From: Gonapodya prolifera JEL478
Taxonomy: Eukaryota > Monoblepharomycota > Monoblepharidomycetes > Monoblepharidales > Gonapodyaceae
Assembly (NCBI GenBank): GCA_001574975.1
Contig: KQ965790.1
Coordinates: forward strand, 69,676-133,675
DNA: 64,000 nucleotides
Direction: 5' to 3'
Notes under the pieces: generated by a model
Told to the model about the DNA's origin: nothing
The model's database searches: none
The model's input: only the letters and a program-made list of their open reading frames with translations
In this document: piece by piece, positions 1-64,000 of the stretch
Numbering within the stretch: position 1 is the stretch's first letter
Layout of the letters: each line of letters starts with the position of its first letter
Program-made: the position numbers and the translations under genes

Positions 1-969
1 GGGGTTCGTTGAAAGACGTAGAGCTTTTTGCACGACGCACCGAGGTATGGAATCGCTAGTTTGGGCGGGGTCCAATGAGATAAAGGAAGATAGAAGGGCC
101 AAGATTTGCTAACCTTGTACGCCGGTAGCGCCAGTACCTGGAGAAGCATACACTGGCTTCAGCCCCAAGCTACGATTGAGATCATCAAGAAAGACTCACC
201 AATGATCGCGACTCTCTTATCGTTGAGCTTCGTCAAGTTATAGTCTCCCGTCATCGGGTTACCTCCTGTTGCAGGATTTGCATTCGATTGATCCCCAAGC
301 TTTCACGGCAATTTTGTAGTAATATTACCAGTGTACGAGTAGTCCCATCGCGCGGTATGGAACTCGTGGCCAGCAAAAGTTTCAATACCAGGTAGGTCAG
401 GAAGATGCGGGCAGTTGAGCGCTTATGAATTTCAGCATGTAAAATTTCCGAAGGATCCTCTGCGCCAGAAACACACTCACGACCTCCGCACACAAGGAGC
501 CATTTGCACGTGAAAGTGTCCCCACGATCAGTCGTTCCCTTCCATAGCCGGTCTTTGTCATCCCACCGAACAACACGAACGGCTGTCTGGAAAATGGCGT
601 TGTCATACAGAGAGAAGTGCCGCGCAATGCGCTGGGCGTAGGTGAGGATCTCGGGCGCAGGGCAGTACTTCTGAGAGGGCATGTAGCCCGTCTCTTCGAG
701 CATGGGGAGGTAGCAGTACGCTTCGGAGTCGCAGGCAGCGCCGGGATAGCGATTCCAGTACTTTTTTGTAGGAAGATGCAATATGGGTTGCAATTACTTC
801 ACCGCCGTTGACGATATACACAGATGCAACCACGCACCCAAGTTCCTCCGAAATCGCCAGCCTTGTCAATTATTTTGAAGTCCTTTACTCCCGCAGCTTT
901 CAGCTTGCCTCCAAGAAGGAGGCCCGAGAAACCAGCTCCGAGAATCACCACTTCAGAATGGAATGTCAT
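1..969 (-). CDS. Flavin-dependent (Baeyer-Villiger type) monooxygenase, 3' part outside window
   Basis: This is an FAD/NADPH-dependent monooxygenase of the cyclohexanone/phenylacetone monooxygenase type, which oxygenates ketones or similar small molecules. The ATG at 969 is followed by a Rossmann FAD motif ([17 protein letters not shown]) and GDFGGTW. The next exon gives [15 protein letters not shown], the usual downstream family block. Four introns are readable: 761-837, one ending near 410, one near 270-330, and two close to 80-210 flanking the NADPH motif. Splicing yields [19 protein letters not shown], then [14 protein letters not shown], then [14 protein letters not shown], all in family order. 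The C-terminal half lies to the left of the window. The family is certain; the substrate cannot be told. It might instead be grouped with fungal flavin-containing monooxygenases of secondary metabolism, but I see no cluster partners here. Confidence 0.9.
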
Positions 970-1691
970 AGCATCTCGTTTCTTGAACGGCGTCCATGGG
1001 TCTGTAAGCCAGTGGGCAAACTTGGCTCCTTTGCCTTCACCCTTGCAAGTAGGAATGAGGGATAGATTGAACATATCGGTGTATGTGACTGATGGAATCG
1101 ACTATCCGAAAACGCTGCTTGATCAACGCACAACTGTAATGTATTGTTCCTGTCCATCAGTGCGGATCCGTTTGTCACGCTCCTGGCGGTATCTAGCGCG
1201 GATCTTGGTTGCAAACCCAAGTCATGCAAGATTCGGGTCTCTCGGAGTCCAAGAACGAGCAAATCTCACCGCTTCCGGATCAAAGTCTAAATTCCAAATG
1301 TCTGCAGGTGGCAATGCGGACATTCTCCAGATTGGTGCGGAGATTGTTCGGTTCTTTAACTTCCGGTGAGCCGAGAAAGTTCATCTAACTGTAAAAGGTT
1401 TCCAACTGAATCTCTTCAATTACCGAAGACCCAAAGGCTGATGTTTAATCTGATAAAAAACACTGTCACATCGGATCCTCTATCTCGCTCGGTAAGTTTC
1501 TACCCATTCTGGTGAGTTGTAATTCCATTAGGTCCTCACAGAGAGGTTACACATTGTTTCACCGGTTTGGGCTCTGCTGTGAGCTGGATGGAGTTGCGGT
1601 TTGGACAAAAAGTGTAACAAAGCACAATTGTGAAGAAACGAGACTTTCGCCTTCCCCAAACATTTCAAGCTATCAAAACCCCAGTCCAGTC
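970..1691. other. Intergenic region between divergent genes
   Basis: This is a shared upstream region between the minus-strand monooxygenase and the plus-strand MYST acetyltransferase. Reading frames here are open for up to about 180 codons, but none shows a recognisable motif or codon pattern. It probably holds both promoters and 5' UTRs. Confidence 0.5.
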
Positions 1692-4158
1692 ATGTCAAGC
1701 TTTTCCGCAACACCCTTAGCGTCGACTTCAGCCCCAGTCTACGACCCTTCTCTTATGCTGACCGAGTCAGCCTCCACACGTCCTCTCTGCGTTGGCTGCA
1801 TAGTACCGGTGAAACACCCAGCAGAACCTGACTCCTATCGACGTGCGCAGATTCTGACTATCGCTCAAGGTCTGGGCGCCGATGGAACGGATGAAACGAC
1901 CTACTATATACACGTCATGAGTTGGAATCGTCGTCTCGACACTTGGGTTCAACACAGTAGCATTAAAGCAGGAGACAACGACACCGAGTGGCCGACAGGC
2001 TCTCAGCCATCTGGGCAGAATGTCCCGGGGGCGGAGGAAAGCAAGAACAAAGGCGGCAGAGCAGCAAGAGGGCAGAAGAAGACTCCAAAAGGCAAAGCGG
2101 AGACGAAATTGAAGAGGGATAAGGGGTCAGAGGAGAGTCGGGTAAGTGGCAAGGAAGACGTGGGAATGTACACAGTGATGGGGCACACACAATGGTTTTT
2201 TTTGAAACGAGTTCATCGCGGTCTGTCTAGTGACTAGTTTGCTAAACCGCGAAATGTAATCTCATTTCAGGTTCGGTCAACCTCTCCGATCTCGCTTGCA
2301 TCCTCCACTCCCGAGCCACCACATTCTACTTCTGCTTCTCCCAACACTACCATCTACGAACCCCCAGCGGGCTCGTTCCCACCGTACGTCTCAAGACCAT
2401 CTTCTGGGCACCTTGCGATTCCAGTGCAATGGAATGACACGGGCGCATCGCGGTGTCAGAATGTTGCCTCCTCGGAAAACACATCACTGTTGTATTCGAT
2501 CCCGTCAGATGCTTCACCAGACTCAGTGCTTCCACCAATCCGAGCTCCAGTAAAAAGTCCAATCAAGCACGAGAATGACGGCGACATGGCAAATATCACT
2601 AGGCAGAATCCACCTTCTCCTGCCACACATTACAAATCGGAGGCAACCCGGGAAAACAGCGTCGTGTCGGAAACACAACACGCTCGCCCGACTCTACACT
2701 GAACGCGTCTCAGAATGCACGTCCATCATCCCTTTCAGCAGGGTCGGAGCTCTCTCGGTTGCGTCAAGGAGGCGCCGTATCAAGCGCTGTAGTATCTTAT
2801 GCCGAGGGTGCGGCGGCGAGGGTACGCAACGTGCGGAGGATTAGTATAGGCGATTGGGTGATGGATGCGTGGTACTTTGCTCCATATCCAGGTGGGTTGG
2901 TTTGTGCGTTGAGTGGGTGGTGTGTTTCCACCAAACTTCCGTCGTTCTAGTGGATCTTGTCTCCGCTCCTACCCTCCTCCTTTGCCCATTCTGCCTTAAC
3001 CCGTTCGCTAGTGCTCAAGCACTCTCCCGACACCGCACGAAGTGTCTATTGCAGCATCCTCCAGGGAATGAGATTTACTTCGACGGTGCACTGTCCCTGT
3101 GGGAGGTCGACGGTGGAGCACAGAGGCAATGGTGCCGCAACTTATGTTTGCTGGGGAAGTGCTTCTTAGATCATAAGGCATGTTGGTGGGATGTAGAAGT
3201 GTTTTGGTTTTATGGTGAGTTGACATGTGAATCGGATGATATTCTCCATTTCATTAAGCGCTTCATTTGCATTTCCTTCCGATCCTCCACGCACAAGTGT
3301 TGACGAGTCAGGACGACCGGGGGCACCATATCTTGGGCTATTTCAGCTGTGAGAAGGTCGGTTCCGACACGAATCTTGCTTGCATCATGACGCGTGAGTA
3401 CCGGTTCTAAGCAGCGTTTCTATGCAGTGGCACCAATTTGCGATTCTCTGTATTCCATCGTTCAAGTTCCATGCCATCAGCGCCAAGGGTACGGACAGTT
3501 ACTCATCCATTTCAGCTTCCTCCTGTCGGTTCGTGAAAACCGCGTAGGCACACCCGAGCGACCCCTCTCTGATCTTGGTCTTCTTTCCTATCTGCGGTAC
3601 TGGGGTGACCGCGTCAGCCTCCTTCTCACATCATGGAGGCATCGAACGGTGTCCGTCGAGCAGATATCTCACTGCACAGGAATTGCCGGAGACGACGTAC
3701 GACTAGCTCTTTCTGCAATGGATGCCGTGCGTTGCGTCGAAGACAGTGCCGGGGGCTACAAGCAACGGGCGTCAGATTGGGTGATTGTTATCACCGATCG
3801 CAAGCGGGAAGTAGCGACCAAGGCGGTTGCTCGAATGGAGAAGAAACAAGGTTGGGCGCGAGTTGAAGAGGACAGGCTCGTCTGGGTCCCACTAAGCAAA
3901 CGAACGGGTAGTACTGGAGCCGGGTTGACGGCAGAGCTCAAGTCATTGGGTCTACCCCAAGGATGGGGGATCAATGGAGGTCACGAATGGGGCCAGATGC
4001 CGGAATGGGTCAGGCCAGTACCACGAAAGGGCTTCTTCGTGACAATGGACGGCACCGTGACGGAGGAACCGCATCCGACTTCCAAATGGCGAAGATTGGA
4101 TCCACGTAGTAGTGAAAGCGACGTTATCGACGTTGACGACGAAGAAATGAAGTGGTGA
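1692..4158 (+). CDS. MYST-family histone acetyltransferase (Esa1/Tip60/MOF-like) with chromo-barrel
   Basis: This nuclear enzyme transfers acetyl from acetyl-CoA to histone lysines. The N-terminus (from ATG 1692) carries a chromo-barrel/Tudor-knot with ETTYYIHVMSWNRRLDTWV. A basic/Ser-Pro linker follows, then the MYST domain. The domain shows a C2HC zinc finger (CPFCLNPFASAQALSRHRTKC compressed pattern), HPPGNEIY, the NLACIMT cysteine, the acetyl-CoA loop QRQGYGQ and the catalytic Glu in GTPERPLSDLGLLSY. Introns are 2142-2270, about 2664-2713, 2892-2950, 3215-3297 and 3394-3466. The last of these reconstructs NLACIMT followed by LPCHQRQGYG. The C-terminus is longer than in Esa1 and ends in an acidic tail (SDVIDVDDEEMKW). 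The residues just after the zinc finger diverge from typical family members (LWEVDGG, ACWWDVEVFWFY). Which MYST subfamily it belongs to is inferred from the chromo-barrel. Confidence 0.92.
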
Positions 4159-4227
4159 TTTGTAGAAACTGCAGTGAAACGGAAATTGAATGTTTTGGTC
4201 ATTGAAACCGATCGTTTCGCCAATGGA

Positions 4228-6598
4228 ATGTCCACCATCACACCCACGCTGACCACGACGACCACGAGCGGCTCAAGCTCCACGTCGAGCGTCGCCTTAC
4301 CGACCCCTGCGCCGACGCCGGTGCCCGGATATGTGCTGACAGCCCTACGAAACCAACGGGAGCTTTCCTCCACATCAATACCCATCGACAGGGTTCCACG
4401 CCCCGCTCTGTCGCTCTCAGCGTTTTTTAATGGGGCATATCAGTCGGCGAGGATAAGGCAGATTCGGGCTTTATTGGACGCGGGATACCGAACGTTATTC
4501 GTGGATCTGTATTGGGATGGGGTAGCTCGGACGCTCCAGTTATGTCCCGTGGCGTATCCACTACCGACAGTAACGGCTACTGCGAGTACTAGTGACGCCA
4601 CCGTGGCGCCTACCACAACCACCTCGACGACGTCTGTAACAACGTCGGTCACAACTACATCCCGAAACGTTACGTCGACCACATCTGGAAACTCGACATC
4701 ATCGTCGTCATCAGCATCATCAGCGTCGGGATCACTCGCCTCAAATTCCACCACCAGTTCGACGACCTCCTCGCGCAGTGCATCCACGTCCTCCACAGTC
4801 TCCTCTGGTACCATCACTTCCCAAACATTATCGCCAACCTCCTCTCCATCTCCTACTCCCGACACCGTTATTTCCAACACTATCTGCCCATCATCACCGT
4901 ACCACCTCGACCTCTTCATTGCAGCTCTTGATGCGTACGTATCGGACTCATGGGCACCTTTCTACGCGGACGTGATCACTGTTGTAGTGAATGTTCACTC
5001 CGTGTCCGGAGGTCGAACAAGGAACTTGCAGAACGTTAATGTCACAGAGGTTGCGCTCCAGATGGCGGACAAAGGTGTGGCAGGATCCTTTGGCGATGTG
5101 ATGCGGAAATATTTGGGAGGTAAGTCAAGAAGTCAAGTTGTTTCAACGGTGTTCGAGGAACCGATAGGCATTGAACTATGCGGGAAACCATTTTCCCTTA
5201 TCTGCATTACGCTCATCTAATCCACTGGCCATTTTAGCCAGTGTCTTCACTCCCACCGACCTCTCCGCTGCGCGTCTTTCTCTCAACACCACCCTCGGTC
5301 CCTCACCTTACTATTCCTTCTCCGTATCGCCAAGCACCGGCCTTGCGACCTCCACCTCCGCGTGGCCAAATCTAGAGTACCTCCTTACCAACCGAAAGCG
5401 AGTCATTCTCGCCGTTGCTTCGGTAGATGCCGATGCCAGCTCCTCGGATGGTGGAAGCACAGGCGGCTCCGCATATAATGTGTCGGCGGATATAGGGTCG
5501 ACGTTTCTGGGGACTGAACTGGCTGCGACTCCAGTGTGGACAAGCTCAGGTGCGGCGAATGTCAATTGTTCGTATCCAGTAGATGGCGTGGCGATGGTGG
5601 GAACTGGTGAGTTTCTACGGGCGGGTCGCGAAGAGTTCGTTTTCGGGCAATGGAAAACGTGAACCGTCGTGATTGCTTGACCCTTCCGACAGGAACCGAA
5701 AGCTCTTCCCCATCCACTGTTCCTTCTGGCTGGACGGCAACTTCTTGGTCCTTCGCCCGTGTCTCTGACCCGCGGAGCTCCGCTTACCCGCCACTTGCCC
5801 TTCTGAGCGCATCCTCTTGTGGTTTCTTTCCGCTGATTCAAAGCCCTCTTTCCCCTCTCGTACCGTCTTTCAACTCTTCTTCCGTTGGTAATGCTACCCT
5901 CTTTCCATCGGCGTCAGCCCTTTCATGGGATCCCGGGCTCCTCGCAAGTGCGGTTTGGAGCTGGGACTGGGGTATGCCGGTGAACCAAACACGATCAGGA
6001 GGGGCTGTGGGAGATGGAACGGTGAATTGCGCGGGGATGCAGCGGAACGGGAGGTGGACCGTTGAGAGCTGCAACGCGGTGCGGTTGGTTGCGTGTCAGG
6101 GACTTCAGAAACCGGAGGATGTGAGTAAACATTAGAAAGTGTGGTCCAAGCAAGACCTATCGCTGATCGTGTTACTATTGATTTCAGTGGCTCATTCCCA
6201 CCACTCCTGCCACCTACCTTGACGCATCCAAAGTCTGCCCACCCACCCATGCGTTTTCTGTACCCCGCACACCCCAGCAAAACCGCGCCCTTCTCTCCGC
6301 TCTTCTTGCTCTTCCCTCCAGCCCGACAACCTCTCTTGTCCTCCTTGATTACAATGATCTTGCATCGGACGGGTGCTGGGTCGCCGGGCAGAACCCATGT
6401 CCCTACGTGGACCGCAACGCCATCATCCGCGAAATTATCCAGACTAGTTTTCAGGAGGGCGTGGCGGTTTTCGTTTTAGCGGTTCTTTTTCTATGGTTCA
6501 AGCTCAGGAGACAGCTTCGGCTTGTCAGACTGAGGCGGAGAAGAATGGATGCCAGGAAGAAACTCAGAGGGATGGAATTTCAAAGCGTGCCTGCGTGA
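4228..6598 (+). CDS. MTC6: MTC6-like membrane glycoprotein (maintenance of telomere capping protein 6 family)
   Basis: MTC6 proteins are fungal type I membrane glycoproteins of poorly known role, named from a yeast telomere-capping genetic screen. The diagnostic block is here: IPIDRVPRPALSLSAFFNG, then LLDAGYRTLFVDLYWD, then LCPV. A roughly 110-residue Ser/Thr-rich insert follows, then TPTDLSAARLSLNTT and a cysteine-containing luminal region ending NRQ-type GRWTVESCNAVRLVAC. A single transmembrane helix (EGVAVFVLAVLFLWF) and a short basic tail finish the protein. Introns are near 5120-5234, 5607-5691 and 6121-6187. The reading frame is open upstream of 4228 but lacks another ATG, and no signal peptide is visible after ATG 4228, so a first exon may be missing. 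The ATG lies only 69 bp past the stop of the MYST gene. Confidence 0.82.
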
Positions 6599-7001
6599 CG
6601 AACGTTACCGTCGCGGCAAACGCAACTGAGGCGTGTCGGATAGGACGTGCGATTATTCATAATTGTATTGGTGAAACTTCCTTGTGCAATTGATACTACC
6701 CTGCAACTGAAAGCGAACGACATTATTCATCATATTTGCGCTTGAAATATCGATTTGCGTCAGTGCTATCGATAACCATTGACGTCACAGAAAAGCACGT
6801 GAACGAGGCGCAGCAGCCTCCTGAAACCCGATTTCATTTGCGCCGCGCTCACACCCGCTCGCCGATCAAACTTTAACTCTGATAAGCGATAACGTTTCGA
6901 TCAGCACAAAGCGTAATTCGTCTCCACAGGATTATTAAAAGTCTGGCGATGTCGCCCCTCCGATCCATTCGCCGAGCAATCCGAAGAGACATTCACCCAG
7001 C
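6599..7001. other. Intergenic region, probable promoter of the ammonium transporter
   Basis: About 400 bp with no supported gene. It contains several GATA-like cores (for example cgatcagcac and tctgataagcgataacg near 6878-6895). In fungi these could be sites for nitrogen-control GATA factors, which would suit the ammonium transporter that follows; this is inference only. Confidence 0.35.
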
Positions 7002-8946
7002 ATGGCAGAAGTCGCTTGCCCCATTGGCACTCTCTCCTATACCGTGACCGGATCAGATGAGCCTGGCTGCATGCCGATGGTGGACAGCGTGTTCATCTTC
7101 GTGGGCACGGCAGTTTGCATGCTCCTTATTCCTGGGGGACTCGGAATGGTATGCGACCACTAACCGGTTCTTGACGACGTCGATTGTAACTCGTTGTTTG
7201 AAGCTCTATGGGGGCTGGGGAGGCAAGCGCAGTGTCCTCACCATGGTAAGTGCTCAACTTGTCAACGTGCTGATAAGGTTCCGATAACATCATTCCCTTC
7301 TTTCAAGATGGCAATCTGTTACACCGGCGCTGTCGTAATCTCCATCCAATACTTCCTTTTCGGATTTTCACTGTCGTACTCTAACACTGGGTCAAGCTTC
7401 ATCGGAGATTTCTGTAAGACGAAGCGCGTACTCTGGTATCTGCTTCTCGTCCTCACAATCTCGTCCTACAGCAAACGCCCTTCTTATTAATGTGAATGCC
7501 GAACCAATGGCTGTCGCACCTGCTCTCCCGGCTAGCATCTTCATGCTGTTCCAATGCATGTGAGTCCCCGCACATGAACGCAACAGTATCAGTTCTAATG
7601 TATCTCACGTTTTGCCGAACCAGGTTCGCGGCTATAACCCCTGTAATCATAATTGGAGGTGGGGCCGAACGAATTCGGATATGGCCGATGACGTTGTTCC
7701 TGCTTCTTTGGTCGACCTTCTGCTACGACTTCTTCATCGCCTGGATGTGGGGTCTCAACGGGTGGCTCAAAAAGTTTGGCGAGCTTGACTTTGCGGGGTG
7801 AGTTGCGGTCATCTCCCAAGCTCGGTTGAGCCCGTCACACTCACGCAACCACGCAACCAATTCCAGTGGCACCGCCGTCCACGTCGCGTCAGGTGCAGCC
7901 GGTCTGGCGCTCGCCATCTTTCTCGGACCTCGTCAGAACAAGAACGTGTACCCGGCCTCGATGAAAGACGTTCTTCTCGGAACGGGTCTCATCTGGTTCG
8001 GCTGGTTCTTCTTCAACGCCGGAAGTACTCTTGCGCTCAATTTCCAAGCGCTCAATGCTGCCGTGGTGACGCACTTTGCGGCGTGCGCCGGTTGCATCAC
8101 CTACTCCCTTATGGGCTACATCCACCATAAAAAGATCACCGCCGAGTGTCTCGTGAACGGTTCGTATGCATCATGTGACAAACATTTGCGATCTGTGCTT
8201 ACACGTCACACCCAACCACTGCAACTGCAGGTGTCATTGCCGGACTAGTCGGCATCACTCCCGCCTGCGGATACGTGTGGCCGGCCTCATCTCTCGCCAT
8301 TGGTGCCTTGACCGCCGTGTGCTGCTACTGCTGGACCCACTTTGCCCGCCCAAAGATTCCCGTCGACGACGCACTGGACACGTTCGGCCTGCACGGAGTC
8401 GGGGGGATCGCGGGAGCTGTGCTCACGGGAGTGTTCGCCACTTCGGGAGTCACGGAGCTTGGGGGGTACGAGATCCCGGGTGGTTGGGTTGACGGGCACT
8501 GGTGAGTAGACCGATTGTGCTCTTACAGATGAGCGTTATGTGATTTGCGGTGATCTCTTCCCCTCTGCAGGATTCAACCCTTGAAGCAGCTCGTCGGTGT
8601 GGTAGTCATCGGGTTGTGGTCCTTTGTTGTCTCGTACGCTCTTCTTTTCGCTATCGACAAGATCCCCGGTATGAAGGTCCGACTTGCGCCGGAACACGAG
8701 GTCAACGGGTCCGACCATGCCCAGATGGGAGATATGTGAGTGAGCGGCATTCGTCTTATCAGTGGAATGTTACGCAACAATGACAACAATCTTCTTTTCA
8801 GGGAACACGGATATTTTGATCCTCACCCGTTGGACGAGAAATCCAAGAAAGAAATCAACGGCGTGCCCTTCAAGCACACCGACACTATGGATTCCAACTA
8901 CCCAGTGGAACCCAAGGACAACCCTCTCCACCGTATGCTGGAATAG
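7002..8946 (+). CDS. Ammonium transporter (Amt/Mep/Rh family)
   Basis: This is a plasma-membrane channel-like carrier for ammonium uptake, normally 11 transmembrane helices and trimeric. At least seven short introns interrupt it (for example after IPGGLGM near 7149, after the Trp of VDGHW near 8501, and before EHGYFD near 8801). After splicing, family signatures appear in order: PVIIIGGGAERIRIWPM, DFAGGTAVHVASGAAGL with the first pore histidine, LGTGLIWFGWFFFNAGS, and FGLHGVGGIAGA with the second pore histidine. The C-terminal tail (EHGYFDPHPLDEKSKKE onward, ending at 8946) is cytosolic and charged. The N-terminal region reads MLLIPGGLGMLYGGWGGKRS, more divergent than typical Mep proteins, which usually have a GxxFxYSG-like segment here. 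The start is the ATG at 7002, with a Cys (ACPIGT) near the N-terminus. Confidence 0.93.
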
Positions 8947-9141
8947 TGTGTGGGAGGAGGGTTGTTCAGAGTCTGAGCGTAGCTTTTTGTCATTGCATTT
9001 TCATTCATGTTTCTTTTTGTAATGGTCGTGCTCGGGAGGGCTCGTAATGCGTAATTGCGATATTCACTGTTCGGTAACGAGTTCGATTGGAGAGAAGGGG
9101 GCATATTTGCCCATCGAGTGAGCGATATGTACGGTGTCCCA

Positions 9142-10390
9142 TCACCACGATATGGCCATAGTACCGAGAAGAGCAAGAGCCACGAAGAGGAAGAACATTC
9201 TTGTTTGAGACCAGAGACGGTGTCGCATCGGAACAAGAATCAAGAGGTGCCACCCCAATGAAGCAATGGGTCGATGAACTGGCGAAAAAGGATCGAAATT
9301 TTCGCACAAGAAAGAGAAGCGAGATGGGGTCCGTTTTCGAACGTCGAAAACAGACCTTCATCAAGCCTCTTCTTGTGCCGATAAACTGAGAGAACGGATC
9401 ACCTCCACCAGTGAGATGGTGTAGCTCTTGAGTAGAAATCAATAGAGAGTAGAGCGCATTTAAACGCTTCCACTTCTGCGTGTTGAGATACCATCGCCTG
9501 CAATGATGTTGGCAAACAATACGGAATAAAAACCCCTGTGGCAGTCTCAACCAAATGAGTCGCCACACAACTCAAAGAGGTCTCCGATGGAATATAGCCG
9601 ACTCCTTGCGACGAAACCTCGTCTCGGGTCCGATTTCGACGTTGAATGGAAAGTCGAAAACACTCACGACGGCTAAAATTCAGGTGAGAGGGGAGGAGAT
9701 CTGATTTGAAGCAAACAAGAACGTCTCTTCCGCGTCGACCAAGTACTATGTCTCGGGAGCTCACCGTGGCTGTTTTTCTCCGTTTCCAGCTTCCTCGTTG
9801 ACGGAATCTCCCTGGATACCAGACACCTCACAACAAAGGAGCTATCCAATGAGATGCAATGAATCGGAGGCTGATGCCCCTCGTTTCCTCGTTGATTTTG
9901 ATGATTTTTCAAAGAAAAGAGCCAAAATCGTCACCCAGCGGCAACTCCATCTGGCTCCACAGTAATTCCGTTTGCGATGACACCAAGTGGATTCAGAGTG
10001 CAAAAGGATGTCCCGCCGAAAAACGAAGAGTCGCAAGTCTCCAGGGATCGCTTCTGGGTGACCTTCGTGAGGGGGAAAAGGAAGCGTCGGTGGTGCAACG
10101 GCCTGGGTTGTTGATTTGGGCCAGTGTCGTCATGAAAGCTGCGGCGACAGAAATGTGCACGATGACGTTTACCACGTTTTCCCTCGGTTCTTCCTCGTGT
10201 TGCTCCCAGGTCGTTGCTCCCAGGTCGTTGAGAAACCGCAAGACCATGGCTTCCCGGCCACGCAGAAAACCGCTCGCGCCAATGAAACTTTCGGGGAAGA
10301 GATCCACCTTCGGTTCGGGTGAAAAGTGGNGGGATCAGAATTCTTTCTTGATTGAAGTTGTGAGTTGTTTCGAAATTTCGGTTGAACGCG
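9142..10390 (-). other. Unresolved minus-strand coding remnant, possible membrane protein
   Basis: I do not recognise this region, but parts look coded on the minus strand. From about 10300 downwards one frame reads a plausible protein stretch with a hydrophobic segment (VVNVIVHISVAAAFMTTLAQI). Near 9700-9760 a good intron (gtgagc to ttttag) lies before VSVFDFPFNVEIGPETRF. The last segment ends with RMFFLFVALALLGTMAISW and a TGA at 9142-9144, which looks like a C-terminal transmembrane helix. I could not join these pieces into one frame with convincing splice sites. An N at 10330 and a 14-bp tandem duplication at 10201 suggest assembly trouble or a decayed gene. It may also be no gene. Confidence 0.25.
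10201..10230. repeat. 14-bp tandem duplication
   Basis: The unit tgctcccaggtcgt occurs twice back to back, followed by tg. It lies inside the unresolved minus-strand region and is not a multiple of three, so it would shift a reading frame if it were a recent duplication. Confidence 0.8.
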
Positions 10391-10440
10391 TCATCCTTTA
10401 CTGACCAAAAAATCTCTTCTACCACTCACCATCATTGGTT

Positions 10441-10773
10441 CCAATTTATTCTGTCGTGTTCTGGAAATCGATTTACTGCCTGACAGGGAAACGCGATGTG
10501 GCACACACCGGTCCCTAACCGGCTAGGATCGCGAGATGAGCTCCATACCAATCAAAATGTAAGAGCTCGCAATCCTCGCGTATTGACGATGCGGAGACGT
10601 CGCTACCATCGCATCGCTCCCTGAACACCGTTCCCTCGCTTGATGGCTTCGTCCAGGGTGCGTATCGCGTTTGATGTAATGTTCATCGTTTCCAAACTAA
10701 TCCGTCCATCGCAACCCCCAACGGCGACGATTCCTCGCGGCGAACACAACAACAGATTCACTTTATTGTGATC
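10441..10773. other. Intergenic region
   Basis: About 330 bp between the unresolved region and the next possible gene. No feature is visible. Confidence 0.4.
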
Positions 10774-11362
10774 ATGGCGACTCTGGCCCTTTGCGGCCCA
10801 GTGAGTATCGTCGCGTTCTATTCACTCATCTAGGTGACCTGACGCACCAAATCAAACCTCTCATCGCGCTTCGCAGAACCTCTCAACCTCCGCCCTCCCC
10901 GGCCTGCCTTGCGCGGCCACCCTCTCTCCTCTTCTAACCCCAACCCTCCGCTCCGCCTCCTCTATTCCTTACACCTCCGACCTTCCTAGCCCAACACCCA
11001 CGACCACCCTCTACCCATCCGCCTCCGCCCTCACCACCCACCTCCTCATCCCCTTCTCCCCTCCTTTTCCTCCTTTCTTATCCAACCTCCCCCGGCGGCC
11101 CATTACCGCATCCTCCCAGCACTCCGCCTCCGCCATCCCCCTCATCATCATCTCCGACCTTCCTCCTCCCCCTCCCTTTTTCTCCGCTGCNTTGGAGCGC
11201 ACGTGCTGGGCGGTACATAATGCAACTGTTTCTGCTCATTTTCGTGACCGGTGTTTGATAACTATTGTGCAGCTCCTAACCTTGCTCTGTGGACTGGGTC
11301 ACTCAGAGCTCCACAGGATCATGGCGAGGGAGCACCGGCAACACCGTGTGATGTGTAAAAAG
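10774..11362 (+). CDS. Hypothetical protein, C-rich coding strand, 3' end unresolved
   Basis: I do not recognise the product. An ATG at 10774 opens a short exon (MATLALCGP) followed by a good intron (gtgagtatc to cttcgcag, ending near 10877). A long open segment follows, rich in Ser, Thr, Pro and Leu, ending ALERTCWA. A second intron (gtacat to ttgtgcag) joins it to LLTLLCGLGHSELHRIMAR, and a donor (gtatgc) follows at 11363. Downstream reading is uncertain because the reductase gene on the other strand ends at 11529. The plus strand of 10870-11190 is extremely pyrimidine-rich, which alone can keep a frame open, so the middle exon could be partly artefactual. One N at 11191 falls in the frame. 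Confidence 0.4.
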
Positions 11363-11528
11363 GTATGCCTCTCACCTCTTTTTTTCTTCATTTTTTTCTT
11401 TATTTTTCCATGCAAATTTGCGCTCATTCAGCTCTCTTCTCCTGGTTCAAATGTTCATGTAAACGTTCGTTTTCCACTCTTACAAGGTAACAGGTATATG
11501 CAATTTGATAATACGTTGTATACATGCA

Positions 11529-13243
11529 TCACAGTTTCAACTCCGCTGGCATTGGCTCTCCGAGAACACCGTTCACTGCGTTGTTGATGGTGATTTGGGA
11601 CACTGCGTTGTTTGACGTTTCGACCGGCAAAAGAGCATTAGCGAAGCGCACCGTGAGCACATGGTGAGACTCTACTCACTCTCTTCACGCGTTTCTCGAG
11701 TCGCGGAACCTTTCATGGTGAGTACGTTTATCAAGCGGATAACAAATCACTATTATGACATGCGTCACAGTCACAAGACATACCAAGGTGGGGCAAAAGT
11801 GTCATGCCAGGCAATCGCAGCAGCTCATCGTCCATGGGAAGAGGCTCCGGCGTCATGACGTCCAGGCCGACCCCTCCCAGATGTCCCTCTCGAACGACCC
11901 GTACGAGGTCGGGCTGCACAACAATCCCGCCTCTGGCGACGTTGACCACTACGGCACCCTTGGGGAGGAGTTTGAGGCGGCCATAGTTGATGATTCCCTG
12001 GGTTTGGGGAGTGAGCGCGCACGTGATGACGAGGACGTCACACAGGGGGAGCATTTCGTCCAGTGAAGAATAGAAGGTCGCGCCAGGTGGTGTGAGGGTG
12101 CGTTCTTTGTCGGCGTGCGGTCTTGTTCCTTGGTACTATCGAAATGATGTCACGACGGTTCACATTGAAAGGACCGTGCCAGAATTTTGCAGACTCACCA
12201 CAAACCGTCCAACTTTGAACGGAACCAGTCGGCGCGCGACCTCTACACCGCAACTTCCCAGCCCCACAATTCCGACCGTTTTTCCCGTCAAGCCCATTCC
12301 CGCCATCCAGGTCGCTGCAAACACAAATCAAAGTTGATTCACGACTCAACACCCGACACAACCGCGACGGGGTGATACCGACGGTTCCAAGCGCCCCACT
12401 TCCCGGCCCGCAGCTCTTCCTCCGCGTCCCGGAACTTGCGGCACGCGGCCAAGACGAGTCCGACGGCTATTTCGGCGACGGCGTCCGTGAGCACATCTGG
12501 CGTGTACCCGAGCCGGATTGAGCGCTCCTTCAGTAGGGGTGTGGGGATGTGCTCGTAGCCGACGGACATGGTGGAGATGGCTTTGAGCGAGGGACCTTGT
12601 GGCGTGGATGGGAACGTGAAAACGTGACCAGAACGGGGTTGGGGCTTTTCGTAGCTACCAGCAGCGTCAAGGATCTCTTGGTCGACTTTCTCCGTGAGGG
12701 TGAGGATGATTCCAGAGATTGGTGCGCTCTCTGAAATCAGTCGAGCGAGTCAGCATCCCAGACTCGACTGCGTTTCTCAAAGGAACCAACCTTTGAGGTA
12801 ACGTATCATCGTGTCCTGCAAGAGGTTCGGGGCAAATCATGTTCGTGAATGCTTTTCGGACACAGCTCGGCGGCGATTTACCTTTGGGCAGACCTCCCGA
12901 ATACCCGTCCGTATAAAATCGACGCTTTTTCGTTCGATGTGGGGGCACGATGGCCCCATGAACACATGATCACCACAATGTATGTTCTTCACCTACACCA
13001 GACTCACCGCGTCTCCTTCTCCAGCGCCGCCATCGCGTCCTCCGTGAGCTCTCTGGCGACCAAGATGCGCGGCTTGGCCACCGACAGGTGCCGAATGGCA
13101 CCGGTAGTGCCGGAAAGTAACAACCATCGTCTGGTGCTGCTGGTCGCGATCGGACCTCGATGGGGCGCTTTTCCGCTCGCAAAGTGGGCCCGAAGGGTGC
13201 TGGAGGCAATGGAGGACGGCGAAAGGGCGTGGAGGAGTCGCAT
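11529..13243 (-). CDS. GRHPR: Glyoxylate/hydroxypyruvate reductase (D-2-hydroxyacid dehydrogenase)
   Basis: This NAD(P)H enzyme reduces glyoxylate and hydroxypyruvate. ATG 13243 starts a likely mitochondrial presequence (MRLLHALSPSSIASS, basic and serine-rich) before KPRILVARELTEDAMAALE. Later exons give ISGIILTLTEKVDQEILDAAG, STMSVGYEHIP, LGYTPDVLTDAVAEIAVGL and the nucleotide motif GKTVGIVGLGSCGVEVARR. The catalytic Arg (NVARGGIVV), Glu (TPEPLPMDDEL) and His (LLPHLGSAT) are all present. The last two introns are small: one follows LLPHLG and one follows RETREE. Together they restore the end of the protein as NNAVNGVLGEPMPAELKL with TGA at 11529. The second exon (about 12800-13000) is uncertain. 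A false stop near 11683 lies inside the final intron. Confidence 0.88.
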
Positions 13244-13938
13244 TGTGGGTTCTAGCGCAACGGCGAGTTTGTGGGCACTCGGCAATTATTTATGATGCAT
13301 CGGTTGGCCGTCGCAGGCAGGTTTATTTATCCCCACATGACAGGGTTCCAGAATTGAGATGTGCGCTCCAGCTATGTCAGCCTGTAATGCATTTGCAATA
13401 CTGTAAATATGTTGACTTGGAACGGCCCATATAGAGTTGAGTTTATCCGGGTCACGTGAGTCTGGAGCAATGACCACCAACTGAGGGAGATGGCAATAGC
13501 ACCTCGCCTTGCCGGAGCGTGAATTAACGATGACTACGCAATTCCGCTGAGAGATTTACGGAATCAAAATATAAAAATGTTGAAAGGCAAAGGATATAAA
13601 CTATATGAGATGAACAGATCTTCGGAATATAAGATACCAGGCTTTGGTTCGACTTCGACTAAGGGGGACACCACCGAAACGCGAAGAAGCAAGTAAGAAA
13701 GAGCATTGCCCCAGCTGCCCATGGACAATGAGTTCCCGAAAGAATATCTCAGACAAATGCCCCTCCATCTCAAGTAAAATAAATGATTTTATGCTTATGG
13801 TGCGGTCCGAGAGGGATGAAGGTGGTGACACGGCTGTTCGCACGCAACTCAAAAGAAGCCAGGGACTCCGTTTTTGTTACCGGTGCACCGCAGCAAGCCC
13901 AACACCGAAACTCTGCGACACGAAAAAGAGACCGCGGG
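13244..13938. other. Intergenic region between divergent genes
   Basis: Nearly 700 bp upstream of both the reductase (minus) and the kleisin (plus). No coding motif is visible. An AT-rich part at about 13540-13640 may be promoter or 5' UTR. Confidence 0.45.
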
Positions 13939-16900
13939 ATGTCGTTTCTGTCCAAGGACGTTCTGACGCGGAAGGCGGGAAAGGGTATCGGAGTCGTATG
14001 GTGGGTGACTCGGTGTTGGGGGCGTGGGTTGGGAGGGGTGGACAGCCAGAGGCGGGTGGTCGAGGGGAGATACGGGAGAAGGAAATGCGAGGAGGAAAGA
14101 AGAGGAGTGGGACAAAGGAGTTGGAAGGCAGCAGAAGGGGCGGATACTGACACTGCTCGTCCCAACGTCATCCCCCTCCCTATTCACCCCCAGGATCGCA
14201 GCCCATGTCGGGACCAAGAGCAGCATGAAGCGACTGAGCAAGAAGGAGGTACAGGGTGTGGACGTTGTTGAGTGCTGGTACGTCGAGTAGCGGGGTGGGT
14301 CTTGCGCAGTTACCGTCACCAACGAACACCGCACCCACGAAGCAACTACATCGTGAAGCCGCCAGAACCACTCGCGCTGCGCATGTCGTCAAATCTTATG
14401 GTTGGAGTCGCGAGAGTGCTGCTGCAGCAGTACATGTTCCATCAAAGTTCGTGAGAACAGTCTTGCACACTTCGTTCTCTCATTCTAACTCTGTCGCCCT
14501 CTCTTACTCTCACTCTCGCTTCTCCCCTCTTCGACCCCTAAAACACGTCCCACACTCGTCACTCATCCACCACCCACCAACGCACCAACAGCCGACCTCG
14601 CCACATTCCACCTCCGCCTCAAAGCCGCGACAGCAGAGGCCATCTCGGGAAAGCCAGATGTCGACATGAAGGACCCAAAAGTCAGAGAGGACGTTATCAC
14701 GCTTAGACTCGGGCATGAGATCGAGTGGGAAGGGGGGTTGGTTGTCGGGGTGAGTTGCATCCGGAGGTTGGAGTGAAAGTGACAGGATGGAACGATGGAA
14801 GGGGCTCCAACGAGGCTCCGGACGCGAGAAATCCTTGCGAGCAAGCGGGAACGTCCGACCACGTACTTCAAAGAGTTTTGGACCGATGAAACGGCGAGCA
14901 CCGAGGAAACATGTCCTCACTGCGGAGTGTAAATCGGATTTGGGAGTTCCCGAGTGAAGAGCAAGGCGTTACTCACCACACTCTTCGCACAAACCCCTCG
15001 TCCAGGCCCACGCCGCCAACCTCGGCTGGTTACGAGCACCACAAGGCACGCACCTATCGCAGTCCATCCCGACCACATTACCCACGTCAGTCTCGGCACC
15101 CCAGTCCGCCGGATCGCAGCCCTCACTGTCTCAGGCATCGGTCGATATCGGAATGGGTAGGAACAGGGCGGACGTGTTCGGACTCGGCGAGCCGGGGTTT
15201 CCGGGGCGGTTGGAAGGTGCTGCGGGCCGCCGAGATGCAACGAGTACGGGCGTGGGAAGGTGAGTTGGTGGATGCTACCAAGCGCGGGAGGGGTCTTGCC
15301 ATTGGATGCAGGACCTGGAAGTTGGAAGATGGGTGTTCGAAGACCGCGTGTGGAGAGCTTGCGGGCCAAGGGGGGAAGAGTCCCATGGTTAATTATCTCG
15401 GCGGGGTGGTGCCGACACTTTCTCACACACCTACCAAACCCTACCGCAACCCAACACCATCACTCCAGTGCCCGCCGCTCCTCCTCCCTCCTCACCCTCC
15501 CCGCCGACGCCGATCTCGTCCCCGACGGCGCAGATCCCTACGCGTACGACCCGGCTGCCGACCCACTGAACGATCTGTTCGCCGGTGCGGGCGGGGAAGT
15601 GGATTTGTTCGGGGAGTTGGATGAGGTCCAGAAAGAACATGGAGGTGGGCGGGGTCGGTGGGGGAGGAAGAGGGCTCGTGCGGGGGTGGGAGAGGGCGGG
15701 GGCGAAGGCGAGGAAGGGGTAGAGGGTGATGAGCGGATGGTTGGGGAGGGTGATCTGGTGAGTGTATTGCGTCAGGTTGGAATGTGAGACGGGAACACTG
15801 ATGACCCCCCAAAAATAGGATCTCTTTTCCCCGCTCGACCTCCTCATCCCCCGCACGCACCCTTCCTCCTCCGCTTCCGCCGCCGCCTCGGCTGCGAAAT
15901 CGCTTCCCACGCCACCCCCAGAGTCGCCCCCCGCCGACAAGCCCGCCCACGCCCCAGCTCGCAAACGTGCCCGCCACAAGAAACCCAGCGTGATGGACGA
16001 CAAGACCCAGATGGGACACGCGGATCTATTTGCTGCGAAGGACGCTGCGGCGGAGTGGGTGGGCGATGAGGCGGGGTGGAGTGGATGGGGTAAGGTGTGT
16101 ATTGTCGTTGCGTGGGTGTGAAGGGAGAAGTGGACTGATCTTGGCTTTTGGTTTGGGAAATGATCGATAGGCCAAACACGAAGCGGACAAGAAGGCTGCG
16201 GTGGAGGTGCTTCGAGCAGCACATTGGTCGTGTGAGTATTACCGCAGTCTTTTGTTTGTGTTAATCAAAGCAACATTGGACCCCCCCCCCCATCTGGCGC
16301 CTCAGTCATCCCCCCACCTGAAATTGCAACGTTGTGGGAGACGCATGTTTTGGTGCCACGGAAAGACGGTGAGGCGGACCTTTTGCTTTTGGGGATTTGA
16401 ACTCGCAAGGTTACAAACGAAACTGTTCAAATCCGATTTTAGCTCTTGAGGCGCTCACAGCCGAGCATACCGTCGCCACCGCGAGGTCACGCAAAAATTC
16501 TGCAGCCAAGAAAAAGGGTGGCAAACAGGAAGACGCAGAACGCGGTCCAGACGCCCCAGCTGACGCACACCATGAGGGCGATGTGGTCCCGGCCCTTGAC
16601 GACGGCATCGAGTTCGGGAGAGACGTATTCATGGGCGCTGATGGTAGCATGGACGTGGACGTGGAGATGGCCCGCGGGCGCAAGCAGGAAGGGTCCTCAA
16701 TCGGACTGAGTCCCGCCGTGTGGAGGAGAGACGGGTCAAGCGAGGGCGGCGTGGGGATGAGCGCGGTCAAGGGAGGAACGCCTTGGAGTGGGACTGCGGG
16801 GGGCGAGGGGGGCTGGGAGTGGGGCGGTGGGAAGTGAGTGTGTGGGAAAAGGGACGGTTTTTGGTAGGTGCTGATGGATCGTGATGTTAGGTCATCCGTG

Positions 16901-17436
16901 TCTGGAAGTCGCAAATCCATGATGGGTGGTGTCGGTTACTCTCCGCTTTTTAAGGATGGTGATGGCGGTACGGCAGAGGGTGAGTTGAGTTCTTGTGTGA
17001 GTGTTTTGAGCAGTTGGTGATCACAAATTGCGCTGCAGAGCTTCTTCCATTCGACGAGACCGATATCGAGCTGGCGGATATAGCGCGGGAAAGTATCAAG
17101 TTCTATAAGTGAGTCTCCATCGTTGTTAATCGTGCTGCATGATTCTCACGACAGCTTGGGGTTGGTGTAGCTTCGTCCAGCAAGTGTTGCGGCAGGCGCG
17201 TACGGACGTCACTTACTTCTTCGACTTGCTGGGGCCGAAACCGACCAGGGGGGATAAGGCCAACAAGTTCACTGCCAGTGAGTCACCTGTGTGGGGCCTG
17301 ATGCTGACCCGGTTGACATGTATGCTTTTTTGCAAACCCTCACTCAGTGCTGTCGCTGGCAACGAGAAGCATGATCGGTGTCAAGCAAGAGGAGGCGTTC
17401 GGAGACATACAGATCAGACTGAAGAAGGGCGCGTGA
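13939..17436 (+). CDS. REC8: Cohesin kleisin subunit, Rec8/Rad21 family
   Basis: Kleisins close the cohesin ring by binding Smc3 with the N-terminus and Smc1 with a C-terminal winged helix. ATG 13939 begins MSFLSKDVLTRKAGKGIGVVW. An intron then leads to IAAHVGTKSSMKRLSKKEV and, after another, YIVKPPEPLALRMSSNLMVG and GVARVLLQQYMF, the conserved N-terminal kleisin fold. The middle is a charged, disordered linker in several exons, including a RKRARHKKPSVMDDKTQM stretch like the linker motif of this family. The C-terminal exons read FVQQVLRQARTDVTYFFDLL, then GPKPTRGDKANKF, then ATRSMIGVKQEEAFGDIQI, a clear winged helix, ending at TGA 17434-17436. At least eleven introns are needed. PLALR and QQY at the N-terminus favour Rec8 over mitotic Rad21, but this is not decisive. 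The exon near 15000 is the least certain. Confidence 0.85.
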
Positions 17437-17949
17437 GGGGTCATCAACAAGGGATGGGAATGGGTTAGACTTTACGTTTCGAATTTCGTTTTCAGCTCAA
17501 AATAATCAAAGACAAGAAAATGTACAAATTTTAAGAATGGTAAATAAAAAGTGGATAAGTACACTAAATGGCGATTGGATTCACGCAGTCGTGTGGTGAA
17601 GGGGAAGGGGAGCGAGATGGGGGGTGGAGAGACCGAGACAGTGGCAGAGAAAAAAAGAGAAAAAAGGGAAGTGCGACCGTATTCCTATATCAGTCAGGGG
17701 GACTGAGTTTGATCAATTTTTAGCCGCAGACCAGGAGTGACGACAGCAACACTGCGCCCAACACTTCCCACATAGTCTGGCAGTCCAGCCCCAAAGGAGA
17801 CCTGGCTTGAGAAGTACTGGTGTGATTTCGGCACAGTAACTCTCTCCTTCTTCCCGCACTGTCCACAGAGCATTCACCGTGAGCAGGACCGCATACGTCA
17901 CACTCCTTCCGTCTCTGTTTCCTCCCTTTCCGCCCACCACTTGGCTCCC
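17437..17949. other. Intergenic region
   Basis: About 510 bp between two plus-strand genes, with a purine-rich stretch (agaaaaaaagagaaaaaag) near 17645-17670. No gene is seen. Confidence 0.45.
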
Positions 17950-19994
17950 ATGAAACACCGCAAAAGACGCTGGCCCCGACCTCCACTCCCGCTCCAATCC
18001 CTGCCTGTAGAAATCATTGTTCACATCGCTCACTTCTGCACTTTCCGTCTCGCCTTTCCTACAAAAGCCCTCAACCGCAGTCTCGCCCACATCTTTCAGC
18101 ACCACTCGCGCGGAATTGCGCGCAGGGCCTTGCACCACTTCGACAAACCCACACATGCTCTATACTATGAAGCTGTCAGAGGCTGCTCCGCCGTCGTGGC
18201 TTTGCTGTGCCCCTTGGTCGTCGTGAATGCCATATTCAGGCTCAGCGAGCGCACCGAGCTTTGCGCGGCGCTCTGGGTGGCATGTGCGCTAGGGCACTGC
18301 GACACCGCCCGCGTGCTCATCACTCACGGGGCCGACGTACACCTGCGCTCGGACCAGGCCCTCTTGAATGCCGCAGAGGCGGGGCACTCTGACGTGGTGG
18401 AAATGCTTTTTCAGCATGGCGCGTTCGTGAATGCTCAAGCCGGTGAGGCGCTCAGACGAGCCGTGGTGGATCGGCGCATGGATGTGGTCCGCGTTCTGCT
18501 TTCGTGGAGCACAGCGTTGGATGCCACGTCGGTGGACGTGGTTGACACGGCAATGGTCCGGGGGTTCGACAAGATCCTGGCACTGCTCCTTGCCCATGCG
18601 GGCCGGCAGATAACGTGGATGGGGGGACCAATTTCTGGCCGGGAAGGACGCCTCCAAAGGGCTGCTGGACGAGGTTACAGTGACGTCGTCTCAGCCCTCC
18701 TGACACACGTTCCATTTACCAGCCAATACAAGTCCAGCGCGCTCTTGTACGCTGCAAGGAATGAACACAGGAACATTGTCGACCTCTTCTTGTCTCACGG
18801 CGTGGACACGCGGGACTACTCCGTCCTCAAAGCACTCATCATAGTCGCAGGTTCCGGATCCCTCTCCATCGTAGAGGTACTTGCTCACGGTGGCGTCGAC
18901 ATACACGCAGACAACGACTCGGCACTGATCGGGGCGGTACACAGGCGGGTGGATCGACATGGTCCTTCTGCTCCTGAACCTGGACACTGCGGCGACGGCA
19001 TTTGACGTGGACACCGACTTCCTCCTTGTACGCGCAGCTGAGATGGGGTTTACAAAAATCGTGGTTATGCTGCTTGATGGGTTCCAGACCAGGTTCACGG
19101 CCAAGGCCGTGTACGCCCTCCTGCGGGCAGTGATGGCAGACCAGCACGAGGTTGTCAGCACGCTCCTGAACGCGCGTCTTCGCGTGTCCCAGAGATACTT
19201 GCACGACGCACTCATGAATTCGTGCACGGCGGCTCTTGGCGAATCGAGCGGGGACGCGAAGATTGTTGCCATGCTTGTGGACTACGGGGCCGACGTACAT
19301 GCTCAGGACGACTTGGTACTTATGAACGCTTGTACTGCCGGGAATGTGGAAGCGGTCAAGGTGTTGCTTGGTTACGGGGCAAACGTGCATACGAGGTCCG
19401 ACGAGGCATCGCTGACTGTTGCGGCAATGAAGTCAAGCAGAGTCGTTGATATTGTTGCCACACATTTGGCTCACGGTGCAGACGTGCACGCTCAAGATGA
19501 TTTGGCACTGAGGAACGCGTGTTCGAAGGGGCATGCGGAGATTGTTAAGATGCTACTTGATCACGGTGCGAACGTGCATGCAAAGTCTGACGAGGCGTTC
19601 GGGACCTCTGTGTCAAAGGGCGAGTCGAGCAGCCACATGGAGATTGTTGCCATGCTTGTGGCCCATTGGGCGGATGTGCGCAAAAGATGATTTCGCACTG
19701 AGGAACGCCTGTGCTCAGCGGCACGTGAAGGCTGTCAAGGTGCTGCTTGATTGGGGTGCGAACATGCGTGCAATGTCTGACATTGCACTCTGGACTGCTG
19801 TTTGGTCTCGCCAAAAAGCTATGTGGACACTCCAATTGGACAGAATAACGTGTCCTTCAGACAAGCCTCTCGCGATTGCGAAGACCAAAAGTGTGGTTGT
19901 GCTGCAGGTTCTCTTGGAGCATGATCGGGTTGTCAATGAGGTGAATGGGATGCAGTGGTGGAAAGCATGGAGAAACAGCTGGCTCTTCGTATAA
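17950..19994 (+). pseudogene. F-box-like ankyrin-repeat protein gene with two frameshifts
   Basis: The N-terminus (MKHRKRRWPRPPLPLQSLP then VEIIVHIAHF) resembles an F-box-like segment. It is followed by at least ten ankyrin repeats, seen as recurring phrases such as HCDTARVLITHGADVHLRS, HSDVVEMLFQHGAFVNA and HAEIVKMLLDHGANVHAKS. Such proteins usually act as interaction scaffolds or ubiquitin-ligase adaptors. The repeat series crosses three frames. One shift is at about 18936-18945 (a one-base change within the GCGGTACACAGG region), the other at about 19675-19686, where a copy of the phrase ADVHAQDD has lost two bases. No GT-AG intron of suitable length and phase explains either shift. The last repeats (19300-19800) are nearly identical to each other, which suggests recent duplication. 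It could be a decaying pseudogene or an intact gene with sequencing errors. Confidence 0.7.
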
Positions 19995-20984
19995 AAGGTT
20001 ACGCGGTTGGAAGAGCCTGTCCGAAACATGTTGGACGAAATTGCCTACTTCCTTCAACAGTTGATTTTTCACATAATGAATTTACAATACAGAATTGAAA
20101 TCATGAATTCCGAATCATCAATTTGTGGGGAAGGCGAAGACAGAGACAAATCAGCGCAGGTCGGTCGTCATCACGCACTAACTCGACGTAACAGTACGTT
20201 CTTGAATATCACAAACACTCCTTTCCGAGCCCTTACCAGAGAATTTTTTTTCTTCTTGTAAATTTAGCCGGAGGCGGTGTGACTGGGAACCCTGCTGTGC
20301 CCCCAGGCCTTCCCAACAATTTTCACCATCTGAGTCCGGACGGCCCGTGGAGCAGGCGGGCGGGAGCTGGAGGGAAGGAGGAGAGTGGAAACCGGTGGAT
20401 AATGGCGGAGTGGAGTCCTGAACAGGAGAAAGCCCTCCCATGCGTTTGCGGCGTGTCCGGCGTTGCGAGACCTGGCAGTTCTTTATTTGTGGCCTCTGCA
20501 TGCCGGTAGTATCCAACGAGACCTATCGCTGGTGGCGAACTGGTCACTAGTTAACCAGTTTAGAAAAGCTTTGTCTTGCCTTGGGTGTTGAAGCATATCA
20601 ACACATTTCCCGATGACTTACATTGAAATGCGGTCGCATTTTCCCTTCTTCTCTTCTTCCCCTCTTTTTCTCTCTGTCGCTTTGTCGCTGTCTCTCTCTC
20701 TCTGTCCCTCCCCCCCACCCTCTCTCTCTCTCTCAGGCACACTCAGACACAAACACACATACACCCCGTTTTCTCTGTTTCTTCCCCCTCCCCTCTCTTC
20801 AACGGCTGCTGCCTGAAGCAGAGTGTTGCAAGTCTCTAGTGGAATAGGCTCGGTCATTTGATTAATTATAAGAAAGGTAGGGCTTGAGTGGGATGTGTGC
20901 AACGCCATCCCGAACTTCATTGTGCCAATCAATTTGTATTGCGTGCTGTTGGACGTAACGACTCCAAAGACCAGGAAGCCGAAA
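19995..20984. other. Intergenic region containing a pyrimidine-rich repeat
   Basis: About 990 bp between the ankyrin gene and NDUFS7. Apart from the CT-rich tract listed separately I see nothing with coding character. Confidence 0.45.
20640..20808. repeat. CT-rich microsatellite tract
   Basis: A long pyrimidine tract on the plus strand with runs of TC repeats (about 20689-20704 and 20730-20745), a run of seven or more C, and a short CA-rich part. It is simple-sequence DNA; open frames of 60-160 codons across it on both strands are by-products of the composition. Confidence 0.9.
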
Positions 20985-22170
20985 ATGAGCGTCAAGGGTG
21001 AGAATCGTATCCTGGGTATCTTTTGTCGTCCTTCGATGCTCCTTCCAACCCTCTCATCCTGCGTGTCTCCTCCAATTCGCAAACCGATCGTACTTCTGAC
21101 GCAACACATTCCCAGCCATCACGTCTCTCGCCCGCCTCCCCGTCACTTCTCTCTCTGTCATCCATTCACCAACGCTCCCGGCTGTCGTCCTCCCGGCGGC
21201 CAGGGCCGCGTTCACCCCTCGGTCCAGGGCCATGTCAGCCGTGGCAGCTGCGGAGGCGCCCGTTGGGACAGGGGCCATTGCCCCGGTGGAGAAAAAGGGA
21301 GCCGGTGGTGCGTTGGCGTGCTGTGCATCGGTGTGCGTTGGAGGAAGCTGATTCAGTGTTACTGTGTGGATTGCAGAATATGTCGTTACAAAGCTGGATG
21401 ACATCCTCAACTGGGTTCACAGAGGCTCCGTATGGCCGGTGTACGTTGACTCTTTCTTATGATTTGGCGTTGGCCGCGCCTCTCACACTTCCCGTCTTTC
21501 CAGCACTTTCGGTCTTGCCTGCTGCGCCGTGGAAATGATGCACATGGCTGCCGCCCGTTACGACCAGGATCGTATTGGTATCGTCTTCCGTGCCTCCCCT
21601 CGACAATCCGATGTCATGATTGTTGCCGGGACTTTGACCAACAAAATGGCACCTGCACTCCGAAGGGTGTACGACCAGGTACTGTCGCGAGGGATACTCA
21701 AACGAATACCGGATTGTAATGCTCGTTGACGCTAGATGCCCGAACCCAAATGGGTAATTTCGATGGGATCATGCGCGAACGGAGGTACATTAAATTGTTA
21801 AATTGAGATAGCACATCCGTGATTTGAATTAATTCTTCTCCTTTCCAGGTGGCTACTACCACTACTCCTGTGAGTCTCGAGGCTTACTCTCCTGTTGCTC
21901 CACATTCCTGTTGTGCCTCACCTGACGCTCATGCGTAATCTCTCAAACCTTAGACGCTGTCGTTCGCGGGTGTGACCGCATTGTTCCAGTCGACATCTAC
22001 GTGCCAGGCTGCCCCCCCTCCGCAGAAGCCCTCCTGTACGGCGTCCTCCAGCTCCACAAGAAGATGAAGCGAACCAACCAGCTCCAAATGTGGTGGAGGT
22101 GGGTTTGGATGAGGCCGTTTTGCCCTTTTGAAGCACGGTTGACTCTTTCTTTCTTCTGAACAGGAAGTAA
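20985..22170 (+). CDS. NDUFS7: NADH:ubiquinone oxidoreductase 20-kDa subunit (NDUFS7/PSST)
   Basis: This subunit of mitochondrial complex I holds Fe-S cluster N2 next to the quinone site. A 13-base first exon (ATG 20985, MSVK) splices to a presequence rich in Arg, Ala and Ser ([16 protein letters not shown], then [13 protein letters not shown]). The mature part follows: [73 protein letters not shown], and [20 protein letters not shown]. The four cluster cysteines (the CC pair, SC and GC) are all there. Introns occur after GAG (near 21326), WPV (near 21437), YDQ (near 21679), ANGG (near 21785), YHYS (near 21863) and MWWR (near 22100). The last exon is only seven bases long and ends LQMWWRK at TAA 22168-22170. 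Confidence 0.95.
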
Positions 22171-22536
22171 ACATGGTGGTGTGTGAGGTAATCGTGATTG
22201 CAGTGATGATGATTGCAGTGTAAATGAATTTGAGGATGCTTGTTACAAAAAGCAAATGCTTTCTTCACCTTTCTCGACACTTGGGCGACGGGAGGGCGAT
22301 TACAACCATAAATTTGCCACATCGAAGATCCCTCCGCCAGCAACAATGGGGGCGTATCGTCCCATCTTGCGAGAGAGTCATCTCGCTTCGCCATCCTGTC
22401 CTTCGCTGTAGTGCTACCTCTCTCCCATATGTGCTGTGCCACATACCCTTCCCTTCGACTGTTTTGTTCTCTATGATGAAGAGGACCCCATCTGTTCGGT
22501 TCAGAGGGTTTAGCACCTTGCAACAGCAGCCTGTGG
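22171..22536. other. Intergenic region
   Basis: About 365 bp separating two plus-strand genes. No feature is visible. Confidence 0.4.
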
Positions 22537-23543
22537 ATGGCATCGCATACGGCATCAATTACTATCGCCGCGCTGAAGAACCACCTTCTCCCCCATGGAT
22601 TGGACTTGGTTCTCCCGTTCGCGTCCCATTCTTACCTCGTCAGCAGTACTCAATTGTTGCGGCCCCTGCCGTCATTCCCTCGCAACGATAACCCACTCGG
22701 CATTCTCGTCGGCAACTCCAAAGCGGCCTGGCCCCAATTTTTAGCCTGGCTGGGCCATGATCCCTCCCGAATCGACCTCTCGGATCCGTTCGACACTTGG
22801 GCCAACACCCACATCGTGGACGCCGTATCTGCCGTTTTGGGCCTGAATCAACTGCCGAGCATGGCCTCGGACGCGGCGGGTTCGCGATGCTGTCACGTGG
22901 TCCATGGAGACGGTGCCTATCACCTCCTGTTCTCGAGCATGCCACCCTTCGACATATCATTTCAAAGATGTTCAGCAGCGACGAGGGAATGCTACTTGGA
23001 TGAGACTGTGCACTTGGCGCTACATAAGGAGGTGAGGAATGCGGCTGGACTGTAAGCGTCAAAGACTGTCACAGAGCTCTTTGGCAGTTGGGACCTTGGT
23101 TTGGTCTCCGTGCTATTTTGGTCTTGGACATTCCTTGTGACGAGTCCATCGTGGGGCTCTTTCCCTCGGAGGGCTACGATCCGCACTACTCCCACGACCA
23201 ACTAAAAACGTTGCGAAGTCAAACTCAACCACTGTTTGCAAGCTTGGTTCCGAAGTTTGATGTCAACAAAGAAGGGGATGCTCCGACTTCGAAAGAGACC
23301 GAGAGGATTCGGCTTTCCCAGGTGAAGATTTCTGCCCCTGCGAAAGATGAACCCTGGTGGGCACCATGGGTCGCCGTCCGGGTGATGTCTGGTGTGATGG
23401 CGGGAACCAAAGAGGAGCATACGTACGCGAAGGAGCAAATGGAGTACCATTACACCAAGAATAAGGTGAGTTGGTCTGAAGTGTTGCCACAATTTCCAGA
23501 TTGGAACGCCGGGCTTCTGGACCGGTTTATCAGGAAATACTGA
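22537..23543 (+). CDS. MMACHC (CblC)-like cobalamin trafficking/reductase protein
   Basis: The two exons join by a 56-nt intron at 23032-23087 (gtgagg to ttggcag) to give a 316-residue protein. MMACHC proteins bind imported vitamin B12 in the cytosol and remove its upper axial ligand. Features that fit the family are the N-terminal helix plus HGLDLVLPF, LGILVGNSKAAWPQFLAWL, a DPFDTWANTHIVDAVSAVL helix, and the core block HLALHKELGPWFGLRAILV, which corresponds to the IHPRFGGWFAIRG-type segment of animal MMACHC. The C-terminal helix KEQMEYHYTKNKVSWSEVL also matches in position. The splice is supported because it recreates this block without a stop. Sequence identity to the animal protein appears modest, so another nitroreductase-fold relative remains possible. 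Confidence 0.65.
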
Positions 23544-23708
23544 GGAAAGCACTTGAGCGTTGAAGGTTCAAGTGCTCCTGGAGCATAGTGTCCATTTCGC
23601 TATCATGAACTTGTTGGAAAAATGAAATGAATTAGTTTTGCAAGTGATCATTTGGTGTGCCCAAAATTTTTCCGTCCACGTCACGACGTTGCCGCGATTC
23701 GGCATCAA

Positions 23709-26700
23709 ATGCCTCCACCGGACAGCTGCCTGCTGAATTCGCTTGGAAGGTCCCTACCGGTCCTGTCTGGGGGCTCGTTTGGCCCGAACCTCGTCCCAAC
23801 AGTTTGTCGTTCACGACATCTTTCCACAAAGACACCGATTGTGGGCGGACAACCACCGCAAACTCGATTCCCGGGCTTCCGATCGCGTAACTGGATATCG
23901 TCTGTTCATGTCCTTCGCCATCATGGCGATCCAACCCTCCCTTCCCGCGCGATGATGAGGGACATTCACATCGCATCGGGAGGTCTTCACCCATCCTTTG
24001 GCAGGGGAGTACACACGAGCCCGGCACTTAAAGCCCTAAGGACCCATCAAGAAGGGGAGCATTTTGAAAGCGCGGGAAGCCACAACGCTCACGGGCAACG
24101 GAAGGGCCTGTTTCGGACAGACTTCACTCCTCGCCCAAGTCGCACTTCATTCTTGATATCGTTTGCGGGAGTTGCAGGACTGCTCACAATTCCCCTTTAC
24201 ATTTATTACTGGAACGGCGATAGCGAAGTGAAGTTTGTGTCGGTGAGTTGCCCCCACTTTGCTCATTGATGAAAATCATTGAAGGATGATTCTGACAAGG
24301 ACCTAAGGCCGCCGCCACCCGTATATTCCGTGTAGCATATCAAGTCGTTGCCATCATATTGGATTACAAAGTCACCCTTCGGAACGCGCCGCTGTCTCTG
24401 GTGGAGTTCAAGGCAGAGGCCGCCAAGAAGGGTGTTGAACTCTCCACGGCCGACGTCGTCGAACACGAGCGCAAGCTCGCCGAATACGAGAATCTTCAAA
24501 AGACTGTACACAAGAGGTCCGCTGAAAGGCTCCTGGATGTGTGTAAGAGGAACGGTGGGGTGTTCATCAAACTGGTAAGATTTCAGTGCGTTGCCTTTTG
24601 AAACCAGAGGGTGGGCCTTATGAATTGATTGAGTAGGGGCAACATATTGCAGCCATGTCTTACGTCCTTCCAACTGAGTACACGGAGACAATGAGGCCCT
24701 TGCAAGACCGCTGCCCAGTGACGCCCATAGAAGATATCGAGGAGTTGTTCCGGACTGACCTTGGCGTGGAAATGAAAGACATAATTGTGGGCTTTGAAGA
24801 GAAACCTCTGGGTGTGGCGAGTCTGGCGCAAGTGCATCGGGGTTGGATGAAGGTTCAAAGTCACATCAACACCGAAGTCGATGGACGGCCTTCCGTGTCC
24901 CTTTCAAAGGGAACATACTCGTACACTGAAGACATGCCCGAAGAGATGGCACCACCTGCACCGCGCTTCAAGAAACCCTCAACGAGCGCTGAAAACCAAG
25001 GGACCGATTCTGAACTTGTCGAAGTTGCCATCAAGATACAACACCCATACTTGGATCTTTACACGGCCATTGACATGGAAACGGTAGCTCTGGCTGTCAA
25101 ACTTGTCAAGCGAGCTTTTCCTCGATTTGAGTTCGGTTGGTTGGCAGAGGAAGTTCAGATTGTGGGTCTCGTTCCTTCTTCGACCCAATCTCACCTCTGA
25201 ATGATCTTTTCGATTGGCAGAATCTCCCAAGAGAAATGGACTTCACTGTCGAGGCCTCAAACAGCAAGAAGATATCCGATTTGTTCAAGCAAATCGGCAA
25301 CAAAAATATTCACGTTCCGGAGGTGTTTTGGGCAGAACGGCGTTTGATGTGCATGGAATGTGCGTTGCGATTGAAGACCACATCTAACTGACTGGTTTTA
25401 ACTAAAACGCCCATCTCTTCAGTCGTTCACGGCTATCGGTTGGATGACCTGGGCTATCTCGCAGAGCATAAGATCGACCCCAAGGAAGTTTCTGCCCAGA
25501 TTTCGGAAGCGTACAACCAGATGATCTTCAAGTTCGGCTTTGTACACGCGGATCCCCATCCTGGAAACATTCTCGTTCAGCCGAGAAATTCTGAGTCGAG
25601 CATCTTCGCGGGCTCAACCCCGAACTTCAAGATTCTTTTGCTGGACCACGGACTTTATCGATCACTATCTCAGTCTTTCCGATTTGACTACGCCCTTTTG
25701 TGGTCGGCGTTGATTTCTGGCGATGAAGGGATGATCCAAGACCAAGCCAAAACGCTATTTGATCAGGTGTGTTGCGTCCAAAAGAATGAAAGAACAAATG
25801 CGGAATATTTCATGCGTATCGCTCTACGTTAGGCGCGCCGAGCAGAGTATGCACGTAAACGATCTCGAAACGAGGTGCTTCCGGATTACGACAGTTGGGT
25901 CGAAAAGGAGTATGGCGAACGAGCTGACGGAAGTAGGTCGACGTCCCAAGGGGATCCTCAAGATCCCCGGACAGCATCGAGTCACATTGTTTTTGCAAGC
26001 ATTCTAACTGGGCGGCCGTGGCATGTGGTATGTGTCACTAAATTCATAGTTGGAAAGTGTGCCCGAAATAAGCTCTGACGGCTTTGCAGCTTGTTGATTC
26101 CGAGAACCCCGATGCGAAAAAGAAGAGTCGCAAATCGAAGATGGACCTGGGTGGTATGGCGAGAGTTATCACGTCCGATGAGAGAAAGCGCGTAAAAGAG
26201 TATGCCGGTACTGCATCATTCTTCTTGCAGGTATGTGCCCAAGGTTCCTCGTTTCGAGACCACTCCATGAAACAGTTCGTTTCAGGTCGCGGATACTCTA
26301 GCTCGAGTTCCCCGGGAACTCATCTTGCTTCTGAAAACGAACGATTTGCTGAGATCTTTGGATCAGCTTCTCGACATCCATGGATCTCCGACGGGATCCA
26401 CCACATCCGCCCACATGCTTCGCACGGTGGCGAGGACTGGAGAATACTGTGCTACCACAGTGTATGAAGGAAGACTTCGGCAAATCTCCAAGCAACAACT
26501 TCATGGGCAGACATTGACGTGGCTCAATTATTGGTGGTTCTTCTTGCAGCGTAATGACATTCGACGAGCTTATATTGACTTTTGGGATGTAAGCGTGCGG
26601 CTCTGGGGCTTGCGCATGTGGTTGCGAGTGAATGAGACGTGGGAGGATTTGGTGGGATGGATGCTGTTGGGCAACGTCGGGAACGTTGGAGCCGCAGCAA

Positions 26701-26726
26701 TGGCAATCTCTCGCGATAGAGGATAG
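23709..26726 (+). CDS. ADCK1/MCP2-like mitochondrial UbiB-family atypical kinase
   Basis: UbiB-family proteins are atypical kinases or ATPases linked to coenzyme Q and lipid homeostasis. This one resembles ADCK1 and yeast Mcp2/Cqd2 of the inner mitochondrial membrane. ATG 23709 begins a basic presequence, followed by one transmembrane segment (SFLISFAGVAGLLTIPLYIYY). The KxGQ motif (FIKLGQHIAAMSYVLP) forms across an intron near 24574-24638. Further motifs are the Ala-rich loop GVASLAQVHRG, the lysine in VEVAIKIQHP, the catalytic loop FVHADPHPGNILV and the metal motif LLLDHGLYR. The C-terminal half includes FASILTGRPW and RVPRELILLLKTNDLLRSLD, typical of ADCK1. A linker insert of about 40 residues (24880-25010) separates the Ala-rich loop from the lysine strand. 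The TTG 57 bases upstream is not a likely start. Confidence 0.9.
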
Positions 26727-26783
26727 ACGAAAGACGGGCTAGTGGCCCAAATTTTGAGAATTCGCTCAGTACAATCATGTATG

Positions 26784-27836
26784 CTATAGAAGCAAGAGAT
26801 CTACTGCACAGTTGGCAACGCCAGTGGTGGGTAAAGTTGAAATGGTTACAACTTTTGGCGTGCCAGACCCCGATCCTTGTAGTGTAGAAGCAGGGACTAT
26901 TGATGGTATGGAAACTGGTACGGTCGCTATGGTTGCCATGGCTGTAGTTGTCACTGACGAAGACGTTGAAGAAAGAATTGGTTGACTCGAAGAAGACAGA
27001 GATGCACTTGTTGTTGCCATCGGGGACACGGTAGTTATCTGTCCTCTGATAGTCTCGTTCAAAAGCTCACTGATTGAAAATATTAAGAGCTTTGAAGTGG
27101 AAGAAATGGGCGCAACACTTACGAAGCAGTTTCAATGCCAATGTAGATTTTGCCCGCGAGCAAGGCGTTCGTCAACTGGCGTATTGTTTTCACCGGAGAT
27201 ACGTTGCTTGGCGAAAAGACCGTGAAACTTGTGATATTGTCACTGAAGTGGAAATTTCCCTGAAAGACTGAAAGAGGAAATTAAATCCGAATGTAAGGTT
27301 ACAGACTTACGCTCTTGCAACGTACTGGGTGGGAGGACGAACAGAGGCGCAATAACCTTCTTGTCGTATGGTGAACCCTGAGAACTTGTTTGAAAAGAAT
27401 GCTGGCAAAGTCGTTGTCAACCGTTCGACCTACATAATGCAACCAACCAGCCAGCAGCTTTGAGAAGTTCTCGACACGAAGACTGTACTCCACAAATTGT
27501 CGCTGTATCTTGAAGGTGGCGTTTCCCCCCACCCCTTGGGCTGAGAGAAGGATCGCGGAGAGTAACCCACAAGGAGCCCCGCTTCCACTATACTCGCGTT
27601 GGCAGTTGTTGCAGTACGCGGTCGATGTACCACAATAGCCATATTGAGAGCAGCAAACTTCACCTTCGAGATCGGAGGCAAGAGATTCTCAGTGACGATT
27701 GTCGTGAGCAAACAGTTGGTCACACGAGAAACGCGCCTGGGCATGGTACTCCTGGTCCACATCGACCTTCGGACTGAGCCTTAACGATAGAATGAAGAGC
27801 CAGGAAAGTCAGAACGAAAAGATTTCCGTGAACCAT
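26784..27836 (-). CDS. Secreted chitin-binding (CBM18/hevein-type) protein with Ser/Thr-rich tail
   Basis: ATG 27836 starts a clear signal peptide (MVHGNLFVLTFLALHSIVKA). A hevein-type chitin-binding module follows, split by an intron: CGPGVPCPG, then after splicing GEVCCSQYGYCGTSTAYCNN and CQ, with the expected Cys spacing. The module binds N-acetylglucosamine polymers in walls. Downstream exons encode an unrecognised domain containing FTIRQEGYCASVRPPTQYVA, NFHFSDNITSFTVFSPSN and GKIYIGIETAS. The tail has about 70 residues of Ser/Thr and ends ANCAVDLLLL, possibly a weak membrane or anchor signal. Introns lie near 27100, 27260, 27380 and 27680-27740. The gene is divergent from the CHRD gene, with 121 bp between their starts. 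The module is certain; the exact exon joins in the middle are not. Confidence 0.75.
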
Positions 27837-27957
27837 CAAGAGAACTGATTAGACAAGGAAGTGATGTCAACTTTGTTGCGGCGATAGGTGGCTGTGCGAC
27901 ATTTACAATCGCCGCTTTTGCCGCAAAATTGACCCGGAAGAAGAAGCTCCCACCACC

Positions 27958-29198
27958 ATGCAGACATTTCAGCTCTTTGCTCTTCTTGCAGCGAGCCTAC
28001 TTGCTGGTCTCTCCTACGGTGCGCATCTGCGTGATTCTTACCACACAAATGACATCACCTGACTCGTTCAACTCATATGTTCATTCCCCACTCCTTCCTG
28101 CAGCGCAAAACTACTCTGCTTCTCTGGCAGGATCAAATGAGGTTCCGCCGAACAATTCCCCCGCGACTGGAACGGTGGGAAACCAAGTTTTATGCTTGCC
28201 GAAACTAATACCTCCCGTGACAGTTATATTTTCGTCATCTCAGTGCTTCGCAGCAGCTGCGTCGGATCAATCGGGTACTCGCTACCTGTACTACAATCTC
28301 AGCGTAATCAACATTTCGAATCCAGTGGGTCGCTTCCTCATCTCCTCACCTAATCTGTAAGAGATGTAACTGTCATCGGCTGTCCATGGCAGGTTGCTGC
28401 CCATTTTCACTACGGGCCTAGTGGAGTCTCTGGTCCTATCATTGTTCCTATCTTCGACTTGACCGTGCTGGCTACAGTGCCTTGTAAGTTACGTGAACCC
28501 ACATAGATTCCCCTCCTTATCACATGTTGTCGTCAGTGATAAACGGCAGTCTTGTAACTGAAGGCTTTGTTACAAATGACACAATATTCAACCCGGATAA
28601 CATGAGGTGCGTTTTCCCACCGCTCTTTGTCAATCGGAATAACATCGCCAACCTTCGATTCCTTCAACGCTTCGACGCAGTCCCATCACGACATTTGCAA
28701 GCTTCGCGAGCGCTCTGTCCAACGGCTCCATTTACATCAACGTGCACACGAGACTGAGCCCCAACGTACCCATACAACCGGGCAACATTCCAACCGGCGA
28801 AGTCCGCTGCCAGTTCCCGGCAAGCGCAAACGGTACCGCCGCGACCATCCCGGTGACCACCATGGCAACGACCTCTGCAACTGCGTCCTCGTCTACCATG
28901 TCTTTCTTACCGATCAGCTCGACGATATTAAGTGCCACGGAAAGCGCAACAGGAGCTGCCACCACCACCTCTCCTTCGACAAGCACGGTGGCCCAGACTA
29001 CGGCCAGTGCCCCGGCAACGACTGGGTCGGGTGGGCCACCGACGCTTACCGAGGCCCCACCGGTACGTGCCTTTGAAAGGAGAGGGGTCGTACCTTTTCG
29101 TAATCTATTTTCAACTCTGTTAGGGTGGTACTCCGACGCCAGTGGGAGCACCAGCTGCAGCACCAACGGGAGCTCCCGGTGGTCCAGCTACTGCCTGA
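27958..29198 (+). CDS. Secreted CHRD-domain protein with Ser/Thr/Pro-rich C-terminus
   Basis: ATG 27958 begins a signal peptide (MQTFQLFALLAASLLAGLS) that ends at an intron. After it comes a CHRD domain: YSASLAGSNEVPPNNSPATG, then RYLYYNLSVINISNP, AAHFHYGPSGVSGPIIVPI, and GSIYINVHTRLSPNVP ending GEVRCQ. This matches the usual NEVPP, AHxHxG and YxNVHT..GEIRG order. CHRD domains occur in chordin and many bacterial and fungal extracellular proteins, and their binding partners are mostly unknown. A Ser/Thr/Ala/Pro tail of roughly 110 residues follows, likely O-glycosylated, ending GAPGGPATA at TGA 29196-29198. About six short introns are required. It probably acts at the cell surface or outside. 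Confidence 0.85.
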
Positions 29199-29289
29199 TG
29201 GGATATCAAATGCATAAAATTTCCTTCAAATTTACAAAATATATCTTGAAATGATGTCTTCCCCAATACCCTTTAGCTAAACTGACCGA

Positions 29290-30526
29290 CTAAAACTGTT
29301 CAGTCAAATCCTGAGGCATCCCATACATCAACTCCCTCAAACTCGAAAAGTCCTGCGTGACATTCGACGCTGCACTGTGGTACCGTTGTGCAGGGATCTC
29401 CGTGCTCGGTGGTCTCCAAATAGGACTCCGCGACCTCGAGCGCTTTGGGGAGGCAGAGGCATTGCTGGTTCTTTCCCGCAGAGATTCAAGTTGATCACTC
29501 GACTCTGTGCTAGTGCTGTCCTCATCCCCGTATTCTATTGCACTCTTGTCCCCAGAGGGTCTGGTTGCGGCGACTCGCTTTGCTCTCTCTGCATCCGCCT
29601 TTGCCTTCTCCTCCCGCGCCCGTTCCATCTCGGCAAGCACATCGTTCACCGAAAACGGTCGAAGTTCAGGTCGGGGCAGAGGCGCAGTCACGGTGTCTGA
29701 CGCAGCCCCTGTCGGTTCCTGCACAGGCGTCACCTTCAGGAGAGGCATGTCCATCATTTTCTGCAGGACGCGAAAGCTGGCAAACGCATCAATTGCGGCG
29801 TAGGATTTCTGCGAGGGCAAAAGCGGAATCCTTTCCCAGTCGCCTGTTCGCTCGGGCGCGGACTTATCAAGAGTCGCAGTAAGAATATCTTCGCAGAGGT
29901 TTGCGAGGGTGCCGCTACGGCCAGAGGTCCATCGTGCGTCTACCTGTGCAGCAATACCGCGCAGTTCGAGCAGGCCACCACATTTGAGACCATAATCCCG
30001 GTGAAGCTTCAGACCATCAAGGCGTATGTTAAGACCGGTTTTGATGAGGTGTGGTGCGGAGAGGAAGTTGATAAGTTCTGTTGGCATTGGCTTCATGTAA
30101 AAGATGTGCAAGAGAAGTCTGGATACTCGGCGGTTATGGAGCGTGCGGGTTGCGGAATTGGAGACGCACTCACATTGTTTTGGAATCACAGATCTGCATC
30201 AGCGCAACTTTGCGAGTGGGGACATTCTTGCGGTAGTGCACTTTCCACTCAACATCCAGTCCGAAACTTTCCCCTTCTAGCTTTGCTATCAGCTCGGGAA
30301 CTTCGTTCGCTCGCCAAGTGTAGTATGTTGCGTAGTGCTCGGGGATTTGGAGGAGTGGATGCTTTCGGGCCTGATTCTGCGCAGATACACCTGGTGCGCC
30401 TTTACCGTTCGATGCGTCCAAGCCGGGCTGGGCGATTCGGTATGATTCTGGCAATCTTAAAGGTGATTTCTTAGCAACAAATGTGGTGGACTCAGGGTTC
30501 CAGCGCGATGAGGGAAACAGCGCCAT
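29290..30526 (-). CDS. 3'-5' exonuclease of the DEDDy (WRN/RNase D-like) family
   Basis: This enzyme should remove nucleotides from DNA or RNA 3' ends. Exon 1 contains the first motif (FGLDVEWKVHYRK), ending QICDSKT at an intron (about 30087-30180). Exon 2 continues LLLHIFYMKP, then NIRLDGLKLHRDYGL (second acidic motif) and SYAAIDAFASFRVLQKM, the YxxxD third motif. The four acidic residues and Tyr of a DEDDy active site are therefore visible. A charged, disordered C-terminal tail of about 150 residues follows (EMERAREEKAKADAERAKR, Ser/Arg-rich end). No helicase domain is present, so it resembles stand-alone WRN-exonuclease homologues. ATG 30526 is used; an upstream minus-strand segment (30534-30690, MSAVSSRLRGPARLTPLSAH) could be an extra first exon carrying a mitochondrial presequence. 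Confidence 0.85.
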
Positions 30527-31083
30527 CCGATGCCTACTTTCTCTTAATCCCTGCTGTTTTCACACCACCATCATTCACTGTGGTCCCTGCAGACGCGTTT
30601 GTGGCCATCGCTGTCGAAAAACTATTGTTAAAGTTGTGTGCCGACAAAGGCGTGAGCCGCGCCGGGCCCCGAAGGCGAGACGAGACGGCCGACATGATTT
30701 TCTGCACCAGTTTAAAACGGCGCCAGTGAGATCGGGGGAATCGCCTGTGGTGACACAACTGGTGTGAGGACGGACGGTCCTGCGGCCAGACTCCAGCACT
30801 AACATCGTTATTGAGAAGTTGAGTCACTACCACTGCTGCCTGTTCTATGCTTCCAATTCACCAAGCTCTGTCTCAAAGCCACTCGAAATTTAATTTGTGA
30901 ACGTTACTACTTCTGGTCCCGTACATATCCGATCAAGAGTAAGCCCTCAACACCAGGAAATTAAGAACGAAAATAATAAATACGGAAAGCCAGGATACGG
31001 ACTTGCGTGTCTACTGTCTGGTCAAAGCCGAAACGTCCCGATCATTAGCAACACTCTGAGCAGCTGGCACGAAAAACGCGGAG
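30527..31083. other. Intergenic region, possible upstream exon of the exonuclease
   Basis: Contains a minus-strand open frame (30534-30690) reading MSAVSSRLRG and so on, basic and serine-rich, that could be a first exon of the neighbouring exonuclease. The rest, up to 31083, serves as promoter space for the plus-strand gene and shows no other feature. Confidence 0.35.
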
Positions 31084-32149
31084 ATGCAATCGAATCCCTG
31101 GGTAGTCGAGGAGGATGAAGATACACCGTCACGTCAACCAAGCAGGCCAACTGCCCCAGTCATCCCCAAACCCGCGCTTAGTACAATCGGAGCTGAAGCC
31201 AGTTCCCTGGAATCCAATCCATGGGCAAATGCTACAACATCTTTTCATCCATCTCCACCACAGTCTTTATCTGAGCTCCCTGTGACAGAGCCCGCGGCTT
31301 CGTTTGCAGACTTTTCGAATGTTTCTGCGAACGTGGACACATTAAACTTGGAGCAAAACGATCCATGGAGCCAGCAGCAGGGAGAGAGACACCGAGCCGG
31401 CTATTCTATGAGTGATGACTTGGCAGGTATCGGCAGATTGGAAAATCCTGCGGTGCGGACGCCCAATGTCTCAGCACCACCAGCTGAGAGTCGATACAAT
31501 GATCCTATTCAAAAAGCAGTGAGTTTCTCTGTTTGCATCCTAAATTACTCTTCTTATCCGTTAAAACGAGCACAGAAAGACGCTTCGTCCGCACAGACAA
31601 CGTCGTACCTTGGGAAACTACGAGAGAAACTGACTGGTGGGGTCCCGTTCCGTTTCGTTGTTCGGAGGTCACGAGGGAGCGTGGAAGTCAATTTCATTGC
31701 CGGAATCAATCATGATATGGTCGAACATATCGTGAAAATGGCCGAGAAGAGGGCAGACATCAAAACTCCCATTGTGAGAGTGGTTTTGTCAGGTATATTG
31801 CATTTGGCATTTGAGGATAGCTATCACGCATGTCTCATACTCTAATTTTGGGCTGTTTTTAGCCTCCATCAGAGACTCGGGTCTCATCGAGCTTGGTGGG
31901 TATATTAGCGTTTTCAATTGTTCGCAAGCACTAACGCTAGGATCCACAGTGAAGCACACTCTCCGTGACAACAATCTCGAAGATTCCGCAACAGTAGGGC
32001 AAACAGGAGGCGAACAGCTGGAGGCATTTTACGATGGGGGAGAGTTTGCACGATCTTTCATTGGGTTGGCTGCGGTACCAAAAGCACTGTTTCAATACAG
32101 CGGGAGTTCCAGCGGTGGAGCGTGGGCGGAGCGAGTGGTGAGTGGTTGA
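31084..32149 (+). CDS. Conserved-looking hypothetical protein with NPW/DPW motifs
   Basis: I do not recognise the family. ATG 31084 starts a disordered N-terminal half of about 140 residues with repeated tryptophan motifs (QSNPWVVEE, ESNPWANA, QNDPWSQQ), of a kind that can bind endocytic adaptors. A well-ordered region follows an intron at about 31520-31575: SYLGKLREKLTGGVPFRFVV, then SVEVNFIAGINHDMVEHIVK and KTPIVRVVLS. After two further introns (near 31792-31861 and 31902-31945) it reads ASIRDSGLIEL, STVKHTLRDNNLEDSATVG and EAFYDGGEFARSFIGLAAVP. The ordered half has balanced composition and clean splice sites, so the gene is real. Its function is unknown. Confidence 0.7.
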
Positions 32150-32367
32150 CCGTTTGAAACAATCCTCGAGATGGACCCTGACACGTTCCCTGGGGCATGA
32201 GAGGCGGAGTGTGCTCTCACGTCCGATAATTTCCATGATATACGAGACATTCGAACTTTATTTGTTCCGTCATAAAATAAAATGCAGGGGCGAGGACTTG
32301 GAAAGTAATTTGTGCCAACCAAGCAGCTCGTGCCTGCCGTTCGTTCATTCAACACACCCACGTGACC

Positions 32368-33635
32368 ATGAATTTGGTCACAAACGTCTCCAACACCCCA
32401 ACCGGCCCTTCGGGGAGCGGCTCCCGCTCCGTGAGCACTGGTGGCGGCGCTTCCTCATCCTCCTCGTCCCCATCTCCTGCGAAACAATCCCATCAGCCAT
32501 CCAACTCTGCCCTGGCTCATTCCCAGGGAACCACCGTCGTTTCTCACGTCAATTCGTCGGGGGGAGGGTCTGGAGTGCGCGTCGCGGGCGCGGGAGGCGT
32601 GCAGTTCGCGCAGTACTCGGAGCAGAGTGTGAAGACTGGCAATGGGACCCCGACATCCACCAATAAGACACCAATCAATGACGATGAGACAGCTTATAAA
32701 GGTATGTCATTGATCTGGCTCCAAATCTGTGGCGGGGGCTCTTGGTGTGTGATGCTAAACTCTATTTACCACAACGTGCTTATGGATTCCTTTTCATTGG
32801 GGATTTTCTGACGTCGTAAACTATCAAAACCCTTTCTACGGTCACCTAGACCTTCTTGTATTCGAGGAACGCCTGCGGGAGCACCAGAGATCGCGCAAAC
32901 GAGAGCAGAGGATTTGGGAGGGTGAGTTTCACACTACATGACACAGTAGATTACATTTTTCTCACAATGTTCCATCAAATGTGTTACCACGTTTCATGAA
33001 AGGCTTGCTTGTTCTCGCCTCATGCGTCCTGGCCTCCTCTCTCTGGCAAATCGTGTGGTGGCGACATCGCCGGCGGGAGTCAGACGATTCAAACTGCTGC
33101 ACGACGGACTCACACTTACTGAACCCACTGTCTGACCTGGGATCGGGTGGATGCAATGTCCGGGAGCAGCACGGCGCGGAAACGGGAGCACTGTGGTACT
33201 TCTACTTCACGGGCTTTGCTGTTTCAATTTCATTCCTGTCGTATTTCTTGTTTCTGTCGGATATGTTCCGAGTGAAGATTGTGCAGCCTCGAAAGTGAGT
33301 TCTGTGTTCATCTTGGCCATCGCCGGGTCCATTGACAAATTAACACCTCAACGACTTGCAGATATGTAGCGCACACCAACCGTGTCCTCAAACAATTCAA
33401 CATGCAGTACAACCGGGAAGCAAGTGGTGAAATCCACTTCTTGCGTCGGGTACCTCGAAAGTTCCAAGAGGGTTTCTCTGAATTTCGAAGACGTCAGCGG
33501 AACTCGTCCCCATCGTCATCAACGTCTTCGTCGTATGACGCTAGGCGAAGGAGAGTGAAGAAGGATGGCTCGGGCTGTGGTGCGGTGGGCGGGGATACAA
33601 CAAGCAGCGAGTCGGAGTTATACAGGAGACGATAG
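32368..33635 (+). CDS. SPO7: SPO7/CNEP1R1-like regulatory subunit of the NEM1 lipin phosphatase
   Basis: Spo7 binds the phosphatase Nem1 in the nuclear/ER membrane, and the pair dephosphorylates lipin (Pah1), steering phosphatidate to triacylglycerol. ATG 32368 begins a Ser/Gly-rich N-terminus of about 110 residues. The conserved part is DLLVFEERLREHQRSRKREQ, a first membrane segment (LVLASCVLASSLWQIVWW), a loop, and a second segment (FAVSISFLSYFLFLSDMF). It ends with YVAHTNRVLKQFNMQYNRE, closely matching the family block around TNxxLxxFNMxY. A basic, disordered tail ends at 33635. Introns fall near 32701-32849, 32922-32995 and 33297-33361. The N-terminal extension and C-terminal tail are longer than in animal CNEP1R1. 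Confidence 0.8.
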
Positions 33636-34692
33636 TGATGTAATTTAGAAATAATGATCGGATGGTTGTCGAATGTAATGTTTTGTCTTGTTTAGGCAAA
33701 AAGCCGTAAACCACAGCGGATATTCCGCACATCGGATGTTGGTTTGGTAATGATCCGTTCGGAAGAAGCCCTTCTTCTCTCCTCTATCAACTTGGGTTAT
33801 AAAGTGAATTGCTTTGTGTGTCTCCACGTTGCGGCATGAGCTAATAAATAATCATGCATGTGTGATTAGCTGCGTGGGCTTCAGCACCCTCTCACGCCAT
33901 ACGGAGCTGCCTGTCATCATCATTTGAGTAAAAAGGACCGATTTGCAGTGTTGCAGTGTGTTTTGGGGTGATTGGGTCCAGAAGATTCGGCGACTGCCCA
34001 GCCTGGATCCAACGTCACCGAAACGGTGCACTTTTCAAATGAATTGAGTTCCGGCATAAAAACGACCAAAAATCTCCACTCGCCCGGACCTATATTTCTC
34101 AAACGTCGATATTCCCTTTTCTCCAACGCCGCGGTCTCTAAATGCAAGGTGGATCGTCGATCGGAGCTTCGAATGAGTAGGTGGATGACGTGGGTCTCTC
34201 CACCGACTGCGTTGTCCAAAGGCCACAAAGAAAGTATAAACCTTTTGATCGGAACTCTGATGGAGTGGTTCTGGGACACCATCATGAAGTGACGATGTTC
34301 ACTGCAATAATCATTTCCGTTACGCAACCCCGCCGTGCAAACCGCCTTATGTGGTCCTCACTTCTCTTCTACTTCACTTTCATGAATCCCGTTGTCTTTT
34401 TTTCTCCCCAACCCTCCTGGCCACACCTTGTCGTGTACAGGGCGCGCCGTGTAAGAAGCAGTGAGCATACTCGACTACGTTTTACCTTGCGCCCGTCTCC
34501 CCTTCTCTAACTCCCAGGCTGCTTCGAGTCAAAGCATAAAACCGCGCAATTTCATTTCGGATGGTACAATGCGCGGTTATTAGGGTTTTAGCACGGCTCT
34601 TCTCGTGCATCGGCATTCGGCACGTCGGAATCCACAAAATATCGAAGCTTCCCCCCCAAGCGAACGCAAAGTAACAATCTCTAGCAATCGTC
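33636..34692. other. Intergenic region of about 1 kb
   Basis: No supported gene. A plus-strand frame (33972-34292) and a minus-strand frame (33920-34327) are open, but they overlap each other, lack an ATG where needed or recognisable motifs, and are probably chance. Confidence 0.4.
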
Positions 34693-37020
34693 ATGTCTGG
34701 GAAAGGTCGCAAGGTCTACATCATCGGTGTGTAAGGCGATCCTCCCCGGAGCTCGGACACGAACTTCCGAAACGCCTAATCAACATCCTACCCATTTTCC
34801 GTGACTACACCTGAACTCCCTCCTCACGAACATTTCTATGGGCTGTATTAAGGTGTCGGAATGACTAAGGTGATTCGTCTTGCAATATTTTATTGCCTTA
34901 GTTTGGGACATTTAAACTCACCATGCTTCCTGCAGTTCGAGAAGCCTTTCTCTCGAAAGGGCGCAGAATACTTCGACTATGCACTTGAGGCTACCACCAA
35001 GGCACTCGTTGATTCAAACCTCACTTACGACAAGGTCGAGTTTGCAGCGGTTGGTGAATACACGAATCTTGCGCGGTTTGCAAGCAACAAACTCATCCGG
35101 AATGAACTTGTTAGGATATTGTTTCGGTAGTACGTCCATGGGGCAGCGCTCTCTGTACCAGCTCGGAATGAACCAAATCCCAATCGTGAACTGCAACAAT
35201 GCGTGCGTAGTTCGCGTCATGTTCGGTACGAGCTTGCTGGAGCTTGCCATTCCTACAGATGCGCTTCTGGCTCCACAGCCATTTACCTCGCTCGCTCCCA
35301 GATCGAGGGTGGTTTGTATGACTGTACCCTTGCTCTCGGTTTCGAGAAGATGCAGCCAGGTCCCCTCGGTGGTGCTACCCCCAACGTCTCCAGGGGCAAC
35401 CCCATGGGCCCGATGGTAGCTACGTGGATTTGCGTGTGCTTTGCTGCTCGGTGTTGACCCGATTTGCGTCCAAAAGATGGAGCGTATGAACGTAGAGAAC
35501 ACGCAACTCAACCCGCAGATCTTCGGAAACGCGGGTATCGAGTACATCAAGAAATACGCCGACCGCGGCGCGTCCACAGACCATATGAACATGATCGCCG
35601 AAAAGAACCACAGGCACTCAGCCCTCAACCCATACAGCCAGTTCCAAGATGTGTACAGTAGGTTTCCTACCCTCCTTATTTCGCCGAAAACAATCCCGAG
35701 AGTGCTAACACCCGATTCGGACAGGCCTCGACCAAGTCAAAGCCTCCCGCAAGGTCTTCGGCCCTGTGACCCTCCTCCAGTGCTGCCCCACTTCGGACGG
35801 TGCCGGCTGTGTCATTCTTGCCTCGGAGGACTTTGTTCGCAAGCACAATCTCGGCCCCCAGGCCGTCGAGATCGCCGCCCAAGTCATGGCCACGGACTCT
35901 CCCAAGGCTCTCCTCGCCGAGGAGAAGTCTGCCATTGAGCTGGCGGTGAGGGCGTTCATTGCAGAGCTCGTACACTGGTGTGGGATCTGAATATTGTTTT
36001 TCGTGCTATCAAGGGTGCGGACATGACCCGCAGGGCCGCTCGCGAGGCCTTCCGCATTGCAAAGGCTACGCCTGACCAAGTTGGTGTGGTGGAGGTCAGT
36101 TGATATTCGATCCAATAAAGTTCGCGGCTCAATGGTAATGACTTACGAACCCTCCTCACAGCTTCACGACTGCTTTGGTATGGGCACACTTTAACTTCGG
36201 TTTTCGAAAATCTAAGAATCCTAACACGTTTCCGTTCCAATTCGAATCCAGCTCCCAACGAACTCATGTGAGTCCCGTCCCACCTGCGATATTTCCGGGA
36301 TAGTAACCTCAAAACCCTTATGCATCTTCTCCCTCCTCACCAGTACGTACGACGCTCTTGGCATTGCCCCCGAGGGTGAGGCCCACAACTGGCTCGCCCG
36401 CGGCGAATTCACGCACGGCGGGAAAGTCGTCGTGAACCCATCCGGTGGGCTGATCTCCAAAGGACACCCTCTTGGCGCGACGGGACTGGCGCAGATGTGC
36501 GAGCTGGTGCGTGGAGCGTTATGGTCTTCTCCAGGTTGCTGGTTTGCGTTGATTGCCGTCAACCTTAACGATCCAGACCTGGCAAGTCCGCGGATGGTGC
36601 GGCAAGCGCCAGATTCCCAACCTCAAATACGCGCTGCAGCACAACGTTGGACTCGGAGGTGCTGTGGTTGTCGGACTCTACAAGAAGGCTCAGGTGCGTT
36701 TGTCGTGGTGTTGTGGACTTAGACTCGTAGTTGGGCGGATTTCTCAGTGATTCGTTTGCGCCCCTCAACAGTTCGCCGACGGCGCTGAGAAGGACACGTC
36801 CAAGTGGCAAGACCCGCGCGAACGCTTCGGGTACAACCCCGCCGTGGAAGTCCGCCGCATCACCGAGAACGACTTCAAGAAGGTAAATTCGGTGTTGTTG
36901 ACTTTTCACAGTTCCCATCGCCCATCGACTCACACTGCTGTCGAACAGGTCGTGAGCACCAACGGTGGCGTTGCCGGAAACAAGGAGCAGCTCAGGGATG
37001 ACGTGCGATCGCTTTTGTAA
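34693..37020 (+). CDS. SCP2: SCPx-type 3-ketoacyl-CoA thiolase
   Basis: Thiolases of the sterol-carrier-protein-x group cleave 3-ketoacyl-CoA, often branched chains, in peroxisomal beta-oxidation. ATG 34693 starts [17 protein letters not shown] over a long first intron, then [19 protein letters not shown]. The active-site Cys segment is [19 protein letters not shown]. Further motifs are [59 protein letters not shown] and the C-terminal [20 protein letters not shown] with its histidine. About eleven introns, mostly 50-70 nt, interrupt the gene. It ends at 37020 with LRDDVRSLL. There is no SCP2 lipid-transfer domain after the thiolase, so it corresponds to the thiolase half only. No canonical SKL-type signal is seen at the end. 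Confidence 0.93.
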
Positions 37021-37100
37021 ATGCCATGCGTAATCTTACGACTTTATTTTGTACCGAGATCAAAATCGATTTGACTCGTTTGAGTGTGATGTGAATCTGT

Positions 37101-38882
37101 TCATGCACACCCTGCGACTCGCTTGCCTTTTACGTACACGTCTGCAATGTTCCTATCATCACCCAGGTTGATAAACTTCTCGACCCACATTTCTATCCGC
37201 TCAATGTCGGACTCCGCACTGTCCGCGCCCGTTTCAATTCCTGCTCCTGTTCCTGCCCCCCGCTCTTCCTCGAAAACATCCCAACTGGTGTCCCAGGACG
37301 GGTTGACGTCAATCAAAAGCGCGTCGAATTCCTTCCCCCACTCGAAAGTGCCAACATGTTCGTCGAGTGAGAGCGCCTTTGCGCCTCCCAGGGTGGCGAG
37401 GTACAGCGCGTCTTTCCATGAAATGACGGGGGAGGGGGAGTCAGCCGCAGGTGCAGCCGTTTTGGTCGACTCGGTGATCGCGGCGGCGGCGGCGGCTTGT
37501 GCCTCTGCCACCAACCTATTCGAAACCTCGATCTGCCTCGCGTTCCCCACGGCCCACCGCATGGCCTGCACCAGCGTCGTCAACGGCCCCCCAGCGACGT
37601 CCGTGCCAAGCCCGACGTCGACGTTTTCACGCCAACACCGCTTCACGTCCAAATTCCCGTGCGCGAAGAACACGTTGCTGAGAGGACAACACGCGACGGC
37701 CGCGCCCCGCTCAGCCATGAGTTGGAGGTCCGCGGATGTTAGGTGGACCCCGTGCGCCATGACGGCCTTGTTGAGGAGGCCGTGGGAGTCGAAGATGCGC
37801 GCGTCGGAGCCAAAGTGCTGTGGAGAGTCGAGAGGGTACATGGACCGCGTGAACGCGACTTGGTCCAGGCTTTCGGAGATGTGGCTCTGCACACGCACGT
37901 TGTGTCGTGCAGCGAGCGCGCCGAGGCCAGCTAGAAGCGCGGGGGAGCAGGTTGGGATGAATCGGGGGGTGACGACGGGGTGGATGAGTGGGTGGGAGCC
38001 GCCGGGGAAAGAGGGGGAGTGGGGAGGGTGCTTGGCGTGGACGTAGGCGATGAAGGATTCGGTGGCGGAGATGGAGGCGGATGTGCTTTCGATGTAGAAG
38101 GAGGGGGAGTTTATGTCTGCGCACACCTGGAGGAATTTGATTGGTCAGCCTGAAGATCGCCGAGCTTAGACTGATGAGAGGGAGAGCGCACCTTTCCGAC
38201 ACACGCGCGCTGTCCGTACTCGGCGCAAATGTCTACCAGCAGCTTTGTCGGTTCCAAATCAATCGTGGCGAAGTAGAGTGCCGTCGTTGTGCCGTTCCTG
38301 TGGAGGTGAAAGAGGTCCCACGGGCCACGTCGAGTCGATACGAAATGGTATTGTACGGGTCACGTTAAGAGCACTGACTTGAGAAGACGTTTCACCAGCT
38401 TCCGATATACCTCGTCCGCAAACGATAGGTTCTTCATTCTGGCCTCGGATGGAAATGTGTAGTGGTTCAACCATTCCATCAGCGGTTTGTCTGTCGCACC
38501 TCCGACAAATCGATACTTTTGCGAGAGAGCGTTTGCGTTGTGTGCGTACGTGTGTTCGTGATGAGCAATCGGTTCCAAACGACTTTGCGAAATCCGCCCG
38601 GCGACTCACCTGCGGCGCATGGACGTGCGTGTCGATCAGCCCCGGCAGCAGAAACTGTCCTCTTGTGAGCGATTTCAGTTGAAACTGCGTGTCTTCCCCA
38701 ATACCCGACTGCGCCATCGCTGTCTTGACGGCATGATGCACGTCCTGGTCCTTGAGCTCCGAGACAAATGCGATGCGACCCGCGCCATCGACGCCCACGA
38801 TCGCGGATGGGAGGACGCACAGAGATCCGCGCGTGGGTGTGTGCACGACGGAACCGTGGAAAACGACAAATTGGGCAGACAT
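37101..38882 (-). CDS. Guanine deaminase (amidohydrolase family)
   Basis: This zinc enzyme converts guanine to xanthine and ammonia in purine salvage. ATG 38882 begins MSAQFVVFHGSVVHTPTRG. The first metal motif appears as LLPGLIDTHVHAPQ, followed after introns by PLMEWLNHYTFPSEARM and a segment that reads GTTTALYFATIDLEPTKLL in the joined frame. Later come VRVQSHISESLDQV with the zinc histidine, MAHGVHLTSADLQLMAERG, CCPLSNVFFAHGNLDV and the metal/catalytic aspartate in GLGTDVAGGP. The C-terminus GDDRNIADVYVKGKRVAGC is also family-like. An alanine run (near 37480-37500) and a Gly/Ala insert near the end are unusual for the family. Only two or three introns are needed, all in the 5' half (38140-38620). 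It runs convergent to the thiolase gene, 80 bp apart. Confidence 0.92.
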
Positions 38883-39021
38883 GGAGGTGATCGGTGGGGG
38901 TGATGAAGTTATGCCGACGGACAATCACAATGAGATAAGCAAACTCAGATTACGTGATTGATTCAAGATTTTCTAGCTTAGATTGCGATAAATATTGCTA
39001 CGCGATGCTCTTTTTTTCTCA

Positions 39022-40063
39022 TTAGAAGGCCGCGATTGCTTCAAGGTCGTCCGCATTGATCCAGTCGGAGCCCGCGGCAAGAAGGGCAGTGTTGACGTTG
39101 TTCCGGGCGTACACGGGCCAGAATGCTGAAGGGAGTGGGAGGATAGGTTTGTTTTATTTCAATGAATCAGCTCGTAATCAGAAAAACGAATGACGTGCAC
39201 CGAACACCAACGTGTGTCGCGCGAGGTGAGGGGAGCCACTTGGTCGATGGGTGTGCTCCCGGTGCTGTAAGAGCGAGATGTTGATGGGTGACCGAGTCGT
39301 CGCATGTGAGCACGTAAGAGGGCAAAGAACTGTACGAACCCGACAACCGTGATGGGACCAGGAATAATCGTGCCGTTCTCATACGCGTCAACCACCCTTT
39401 CTTCCTGAGGGGTTCGAGGGCCTTGACGACGTACGGCCAGGTGACGGTGCCGTTGGTCTTGACGTCGACCATGAGCTGAATGGCCGACGTCATGCCGACG
39501 CCGAGCGAGTAGTACCCGTTCCACGAGAAGAAGTACGACTGCACGCTGCGCTGTAAGGTGGCGAAGAACTTGTCGCTGTCGGAGTAGTTGGCGTTGGCAC
39601 GGTTGGCCTGCCCGATGGCCCACATGAGTGGCTGGATCGTAAGCGCGTCGAATGTCCGCTCGCGAGACAGGGAGAAGGGGTCGTGTCCGACATAGAGAAC
39701 GTTGTCCTTGAAGTTGACGGTGGGCGAGAGCAAATTAAGCTTACACGATTCCCACCACATTCTCCCAAACCTCCCACAACCGAGCCCTCAACTCACGTCC
39801 GGATTCAACCACACATCACTCTCCACACTCCGCGCACCATACGAAAGCGCCTCGAGCACGGGGACGGTTCTTTCATAATCGTTATGCGAGTGCACGGGGA
39901 TTGGGTATGTGTTACGGTTCCAGTCTGCGGGGGACTGCAGAATCTTGGCGTCAGCGCCGCCAAAGGGCTCGTAGTCCTTGAGCGTCGCGGGGAGCGCGGA
40001 GACGAGCTTGGATGCGGACGCGGTGGTGGCGAGGAGGAGCGAGATGGTGCCGGCGAGCAGCAT
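39022..40063 (-). CDS. AIM6: AIM6-like secreted PLC-type phosphodiesterase
   Basis: AIM6 belongs to the PLC-like phosphodiesterase superfamily; its substrate is not known. ATG 40063 gives a signal peptide (MLLAGTISLLLATTASASKL). The catalytic-like start IPVHSHNDYERTVPVLEAL and ARSVESDVWLNPD match the AIM6 pattern of a histidine pair plus Glu/Asp. Then come VGHDPFSLSRERTFDAL and LMVDVKTNGTVTWPYVVKAL, followed by YENGTIIPGPITVVG. After two introns (near 39230-39340 and 39130-39200) it reads STPIDQVAPLTSRDT and FWPVYARNNVNTALLAAGSD, ending with WINADDLEAIAAF at TAA 39022. The signal peptide suggests secretion or the endomembrane system. Confidence 0.83.
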
Positions 40064-40607
40064 GGTAATGCGATGCGATTCGATGGGAGGATGGTGGATC
40101 GATTATTTTTCGGCGATGATTTTTCAAGTGAAGACGGCGTTTTTCGACCGCTCGCACGTGCAGAAAGGCATGCTCGCCAAGGTCCGGTCCGCAGGAATGT
40201 GCAGGGCGCCGATGTTTGGATGTTTGCGGGGCCGACCTCCACCGACGTCACGTACACCTCCGAAGTTTAGCTCAATGGCATTTTAAAATAATACAAAAAA
40301 TGCGTTGTTCCACCCCACCAACGTTATGTAAAAACGGGCGATGCAATCTGAACTCCTAAACTGTAATTGTCGCGCTGTAATCGCGCATTTACTGTAGCCA
40401 CCATTTGAACGCACGCTCTCTCACTGTGCTTTCGAGTGGTTTTCGATGCCTCCGAGAGCATCCAGACTCCGAGTTTATTTTCTTGCACGGTGGGACATTC
40501 TCATGATTGGACGTGGGTTCAGAACGTCCAACATTTAAATAGGGCGAACCACGCCAATCCCGTTTAGATTCGCACTAGTCACCACCACACTACCGTCCCT
40601 AACGTGC
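40064..40607. other. Intergenic region
   Basis: About 540 bp upstream of the AIM6-like gene on one side and downstream of the isomerase on the other. No coding signal is visible. Confidence 0.45.
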
Positions 40608-41930
40608 CTATCGCGCCCGCTTCTTTTTCTGCAACTCCTCCCACGTCCTACCCACGGCCTCTTGGGTCCTGGGATCGCTCACCAACTCCCACATCTCGGC
40701 CACGAACGCGTCTTCATCCTCGCCCAGGGCCCAAAACACGCTACGCCGCAGTTGCAGTTTCGCAGAGTACCGCGCGTGCGCCTGAATCCGCGCAAGGTGG
40801 GTGAGACGGGACTGCGCGTCGGACGAGACTGATGTCTGGTCGGCGTGCACCGCGTCAAGGTAGCCGGCTGTTAGAGCATCTTCGGGAGAAAGCTGATATG
40901 TGCCAAAAGGCGCGATTAAGGACCGGAAGCGACACTCGGCAGCCGGCACCACCAAATGGAGAAAGCTCGACACTGACCAATGAGCCCAACATGAGGTGGC
41001 GATACGCTCCCCGCTTCCCAAGAATATCCTCCGCAAGAGCGGTCACGAATCTCGGAGGGGGTAGTCCGACAGAGGCTTCGATGGCGAAATTGGAAGATTG
41101 TATGCCACCGACTTTATGCAACAAGATTTGAGAAACCACTCACTCTCACTCAACCCTATCCGCATTTTAGCATCGTTAAGCCCAACCCGCTGATCACCTT
41201 TGGGTCACGTAATTTACGTTACTCGTAACCCTTCCTGCATCAAGGGCCAGGTTTGAACCACTCACAAAGCATGGCAATGACCGCACCACCCGCAATCGCG
41301 GACCCCGTTACTTCCGCCACGGTGGGAAGCGGTGTCGTAAGAAAAGCGAGGACCAGCTTCCGCAGTGCCAAGCTGAGCGGTCGGAGCGATTCTTCACTCG
41401 CACCTTTTGTCCCGCACCACGTTGAAAAAAACACGTCACTCGGTCATTCGTCGCTGGAATTTACACACACCGACCGGGCTCTTACCGGCAATGCTCTCAA
41501 GGTTCAATCCCGCCGAGAATGCTTTGCATTCACTTCTCACTAGCAGAGCCCGCGCTCCGCCGTCCACGTCGGGATACCCCGCGCTCAGCTCTTGTACTGC
41601 GGCTGCTATTTCGCTCATGAACTCGGTGGTCAGGGAGTTCACGGGGTTGTTGCGTAGTGTCAGAGTCGCGATCCCGGTGTTCGGATCGGTGTTCACGACC
41701 ACGGCGGACGCATTGGAGGTCGCTTCTAAAGGCGATGGCGAGGTGACACGCGAGTGCGCCTGAAACGTTGGTGAAGAGTCCAGTCGCGGCTGCTGGGAAT
41801 GAAAAGCTCTCCTGTCATGGTGAAGCTTTCGAGTTGGAGCGGTCGCTCTTCCGTACACCCCGGATGCCCCGCATGCTGCGCTACGCAACGGCAAGGAGTG
41901 TAGAGGTCGACTGGAGATCCGAGAAAGCAT
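40608..41930 (-). CDS. ECI1: Mitochondrial delta3,delta2-enoyl-CoA isomerase (ECI1-like crotonase)
   Basis: This crotonase-fold enzyme moves the double bond of unsaturated fatty acyl-CoAs so that beta-oxidation can continue. ATG 41930 begins a presequence (MLSRISSRPLHSLPLRSAAC, basic with many Ser). The crotonase core starts at GIATLTLRNNPVNSLTTEF, then ALLVRSECKAFSAGLNLESI, the oxyanion-hole region. After introns come PLPTVAEVTGSAIAGGAVIA, VGLPPPRFVTALAEDILG, YRHLMLGSLV and SPEDALTAGYLDAVHADQ. The C-terminal helix ends TWEELQKKKRAR at 40608. The order and spacing resemble animal ECI1 (DCI). Introns are near 40888-40957, 41110-41230 and 41445-41490. The residues around 41060-41160 are the least certain part of the joining. 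Confidence 0.82.
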
Positions 41931-42073
41931 TAAAATGGCTCCGATGGTGTATCTCACACGTGGTGTATCTCAAACGTGAATCTCAAATGTGAATCTCAAA
42001 CGTGACTAATGTATTGCAAATAAGCTTAGAATGAATACTGTACAATGGGATTATGAATGGCAGTGGGTAAATG

Positions 42074-45000
42074 TCATGAGGCGCAAACAACGTCCTCATT
42101 GATTCGAAACGCGAGAATCTGTTCATTAGTAGCATCGGCGGCCTTCGGAATGTACTTTCCACCGCCAACGTACTTTCCAATCAAAGTACGGACACGCGCA
42201 GCGTGATCCAGGTTTGTGTAAACGTATATCTCGTCGCTCTGTTTCAAAAAGGATTGTGAGCATGGCCTTACGTGAAAGGAGCACTTTACAATTTGACTCA
42301 CTTCCCAGCACGCATTGCATCCAGGGAGTTTGCCCTCCACGATTGCATGGGCCACCTCGTCCCACGTGCTTCTTCCCGCGCGGGGGAGAACCCAGCAACC
42401 GCGGCGTCCGGAATTCGCTAAGCTGGACGCTTCAGAATTCCATATAAGCTGAGCTTCCGGGACCCCAACCGGAAACTTCAATCTACTCGGAGAGTAGGCC
42501 CAACGCTGACCGACGCAACGAAGTTAACTTGGGGAACTCTACAATGACCACAAACAGGTACACACCTCTTGACTTGAAGGGTGCTGGACAATAAAACTGT
42601 TCTCCGGCGAACGCTCCCGAGGAATGCCAATGAAAGGGACCACTGCACTGGGCTGCACCAAGGGAGCAACAGGCTCGGAATCCACTAGTGCCGGGGAGGT
42701 TACACTCTGTTCTACGTGCACCAACTTGTTGCTTGACAAGGTGTCGTTCTTGTTTGGCTCGAACGATTCCTCGTAGTCTCCCCCGAGGGTACTCTGTCGT
42801 GATGAAGAGGACCTAAGGCGTTTGAGTGGTATCGTATCGATCTCGACAACAAAATCCTCTTGATGTGGTCGCTTCAGTCGACGCGTCGAGTCCAGTGCTA
42901 CATCTGCTGATGCTGCTTGCTCAGTGGAAGCAGTGTTCGGTTGAATGTCTCTCTTGGAGGGAAGAGAACCCTGCAGGATCTTTGAAGGCGCATTAGCTTC
43001 AAGTGCCATCTGCGATCCGTCGTTTGATAGTAAAGCAACTGGAACCGCAACCGGTTGTGGTGGCATTCCTAGCGGCAATGCCGTTCGACCCGAAACAACC
43101 AATTTGCGAGGACTTTCCTCCCATGGCGCAGTCAGGGGATCGTCGTCTGTCACGTCGCCTTCGATATCCACGACTACATCAGACTTCGAGCTTAAGCGTC
43201 GCCGCTGCGCAGACTCAGATACAACAGGAGGGTGACTTCCCTGTGTGGAAGTGGATTTGGTTGACAAGCGCGAGGTGACGCGGGCGTGTGGTGCGCCACT
43301 ACTTGAATGTAGGGGCGTGTTTGATGTCAAGGATTGTGAAGCGTTCCCAGCATCAGAACTGTAATCCACCTTCGGGAACTTTCCTTTCCACAACGCATGG
43401 AACCGCCGTTTCGTGTAAAGAGGCAAATCCATTCGATAAGAAACATCTTCAGACAGCACGTAACGAGGTCTTTTATTCCCATTCTTCACTTCCTGCTTAG
43501 AATGAGACTTTCGGGGCCCGTGCTGAGTTTTTAGGCCTTTCGGATCCACCGTTTCGTACTGGGCTATAGGGTCTGAATCATCAACGATCGCCAAGTCTAA
43601 AGATTGCATGGACACTAGTGGAGTGCGTTCCCGAGCTGAGGATGCACTTTTGATGGTTCGTGTCAACCCCACCGTAGCTGCTGGTGTCGACCGCATCGTT
43701 ACTGGGTCATCTCTCTTCTGCAAGGATTCACCGACAGGCAATGTTACCTCTCGTGGCTTCATCCGGTTTTGTGGCTGATGCCTTTGTTGATCAGTAGAGT
43801 GTGGAGTACGTGTCTTCAAAGGCACCGCGTCCGAGGATTTGACACGCGAGGTTTCCACGACAGAGTTCCGGGGTGACGTCACATTCTGAGATTTCGACTT
43901 TTCTGCTCCCGATTTCGGTGTGGATTCGCCAAGAGGTTTCGAACTTTCTGCATAAATTCTTTTTTGTGCATCAGTCGAAGAAGGAGCAACAACAATGATT
44001 GGATCGTCTGTGTTCGAAACGATTTCACTATGATTTGCGGCGCTGGATTCTTGGGCTTTCGGAGGCGCCACGGAATCGAGGTCTTTGTTAGCGAAGATGA
44101 AACACAAAGTTTCAGAGCAGATTAACGGATGAGTAAACGAATAAGTCATAGAACAGGAGATCAGATAGTCACCGTTCGGTTTTCGCTGTTCCTTGACGTC
44201 GATTTCCACCTCGATCTCGTAAATGGGACGCTTTCTCATTGGTTGCAATCGTGGACGATGTTTTGAACCCGGCGTGCCTACTTCGGCATCCCGTCTCGGT
44301 TGACCGATCGGTTCTTTGCCAACTTCATTGCTCTCGGTATTCACGACTTTTGATCCTTTGTCAATTTCTCCTGTCAAGTCCACGCTTTCATGCACAGAAC
44401 CTGCTGCATCTGCCGCTTTTGACAAATAGTTTGATGCATCAAGTGATGGCTTCGAGGGCGAGGGATATTCGGATTCTATCAAAGAGTTTGGATATACGGA
44501 AATGATTACAATCTTACTGTGAGCGGACCGATAGAAGACATACCTCTTCTGTGGTGGACTCTTTCGCGATGATTTGACTGGTCGCTTCCACGAGACGCAA
44601 ACTCCGAACTCGGTATCGAAATTTGATCCACAGAATCGACTCTTGCTCGTGAGCTGCTCTTTCTTTGCTCCACGGGAGGCAAGTTTTGGGAACTTGCACC
44701 GTGATCTATAGCTTCTGGATTTGACGCTACCCCTGTTGCCTTCTCTTCCCGAAATGAGGATGCTGGGGGGAGGGTGACCGGGCGTTGCGATGTGCTCGTC
44801 ACAGTGTCAGGCGACGACGGAACTGTTTTCGGCGACACTATTCCGATGACAGAGAGTGAGGACTGTTCCCGCGTGAACATTTGCTTAGCCTCACCTTCCT
44901 CAACTCTATCACTGCTCCCCTTTTTCGACTTTGTCTTCGCCCTGACCTTTGCTCTGCTCGGGGCCATGTTACTCCATCCAACATTTTTAGCTCTATCTTC

Positions 45001-48000
45001 TTGAGATCTTGTCGCGGTCGCCGAAGTGGTCTGAACAGGAGCCGATATTCGAATGGGAGGTGGAGGTGGAGCGGCTGAAGGAAGAGGAGGAGGGGCGGCG
45101 CTGCTAGTGGCGGTGGCATGGTCTGATTTCGCTTTCGTTCCTGTTGACTCCTGTGAGGAACGACGAAAATCTGAAGGCGGTGGCGGAGACGAAGCAACAT
45201 TATTTGAAGGCGATCGCACAGCGGTGGAGTCAGTTTGTTGTGCTACCCGTCTTCGACGAACAGTGGCCCCAGGTTGGAAAGGAGCTTGTGATTCAGTCAG
45301 TGGCTTCGAACGTCCTAGAGAGGGACTTGTTTGCGCAGGAGATGGGGTTTGGGATTGTCGCCGACGTGGTTCCTTGGAGCTTTCTGTTCCACTGAAGTCC
45401 CTCGGAGAATGGGACGCGGCACGACGAGTGCCTACATTTGTAGTTGAGCGAGGCGCTGGGGCGTCCCACGGAGGGGAGTTATCAGAAAGGACACCGTGCG
45501 TGGAGTCGATTGGTGTTGACGGATGTCGGCTTGTGACTGTCGTGATTGCAAGGTTCAGTGGAGGAGAGGGAACAGGCCTTGTTGAAAGCTGCAAGGCTCC
45601 CACAATATCATCATCAAGTGCCGGTGACCGCCACATCAACCCTTTACGCGGCTCGGCGGTTTGGGCCACTGTGTGAGTTACATTAATTTCGGCTGCTTTC
45701 AAGCTGGTCTCTGAACGCATTTTCACTGGCCGCGGTGCGCTGGTCTCTGTCGAAGCACGGTTGTTATGATTTGGATTAGTTTCACGCTCCACAATCCTGC
45801 GCACTCCAGGGTCCGACGTTCTTCTCGTACCAGGCGTTATGTGCCCTCCCATTGATGTGGAGCTTGTCGTTGTCGACGCAAGAGACACAGTTGGACTGTT
45901 AGAAGGGACTGATCCTTGCTTGTCAGTAGTTTTCGCAGCAGCAGGAAGCCTTCGCCATGTCGACTTGTACGGACGGCTAGATATTTGTTGACCTTCTTTG
46001 AGGTTCCCGATTACAGTCACACTCGGCTTGTCTTTGGGTTCCCCCAGGTCATGTGCCTTCTCAGGTGTTGAGGTTGAATCAGGTCGCGTACTGACATCGG
46101 CCTCCGGTTCCGTGTCTGATATTTCCTCAACTTCTACGTCACGCTGAAACAATACTACTCGCTTCTCGGGAACTGTAAAATCCACGTGAGAGACAACTGG
46201 TGCAGTTGGCACAGTCGTTGAAGGATGTCTAGGGGGTCGAGCAGCATAGTCCTGCGGCGAAAATGTATCGAGTGGAATGGGGTCCGACGGAGCGACTTCG
46301 GGTAGATATTCGGGCACAGGTGGAGGGGGGGGAAGGTTGATGGCAAGATGCCATACTGGACCTGTTTAGAAAAGCAATGTTAGAGTCCCTTAAAAAGCAG
46401 ATTTCTCAGCACAGATTGCCGATGTGAAGACAATGGTGCAGCCGTTCTCGTTTATTCCTTCTGCATTTGAACCAACTTACGTTCATGGTTTTTTTCGAAG
46501 TCCACTGACGAGAACGTACGTGCAGCACTTCTGTTCTTGTCGCTGGAAGCTTGTTCTGTCTCAGCGGTTCCGCTCTCTGCAACCCCCTGAACGGTGATAG
46601 TCGTCCTAACGTCCCCATTTTTTTGATTTTGCTTGGTGTCACCGTAGACATCTTTGAGAACAGCAGATAGCGCTCGACCATCGTGACGATCAAGATTGCT
46701 GATACTAGGGGTTGTGACAATGCCATGATCGGGGGACTCTTTGGATGGAAGCGACTTGGCTGTTGTCATGCCCAACCGAAGAACAGAGATATTGAGCGGG
46801 ATGAAGCGCTGAGGTGGAAGGAGCGGAGGAGGCGCAGGCGGGGAATGTAGAAGAGAGCGGCGGTGATCGATGCTTGCGTTAGGATCGACGACTTTGACAG
46901 GTCCAACAGCATTGGAGGATTTCCGAGGCGAATCCGGGGGTTCCACCACTCGCGAGGTGCCACTATTGCGAATACCCTCTAGTTGACTGTCAGCACCGTC
47001 GCGCCGTTGGGCCGTGTCCCGCTCGTGCTCTGAAAGCTGCCTCTCCTTCGACGCCGCAACTCCATGGGTGCTCCCAATGCCGCGTGAGTCGTCTGAATCC
47101 ACAATACCTCCAGCGATCGAGATTTTTAGGGTCATAAAAAGGTTTTTCGTGTTCTTTGACCGGTATTGGAACCGAATCAGTGTCTGAAATGAAACGTGAA
47201 GAGTCGTGAGGAAGGTCCATGCAATAACCGACGGAAACCGTCGGCCCACTTTCGAAAATCCAAACTAAACCCGTAGTCTTTGTCTGCGTTCAAGTAAAGA
47301 TCTCCGGTGGGTGTTTTCACCAACTTACGCCGGCAGGCAAACGCACCGAAATTGCCCCCTTGATCCTCGTGACGCTGACAGACCTGTCTCGCAGTCTTCT
47401 ACGCTCGATATCGTGATGCGCACGATGATTCTGTTGACTGGGTGTTGACCGGGAACTTTCAGGCACTTGCCCTCCAACGGACAATTTACCAGACTGAGAG
47501 TGCAGATTCTCCATCATCTTTTGTATATTCAAAACATCTCCTTTGTATTACCAAAGCCAAAATACTTGACTTCTTCTATAGATTATGTTGCTTTTCATTA
47601 ATCTTGGTTTCATTACGCGACGGCGTTCACTTGGAGCCCCACGAATCGCCAAACAGATTTCTGTCGGGTGACATGACGCAGAGAGTTGTTTCGGTGAGTT
47701 GAAGAAAGAGGATGAACGAGGGAGTTCGTCGCGAAGTCTGAGACACACATCAGTGCAAATATCCAACAAAGTTCACTCACTTATACGAATCATAACCTCT
47801 CCTCGGGGCAATCCTGACTTCTTGTCCTCCACCCGCAGCAGGCTCGCTTCCGAATAGAGACGTTTTGGGGTACTGACCGCCGCGAGTTGAACCGCCCGAC
47901 CAGGATCCAGAGGAACTAGCTCCGATGCTTGAGACTGGTGCCCAAAGTCCCATAGATGGTGGTCTTGATCCCCCATTGGACACCGACCCGGCTGCGTCTG

Positions 48001-48628
48001 CACCAGGGACGGGAAGAAGGTTGAATATGTCAGAGCCATTAGTGTGCTGACGGCGAATGGTGGCCAGTGTGGGTTGGCGGACAAGAGGGTACGGAGTACG
48101 TAGAGCATCGGATGTCATGCCTGGTGCATACGAAGTTCCAGAGGAGAACGAAACAGGTGGTGAAGGTGGCTTGGCGGCATTGCTGGTCGTGGCTCCTGAA
48201 TACATTTCGAGTCCGGGTACATCTGCGTAAGTCAGTTGACGATCAACCACTTGATCCATGCCGGACGAAGGTGCTGATAACAGAGAAGGGATATACGACG
48301 AACTTTCAACAGGACTGTCAAAGTGTGGTGTCATGTGGGATGCCTTCATTGTCCCTGCCGACGAATTCGAGCTCCCGTTCATTCGAGAAGTCGAAGTTCC
48401 GAAGATTGAGAGCTGCGTCGTCTCGCTCGTGGGTGCATACTTTCCTTTACCCCTCCTTCCACCCGACCCTCCGAATTCCCAGTCCTGAGATGCTGTCGGC
48501 CCAAAGCCACCTCCACCTCCACCCAACGCCACATCACCGAAGCCGAACACATTCGAGGCAACGTTTCTCCGGCGATTGGATTCGCGGGAAGCGGAAGTGC
48601 CAACATAAGGTGCATCGGAAGATTGCAT
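42074..48628 (-). CDS. Very long disordered protein with a small folded C-terminal domain
   Basis: I do not recognise the full protein. ATG 48628 starts a Ser/Gly-rich exon down to 47777 (MQSSDAPYVGTSASRESNRR), followed by exons near 47532-47320, 47249-46452, 46330-44515 and 44450-42570. All are rich in Ser, Pro and Thr with basic clusters and poly-Pro runs. A splice at about 44462-44515 (gtaaga to ctcgaag, phase 0) joins SSIGPLT to PSLDASNYLSKAADAAG. Another (gtgtgt to ttgaag) joins QHPSSQE to FPVGVPEAQLIWNSEAS. The C-terminus looks ordered: GRRGCWVLPRAGRSTWDEV, AHAIVEGKLPGC, SDEIYVYTNLDHAARVRTLI and ADATNEQILAFRINED. This resembles DUF1917/BLES03 in pattern, though weakly. The exon chain might represent two genes, since the joins at 46400 and 47280 are less clear. 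Total size is about 1,800 residues. Confidence 0.6.
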
Positions 48629-49834
48629 GTAGCTGCTCGAGGCCGAAGGAGGCTTAGAAGGTGGAGCGGAATTTGGCTGAGAGCTATTAAATGTTGAAGT
48701 GTGGGAGAGAGACAGGGAGGAGTGTCCGCCCGGTGGGTGTTGCTACAGGAATTCAGTCGGATTCACGCGAATATGTCGAGGGGTTGAACAAATGAAGATT
48801 CAGATCAGTCAAGGACATAAAGAAGAACGATGCGCCCCGATCATTGCGTTGACAAAGTCCGATTAGACCGTCATGGGTGTCTCCCCCTAGACAATCGATG
48901 CGTCGATGAGGGAGTCGACCTCGCAAGAAGGGCGAGGCGGCAGCATCCATCTGAACTTCAGTTTGCACTCACAACACGGAGCATCGCGTTCGCGTTTGTT
49001 TATTTGGCGGTTGGATGAAGGCGGGACTTCGTATGTACTGTGGTGGAACTTGCAGCTTTCAGGCAACACCTTATCTCTCGTTTCCATTTATTATAGGATA
49101 ATTTCAGCCTACAAACGTGTCAGAAACCATCGAGTTTATTAAAAGTTTCAGGAATGAATGAATAAATGAATGAATGTAAGCGCGGTACGCACAGGCCACC
49201 TCACTGCTTTGTGAGAACTCTTGTGCTGGAGAGAGCATAATCGTTCTATAGAAGAAGAGAGTGAGTTTTCTGTTTAGATATTGAAAATGGTGGTTTTGAA
49301 GCTTTACATCCTTGTTTGTTGAGCCATCCGCATTTCTAACCACATCAACCACACACTGCGCTTTATTCTTATGTGGGGAACTGGGTGCGCTTCACTAAAA
49401 ATACCTCGTGATTCGCCACTGGACGGTTCCCCCTGCCTCACAATACAAGAAATTTGGCATTAACTGTGCCACCTCTTTGGTACCCAAGCGATGGAGAAGG
49501 AGACTCCACGACCAGTGACAGTGGGGACCAGGAATGGAGACATCCGACGGTACGTGTGAGCGCTGGAGGATTCCAGATGCTTTTTGCGCGTCGTTGGGGA
49601 TGCGTTGTGGGGCTGGAAGTGAAATGAGGGTTATGTGTGTGTGCGAGGTTGGGGGTTGCCCGGCACTTCGTTGAGCGCCCCGTCCTGGAACGCCAGCGAG
49701 CCAGCCTCTGAATCTCAAGCGATACCGGCGAAACGGGCGTATTCGACCGGATCCGCCTCGCCCGGGAACTACGGAGTCTTGGATTTTCCAAATCACCGAA
49801 AAAAAACCCACATGCCTTGTACCCCACAGACCCG
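48629..49834. other. Intergenic region between divergent genes
   Basis: About 1.2 kb lying upstream of both the giant disordered protein (minus) and the RSC7-PHD gene (plus). It holds a short GAAT/AATG repeat at 49151. Several frames are open on the minus strand (49395-49941), but no motif or ATG context supports a gene. Confidence 0.4.
49151..49176. repeat. Short tetranucleotide (AATG-type) repeat
   Basis: An imperfect run of the four-base unit gaat/aatg, about six units with one variant (aata). Confidence 0.85.
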
Positions 49835-52800
49835 ATGGCCGTTGACGCACAGCAACCTGCGCCCGCCATGGTCCAACCAACGAATGTAGACCAATTCGCT
49901 CGTCCGCCATTGCCTCCGCAACTTCTCCCTGGAATAGTCAATGTTGCTCAGCTGCTTGTGAACGGCGGAGCGCTCCCTCATCCGCAAATACATCCGCTTA
50001 CGAATGGAGTACACGGTGCTCACGACAGCACAGAAACTCGCGCCAACCAGGCGGTGTTATTCGCGGAATCGGTAGGTGCTTCCAATCCCCCAAACCCGGA
50101 GGCACCTTCTGGTTCTGGTATAAACGGCGCTGCTCCCGTGGAAGACCCTGACGCTCCTCCCCAACCACCTCGGAAGAAGCGTGGTCGGCCTCCCAAGTCA
50201 GCTCAGCAGGCGAGGTCTTCTTCTGCGGATCCACAACCTGACAATGATGACGACGGATCCGAGTATGCTTCCTCCTCCTCGGACGGCGAGTTTCAAGAAT
50301 CTGCGTACCTCAAGCGCCGTCGACTACGCACGCAGGGAGATGGGTCGGATGATGAAGCGGGCGGATCTGACAATGAGGCTGCAAAGTCTGACCCCGAGGA
50401 CAATATTGTATACCCTTCTGAACTCCCTCCTCGCACAAGGCGGCGACGAGGACGTCCACCCAGAGCTGGAGGAGTGAGTGACCGTAGACTGGACGGATCT
50501 GGCTCGGGAGTGGAAGGCGTAGATGGAGCGGAAGCGGGCGACGGTGATGGGGAAGGCGGCCTGGTCCCTCCCACGGGGAACCACATTCCCACACCTTTCA
50601 AGCGTCGTCGTGGTCGGCCACCGAAAAACGGGTTCTCTGCGCGCCCATCCCCCGCGCCAGCACCTGCACCTAAACGACCCCCAGATTTGGAAGACGACCC
50701 AGATTGGGGGGCACCCGACGACAAGGACGAGTGGGAACCGGATGGGTACGACGAGAAGGGGGAGGAAAAGGTTGACAGGGATGGGAATTTGACAGGAGGT
50801 AAGTAGCGTATTCAATGAGGTGTTCGGCACGGTCGATTCGGTGTTTGGGCCTCAAACCTTCATCGAGAGACCGCAACCCGTGGAGTTTTCTGTTGTCTGG
50901 GTATACTAATCGCTTGTGTTCTGGCCACGATGTGCGCTCCAGGCCGTCAATACCGCTGTCGCGTGTTCACCCTACCCCGCCATCCCACACGGCTCTGGAT
51001 GTTCACAATCGATGTCGCCAGGATGATGGGCTACAGGGACTCACACATTTTGTGTGAGTAGTGTAACTTCTTTTTGCTCGAAGAGCTTCAATACACTCAT
51101 CCTTGGTTGGGCAGACTTTAAACACAAGGACTTCCCTCGTGTCGTCTGTACCCTCCGTGACAAGAACCACCTGGTAGATTTGGGATTCCTGATTCCGCAA
51201 CTAAAGAGTCGCAATGTGAACCTGCTGCCGGCACGGGTCGCGTTCAAGAGATTCGGCTACGAGGTCATCAGGAGGGGAAAGATTGTTCGAGACGACTACT
51301 TTGTTGGAGACAGGGTTGAACCCCCGGACTCGGAGGTTAGTGGATCGGTGGATACGAATTTCGGGCCTGGCGGCAATTTGAATCGTTTTCTTCCAAGGTC
51401 CCGCCACTTCCCGACGACTTTTTCGTATCTCACATGAAACCCATGGGCGCTCGCCTTGGTGCTAATCCTGCAGCCGGCGAGGACGACCACCGTTCCGGCA
51501 CCACCGGATCCGCGTGGCGAGCTGCTCTTCCCCGACTTGGCCCTGGTGCCGGTGTCGCGGACAAGTGGCCGGGCTACATCACCAAGTCGGCCGCACAACG
51601 AAATGTCGCTCAAGCGTCGGAATCTGCCGCCGACTTCAATCGGAGGCTGAGGCTGGAGAGAGACCAGAAGGTGGCTGTAGGGAGGATCGACCCCCACACA
51701 GGAGTACTGCACTGGCCGAAGCTGTTGGCCCCGGTCAAGCTCACTGTGGAGATGGAGGCGGGAAAACTCGGTGGGGGCAGCTTGAGCAGCAGGGTTAAAT
51801 CCGAACCTGTCATGAAGATCCTCGAGGATGTTGTCGTCCGGGGAGAGAAGGAAAGGAAGGGCAAGTGGGTGAAGCTGGAACCCGACGTCGAAGACGAGAA
51901 GTACCCGCTGGCGATTATGGAGGGTCAATATCAGGGAATGTACTCTCTGTGAGTGTTGGGCCTTCCTTGTAAGCTGGGAAACGGAATGTCAATTCGCCCA
52001 TGGCAATAGGTTTCCCTTCCGTTTCGGTATGCAGCACCTTCTCGAGGGTGGTGCACATCCGGAGCAACCCGCCTCGGTATTTCTCCCCCAGATGGGACAG
52101 CTGGGACAGATGGGCCCCATGGTGCAGATGGGCTCAATGGTTCCTGGAATGCCTGGCAGCTCTCTCAGCTCACTCCCTCCCACTCCTGCTTCTCCTTACA
52201 ATGTCGCTGTCGTAAATGGCCAGTTTGTCAATATCTGTGGATATACTAGGTCGAAGGGAGGCGTGCCATGCAAAAGGATTGTTGCGAAGCAGGGTGATCG
52301 ATGTTTGTATCATGCTGACGTGAGTACTTGGTTCCAATGTGGCGACTTGTGAGATCATAATTGCTCACATTGACCGTGGCCCTCCTTCTCTGGCTTTTGC
52401 TTTCGCCCAAGCAGAATAGCCAACTCCTTGAAGGCATCCGTGCTGGCACAGTTCAGGCTGCAGCGGCCGCTGCTGCGTCTACAACGAGGAAAGGACCCGA
52501 ACCGACCAAGCCCTGTGTTGATTGTGGGAGCTTAGAGCCCCCCGAACCTCGGGAGGATGTGACTGAACCTGTTTCCGACCTCTTACTTCGCTGTGCGGTG
52601 TGCAAAAATGCTCACCACGCGTACTGCGCGGAATTGTACGCCCCCCCACTTCTGGCAAAGGTGACGACTTACCCGTGGCAATGGTAGGTTTTGCAATCCT
52701 TGGATTTCTTCTCCATGGCTCACAATGTTTGAAATCACAGCAACGATTGCAAACTTTGCGTGATATGCCGAGAAGCTGGGGACGAGAGCAAGTTGCTAAT

Positions 52801-53481
52801 GTGCGACGACTGCGATCGCGGTTACCACACCTACTGTTTGACTCCTAAACTCAACGAGACCCCACAAGGTGAGTAGTCCACAGCGACGTCGTTCCTTCGG
52901 TAGTACTTAATTTATTGACCTTTGGTACACCTTTTCAATCATGGAAGACGCTTGGGCATGCCACCTTTGCGCGTCTTGTTGGTCGTGTGGGGCGACAGGC
53001 AAACCTATTGCTTGGTTTCACCACGCAACGGTTCCCAATGTGGCGAAGCCGGGTCAACCGGACGTATACTTTGCGACTTACTGTCCTACGTGTTATGCTC
53101 ATTGGGAGGCAGAGCGGTTCTGTCCTGTTTGCGGCAAAGTGTACGCGGCAGACAACAACGACCTCCAGATGGTGTGTTGTGATCTGTGTGATCGGTGGGT
53201 GCACGTGGACTGTGATACGGAGCTCACACCGGAGAGGTATGAGAAGCTGTCGGAGGATCCAAATGCCAAGTGAGTCTTCCACGTTTTTATCACCAAGTGT
53301 GACTATCGCTGAAGCTTCACGGCGTCGCTCCAGGTATGCTTGCCCACTACATTCACCAAAAGTCGAGCGCGTGCTCAGCTCCGAAATGGCGAAGGGCGTG
53401 TACAAGAGACGTTATGGTGACGTCCGAGGGAAGAAAACCTTCCTACCTCCTGCCGCAGCTCCTCGCCCGGCTGCAAGCTGA
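49835..53481 (+). CDS. RSC7: RSC7/Swp82-like remodeler subunit with AT-hooks and PHD fingers
   Basis: Rsc7 and Swp82 are accessory subunits of the yeast RSC and SWI/SNF remodelers. ATG 49835 opens a Pro/Asp-rich region with three AT-hooks (RKKRGRPPK about residue 113, RRRRGRPPR about 203, KRRRGRPPK about 256). After an intron the RSC7/Swp82 domain starts: GRQYRCRVFTLPRHPTRLWM, MMGYRDSHILF, DKNHLVDLGFLIPQLKSRNV, FKRFGYEVIRRGKIVRDDYF. The later exons give PLAIMEGQYQGMYSL, HRFPFRFGMQHLL, and NICGYTRSKGGVPCKRIVAK. Cys/His-rich segments follow: CVDCGSLEPPEP, LRCAVCKNAHHAYC, LLMCDDCDRGYHTYCL, and DAWACHLCASCWSC. The last finger is PVCGKVYAADNND, MVCCDLCDRWVHVDC. These form at least two PHD fingers. 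Yeast Rsc7 lacks them, so the fusion is of interest. Introns are numerous and short. Confidence 0.88.
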
Positions 53482-53715
53482 GACCGTTCCTGTCATGATC
53501 CGACATTGTGGACCCTGAAACATTTAATCACTGATACCCAATGACTGAACGGTCTGCGACATGGACTTAGCTCCTACGCGATACTAGCTGCCTATTGTAT
53601 AGAACTGAATTTTAATTCGAATGTCTGTGTGCCCAATCTATTGCACATGTGCGGTCGGATGCGTGAAGCATGGGTCCCGGTTGCTCAGCAAATCTAGGTT
53701 TGCCGAATCCAACAT

Positions 53716-54740
53716 ATGCCCCCCAAGAAGCGAGGAAACGCGGCCCCGAATGATGCGAAAACCGACGAGACTCAGCAAAATACTGATCAAGTAGCCGGAT
53801 CGAAGAAGAGACGTGCTAGAGTGGATGCCGATGGGACCGAATCTGATGGTGATCACAAGCAGAAGAGCCCAAAAGCAAACAAGAAGGCGAAGAGCGAAGA
53901 TCCGGAGAGAAAACCGGGCGAAAAGATGTATTGGCTAATGAAAGGTGGGACCCAGAGTGAGGGGAGAGCAATCTTGCCTCCAACGAAGACCTATTGAATT
54001 CAAATTTTCCCGCAGCCGAATGTGACACACGAGTCGTCAATGGAAAGGACGTCAAGTTTGATATTGACGATTTTGAAGCGATGGGTGCATCCCCTTGGGA
54101 TGGCGTCAGGAACTTCGTCGCTCGAAACATCATGAGAGATCGAATGAAGCTGGGCGATCTTGTTTTCTTTTACCACTCAAATTGCTCTGTACCAGGAATT
54201 GCGGGGGTATGTGAGGTGGTTAAAGAAGGTTACCCAGACGGTGAGGACTCTTGAGTTGAATTTGGTGGGAAAGTGCATACTTATGTAATTCTTGTTCGAA
54301 CAGAATCCGCTTTTGATAAGAATCATCCATACTATGACCCAAAGTCCGATCGCAAGAACCCGAAGTGGTTCCGCGTCGACGTGAAGCTGCTGCATCGGCT
54401 CCCTCGATTCGTTCCTCTGGCAGAACTCAAGCTTTACGCGACGCCCGAATCTCCCGTGCAGCCCCCTCCCTTGGCGGAAATGATGCTCGTGAATCGAGGA
54501 AGGCTATCGGTGCAACCCGTGCGGGCGACAGAGTGGGAGTTCATTACCGCGCTGGCGGAAAAGGATCTAACCGACGGTGTAGTCCTCAAAGGAAAAGGCA
54601 AGGGTTCTAAGAAAGCGAAGGAGGAGAGTTCAGGAAAAGAGGAGGATGAAGCGGACGAACAGACGGTTGACGAAGTGGTGGACAAAAAGAAGGCCGTTAA
54701 GAGACCACGCGGCAGTAAGGAACGGACTGGTGGTACTTGA
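53716..54740 (+). CDS. EVE-domain protein, THYN1-like
   Basis: EVE domains resemble PUA and YTH folds and bind modified bases in nucleic acids; THYN1 is the eukaryotic nuclear member. ATG 53716 begins a Lys-rich, disordered N-terminus of about 75 residues. The domain follows in three exons: EKMYWLMK, then FDIDDFEAMGASPWDGVRN, FVARNIMRDRMKLGDLVFFY, HSNCSVPGIAGVCEVVKEGY. It continues FDKNHPYYDPKSDRKNPKWF, RVDVKLLHRLPRFVPLAELK and ATEWEFITALAEKD, all close to THYN1. An acidic/basic tail (about 55 residues) ends at 54740. Introns lie near 53944-54014 and 54240-54302. The N-terminal and C-terminal charged tails are likely nuclear targeting or interaction regions. Confidence 0.9.
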
Positions 54741-54835
54741 ATAAAATGACGGAAAATAATTAGTCGCTGTAAATATACATTTTGGGATGGGACTTGAACG
54801 CGATCGGTGCCCGATCAACCGAAATTCTGTCCTCG

Positions 54836-56417
54836 ATGACTTCGAAATGGGTGGAATTCAAGACAAATTGGGACGCCGACGTTGCATTCTCGTGAGCATT
54901 GCGCCTTGTCTCGGGATCTTCGAATCGTCGTGTCAATGATCAGTTGAACCCAGATACGCGACCCCAAAATTTGTGCAAATTCGTGATCGTCGTCTGGGAC
55001 TACTCTATATATCATGCTCTTTAGGAGCACTCGGCTACGTCCTGTACTCCATCATCACACAGCAGCTCTACCTTAACTCGGCATCACCCATTGGAGGAGC
55101 TGTACGAATAACGATAAGACCTCCCAACAATACAGCGTGGCAGACCCCAAATTATTGCACGACATACGGGTCTCCGTGTGTCTACTTGGATCAGGTACCT
55201 GAATTTGTGCTGTGTTCACTGCTCGGCATGTGGCACACGATATCCTCTTACAGACGGATGTGCGCTATCCCGAATCGGAGGAAGCCGCCATTTTCCTCAC
55301 TACCAGGCTCAAAACTTATGAGAAATCGATTCCTTCTGGTAGTGCCTGCTCGTCGCCGGACCAAATCTCCCCGCCGAATTCCCCTTCTTGCTCTGCATCT
55401 TCATCAGGACCATCGAGCACAAGTCTTGTCGCTGATATCGAGTCCTACACTCTGATGTTTGACCACTCTGTGCGATCGGACAAGTCTGGGGTTGTCAAGT
55501 TTGGTGGAGACATGAAAGGCGAACTGCTGGATCAAAACAAGAAAGTAATGATTTATTATGACGATGCTTATCGAGCCACCAATATTCCTCAAGGAATTTA
55601 CGGAGATGTAATGACGGTCAAGGATGTACTCGCTGCCGCCGGTATCTCTTCTCTGGAATCCATTCAAGTCCGGCCAACGGGAGCACCGACCGGAGAGACT
55701 CTACGTCAATCTGGCCTTGTGATAACGATTGCTATCAACTACGAGAACAGGGAGTCTGACCCGACACGCCTCAAGTACTCGTATCTCGTCTCAACAGTTG
55801 CAAGTCAGGAATACAAGGTGACTCAAACAAAGTGGTACAATTCAACCAGCGGTCGATGGAGCATGTGGGACCGCAAAGGTGTACGCATTGTTGTGGTACA
55901 GACAGGTAAGGCGGCTGAAAGGTATGGGTGAATTTATCTGATGGTTGTGTTCCAGGCAAAATTGGGAAGTTCGACTTCTTGGCGTTCCTCTCAAATCTTG
56001 TCGCTGTCATACCTCTTATCACATCTGCACAGATTCTCGTGGAGCTCTTGATGATGTACGTTGAATCTTTTGAGCTTATTGATGATGCATTCGCCAAGTC
56101 CTCCAAACCAACACAGACGCGTAATGCCCGAGCGTGAAATGTACACGCAAATGAAATACGAGCAAACAGAGGACATGCAAGATTGGCGAAAAAAGCAGAA
56201 GAGAGCGAAGCGCGAAGCGCGAGACGCGAAGAAAGGCGCCTACACCTACGATCTTGATCCTGAAACCGGACTTCCTAGGGCGGGATCTCCGACGTCTAAT
56301 GGCACGACGGCCTCGCCCACTTCGATAAAAACTCCCGAAGCCGAAGAAATGAAGCAGAGGAGGGGCTCGGTCGCGAATTCCGAAAATCCTCTTTATGACG
56401 GATACCCGCGAGCTTGA
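54836..56417 (+). CDS. P2X-like ATP-gated ion channel
   Basis: P2X channels are trimers with two membrane helices and a large extracellular ATP-binding loop. ATG 54836 gives a 56-nt first exon; the intron 54892-54953 restores the family motif YxTxK in SYATPKFVQIRDRRLGLLY. TM1 follows (ISCSLGALGYVLYSIITQQL). The ectodomain holds NYCTTYGSPCVYLDQ, an intron, DVRYPESEEAAIFLTTRL, a Ser/Pro loop, and DIESYTLMFDHSV, a conserved P2X block. Near the end, WDRKGVRIVVVQTGKIGKFD is followed by TM2 (FLAFLSNLVAVIPLITSAQI). This matches the K-GIR..GKFD segment just before TM2 in animals. After a further intron there is a Lys/Arg-rich cytosolic tail. Only four ectodomain cysteines are seen, against ten in vertebrate P2X, and the vertebrate NFR motif is not obvious. 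Confidence 0.82.
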
Positions 56418-56621
56418 TATATAATGAAATGTAATATTCTGAAGTCAGTTACGTAGAGTCTATACTGAATGACGGAATGGAACACAAGTAGAAACCGTTT
56501 TCCGGGCCTCCGGGCCACACAATATACAGAAGTATATGTATGCTATTTTTTGACCAAACATGATTTGTGGCAAAGCTAACTCAACTCGTCTTCGTTCCCC
56601 CCAAATCTCCAAAACTACAAG

Positions 56622-58169
56622 ATGGTTCTCGAATCTCTCCCAGTGATCCATGATGCCCTCGCTCCCATCCTCGCGAACAAGCAAGCCACAGACGCGATAT
56701 GGATCGTTGGAGCCGCGGTCGTCGCCAGCACTGCCATTCGAGCCCTTTTGTTCCTTGGAAACACGATTTACACAAGCTTTTTGAGACCCGCAAAGAAGCT
56801 GTCCAAGTGAGTATTTTCATCATCGTGAAAATCACTTGTCTGGCAACGAGAAAACGCTTGGGTTAATCACTCCTGCAATTGCACGCTTTCAGGTTGGGCA
56901 AGTGGGCCATTGTGACCGGCGCGACTGGTACGTTGAGATTGATAAGATCGCTTTGTTTTTCATGTGGTTTGTCCTCTCCCGAGTGTCCTGACCACAAAAT
57001 GTTTTGGCAGATGGACTTGGAAAAGCCTATGCCAAAGCCCTCGCGAAACAAGGGTTGTCCGTCCTTCTCATCTCTCGCACGCAGTCTAAGCTCGACGAAG
57101 TGGCCAAAGAGATTTCGGACAAGTACAAAGTTGAGACCAAGACTGCCCAGGTGGACTACTCCAAGTTTTCGGAGGACGTCGCGGCGAACCTCAGGAAGAC
57201 CATCGACTCCCTGGAGGTTGGGGTTCTTGGTCAGTGATGTGTTCTCTTTTCCCTAAGTTGTCTGAGATCTAACCAGAGTCTGTCGCAGTGAACAATGTCG
57301 GAATTTCTGTTGGTATTGCTCGGAAGCTTATCTCCCACAACGATCTGAATTAAGTCATCTCGCTTCACAAGTACACATACCCCGAGAAATTCGACAAGTT
57401 GGATGAAGCGACACTCCGGAATTTGGTCCACATTGTAAGCCCAATCGTCTTCACTCGGTTGCGCCCATTGACCAACAACTACACACTCCCTGTCAGAACT
57501 GTGACTCAGTCGTGCTTATGAGCCACATGGTTATCGGACAGATGGACAAGAGGTACATTTGCTCCGTCTGACGCCTTGTTCGAATTGCCTCATTGGTTTT
57601 CAATAACAGAAAGAAGGGCGCAATCATCAACGTCTCTTCCGCTTCGGGCCTTTTCCCCATGGGCCTTCTCACTGTTTACTCTGGCACCAAGTCTTTTGTT
57701 GATTTCTTCAGCAGAGCGCTGAGCCAGGAGTACCCGAACCTCTACATCCAATCTGGTGAGGCCAAAGTCGTTCAATTCATGGACCTTCCCAGAGCTCTCA
57801 ACCGCGATATGTCTCCACTCATTTGCGATTAGTTATGCCTTTCATGGTGGTCTCTAAGCTTGCCGGACTCAAGAGACCTACTTGGAATGCGCCTACCCCT
57901 GACGACTATGTTCGTTCTTCCCTTCCTACCATCGGCTACGAGGACCGTACTCTTGGGTACTGGGCCCACAAAGTTTCTGGATTGATTCAGTACTTGCCGT
58001 TCAACTTGGGCGAGAAGTTCACGTACAACACCCATGCTGACATAAACAAACGCTACTTGAAGAGGGTGAGTTCCAAGTCAATATCAAAATTATCGTTGAG
58101 CATTGTCTTAGTTTGCCTTTCTAGCAAGCGAGAATTACGGCGGAAGCCGCTGGAAAGAAATCTCAGTGA
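56622..58169 (+). CDS. IFA38: Very-long-chain 3-oxoacyl-CoA reductase (short-chain dehydrogenase)
   Basis: This ER enzyme carries out the second step of fatty-acid elongation, reducing 3-ketoacyl-CoA with NADPH. ATG 56622 starts a membrane N-terminus (ATDAIWIVGAAVVASTAIRA-like helix). The cofactor motif KWAIVTGATDGLGKAYAK forms across an intron at about 56930-57010. Then VNNVGIS is followed, past an intron with an in-frame TAA, by YTYPEKFDKLDEATLRNLV. The catalytic Ser-Tyr-Lys set is in NVSSASGLFPMGLLTVYSGT and KSFVDFFSRAL. Then VMPFMVVSKLAGLKRPTW and LPTIGYEDRTLGYWAHKV. The C-terminus ends AAGKKSQ, a KKxx-type ER retrieval signal, at 58167-58169. About seven introns are needed. Confidence 0.9.
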
Positions 58170-58240
58170 TTCAGTAACAAATCTTACGTCGGCACCTCTT
58201 AGAGTATTTCATATGCGAATTCTCAATAAACGCATCACCC

Positions 58241-59784
<1,544 letters not shown>

Positions 59785-59966
59785 ACCACCCAGAGCGAGT
59801 GCATTATCTTGTCACATATTACTCATTTCTGTACCATGCAAATAAATTCATGTATAGCCTAGAATAATGAGCACCTTGGCAGGTGTTGGTGGGGGCGCTT
59901 TCGTGAAACGTAATAATGCATATCCCAAAACGGTGTCGTCACAAGAAATGACATAGTAATATATCA

Positions 59967-61385
59967 CTACTCAGACCAGTCGATCCAGCGCGTGTTACCC
60001 GCCTTGTTCGAGAACGGGAACTTGAAAACGCGGTCCACACTTTTGTATGGTGCGTACTCCTTCTCAGTAAGCACTTTCGTGACATTCTGGGCCCATGCGG
60101 CTTCGTCGGCTCCTGGGCCGTACGATCCGTACACAGCCATAAACGTTAGGTTGTTGATGCGCGGATCACTGTCCTGCCATTTAATGTACCCCGACACGGT
60201 GTCGTCGAAGAATGTGTTCGCGAAAATGGATTTATGTTGCGCGTTCTATGTGAAGTATGTGCCCAGTCAGTGATTGGAACCAGGGCGTTCAAACATAAGT
60301 GCTACCCACCCATGGTCGCCCCAGAGGACATTTCCCCTTGATATCGAGTGTCGCGTTCGCTTTCCGGACTTCCGAGTCAACGATGTAAACGCCATACATG
60401 TTGGTGAAGGTCGTGTTGGTGCCCTTCCAAGCAGTGATGCCCCCTCCGCATCCGCGAAGAGAAAGAAGACTCGATTGGATCCAGAGGGTACCGAACCCGT
60501 ATAAGAAGTCAGTTTGACCTGCAATAATGCTGTCGTAGATGTACGTGTTTCCAATCTTTCCAATGTAGACCTACGGCGAGGCAACATAAGTTAATGGTGC
60601 GGGGTAGCCGAAACCTATGACTTGCATCTCACAGTGTCTTGGTAGCTGTAGAAGCCGCAATGATAGAAACTAGCGTTTGCGTAGCTCACGCTGAGAGCAA
60701 GAGATGGACCGGCAGTGAAAGGACTGCGGGTGGGTCGAGTGGTGTTCAGCCATATGCCAGCGGTATGCAATGACTGCAACATACCGGTAGAAGTTCTCAA
60801 AATCAACTGCAGAATGCGAAAGTTGGGTGAGTATTTTGTCCAAAAAGCGGTGCATCTGTTCTGATACCAACTGTTGTACGCCCGGAAATCCTCGTTCCCC
60901 ATCGGGGTTCCGTCCGGAACTGCGAAGCCTGTGGGCCCCTTCCCAGTCAAGGATGCGTTCAAGGTTGGCGCGACGGTTAAAACCGACGTGTAAGCATTGT
61001 CGAAGGTGCTGTTGGTGATTCCGGCTGTCGCATTGTTCCAATACACCTTCACCAAGTTGCGGCATGACGATTGCGGAGACAGTGTTTGCCCAAGAAGCGT
61101 TATGGGTGCACGGCGAGTTACGTTAACTTGTTCGGTGTAGATACCGGGGAGAACCAGAATGGTTGCCGGAGTAGTGAGGTTTGCAATCGAAGCGACAGCC
61201 GCTTGGATTGACGAGAAAACATTCTTGCCGGTGGCGTTAGACTGTGACACCACTAAGGTCCCTGGGGGACACCCCTCCAAAGGGTCGAGTGTGGGAGATT
61301 GGCACCGCACACGGTTGTAGGAGTGCCCGAGTGTCGCGATTGGGAGCGCTAGCAGCAGCGCGAGAAGGATCGGAAATTTCGGCAT
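59967..61385 (-). CDS. Secreted pectin methylesterase (CE8)
   Basis: The enzyme demethylates pectin in plant cell walls. ATG 61385 starts a signal peptide (MPKFPILLALLLALPIATLG). Family motifs follow: NVFSSIQAAVASIANLT, ILVLPGIYTEQVNVTRRAPI, YHCGFYSYQDT with the first catalytic Asp, and IIAGQTDFLYGFGTLWIQSS with the second Asp in DFLYG (DFIFG in most members). The arginine motif LGRPW appears near 60300, followed by GYIKWQDSDPRINNLTF. Introns are near 60245-60305, 60565-60630 and 60780-60840, plus one short upstream. Several Asn-X-Ser/Thr sites suggest glycosylation. It ends NTRWIDWSE at 59967. Such genes are common in plant-associated or plant-debris fungi. Confidence 0.9.
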
Positions 61386-61975
61386 GATTGTATCCCGGTG
61401 GCAGACTCATGGTCCTTTATGTCCGTCCGAGACCTTTGTCTCCTACCTGATGAAGCATCAAAAAATGCCCGACTGCCTGCCAAGGCGATTTTCGCAACAG
61501 CCCGTCCGCTCCTCTCCCAAGAAGTTTCGCAAATGTGTATCGTAAATCAAAAAATATGTCTCGCGGTGCGCGTAGCATATGATCGTGGGAGCAACACAAG
61601 CAGGTTCCGAATTGTGCACGCGAGGTCAAACCCATCTTCCGTCAATCGGACAAGAGCCCAAGTGTAGGATTGGCGCTTCCAACCGCTTTCAAGCTCGGAT
61701 TGGACTTTGATCGATCCGATCCCAGTGACAAGATGTGTGCTGTCATAATGGCAGTTCTGACGGATTATCTAATTGAACACGCCCTTGAATGGTCTAAGTT
61801 GTAGCTTACTGGTATCATTATTCTCTTGTGATTTCGCTTCTGTGTGATTTTGAAAAGGGCCGAGAACAACCAGATTCACAATTGCGAAACTAGGAATTTC
61901 TAAAATTAGTATAGCTTAAAGCATTTATAGCTTTAGTACACTCGCCCACAATCATTCACCAGTTCTCCAAACGCC
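61386..61975. other. Intergenic region between divergent genes
   Basis: About 590 bp upstream of the pectinesterase (minus) and TFIIB (plus). No gene is seen; it is probably two promoters. Confidence 0.45.
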
Positions 61976-63382
61976 ATGTTCGCACTATCTGCATCAGACC
62001 GCTTCTTGCAAGAACAGATGAAGGCTATGAATGAGACGGTGGCTCTTCAGGATACCGTTGAAGAGCACAGCGACGATGTCGAGGAGGCGAGGGTGAGATT
62101 TGGTGACCTACAAGTTCGGTTCCAATGCAAGTACTGCAAGGACCCAGTTCCGAACATTGTTGAAGATTTGAAGGGAGGAATGCTCTGCTGTGGGCGGTGT
62201 GGTGAGTGTCACAGGAAGCGGAGAACGTGCTGGCGCATTTGCATGGTTTGATTGGCGTATCAAGGGTACGTGTACGTCACGAGGCTACTCGACAGCGGAG
62301 CAGAGTGGCGCAACTTTGCTGATGAAGGACAGGACAAGTCTCGTGTCGGTGAGTGCCTTGCATCCGCCCTTGACTGTTCTGCTCCAAAGCGAAGCTGGGC
62401 ACAGGAGGTCCAAGCAATCACCTTTCCGGCCCCAATCACTTGGACGCTACGAGCATTGGCACGTTGTGTAGTGACAAAGGCCTCGTGAAGGCGCAGAGAA
62501 CCCTCGAGACCCATGTATCAGACAAAGACGCTCTTCGCGACATCGATACGATTTGCGGGCGGATGGGACTTCCACAGTATGTCGCAGACCACGCAAAGCG
62601 TGTTTATGCACAAGCGACAGACATGAAAATTCGGGGAAAGGTATCATCTCATCGTTTCGCTTCACCACAATTCTTTACACCTCAATCTAGACTGTGGAGG
62701 CCAAAATTGGAGCGTGCTTATATCTTGCATGTGGTGCTGCTAAGCTCAAAAGACCGTTCGAAGCACTCGCTCCTGTAGTTGGAGCAGATATTAAGTCAAT
62801 TGCGAGGGTGAGTTGTTCGGAACTTGCGAACATCAATAACATCGCTCACGGGAGCACAGGTGTGTCGGGCCATTATGAAGAAAACTGCTCCCCAAACGAA
62901 TGTGAACGTGCGCACACACCTTCAAGATGGTACAGAGCTGAGGAACCAAATCGAGGCCGTTGTAAATCAGCTCGCGCTTCCCTACAAAATTGCAAAAGCT
63001 GCATCGGATCTAGCGATTGAAGTCAAGAAAAGCGAGATCCTGACTGGGCGTCACATCAAAACGATTATTGCAGCCTGTGTGTTCACAGTTTGCAGCGAAT
63101 CGACCATCTCAGCATTCAGGAAAGGTGCACGTGAGATTGCTCAAGTAGGTCACCATTTCCGTTTTGCGCATTGGTCTCTAGCATTGGAGGCGATCTGGGG
63201 CTCGCGAGTCAATTTTTGTTCCTCTGTTGGAGAATGGAAGCTGATGTTTACGTTCGCCTTTCCCACCCCTTGTGGTGAAGCTGTGCGGATGCGTCGAGAG
63301 TACCATCCACAGTGCGCACAAGATTATTCGCGAGAACCGCGAAAGCGCTAAGCGAGCGGCGGGGTTGGACGGGGTGATGTGA
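61976..63382 (+). CDS. SUA7: Transcription initiation factor TFIIB
   Basis: TFIIB bridges TBP and RNA polymerase II. ATG 61976 begins MFALSASDRFLQEQMKAMNE. An N-terminal zinc ribbon is seen as QCKYCKDPVPNIVEDLKGG, then CCGRCG before an intron, then YVYVTRLLDSGAEWRNFADE and GQDKSRVG, the usual B-reader region. The two cyclin folds follow: LETHVSDKDALRDIDTICGR, HAKRVYAQATDMKIRGK, EAKIGACLYLACGAAKLKR, then QIEAVVNQLALPYKIAKAAS, EILTGRHIKTIIAACVFTVC and SAFRKGAREIAQ. The last exon gives VESTIHSAHKIIRENRESAK and ends GLDGVM with TGA 63380-63382. At least five introns occur. The N-terminal extension before the zinc ribbon (about 40 residues) is longer than usual. Confidence 0.9.
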
Positions 63383-63617
63383 CATTTGGCGAAGTTGAAG
63401 GATTATTGGAAGAAGATACACAAATTTCCTTGTATTAATCTGCATAATCAATAAGATGTTCTTTGAAATTACTGTAATGTAACAGCTTGTGAAGAAGAAG
63501 TTCAACGAATGCAGTGCTTCAGTCCAGTTTCATCACACGAGGGAAATTCCGCGTCCGGTAACCCCATTCAATTGCGCGACAGACTGGGACACAGCGGTCT
63601 GGGTACCGACTAAAGCG

Positions 63618-64000
63618 ATGATCTGGCCTGTCATTTTGGCGATTGTCTTCGTCGCGCTGGTGACTGTCTGCATCTTGTGGTACTTGGGCGACAATGTTTC
63701 CGCAGCCCGTGATGCCGAAGGCATTCGTGGACCAGTTCAGTCTGAAGGAAAGGTGCGCTGGTATGCGCAACTCACAGCCTTCCTTGGATGGTTCTTCCCC
63801 TTCTGCGTTCCCCTGTTGCTACCGATCGATTTAGCCTCTGTAAGCTCTTTCAATGGTTTATTGCACGGAACCCCCAAGATAAAGATGCATATTTTCTTCA
63901 GGCTCTCTATCGACTGAGGTGCGCTGATGAAATTGGCAACTCAACCAACGTTGCGGTGTCGGCGATGCCACAAGCGTTGGACTTTCGAACGTTCAACTCT
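63618..64000 (+). CDS. LMBR1-family membrane protein, 5' part only
   Basis: LMBR1-domain proteins are multi-pass membrane proteins; LMBD1 and LMBD2 members act in cobalamin export from lysosomes and in receptor signalling respectively. ATG 63618 begins a first helix (MIWPVILAIVFVALVTVCIL). The next segment RWYAQLTAFLGWFFPFCVPL then LLPIDLAS is the family hallmark. After an intron (near 63839-63900) it continues ALYRLRC and, after another, towards the right edge. The rest lies outside the window. LMBD2 is the more likely group, because LMBD1 proteins differ at the first helix pair, but this is tentative. Confidence 0.7.

Follow-up and report, generated by a model that had tools for sequence, protein, structure and literature searches.

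A Candidate SMARCG Subunit of Gonapodya prolifera with a CRC Domain and PHD Fingers in a PHF10-like Layout

A plus-strand gene of Gonapodya prolifera JEL478 very probably encodes a SMARCG subunit with a PHF10-like layout that would serve as a peripheral nucleosome-reading arm of a remodeller. It lies at 49835–53481 of the window, the whole stretch of 64,000 nucleotides of contig KQ965790.1 that was analysed. SMARCG unites the fungal Rsc7/Swp82, animal DPF/PHF10 and plant TPF proteins (PMC9170682, 2022). Of the features that characterize the family, the window protein has the PF08624 domain of its fungal branch and a DPF-type tandem of PHD fingers. According to the first-pass annotation, a fungal protein carrying the two halves would connect Rsc7/Swp82 with PHF10/SAYP, and the PHD part would have been lost in yeast. 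PMC9170682 reached both conclusions in 2022, so this reading is right and not new, and a PHD-bearing Rsc7 is expected in a non-Dikaryan fungus. What the sequence adds is evidence for SAY and CRC as a possible single inherited module; it also allows the window protein and PHF10 to be matched piece by piece.

Gene Structure and Domain Organization

The splice model of the coding region runs from 49835 (ATG) to 53481 (stop) and yields 1,007 residues from nine exons without an internal stop. The eight introns are all GT-AG and measure 57–144 bases each. The features are the following.

49835–50798, 50943–51053, 51115–51335, 51398–51948 and 52010–52319, plus strand: coding region, exons 1–5 (splice model, GT-AG ends, frame)
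52415–52683, 52741–52868, 52948–53269 and 53334–53481, plus strand: coding region, exons 6–9 (splice model, GT-AG ends, frame)
50174–50197, plus strand: AT-hook-like KKRGRPPK, residues 114–121 (RGRPP core read directly; Pfam AT_hook sub-threshold)
50441–50464, plus strand: AT-hook-like RRRGRPPR, residues 203–210 (same basis)
50603–50626, plus strand: AT-hook-like RRRGRPPK, residues 257–264 (same basis)
50726–51308, plus strand: CRC (Rsc7/Swp82) domain, residues 298–423, split by two introns (Pfam and PDB sequence matches)
51566–51721, plus strand: Req-like helix segment, residues 489–540 (motif common to DPF2 Req and PHF10 SAY)
51902–52013, plus strand: YPxAxxxGQxQ block, residues 601–617, crossing the intron 51949–52009 (common to the end of PHF10 SAY)
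52233–52313, plus strand: CCCH-like motif ICGYTRSKGGVPCKRIVAKQGDRCLYH, residues 691–717 (zf-primase matches weakly at E 0.0097, below its cut-off)
52514–52750, plus strand: PHD1 of the double PHD (DPF-type), residues 753–812 (Pfam and PDB sequence matches)
52757–52970, plus strand: PHD2 of the double PHD, residues 815–859 (Pfam and PDB sequence matches)
52977–53120, plus strand: zinc-knuckle-like linker, residues 862–909 (compared with KMT2A and KMT2C letters)
53121–53352, plus strand: PHD3, KMT2A PHD3-like, last ligand His and not Cys, residues 910–965 (Pfam and PDB sequence matches)

Once the eight introns are removed a single open frame spans both halves, in agreement with the one plus-strand gene of the first-pass annotation. 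It is highly improbable that the splice model misjoined two neighbours, a CRC gene with its end near 52350 and a PHD gene with its start in exon 5 or later. The frame and the GT-AG ends run on through intron 52320–52414, the junction of the CRC and PHD halves, the CRC part has no stop ahead of it, and other fungi have CRC and PHD in one protein according to PMC9170682. The spliced frame holds no in-frame Met between residues 664 and 828, so that PHD1 (from residue 753) has no nearby start of its own. The Met codons at residues 644–663, in exon 5, could nevertheless begin a PHD-only product, and a putative internal start there is possible.

The clear RSC7/Swp82 domain recognized earlier is borne out by the profile search of the spliced protein, in which CRC_subunit PF08624 matched residues 298–423 at E=1e-35 (123.5 bits, cut-off 25). 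Among PDB sequences, the CRC part matched three of Rsc7 type (E 4.9e-26 to 2.5e-22), of which one bears the deposited name “Nuclear localization protein”; it also matched two SWP82 sequences, both at 4e-6. Exon 3 alone, modelled without an alignment, gave a useless model (mean pLDDT 43.4). The RGRPP cores of the three AT-hooks claimed earlier are all present; Pfam AT_hook matched two stretches of the spliced protein with 15.5 bits, under its cut-off of 17.4, and the hooks are thus defined by the directly read cores together with a sub-threshold family match.

PHD Fingers and Their KMT2 Counterparts

Where at least two carboxyl-terminal PHD fingers had been noticed, the profile search of the spliced protein found three (PF00628, E=6.1e-21); PHD3 searched alone gave E=1.7e-7. 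The PHD1-2 pair matched PDB sequences of DPF2 (E 8.2e-25), KMT2C (E 3.4e-19) and PHF10 (E 1.3e-18), scoring best with DPF2/DPF3. The best PDB matches of PHD3 are three KMT2A PHD3 sequences (6.6e-9 to 3e-8). The H3K4me3 cage of KMT2A is formed by Y1576, M1585, Q1587 and W1594; in the alignment with PHD3, three of these four (Y, M and W) are conserved, whereas C stands in place of Q. KMT2D entries 9yl3 and 9yle were matched across all three fingers in the PDB sequence search. With PHD3 as the only query, 9yl3 was not retrieved at E 0.01, so the likeness of this finger rests on KMT2A PHD3.

The double PHD of KMT2C and PHD3 of KMT2A thus match the corresponding window fingers. The PHD-PHD-knuckle-PHD layout may also be alike; of the KMT2C segment used for the knuckle, only the first 11 of 88 residues were matched to the MLL3 record 2ysm. 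Unlike KMT2A and KMT2C, the window protein has no SET domain among its Pfam matches at E up to 1. The resemblance of PHD3 and the knuckle to KMT2A, and the failure of the PDB sequence search to match a PHF10 counterpart of PHD3, would fit a capture of the PHD cassette, or of its third finger, from a KMT2/Trithorax gene and its fusion to a fungal Rsc7, in place of inheritance from a SMARCG ancestor. Such a capture is quite unlikely in view of the better match of PHD1-2 to DPF2/DPF3 than to KMT2C and of the name triple-PHD proteins borne by the plant members (PMC9170682). Moreover, a single triple-PHD cassette was found in the genome (three of the five PHD matches), the other two being partial PHD matches on contig C7, and a second such cassette was not found.

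Correspondence with PHF10, DPF and Rsc7 Proteins

Between the CRC domain and the PHD fingers, two blocks relate the window protein to PHF10. The Req-like segment carries the motif [FY]-N-x-x-L-x-x-E-R ... D-x-x-T-x-V, which is found also in DPF2 Req and PHF10 SAY. Aligned with a PHF10 plus DPF2 profile it scored 30.0, a value reached by none of 400 shuffles (8.3 ± 1.7). The FN and YP blocks jointly scored 88 (shuffles 45.3 ± 6.0, 0 of 10,000 reaching it; crossed pairing 39), the split into these blocks having been chosen after the alignments had been inspected. A two-row profile of the window protein and DPF2 retrieved from the PDB, beyond DPF2, only ZNF224 (E 0.85) and two PHF10 sequences (0.86 and 0.90), whose matches fall inside SAY. 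The window Req segment alone found one unrelated PDB sequence only, and Pfam DPF1-3_N gave no match to the window protein at E up to 10; the helix motif alone is common. The FN/YP profile listed 14 PDB sequences, with MAX the best beyond its own rows (E 0.046) and no Rsc7 or Swp82 among them, so that the FN/YP motifs are not established for Saccharomyces. Judged by sequence, the match of the FN-L-ER motif to the Req helix and that of the YP-A-GQ-Q block to the end of SAY are strongly supported, and SAY and the window protein are colinear.

The CRC domain appears to align weakly, and at profile level only, with the winged helix of SAY. A five-row CRC profile aligned with SAY-N over 83 columns with an hhalign score of 20.0 (shuffles 11.1 ± 2.0, 1 of 400 reaching it), and over 50 columns with a score of 26.1 when the first 70 residues of SAY-N were combined with 45 residues of INI1 (shuffles 10.4 ± 2.1, 0 of 400); hhalign's own probabilities are 4% and 37%. 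None of 188 other translated stretches reached 20.0, the highest score among them being 18.0. These stretches are six-frame translations and for the most part non-coding, left from an initial 190 decoys after one holding a CRC word was dropped beforehand and one scoring 51, which contained 16 query residues, was dropped afterwards. A SAY-N query of 105 residues listed INI1_DNA-bd (2.1e-7) and, under its cut-off, CRC_subunit (0.063) as its two Pfam families; the longer SAY query did not list CRC_subunit. Unrelated families ranked above CRC_subunit with E 0.005, namely Herpes_MCP for the long SAY query and Lectin_C for DPF2. In the PDB, the CRC profile found no PHF10 at E up to 10, and PHF10 SAY found no Rsc7 and, beyond itself, snRNP protein B (E 0.18) and INI1 (E 1.0). 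The four pairwise CRC–SAY alignments are not significant, as 1394, 879, 246 and 1041 of 2000 shuffles reach them.

The homology of SAY and RSC7 domains, marked as inference in the first-pass annotation, may hold at profile level, where 20.0 and 26.1 beat the shuffles, whereas neither pairwise alignment nor the CRC-profile search of the PDB finds it. A lack of profile-level similarity had been named as evidence against this proposal; similarity was found, the CRC part of it being modest. It is rather doubtful that SAY and CRC were acquired independently, as PMC9170682 proposes, and that their likeness reflects convergence of small winged-helix-like folds, or chance. The survey of PMC9170682 has SAY in animals only and CRC in fungi only, and such an origin would agree with the non-significant single-sequence alignments, the absence of PHF10 from the CRC-profile matches in the PDB, the low hhalign probabilities and the higher rank of unrelated Pfam families. 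Against it, the profile alignments over 83 and 50 columns beat shuffles and decoys, and the order of the blocks and PHDs, two blocks being strongly supported, is the same in both proteins. The tests together favour SAY/CRC homology, the evidence from CRC itself being modest, and the two may be one inherited module.

Human PHF10 (BAF45a) shares with the window protein the Req helix, the YP-GQ block and the double PHD in the same order, and its SAY-N winged helix appears to align with CRC at profile level; it differs in that no third PHD was matched and that CRC and SAY-N are not alignable pairwise. DPF1-3, represented by DPF2, share the Req motif and double PHD, but no DPF2 chain matches the CRC query or profile, and the window protein lacks their Pfam DPF1-3_N match. 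Saccharomyces Rsc7/Npl6 and Swp82 share the CRC domain, differing by not being retrieved by the FN/YP profile and by having no PHD (PMC9170682). The same paper describes the Rsc7 proteins RiRsc7 (Rhizophagus irregularis) and RgRsc7 (R. globosum), in each of which CRC, PHDs and Req likewise occur together; a KMT2A-like third PHD and AT-hooks are described here for the window protein.

Genomic Context

The search of the genome for CRC yielded one gene (two exon matches). SNF5 domains occur on three contigs (C64, C95 and C51), so SWI/SNF-type genes exist in this genome. A single match to the INI1 winged helix (E 0.38) was taken as chance, since its contig, C65, is not among these three. DPF1-3_N gave one match, under cut-off and outside the window gene (E 0.69, contig C176), in a search that also matched 1 of 14 prokaryote controls. 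RFX and DUF6533 had no match in the genome or in the controls, an outcome that does not establish absence of DUF6533 and, for RFX, gives no basis for assigning a PBAF-type ARID2. 5.8S rRNA had no match in the genome and so gave no placement by rRNA. Two scans of viral contigs for relatives gave five and one pattern stretches, none of which was confirmed. The radial-spoke protein has eight matches on three contigs, seven of them over cut-off; Dikarya are not known to have radial spokes. This one marker family suggests a zoosporic fungus outside Dikarya, and a Dikaryan origin, which would have been at odds with PMC9170682, is not favoured.

Predicted Function and Evolutionary Implications

The gene is predicted to encode the only SMARCG subunit (Rsc7/Swp82 = DPF/PHF10) found in the genome of this early-diverging, probably zoosporic fungus. 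In order, the protein comprises the AT-hooks, a CRC domain probably of winged-helix type, the Req helix, the YP-GQ block, the CCCH motif, the double PHD, the zinc knuckle and the KMT2A-like PHD3. The most likely role is that of a peripheral nucleosome-reading arm of a SWI/SNF or RSC remodeller. The Req helix would dock in the Base at the SWIRM/SNF5 groove, the site published for PHF10 and DPF2 (PMC9741621), and linker or exit DNA may be contacted by the CRC winged helix and the AT-hooks. The double PHD would read the acetylated H3 tail, in line with the binding of H3K14ac by the double PHDs of MOZ and DPF (PMC9813062), and PHD3 may read H3K4me3. Saccharomyces Rsc7/Swp82 would descend from such a protein through loss of the PHD cassette.

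A broader proposal, which we hold tentatively and judge to fall just short of an even chance, is that one module, made up of winged helix, Req helix and YP-GQ block, underlies both SAY and CRC and that in the ancestor of opisthokonts it was already linked to a triple PHD cassette like that of KMT2A. Later losses would have removed PHD3 from PHF10, the winged helix from DPF1-3 and the PHDs from Dikarya. If this is true, the scheme of PMC9170682, which has SAY, CRC and Req gained separately, would be revised: SAY would be no animal invention and CRC no fungal one. The origin of the KMT2 PHD cassette would be tied to that of the SWI/SNF reader arm, and the layout of the window gene would lie near that from which the SMARCG subunits of opisthokonts arose.

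Gene model and domain organization

The splice model of the window gene joins nine exons into a single 1,007-residue open frame, and its eight introns (57-144 bases) all have GT-AG ends. The gene carries the following features:

49835-53481, plus strand: gene coding RGRPP hooks, the CRC (Rsc7/Swp82) domain and PHDs
residues 298-423: CRC_subunit, PF08624, E=1e-35 (Pfam)
three stretches of the protein: PHD, PF00628 (Pfam)
52233-52313: CCCH-like motif ICGYTRSKGGVPCKRIVAKQGDRCLYH, between the YP-GQ block and PHD1, with a weak zf-primase match (E 0.0097)

The presence of AT-hooks, CRC and PHDs in one frame, proposed in the first-pass annotation, is borne out by Pfam, by PDB matches and by three N-terminal RGRPP cores read directly, whose AT_hook score is slightly below the Pfam cut-off. 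The "at least two" PHDs counted there are in fact three, PHD3 by itself reaching E=1.7e-7 (Pfam). Rsc7-type sequences account for three PDB matches of the CRC part (E 4.9e-26 to 2.5e-22; the deposited name of one is "Nuclear localization protein"), and SWP82 also matches (4e-6). DPF2, DPF3, KMT2C and PHF10 are among the best 60 of the 74 PDB sequences matched by the PHD part (E up to 0.001).

The reading frame continues across the intron at 52320-52414, which parts the CRC half from the PHD half. Residues 664-828 contain no in-frame Met; translation could conceivably start internally at residues 644-663. That both halves form a single gene, as predicted from the splice model, is much more likely because CRC and PHDs occur in one protein in other fungi, according to PMC9170682.

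Genome setting

The assembly has 47.6 Mb in 207 contigs, with the window on contig C60. Its eight matches to a radial-spoke protein point to a zoosporic fungus; the assignment to fungi is based on the CRC domain, which PMC9170682 gives as specific to that group. One CRC gene and one triple-PHD cassette were found by contig search, in which a missing match is not proof of absence. SNF5 domain matches lie on three separate contigs (C64, C95 and C51); the usual number of SMARCB-type genes in fungi is one or two. Other features, with positions in the window except for the last, are:

53961-54251, plus strand: EVE-domain exon, E 2.7e-22, directly downstream of the window gene
42542-46365, minus strand: a pair of long open frames (755 and 619 aa) that overlap, neither with a Pfam match at 0.001
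37104-38144, minus strand: Amidohydrolase frame, E 2e-27
17776-19002: ankyrin repeats in a 409-aa frame
4159-5217: MTC6 TIM-barrel family match, E 2.6e-13
237-1124 and 2006-2395 of locus L009: adjoining open frames with a common phrase (SYADGAVVR / GYADGAVVR), suggesting that one small protein family was duplicated locally

Probable relation of the SAY and CRC domains

PMC9170682 groups under the name SMARCG the DPF1-3/PHF10 proteins of animals, Swp82/Rsc7 of fungi and TPF1/2 of plants. In that survey R. globosum and R. irregularis proteins combine PHD with Req and CRC domains, Saccharomyces without PHD is an exception among fungi, and the discussion has Dikarya retaining CRC without tandem PHDs. 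The link between Rsc7/Swp82 and PHF10/SAYP and the yeast PHD loss put forward in the first-pass annotation are thus correct and already in print. In the scheme of the same source, SAY is confined to animals and CRC is specific to fungi, and the family arose as individual lineages incorporated Req, CRC, SAY and Tudor domains. SAY and INI1 share a winged helix, which makes up part of SAY (PMC4509781); Rsc7 has 0 occurrences in the main text of that last paper. No statement of SAY-CRC homology was found in the literature searched, mostly without subscription papers, including the available portions of PMC9170682, PMC4509781 and PMC9741621.

The letters of the human SAY query were confirmed against 7y8r (236/236). 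Single CRC sequences are not significant against SAY-N, its N-terminal winged-helix part: the score is reached by 1394/2000 shuffles for the window protein, 879/2000 for 23fj, 246/2000 for 23cp and 1041/2000 for 6k15. Pairwise alignments of the last three choose the same register with SAY-N, at scores within those of shuffles. A five-row CRC profile aligns with SAY-N by hhalign at a score of 20.0 over 83 columns (probability 4%), from columns 46-133 of 136 in CRC and 17-113 of 115 in SAY-N; given this start, the first third of CRC is uncovered. Shuffled SAY-N scores 11.1 +/- 2.0 against the profile and reaches 20.0 once in 400. None of 188 decoys, other translated stretches, does so (190 were taken, of which one was excluded at the outset for containing a CRC word and another later for holding 16 query residues). 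Trimming SAY-N to 70 residues and adding 45 of INI1 gives 26.1 over 50 columns (37% probability), a value reached by 0/400 column shuffles (10.4 +/- 2.1).

In a Pfam scan of 24,736 families, 105 residues of SAY-N match two: INI1_DNA-bd at 2.1e-7 and CRC_subunit at 0.063, which misses its cut-off in a scan where chance families reach E 0.005. The 236-residue query lists six that do not include CRC_subunit. A PDB search with the CRC profile, taken to E=10, did not pick up PHF10. A profile-level similarity of RSC7 and SAY, the absence of which the first-pass annotation named as a refutation, is seen to a modest degree in hhalign scores above nearly all shuffles and all decoys, but not in pairwise alignments or the PDB profile search. 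The SAY-CRC relation is probably real but distant, the CRC part by itself being insufficient.

Region following CRC

Residues 489-540 carry the motifs [FY]-N-x-x-L-x-x-E-R and D-x-x-T-x-V common to human DPF2 Req (letters confirmed, 79/79) and PHF10. The pairwise score with DPF2 Req is reached by 10/2000 and 5/2000 shuffles. Beyond DPF2, a two-row window+DPF2 profile matches only ZNF224 (E 0.85) and PHF10 (0.86, 0.90), the latter inside SAY. Against PHF10 alone, the score of the FN block, from CRC onward, is reached by 43/2000 shuffles and that of the more C-terminal YP block (YPLAIMEGQYQ versus YPVALIPGQFQ) by 18/5000. A PHF10+DPF2 profile gives 30.0 with the window segment (0/400 shuffles; maximum 13.5). 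The FN and YP blocks, a split made post hoc, occur in the same order with a joint score of 88 (shuffles 45.3 +/- 6.0, 0/10,000 reaching it) versus 39 when crossed. Neither Rsc7 nor Swp82 was among the PDB matches of a three-row profile of the region, and Pfam DPF1-3_N has no match in the protein. An AAEFNRTL stretch of the Rsc7-type chain 23fj is seen within a negative-score alignment.

PHD cassette and proposed function

PHD1-2 are of the double-PHD kind by their PDB matches; double PHDs of MOZ and DPF bind H3K14ac (PMC9813062). The best PDB matches of PHD3 are KMT2A entries (2kyu, 7zey and 3lqh, E 6.6e-9 to 3e-8). Knuckle plus PHD3 scores 162 and 140 with KMT2A and KMT2C segments (letters confirmed in part) against shuffles of ~35 (0/2000 each), which control for cysteine-rich composition, not for common PHD ancestry. 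PHD3 has histidine as its last zinc ligand. Of the four cage residues of KMT2A PHD3, three are kept, so PHD3 is predicted to read H3K4me3.

In the structure of PMC9741621 the PHF10 Req helix sits in a SWIRM/SMARCB1 groove, the same site as for DPF2; the winged helix and PHDs of PHF10 are reported as invisible there. The best-supported reading is that the window protein would be a SMARCG subunit whose Req helix, by docking transferred from that structure, attaches it to the Base at its SWIRM/SNF5 part, with the winged helix and hooks probably touching DNA and the PHDs presumably reading the H3 tail. Sequence evidence for SAY and CRC as one inherited module, not found in print in the literature searched, merits a specialist's second look, as does the KMT2A-like PHD3 that this fungus carries alongside it.
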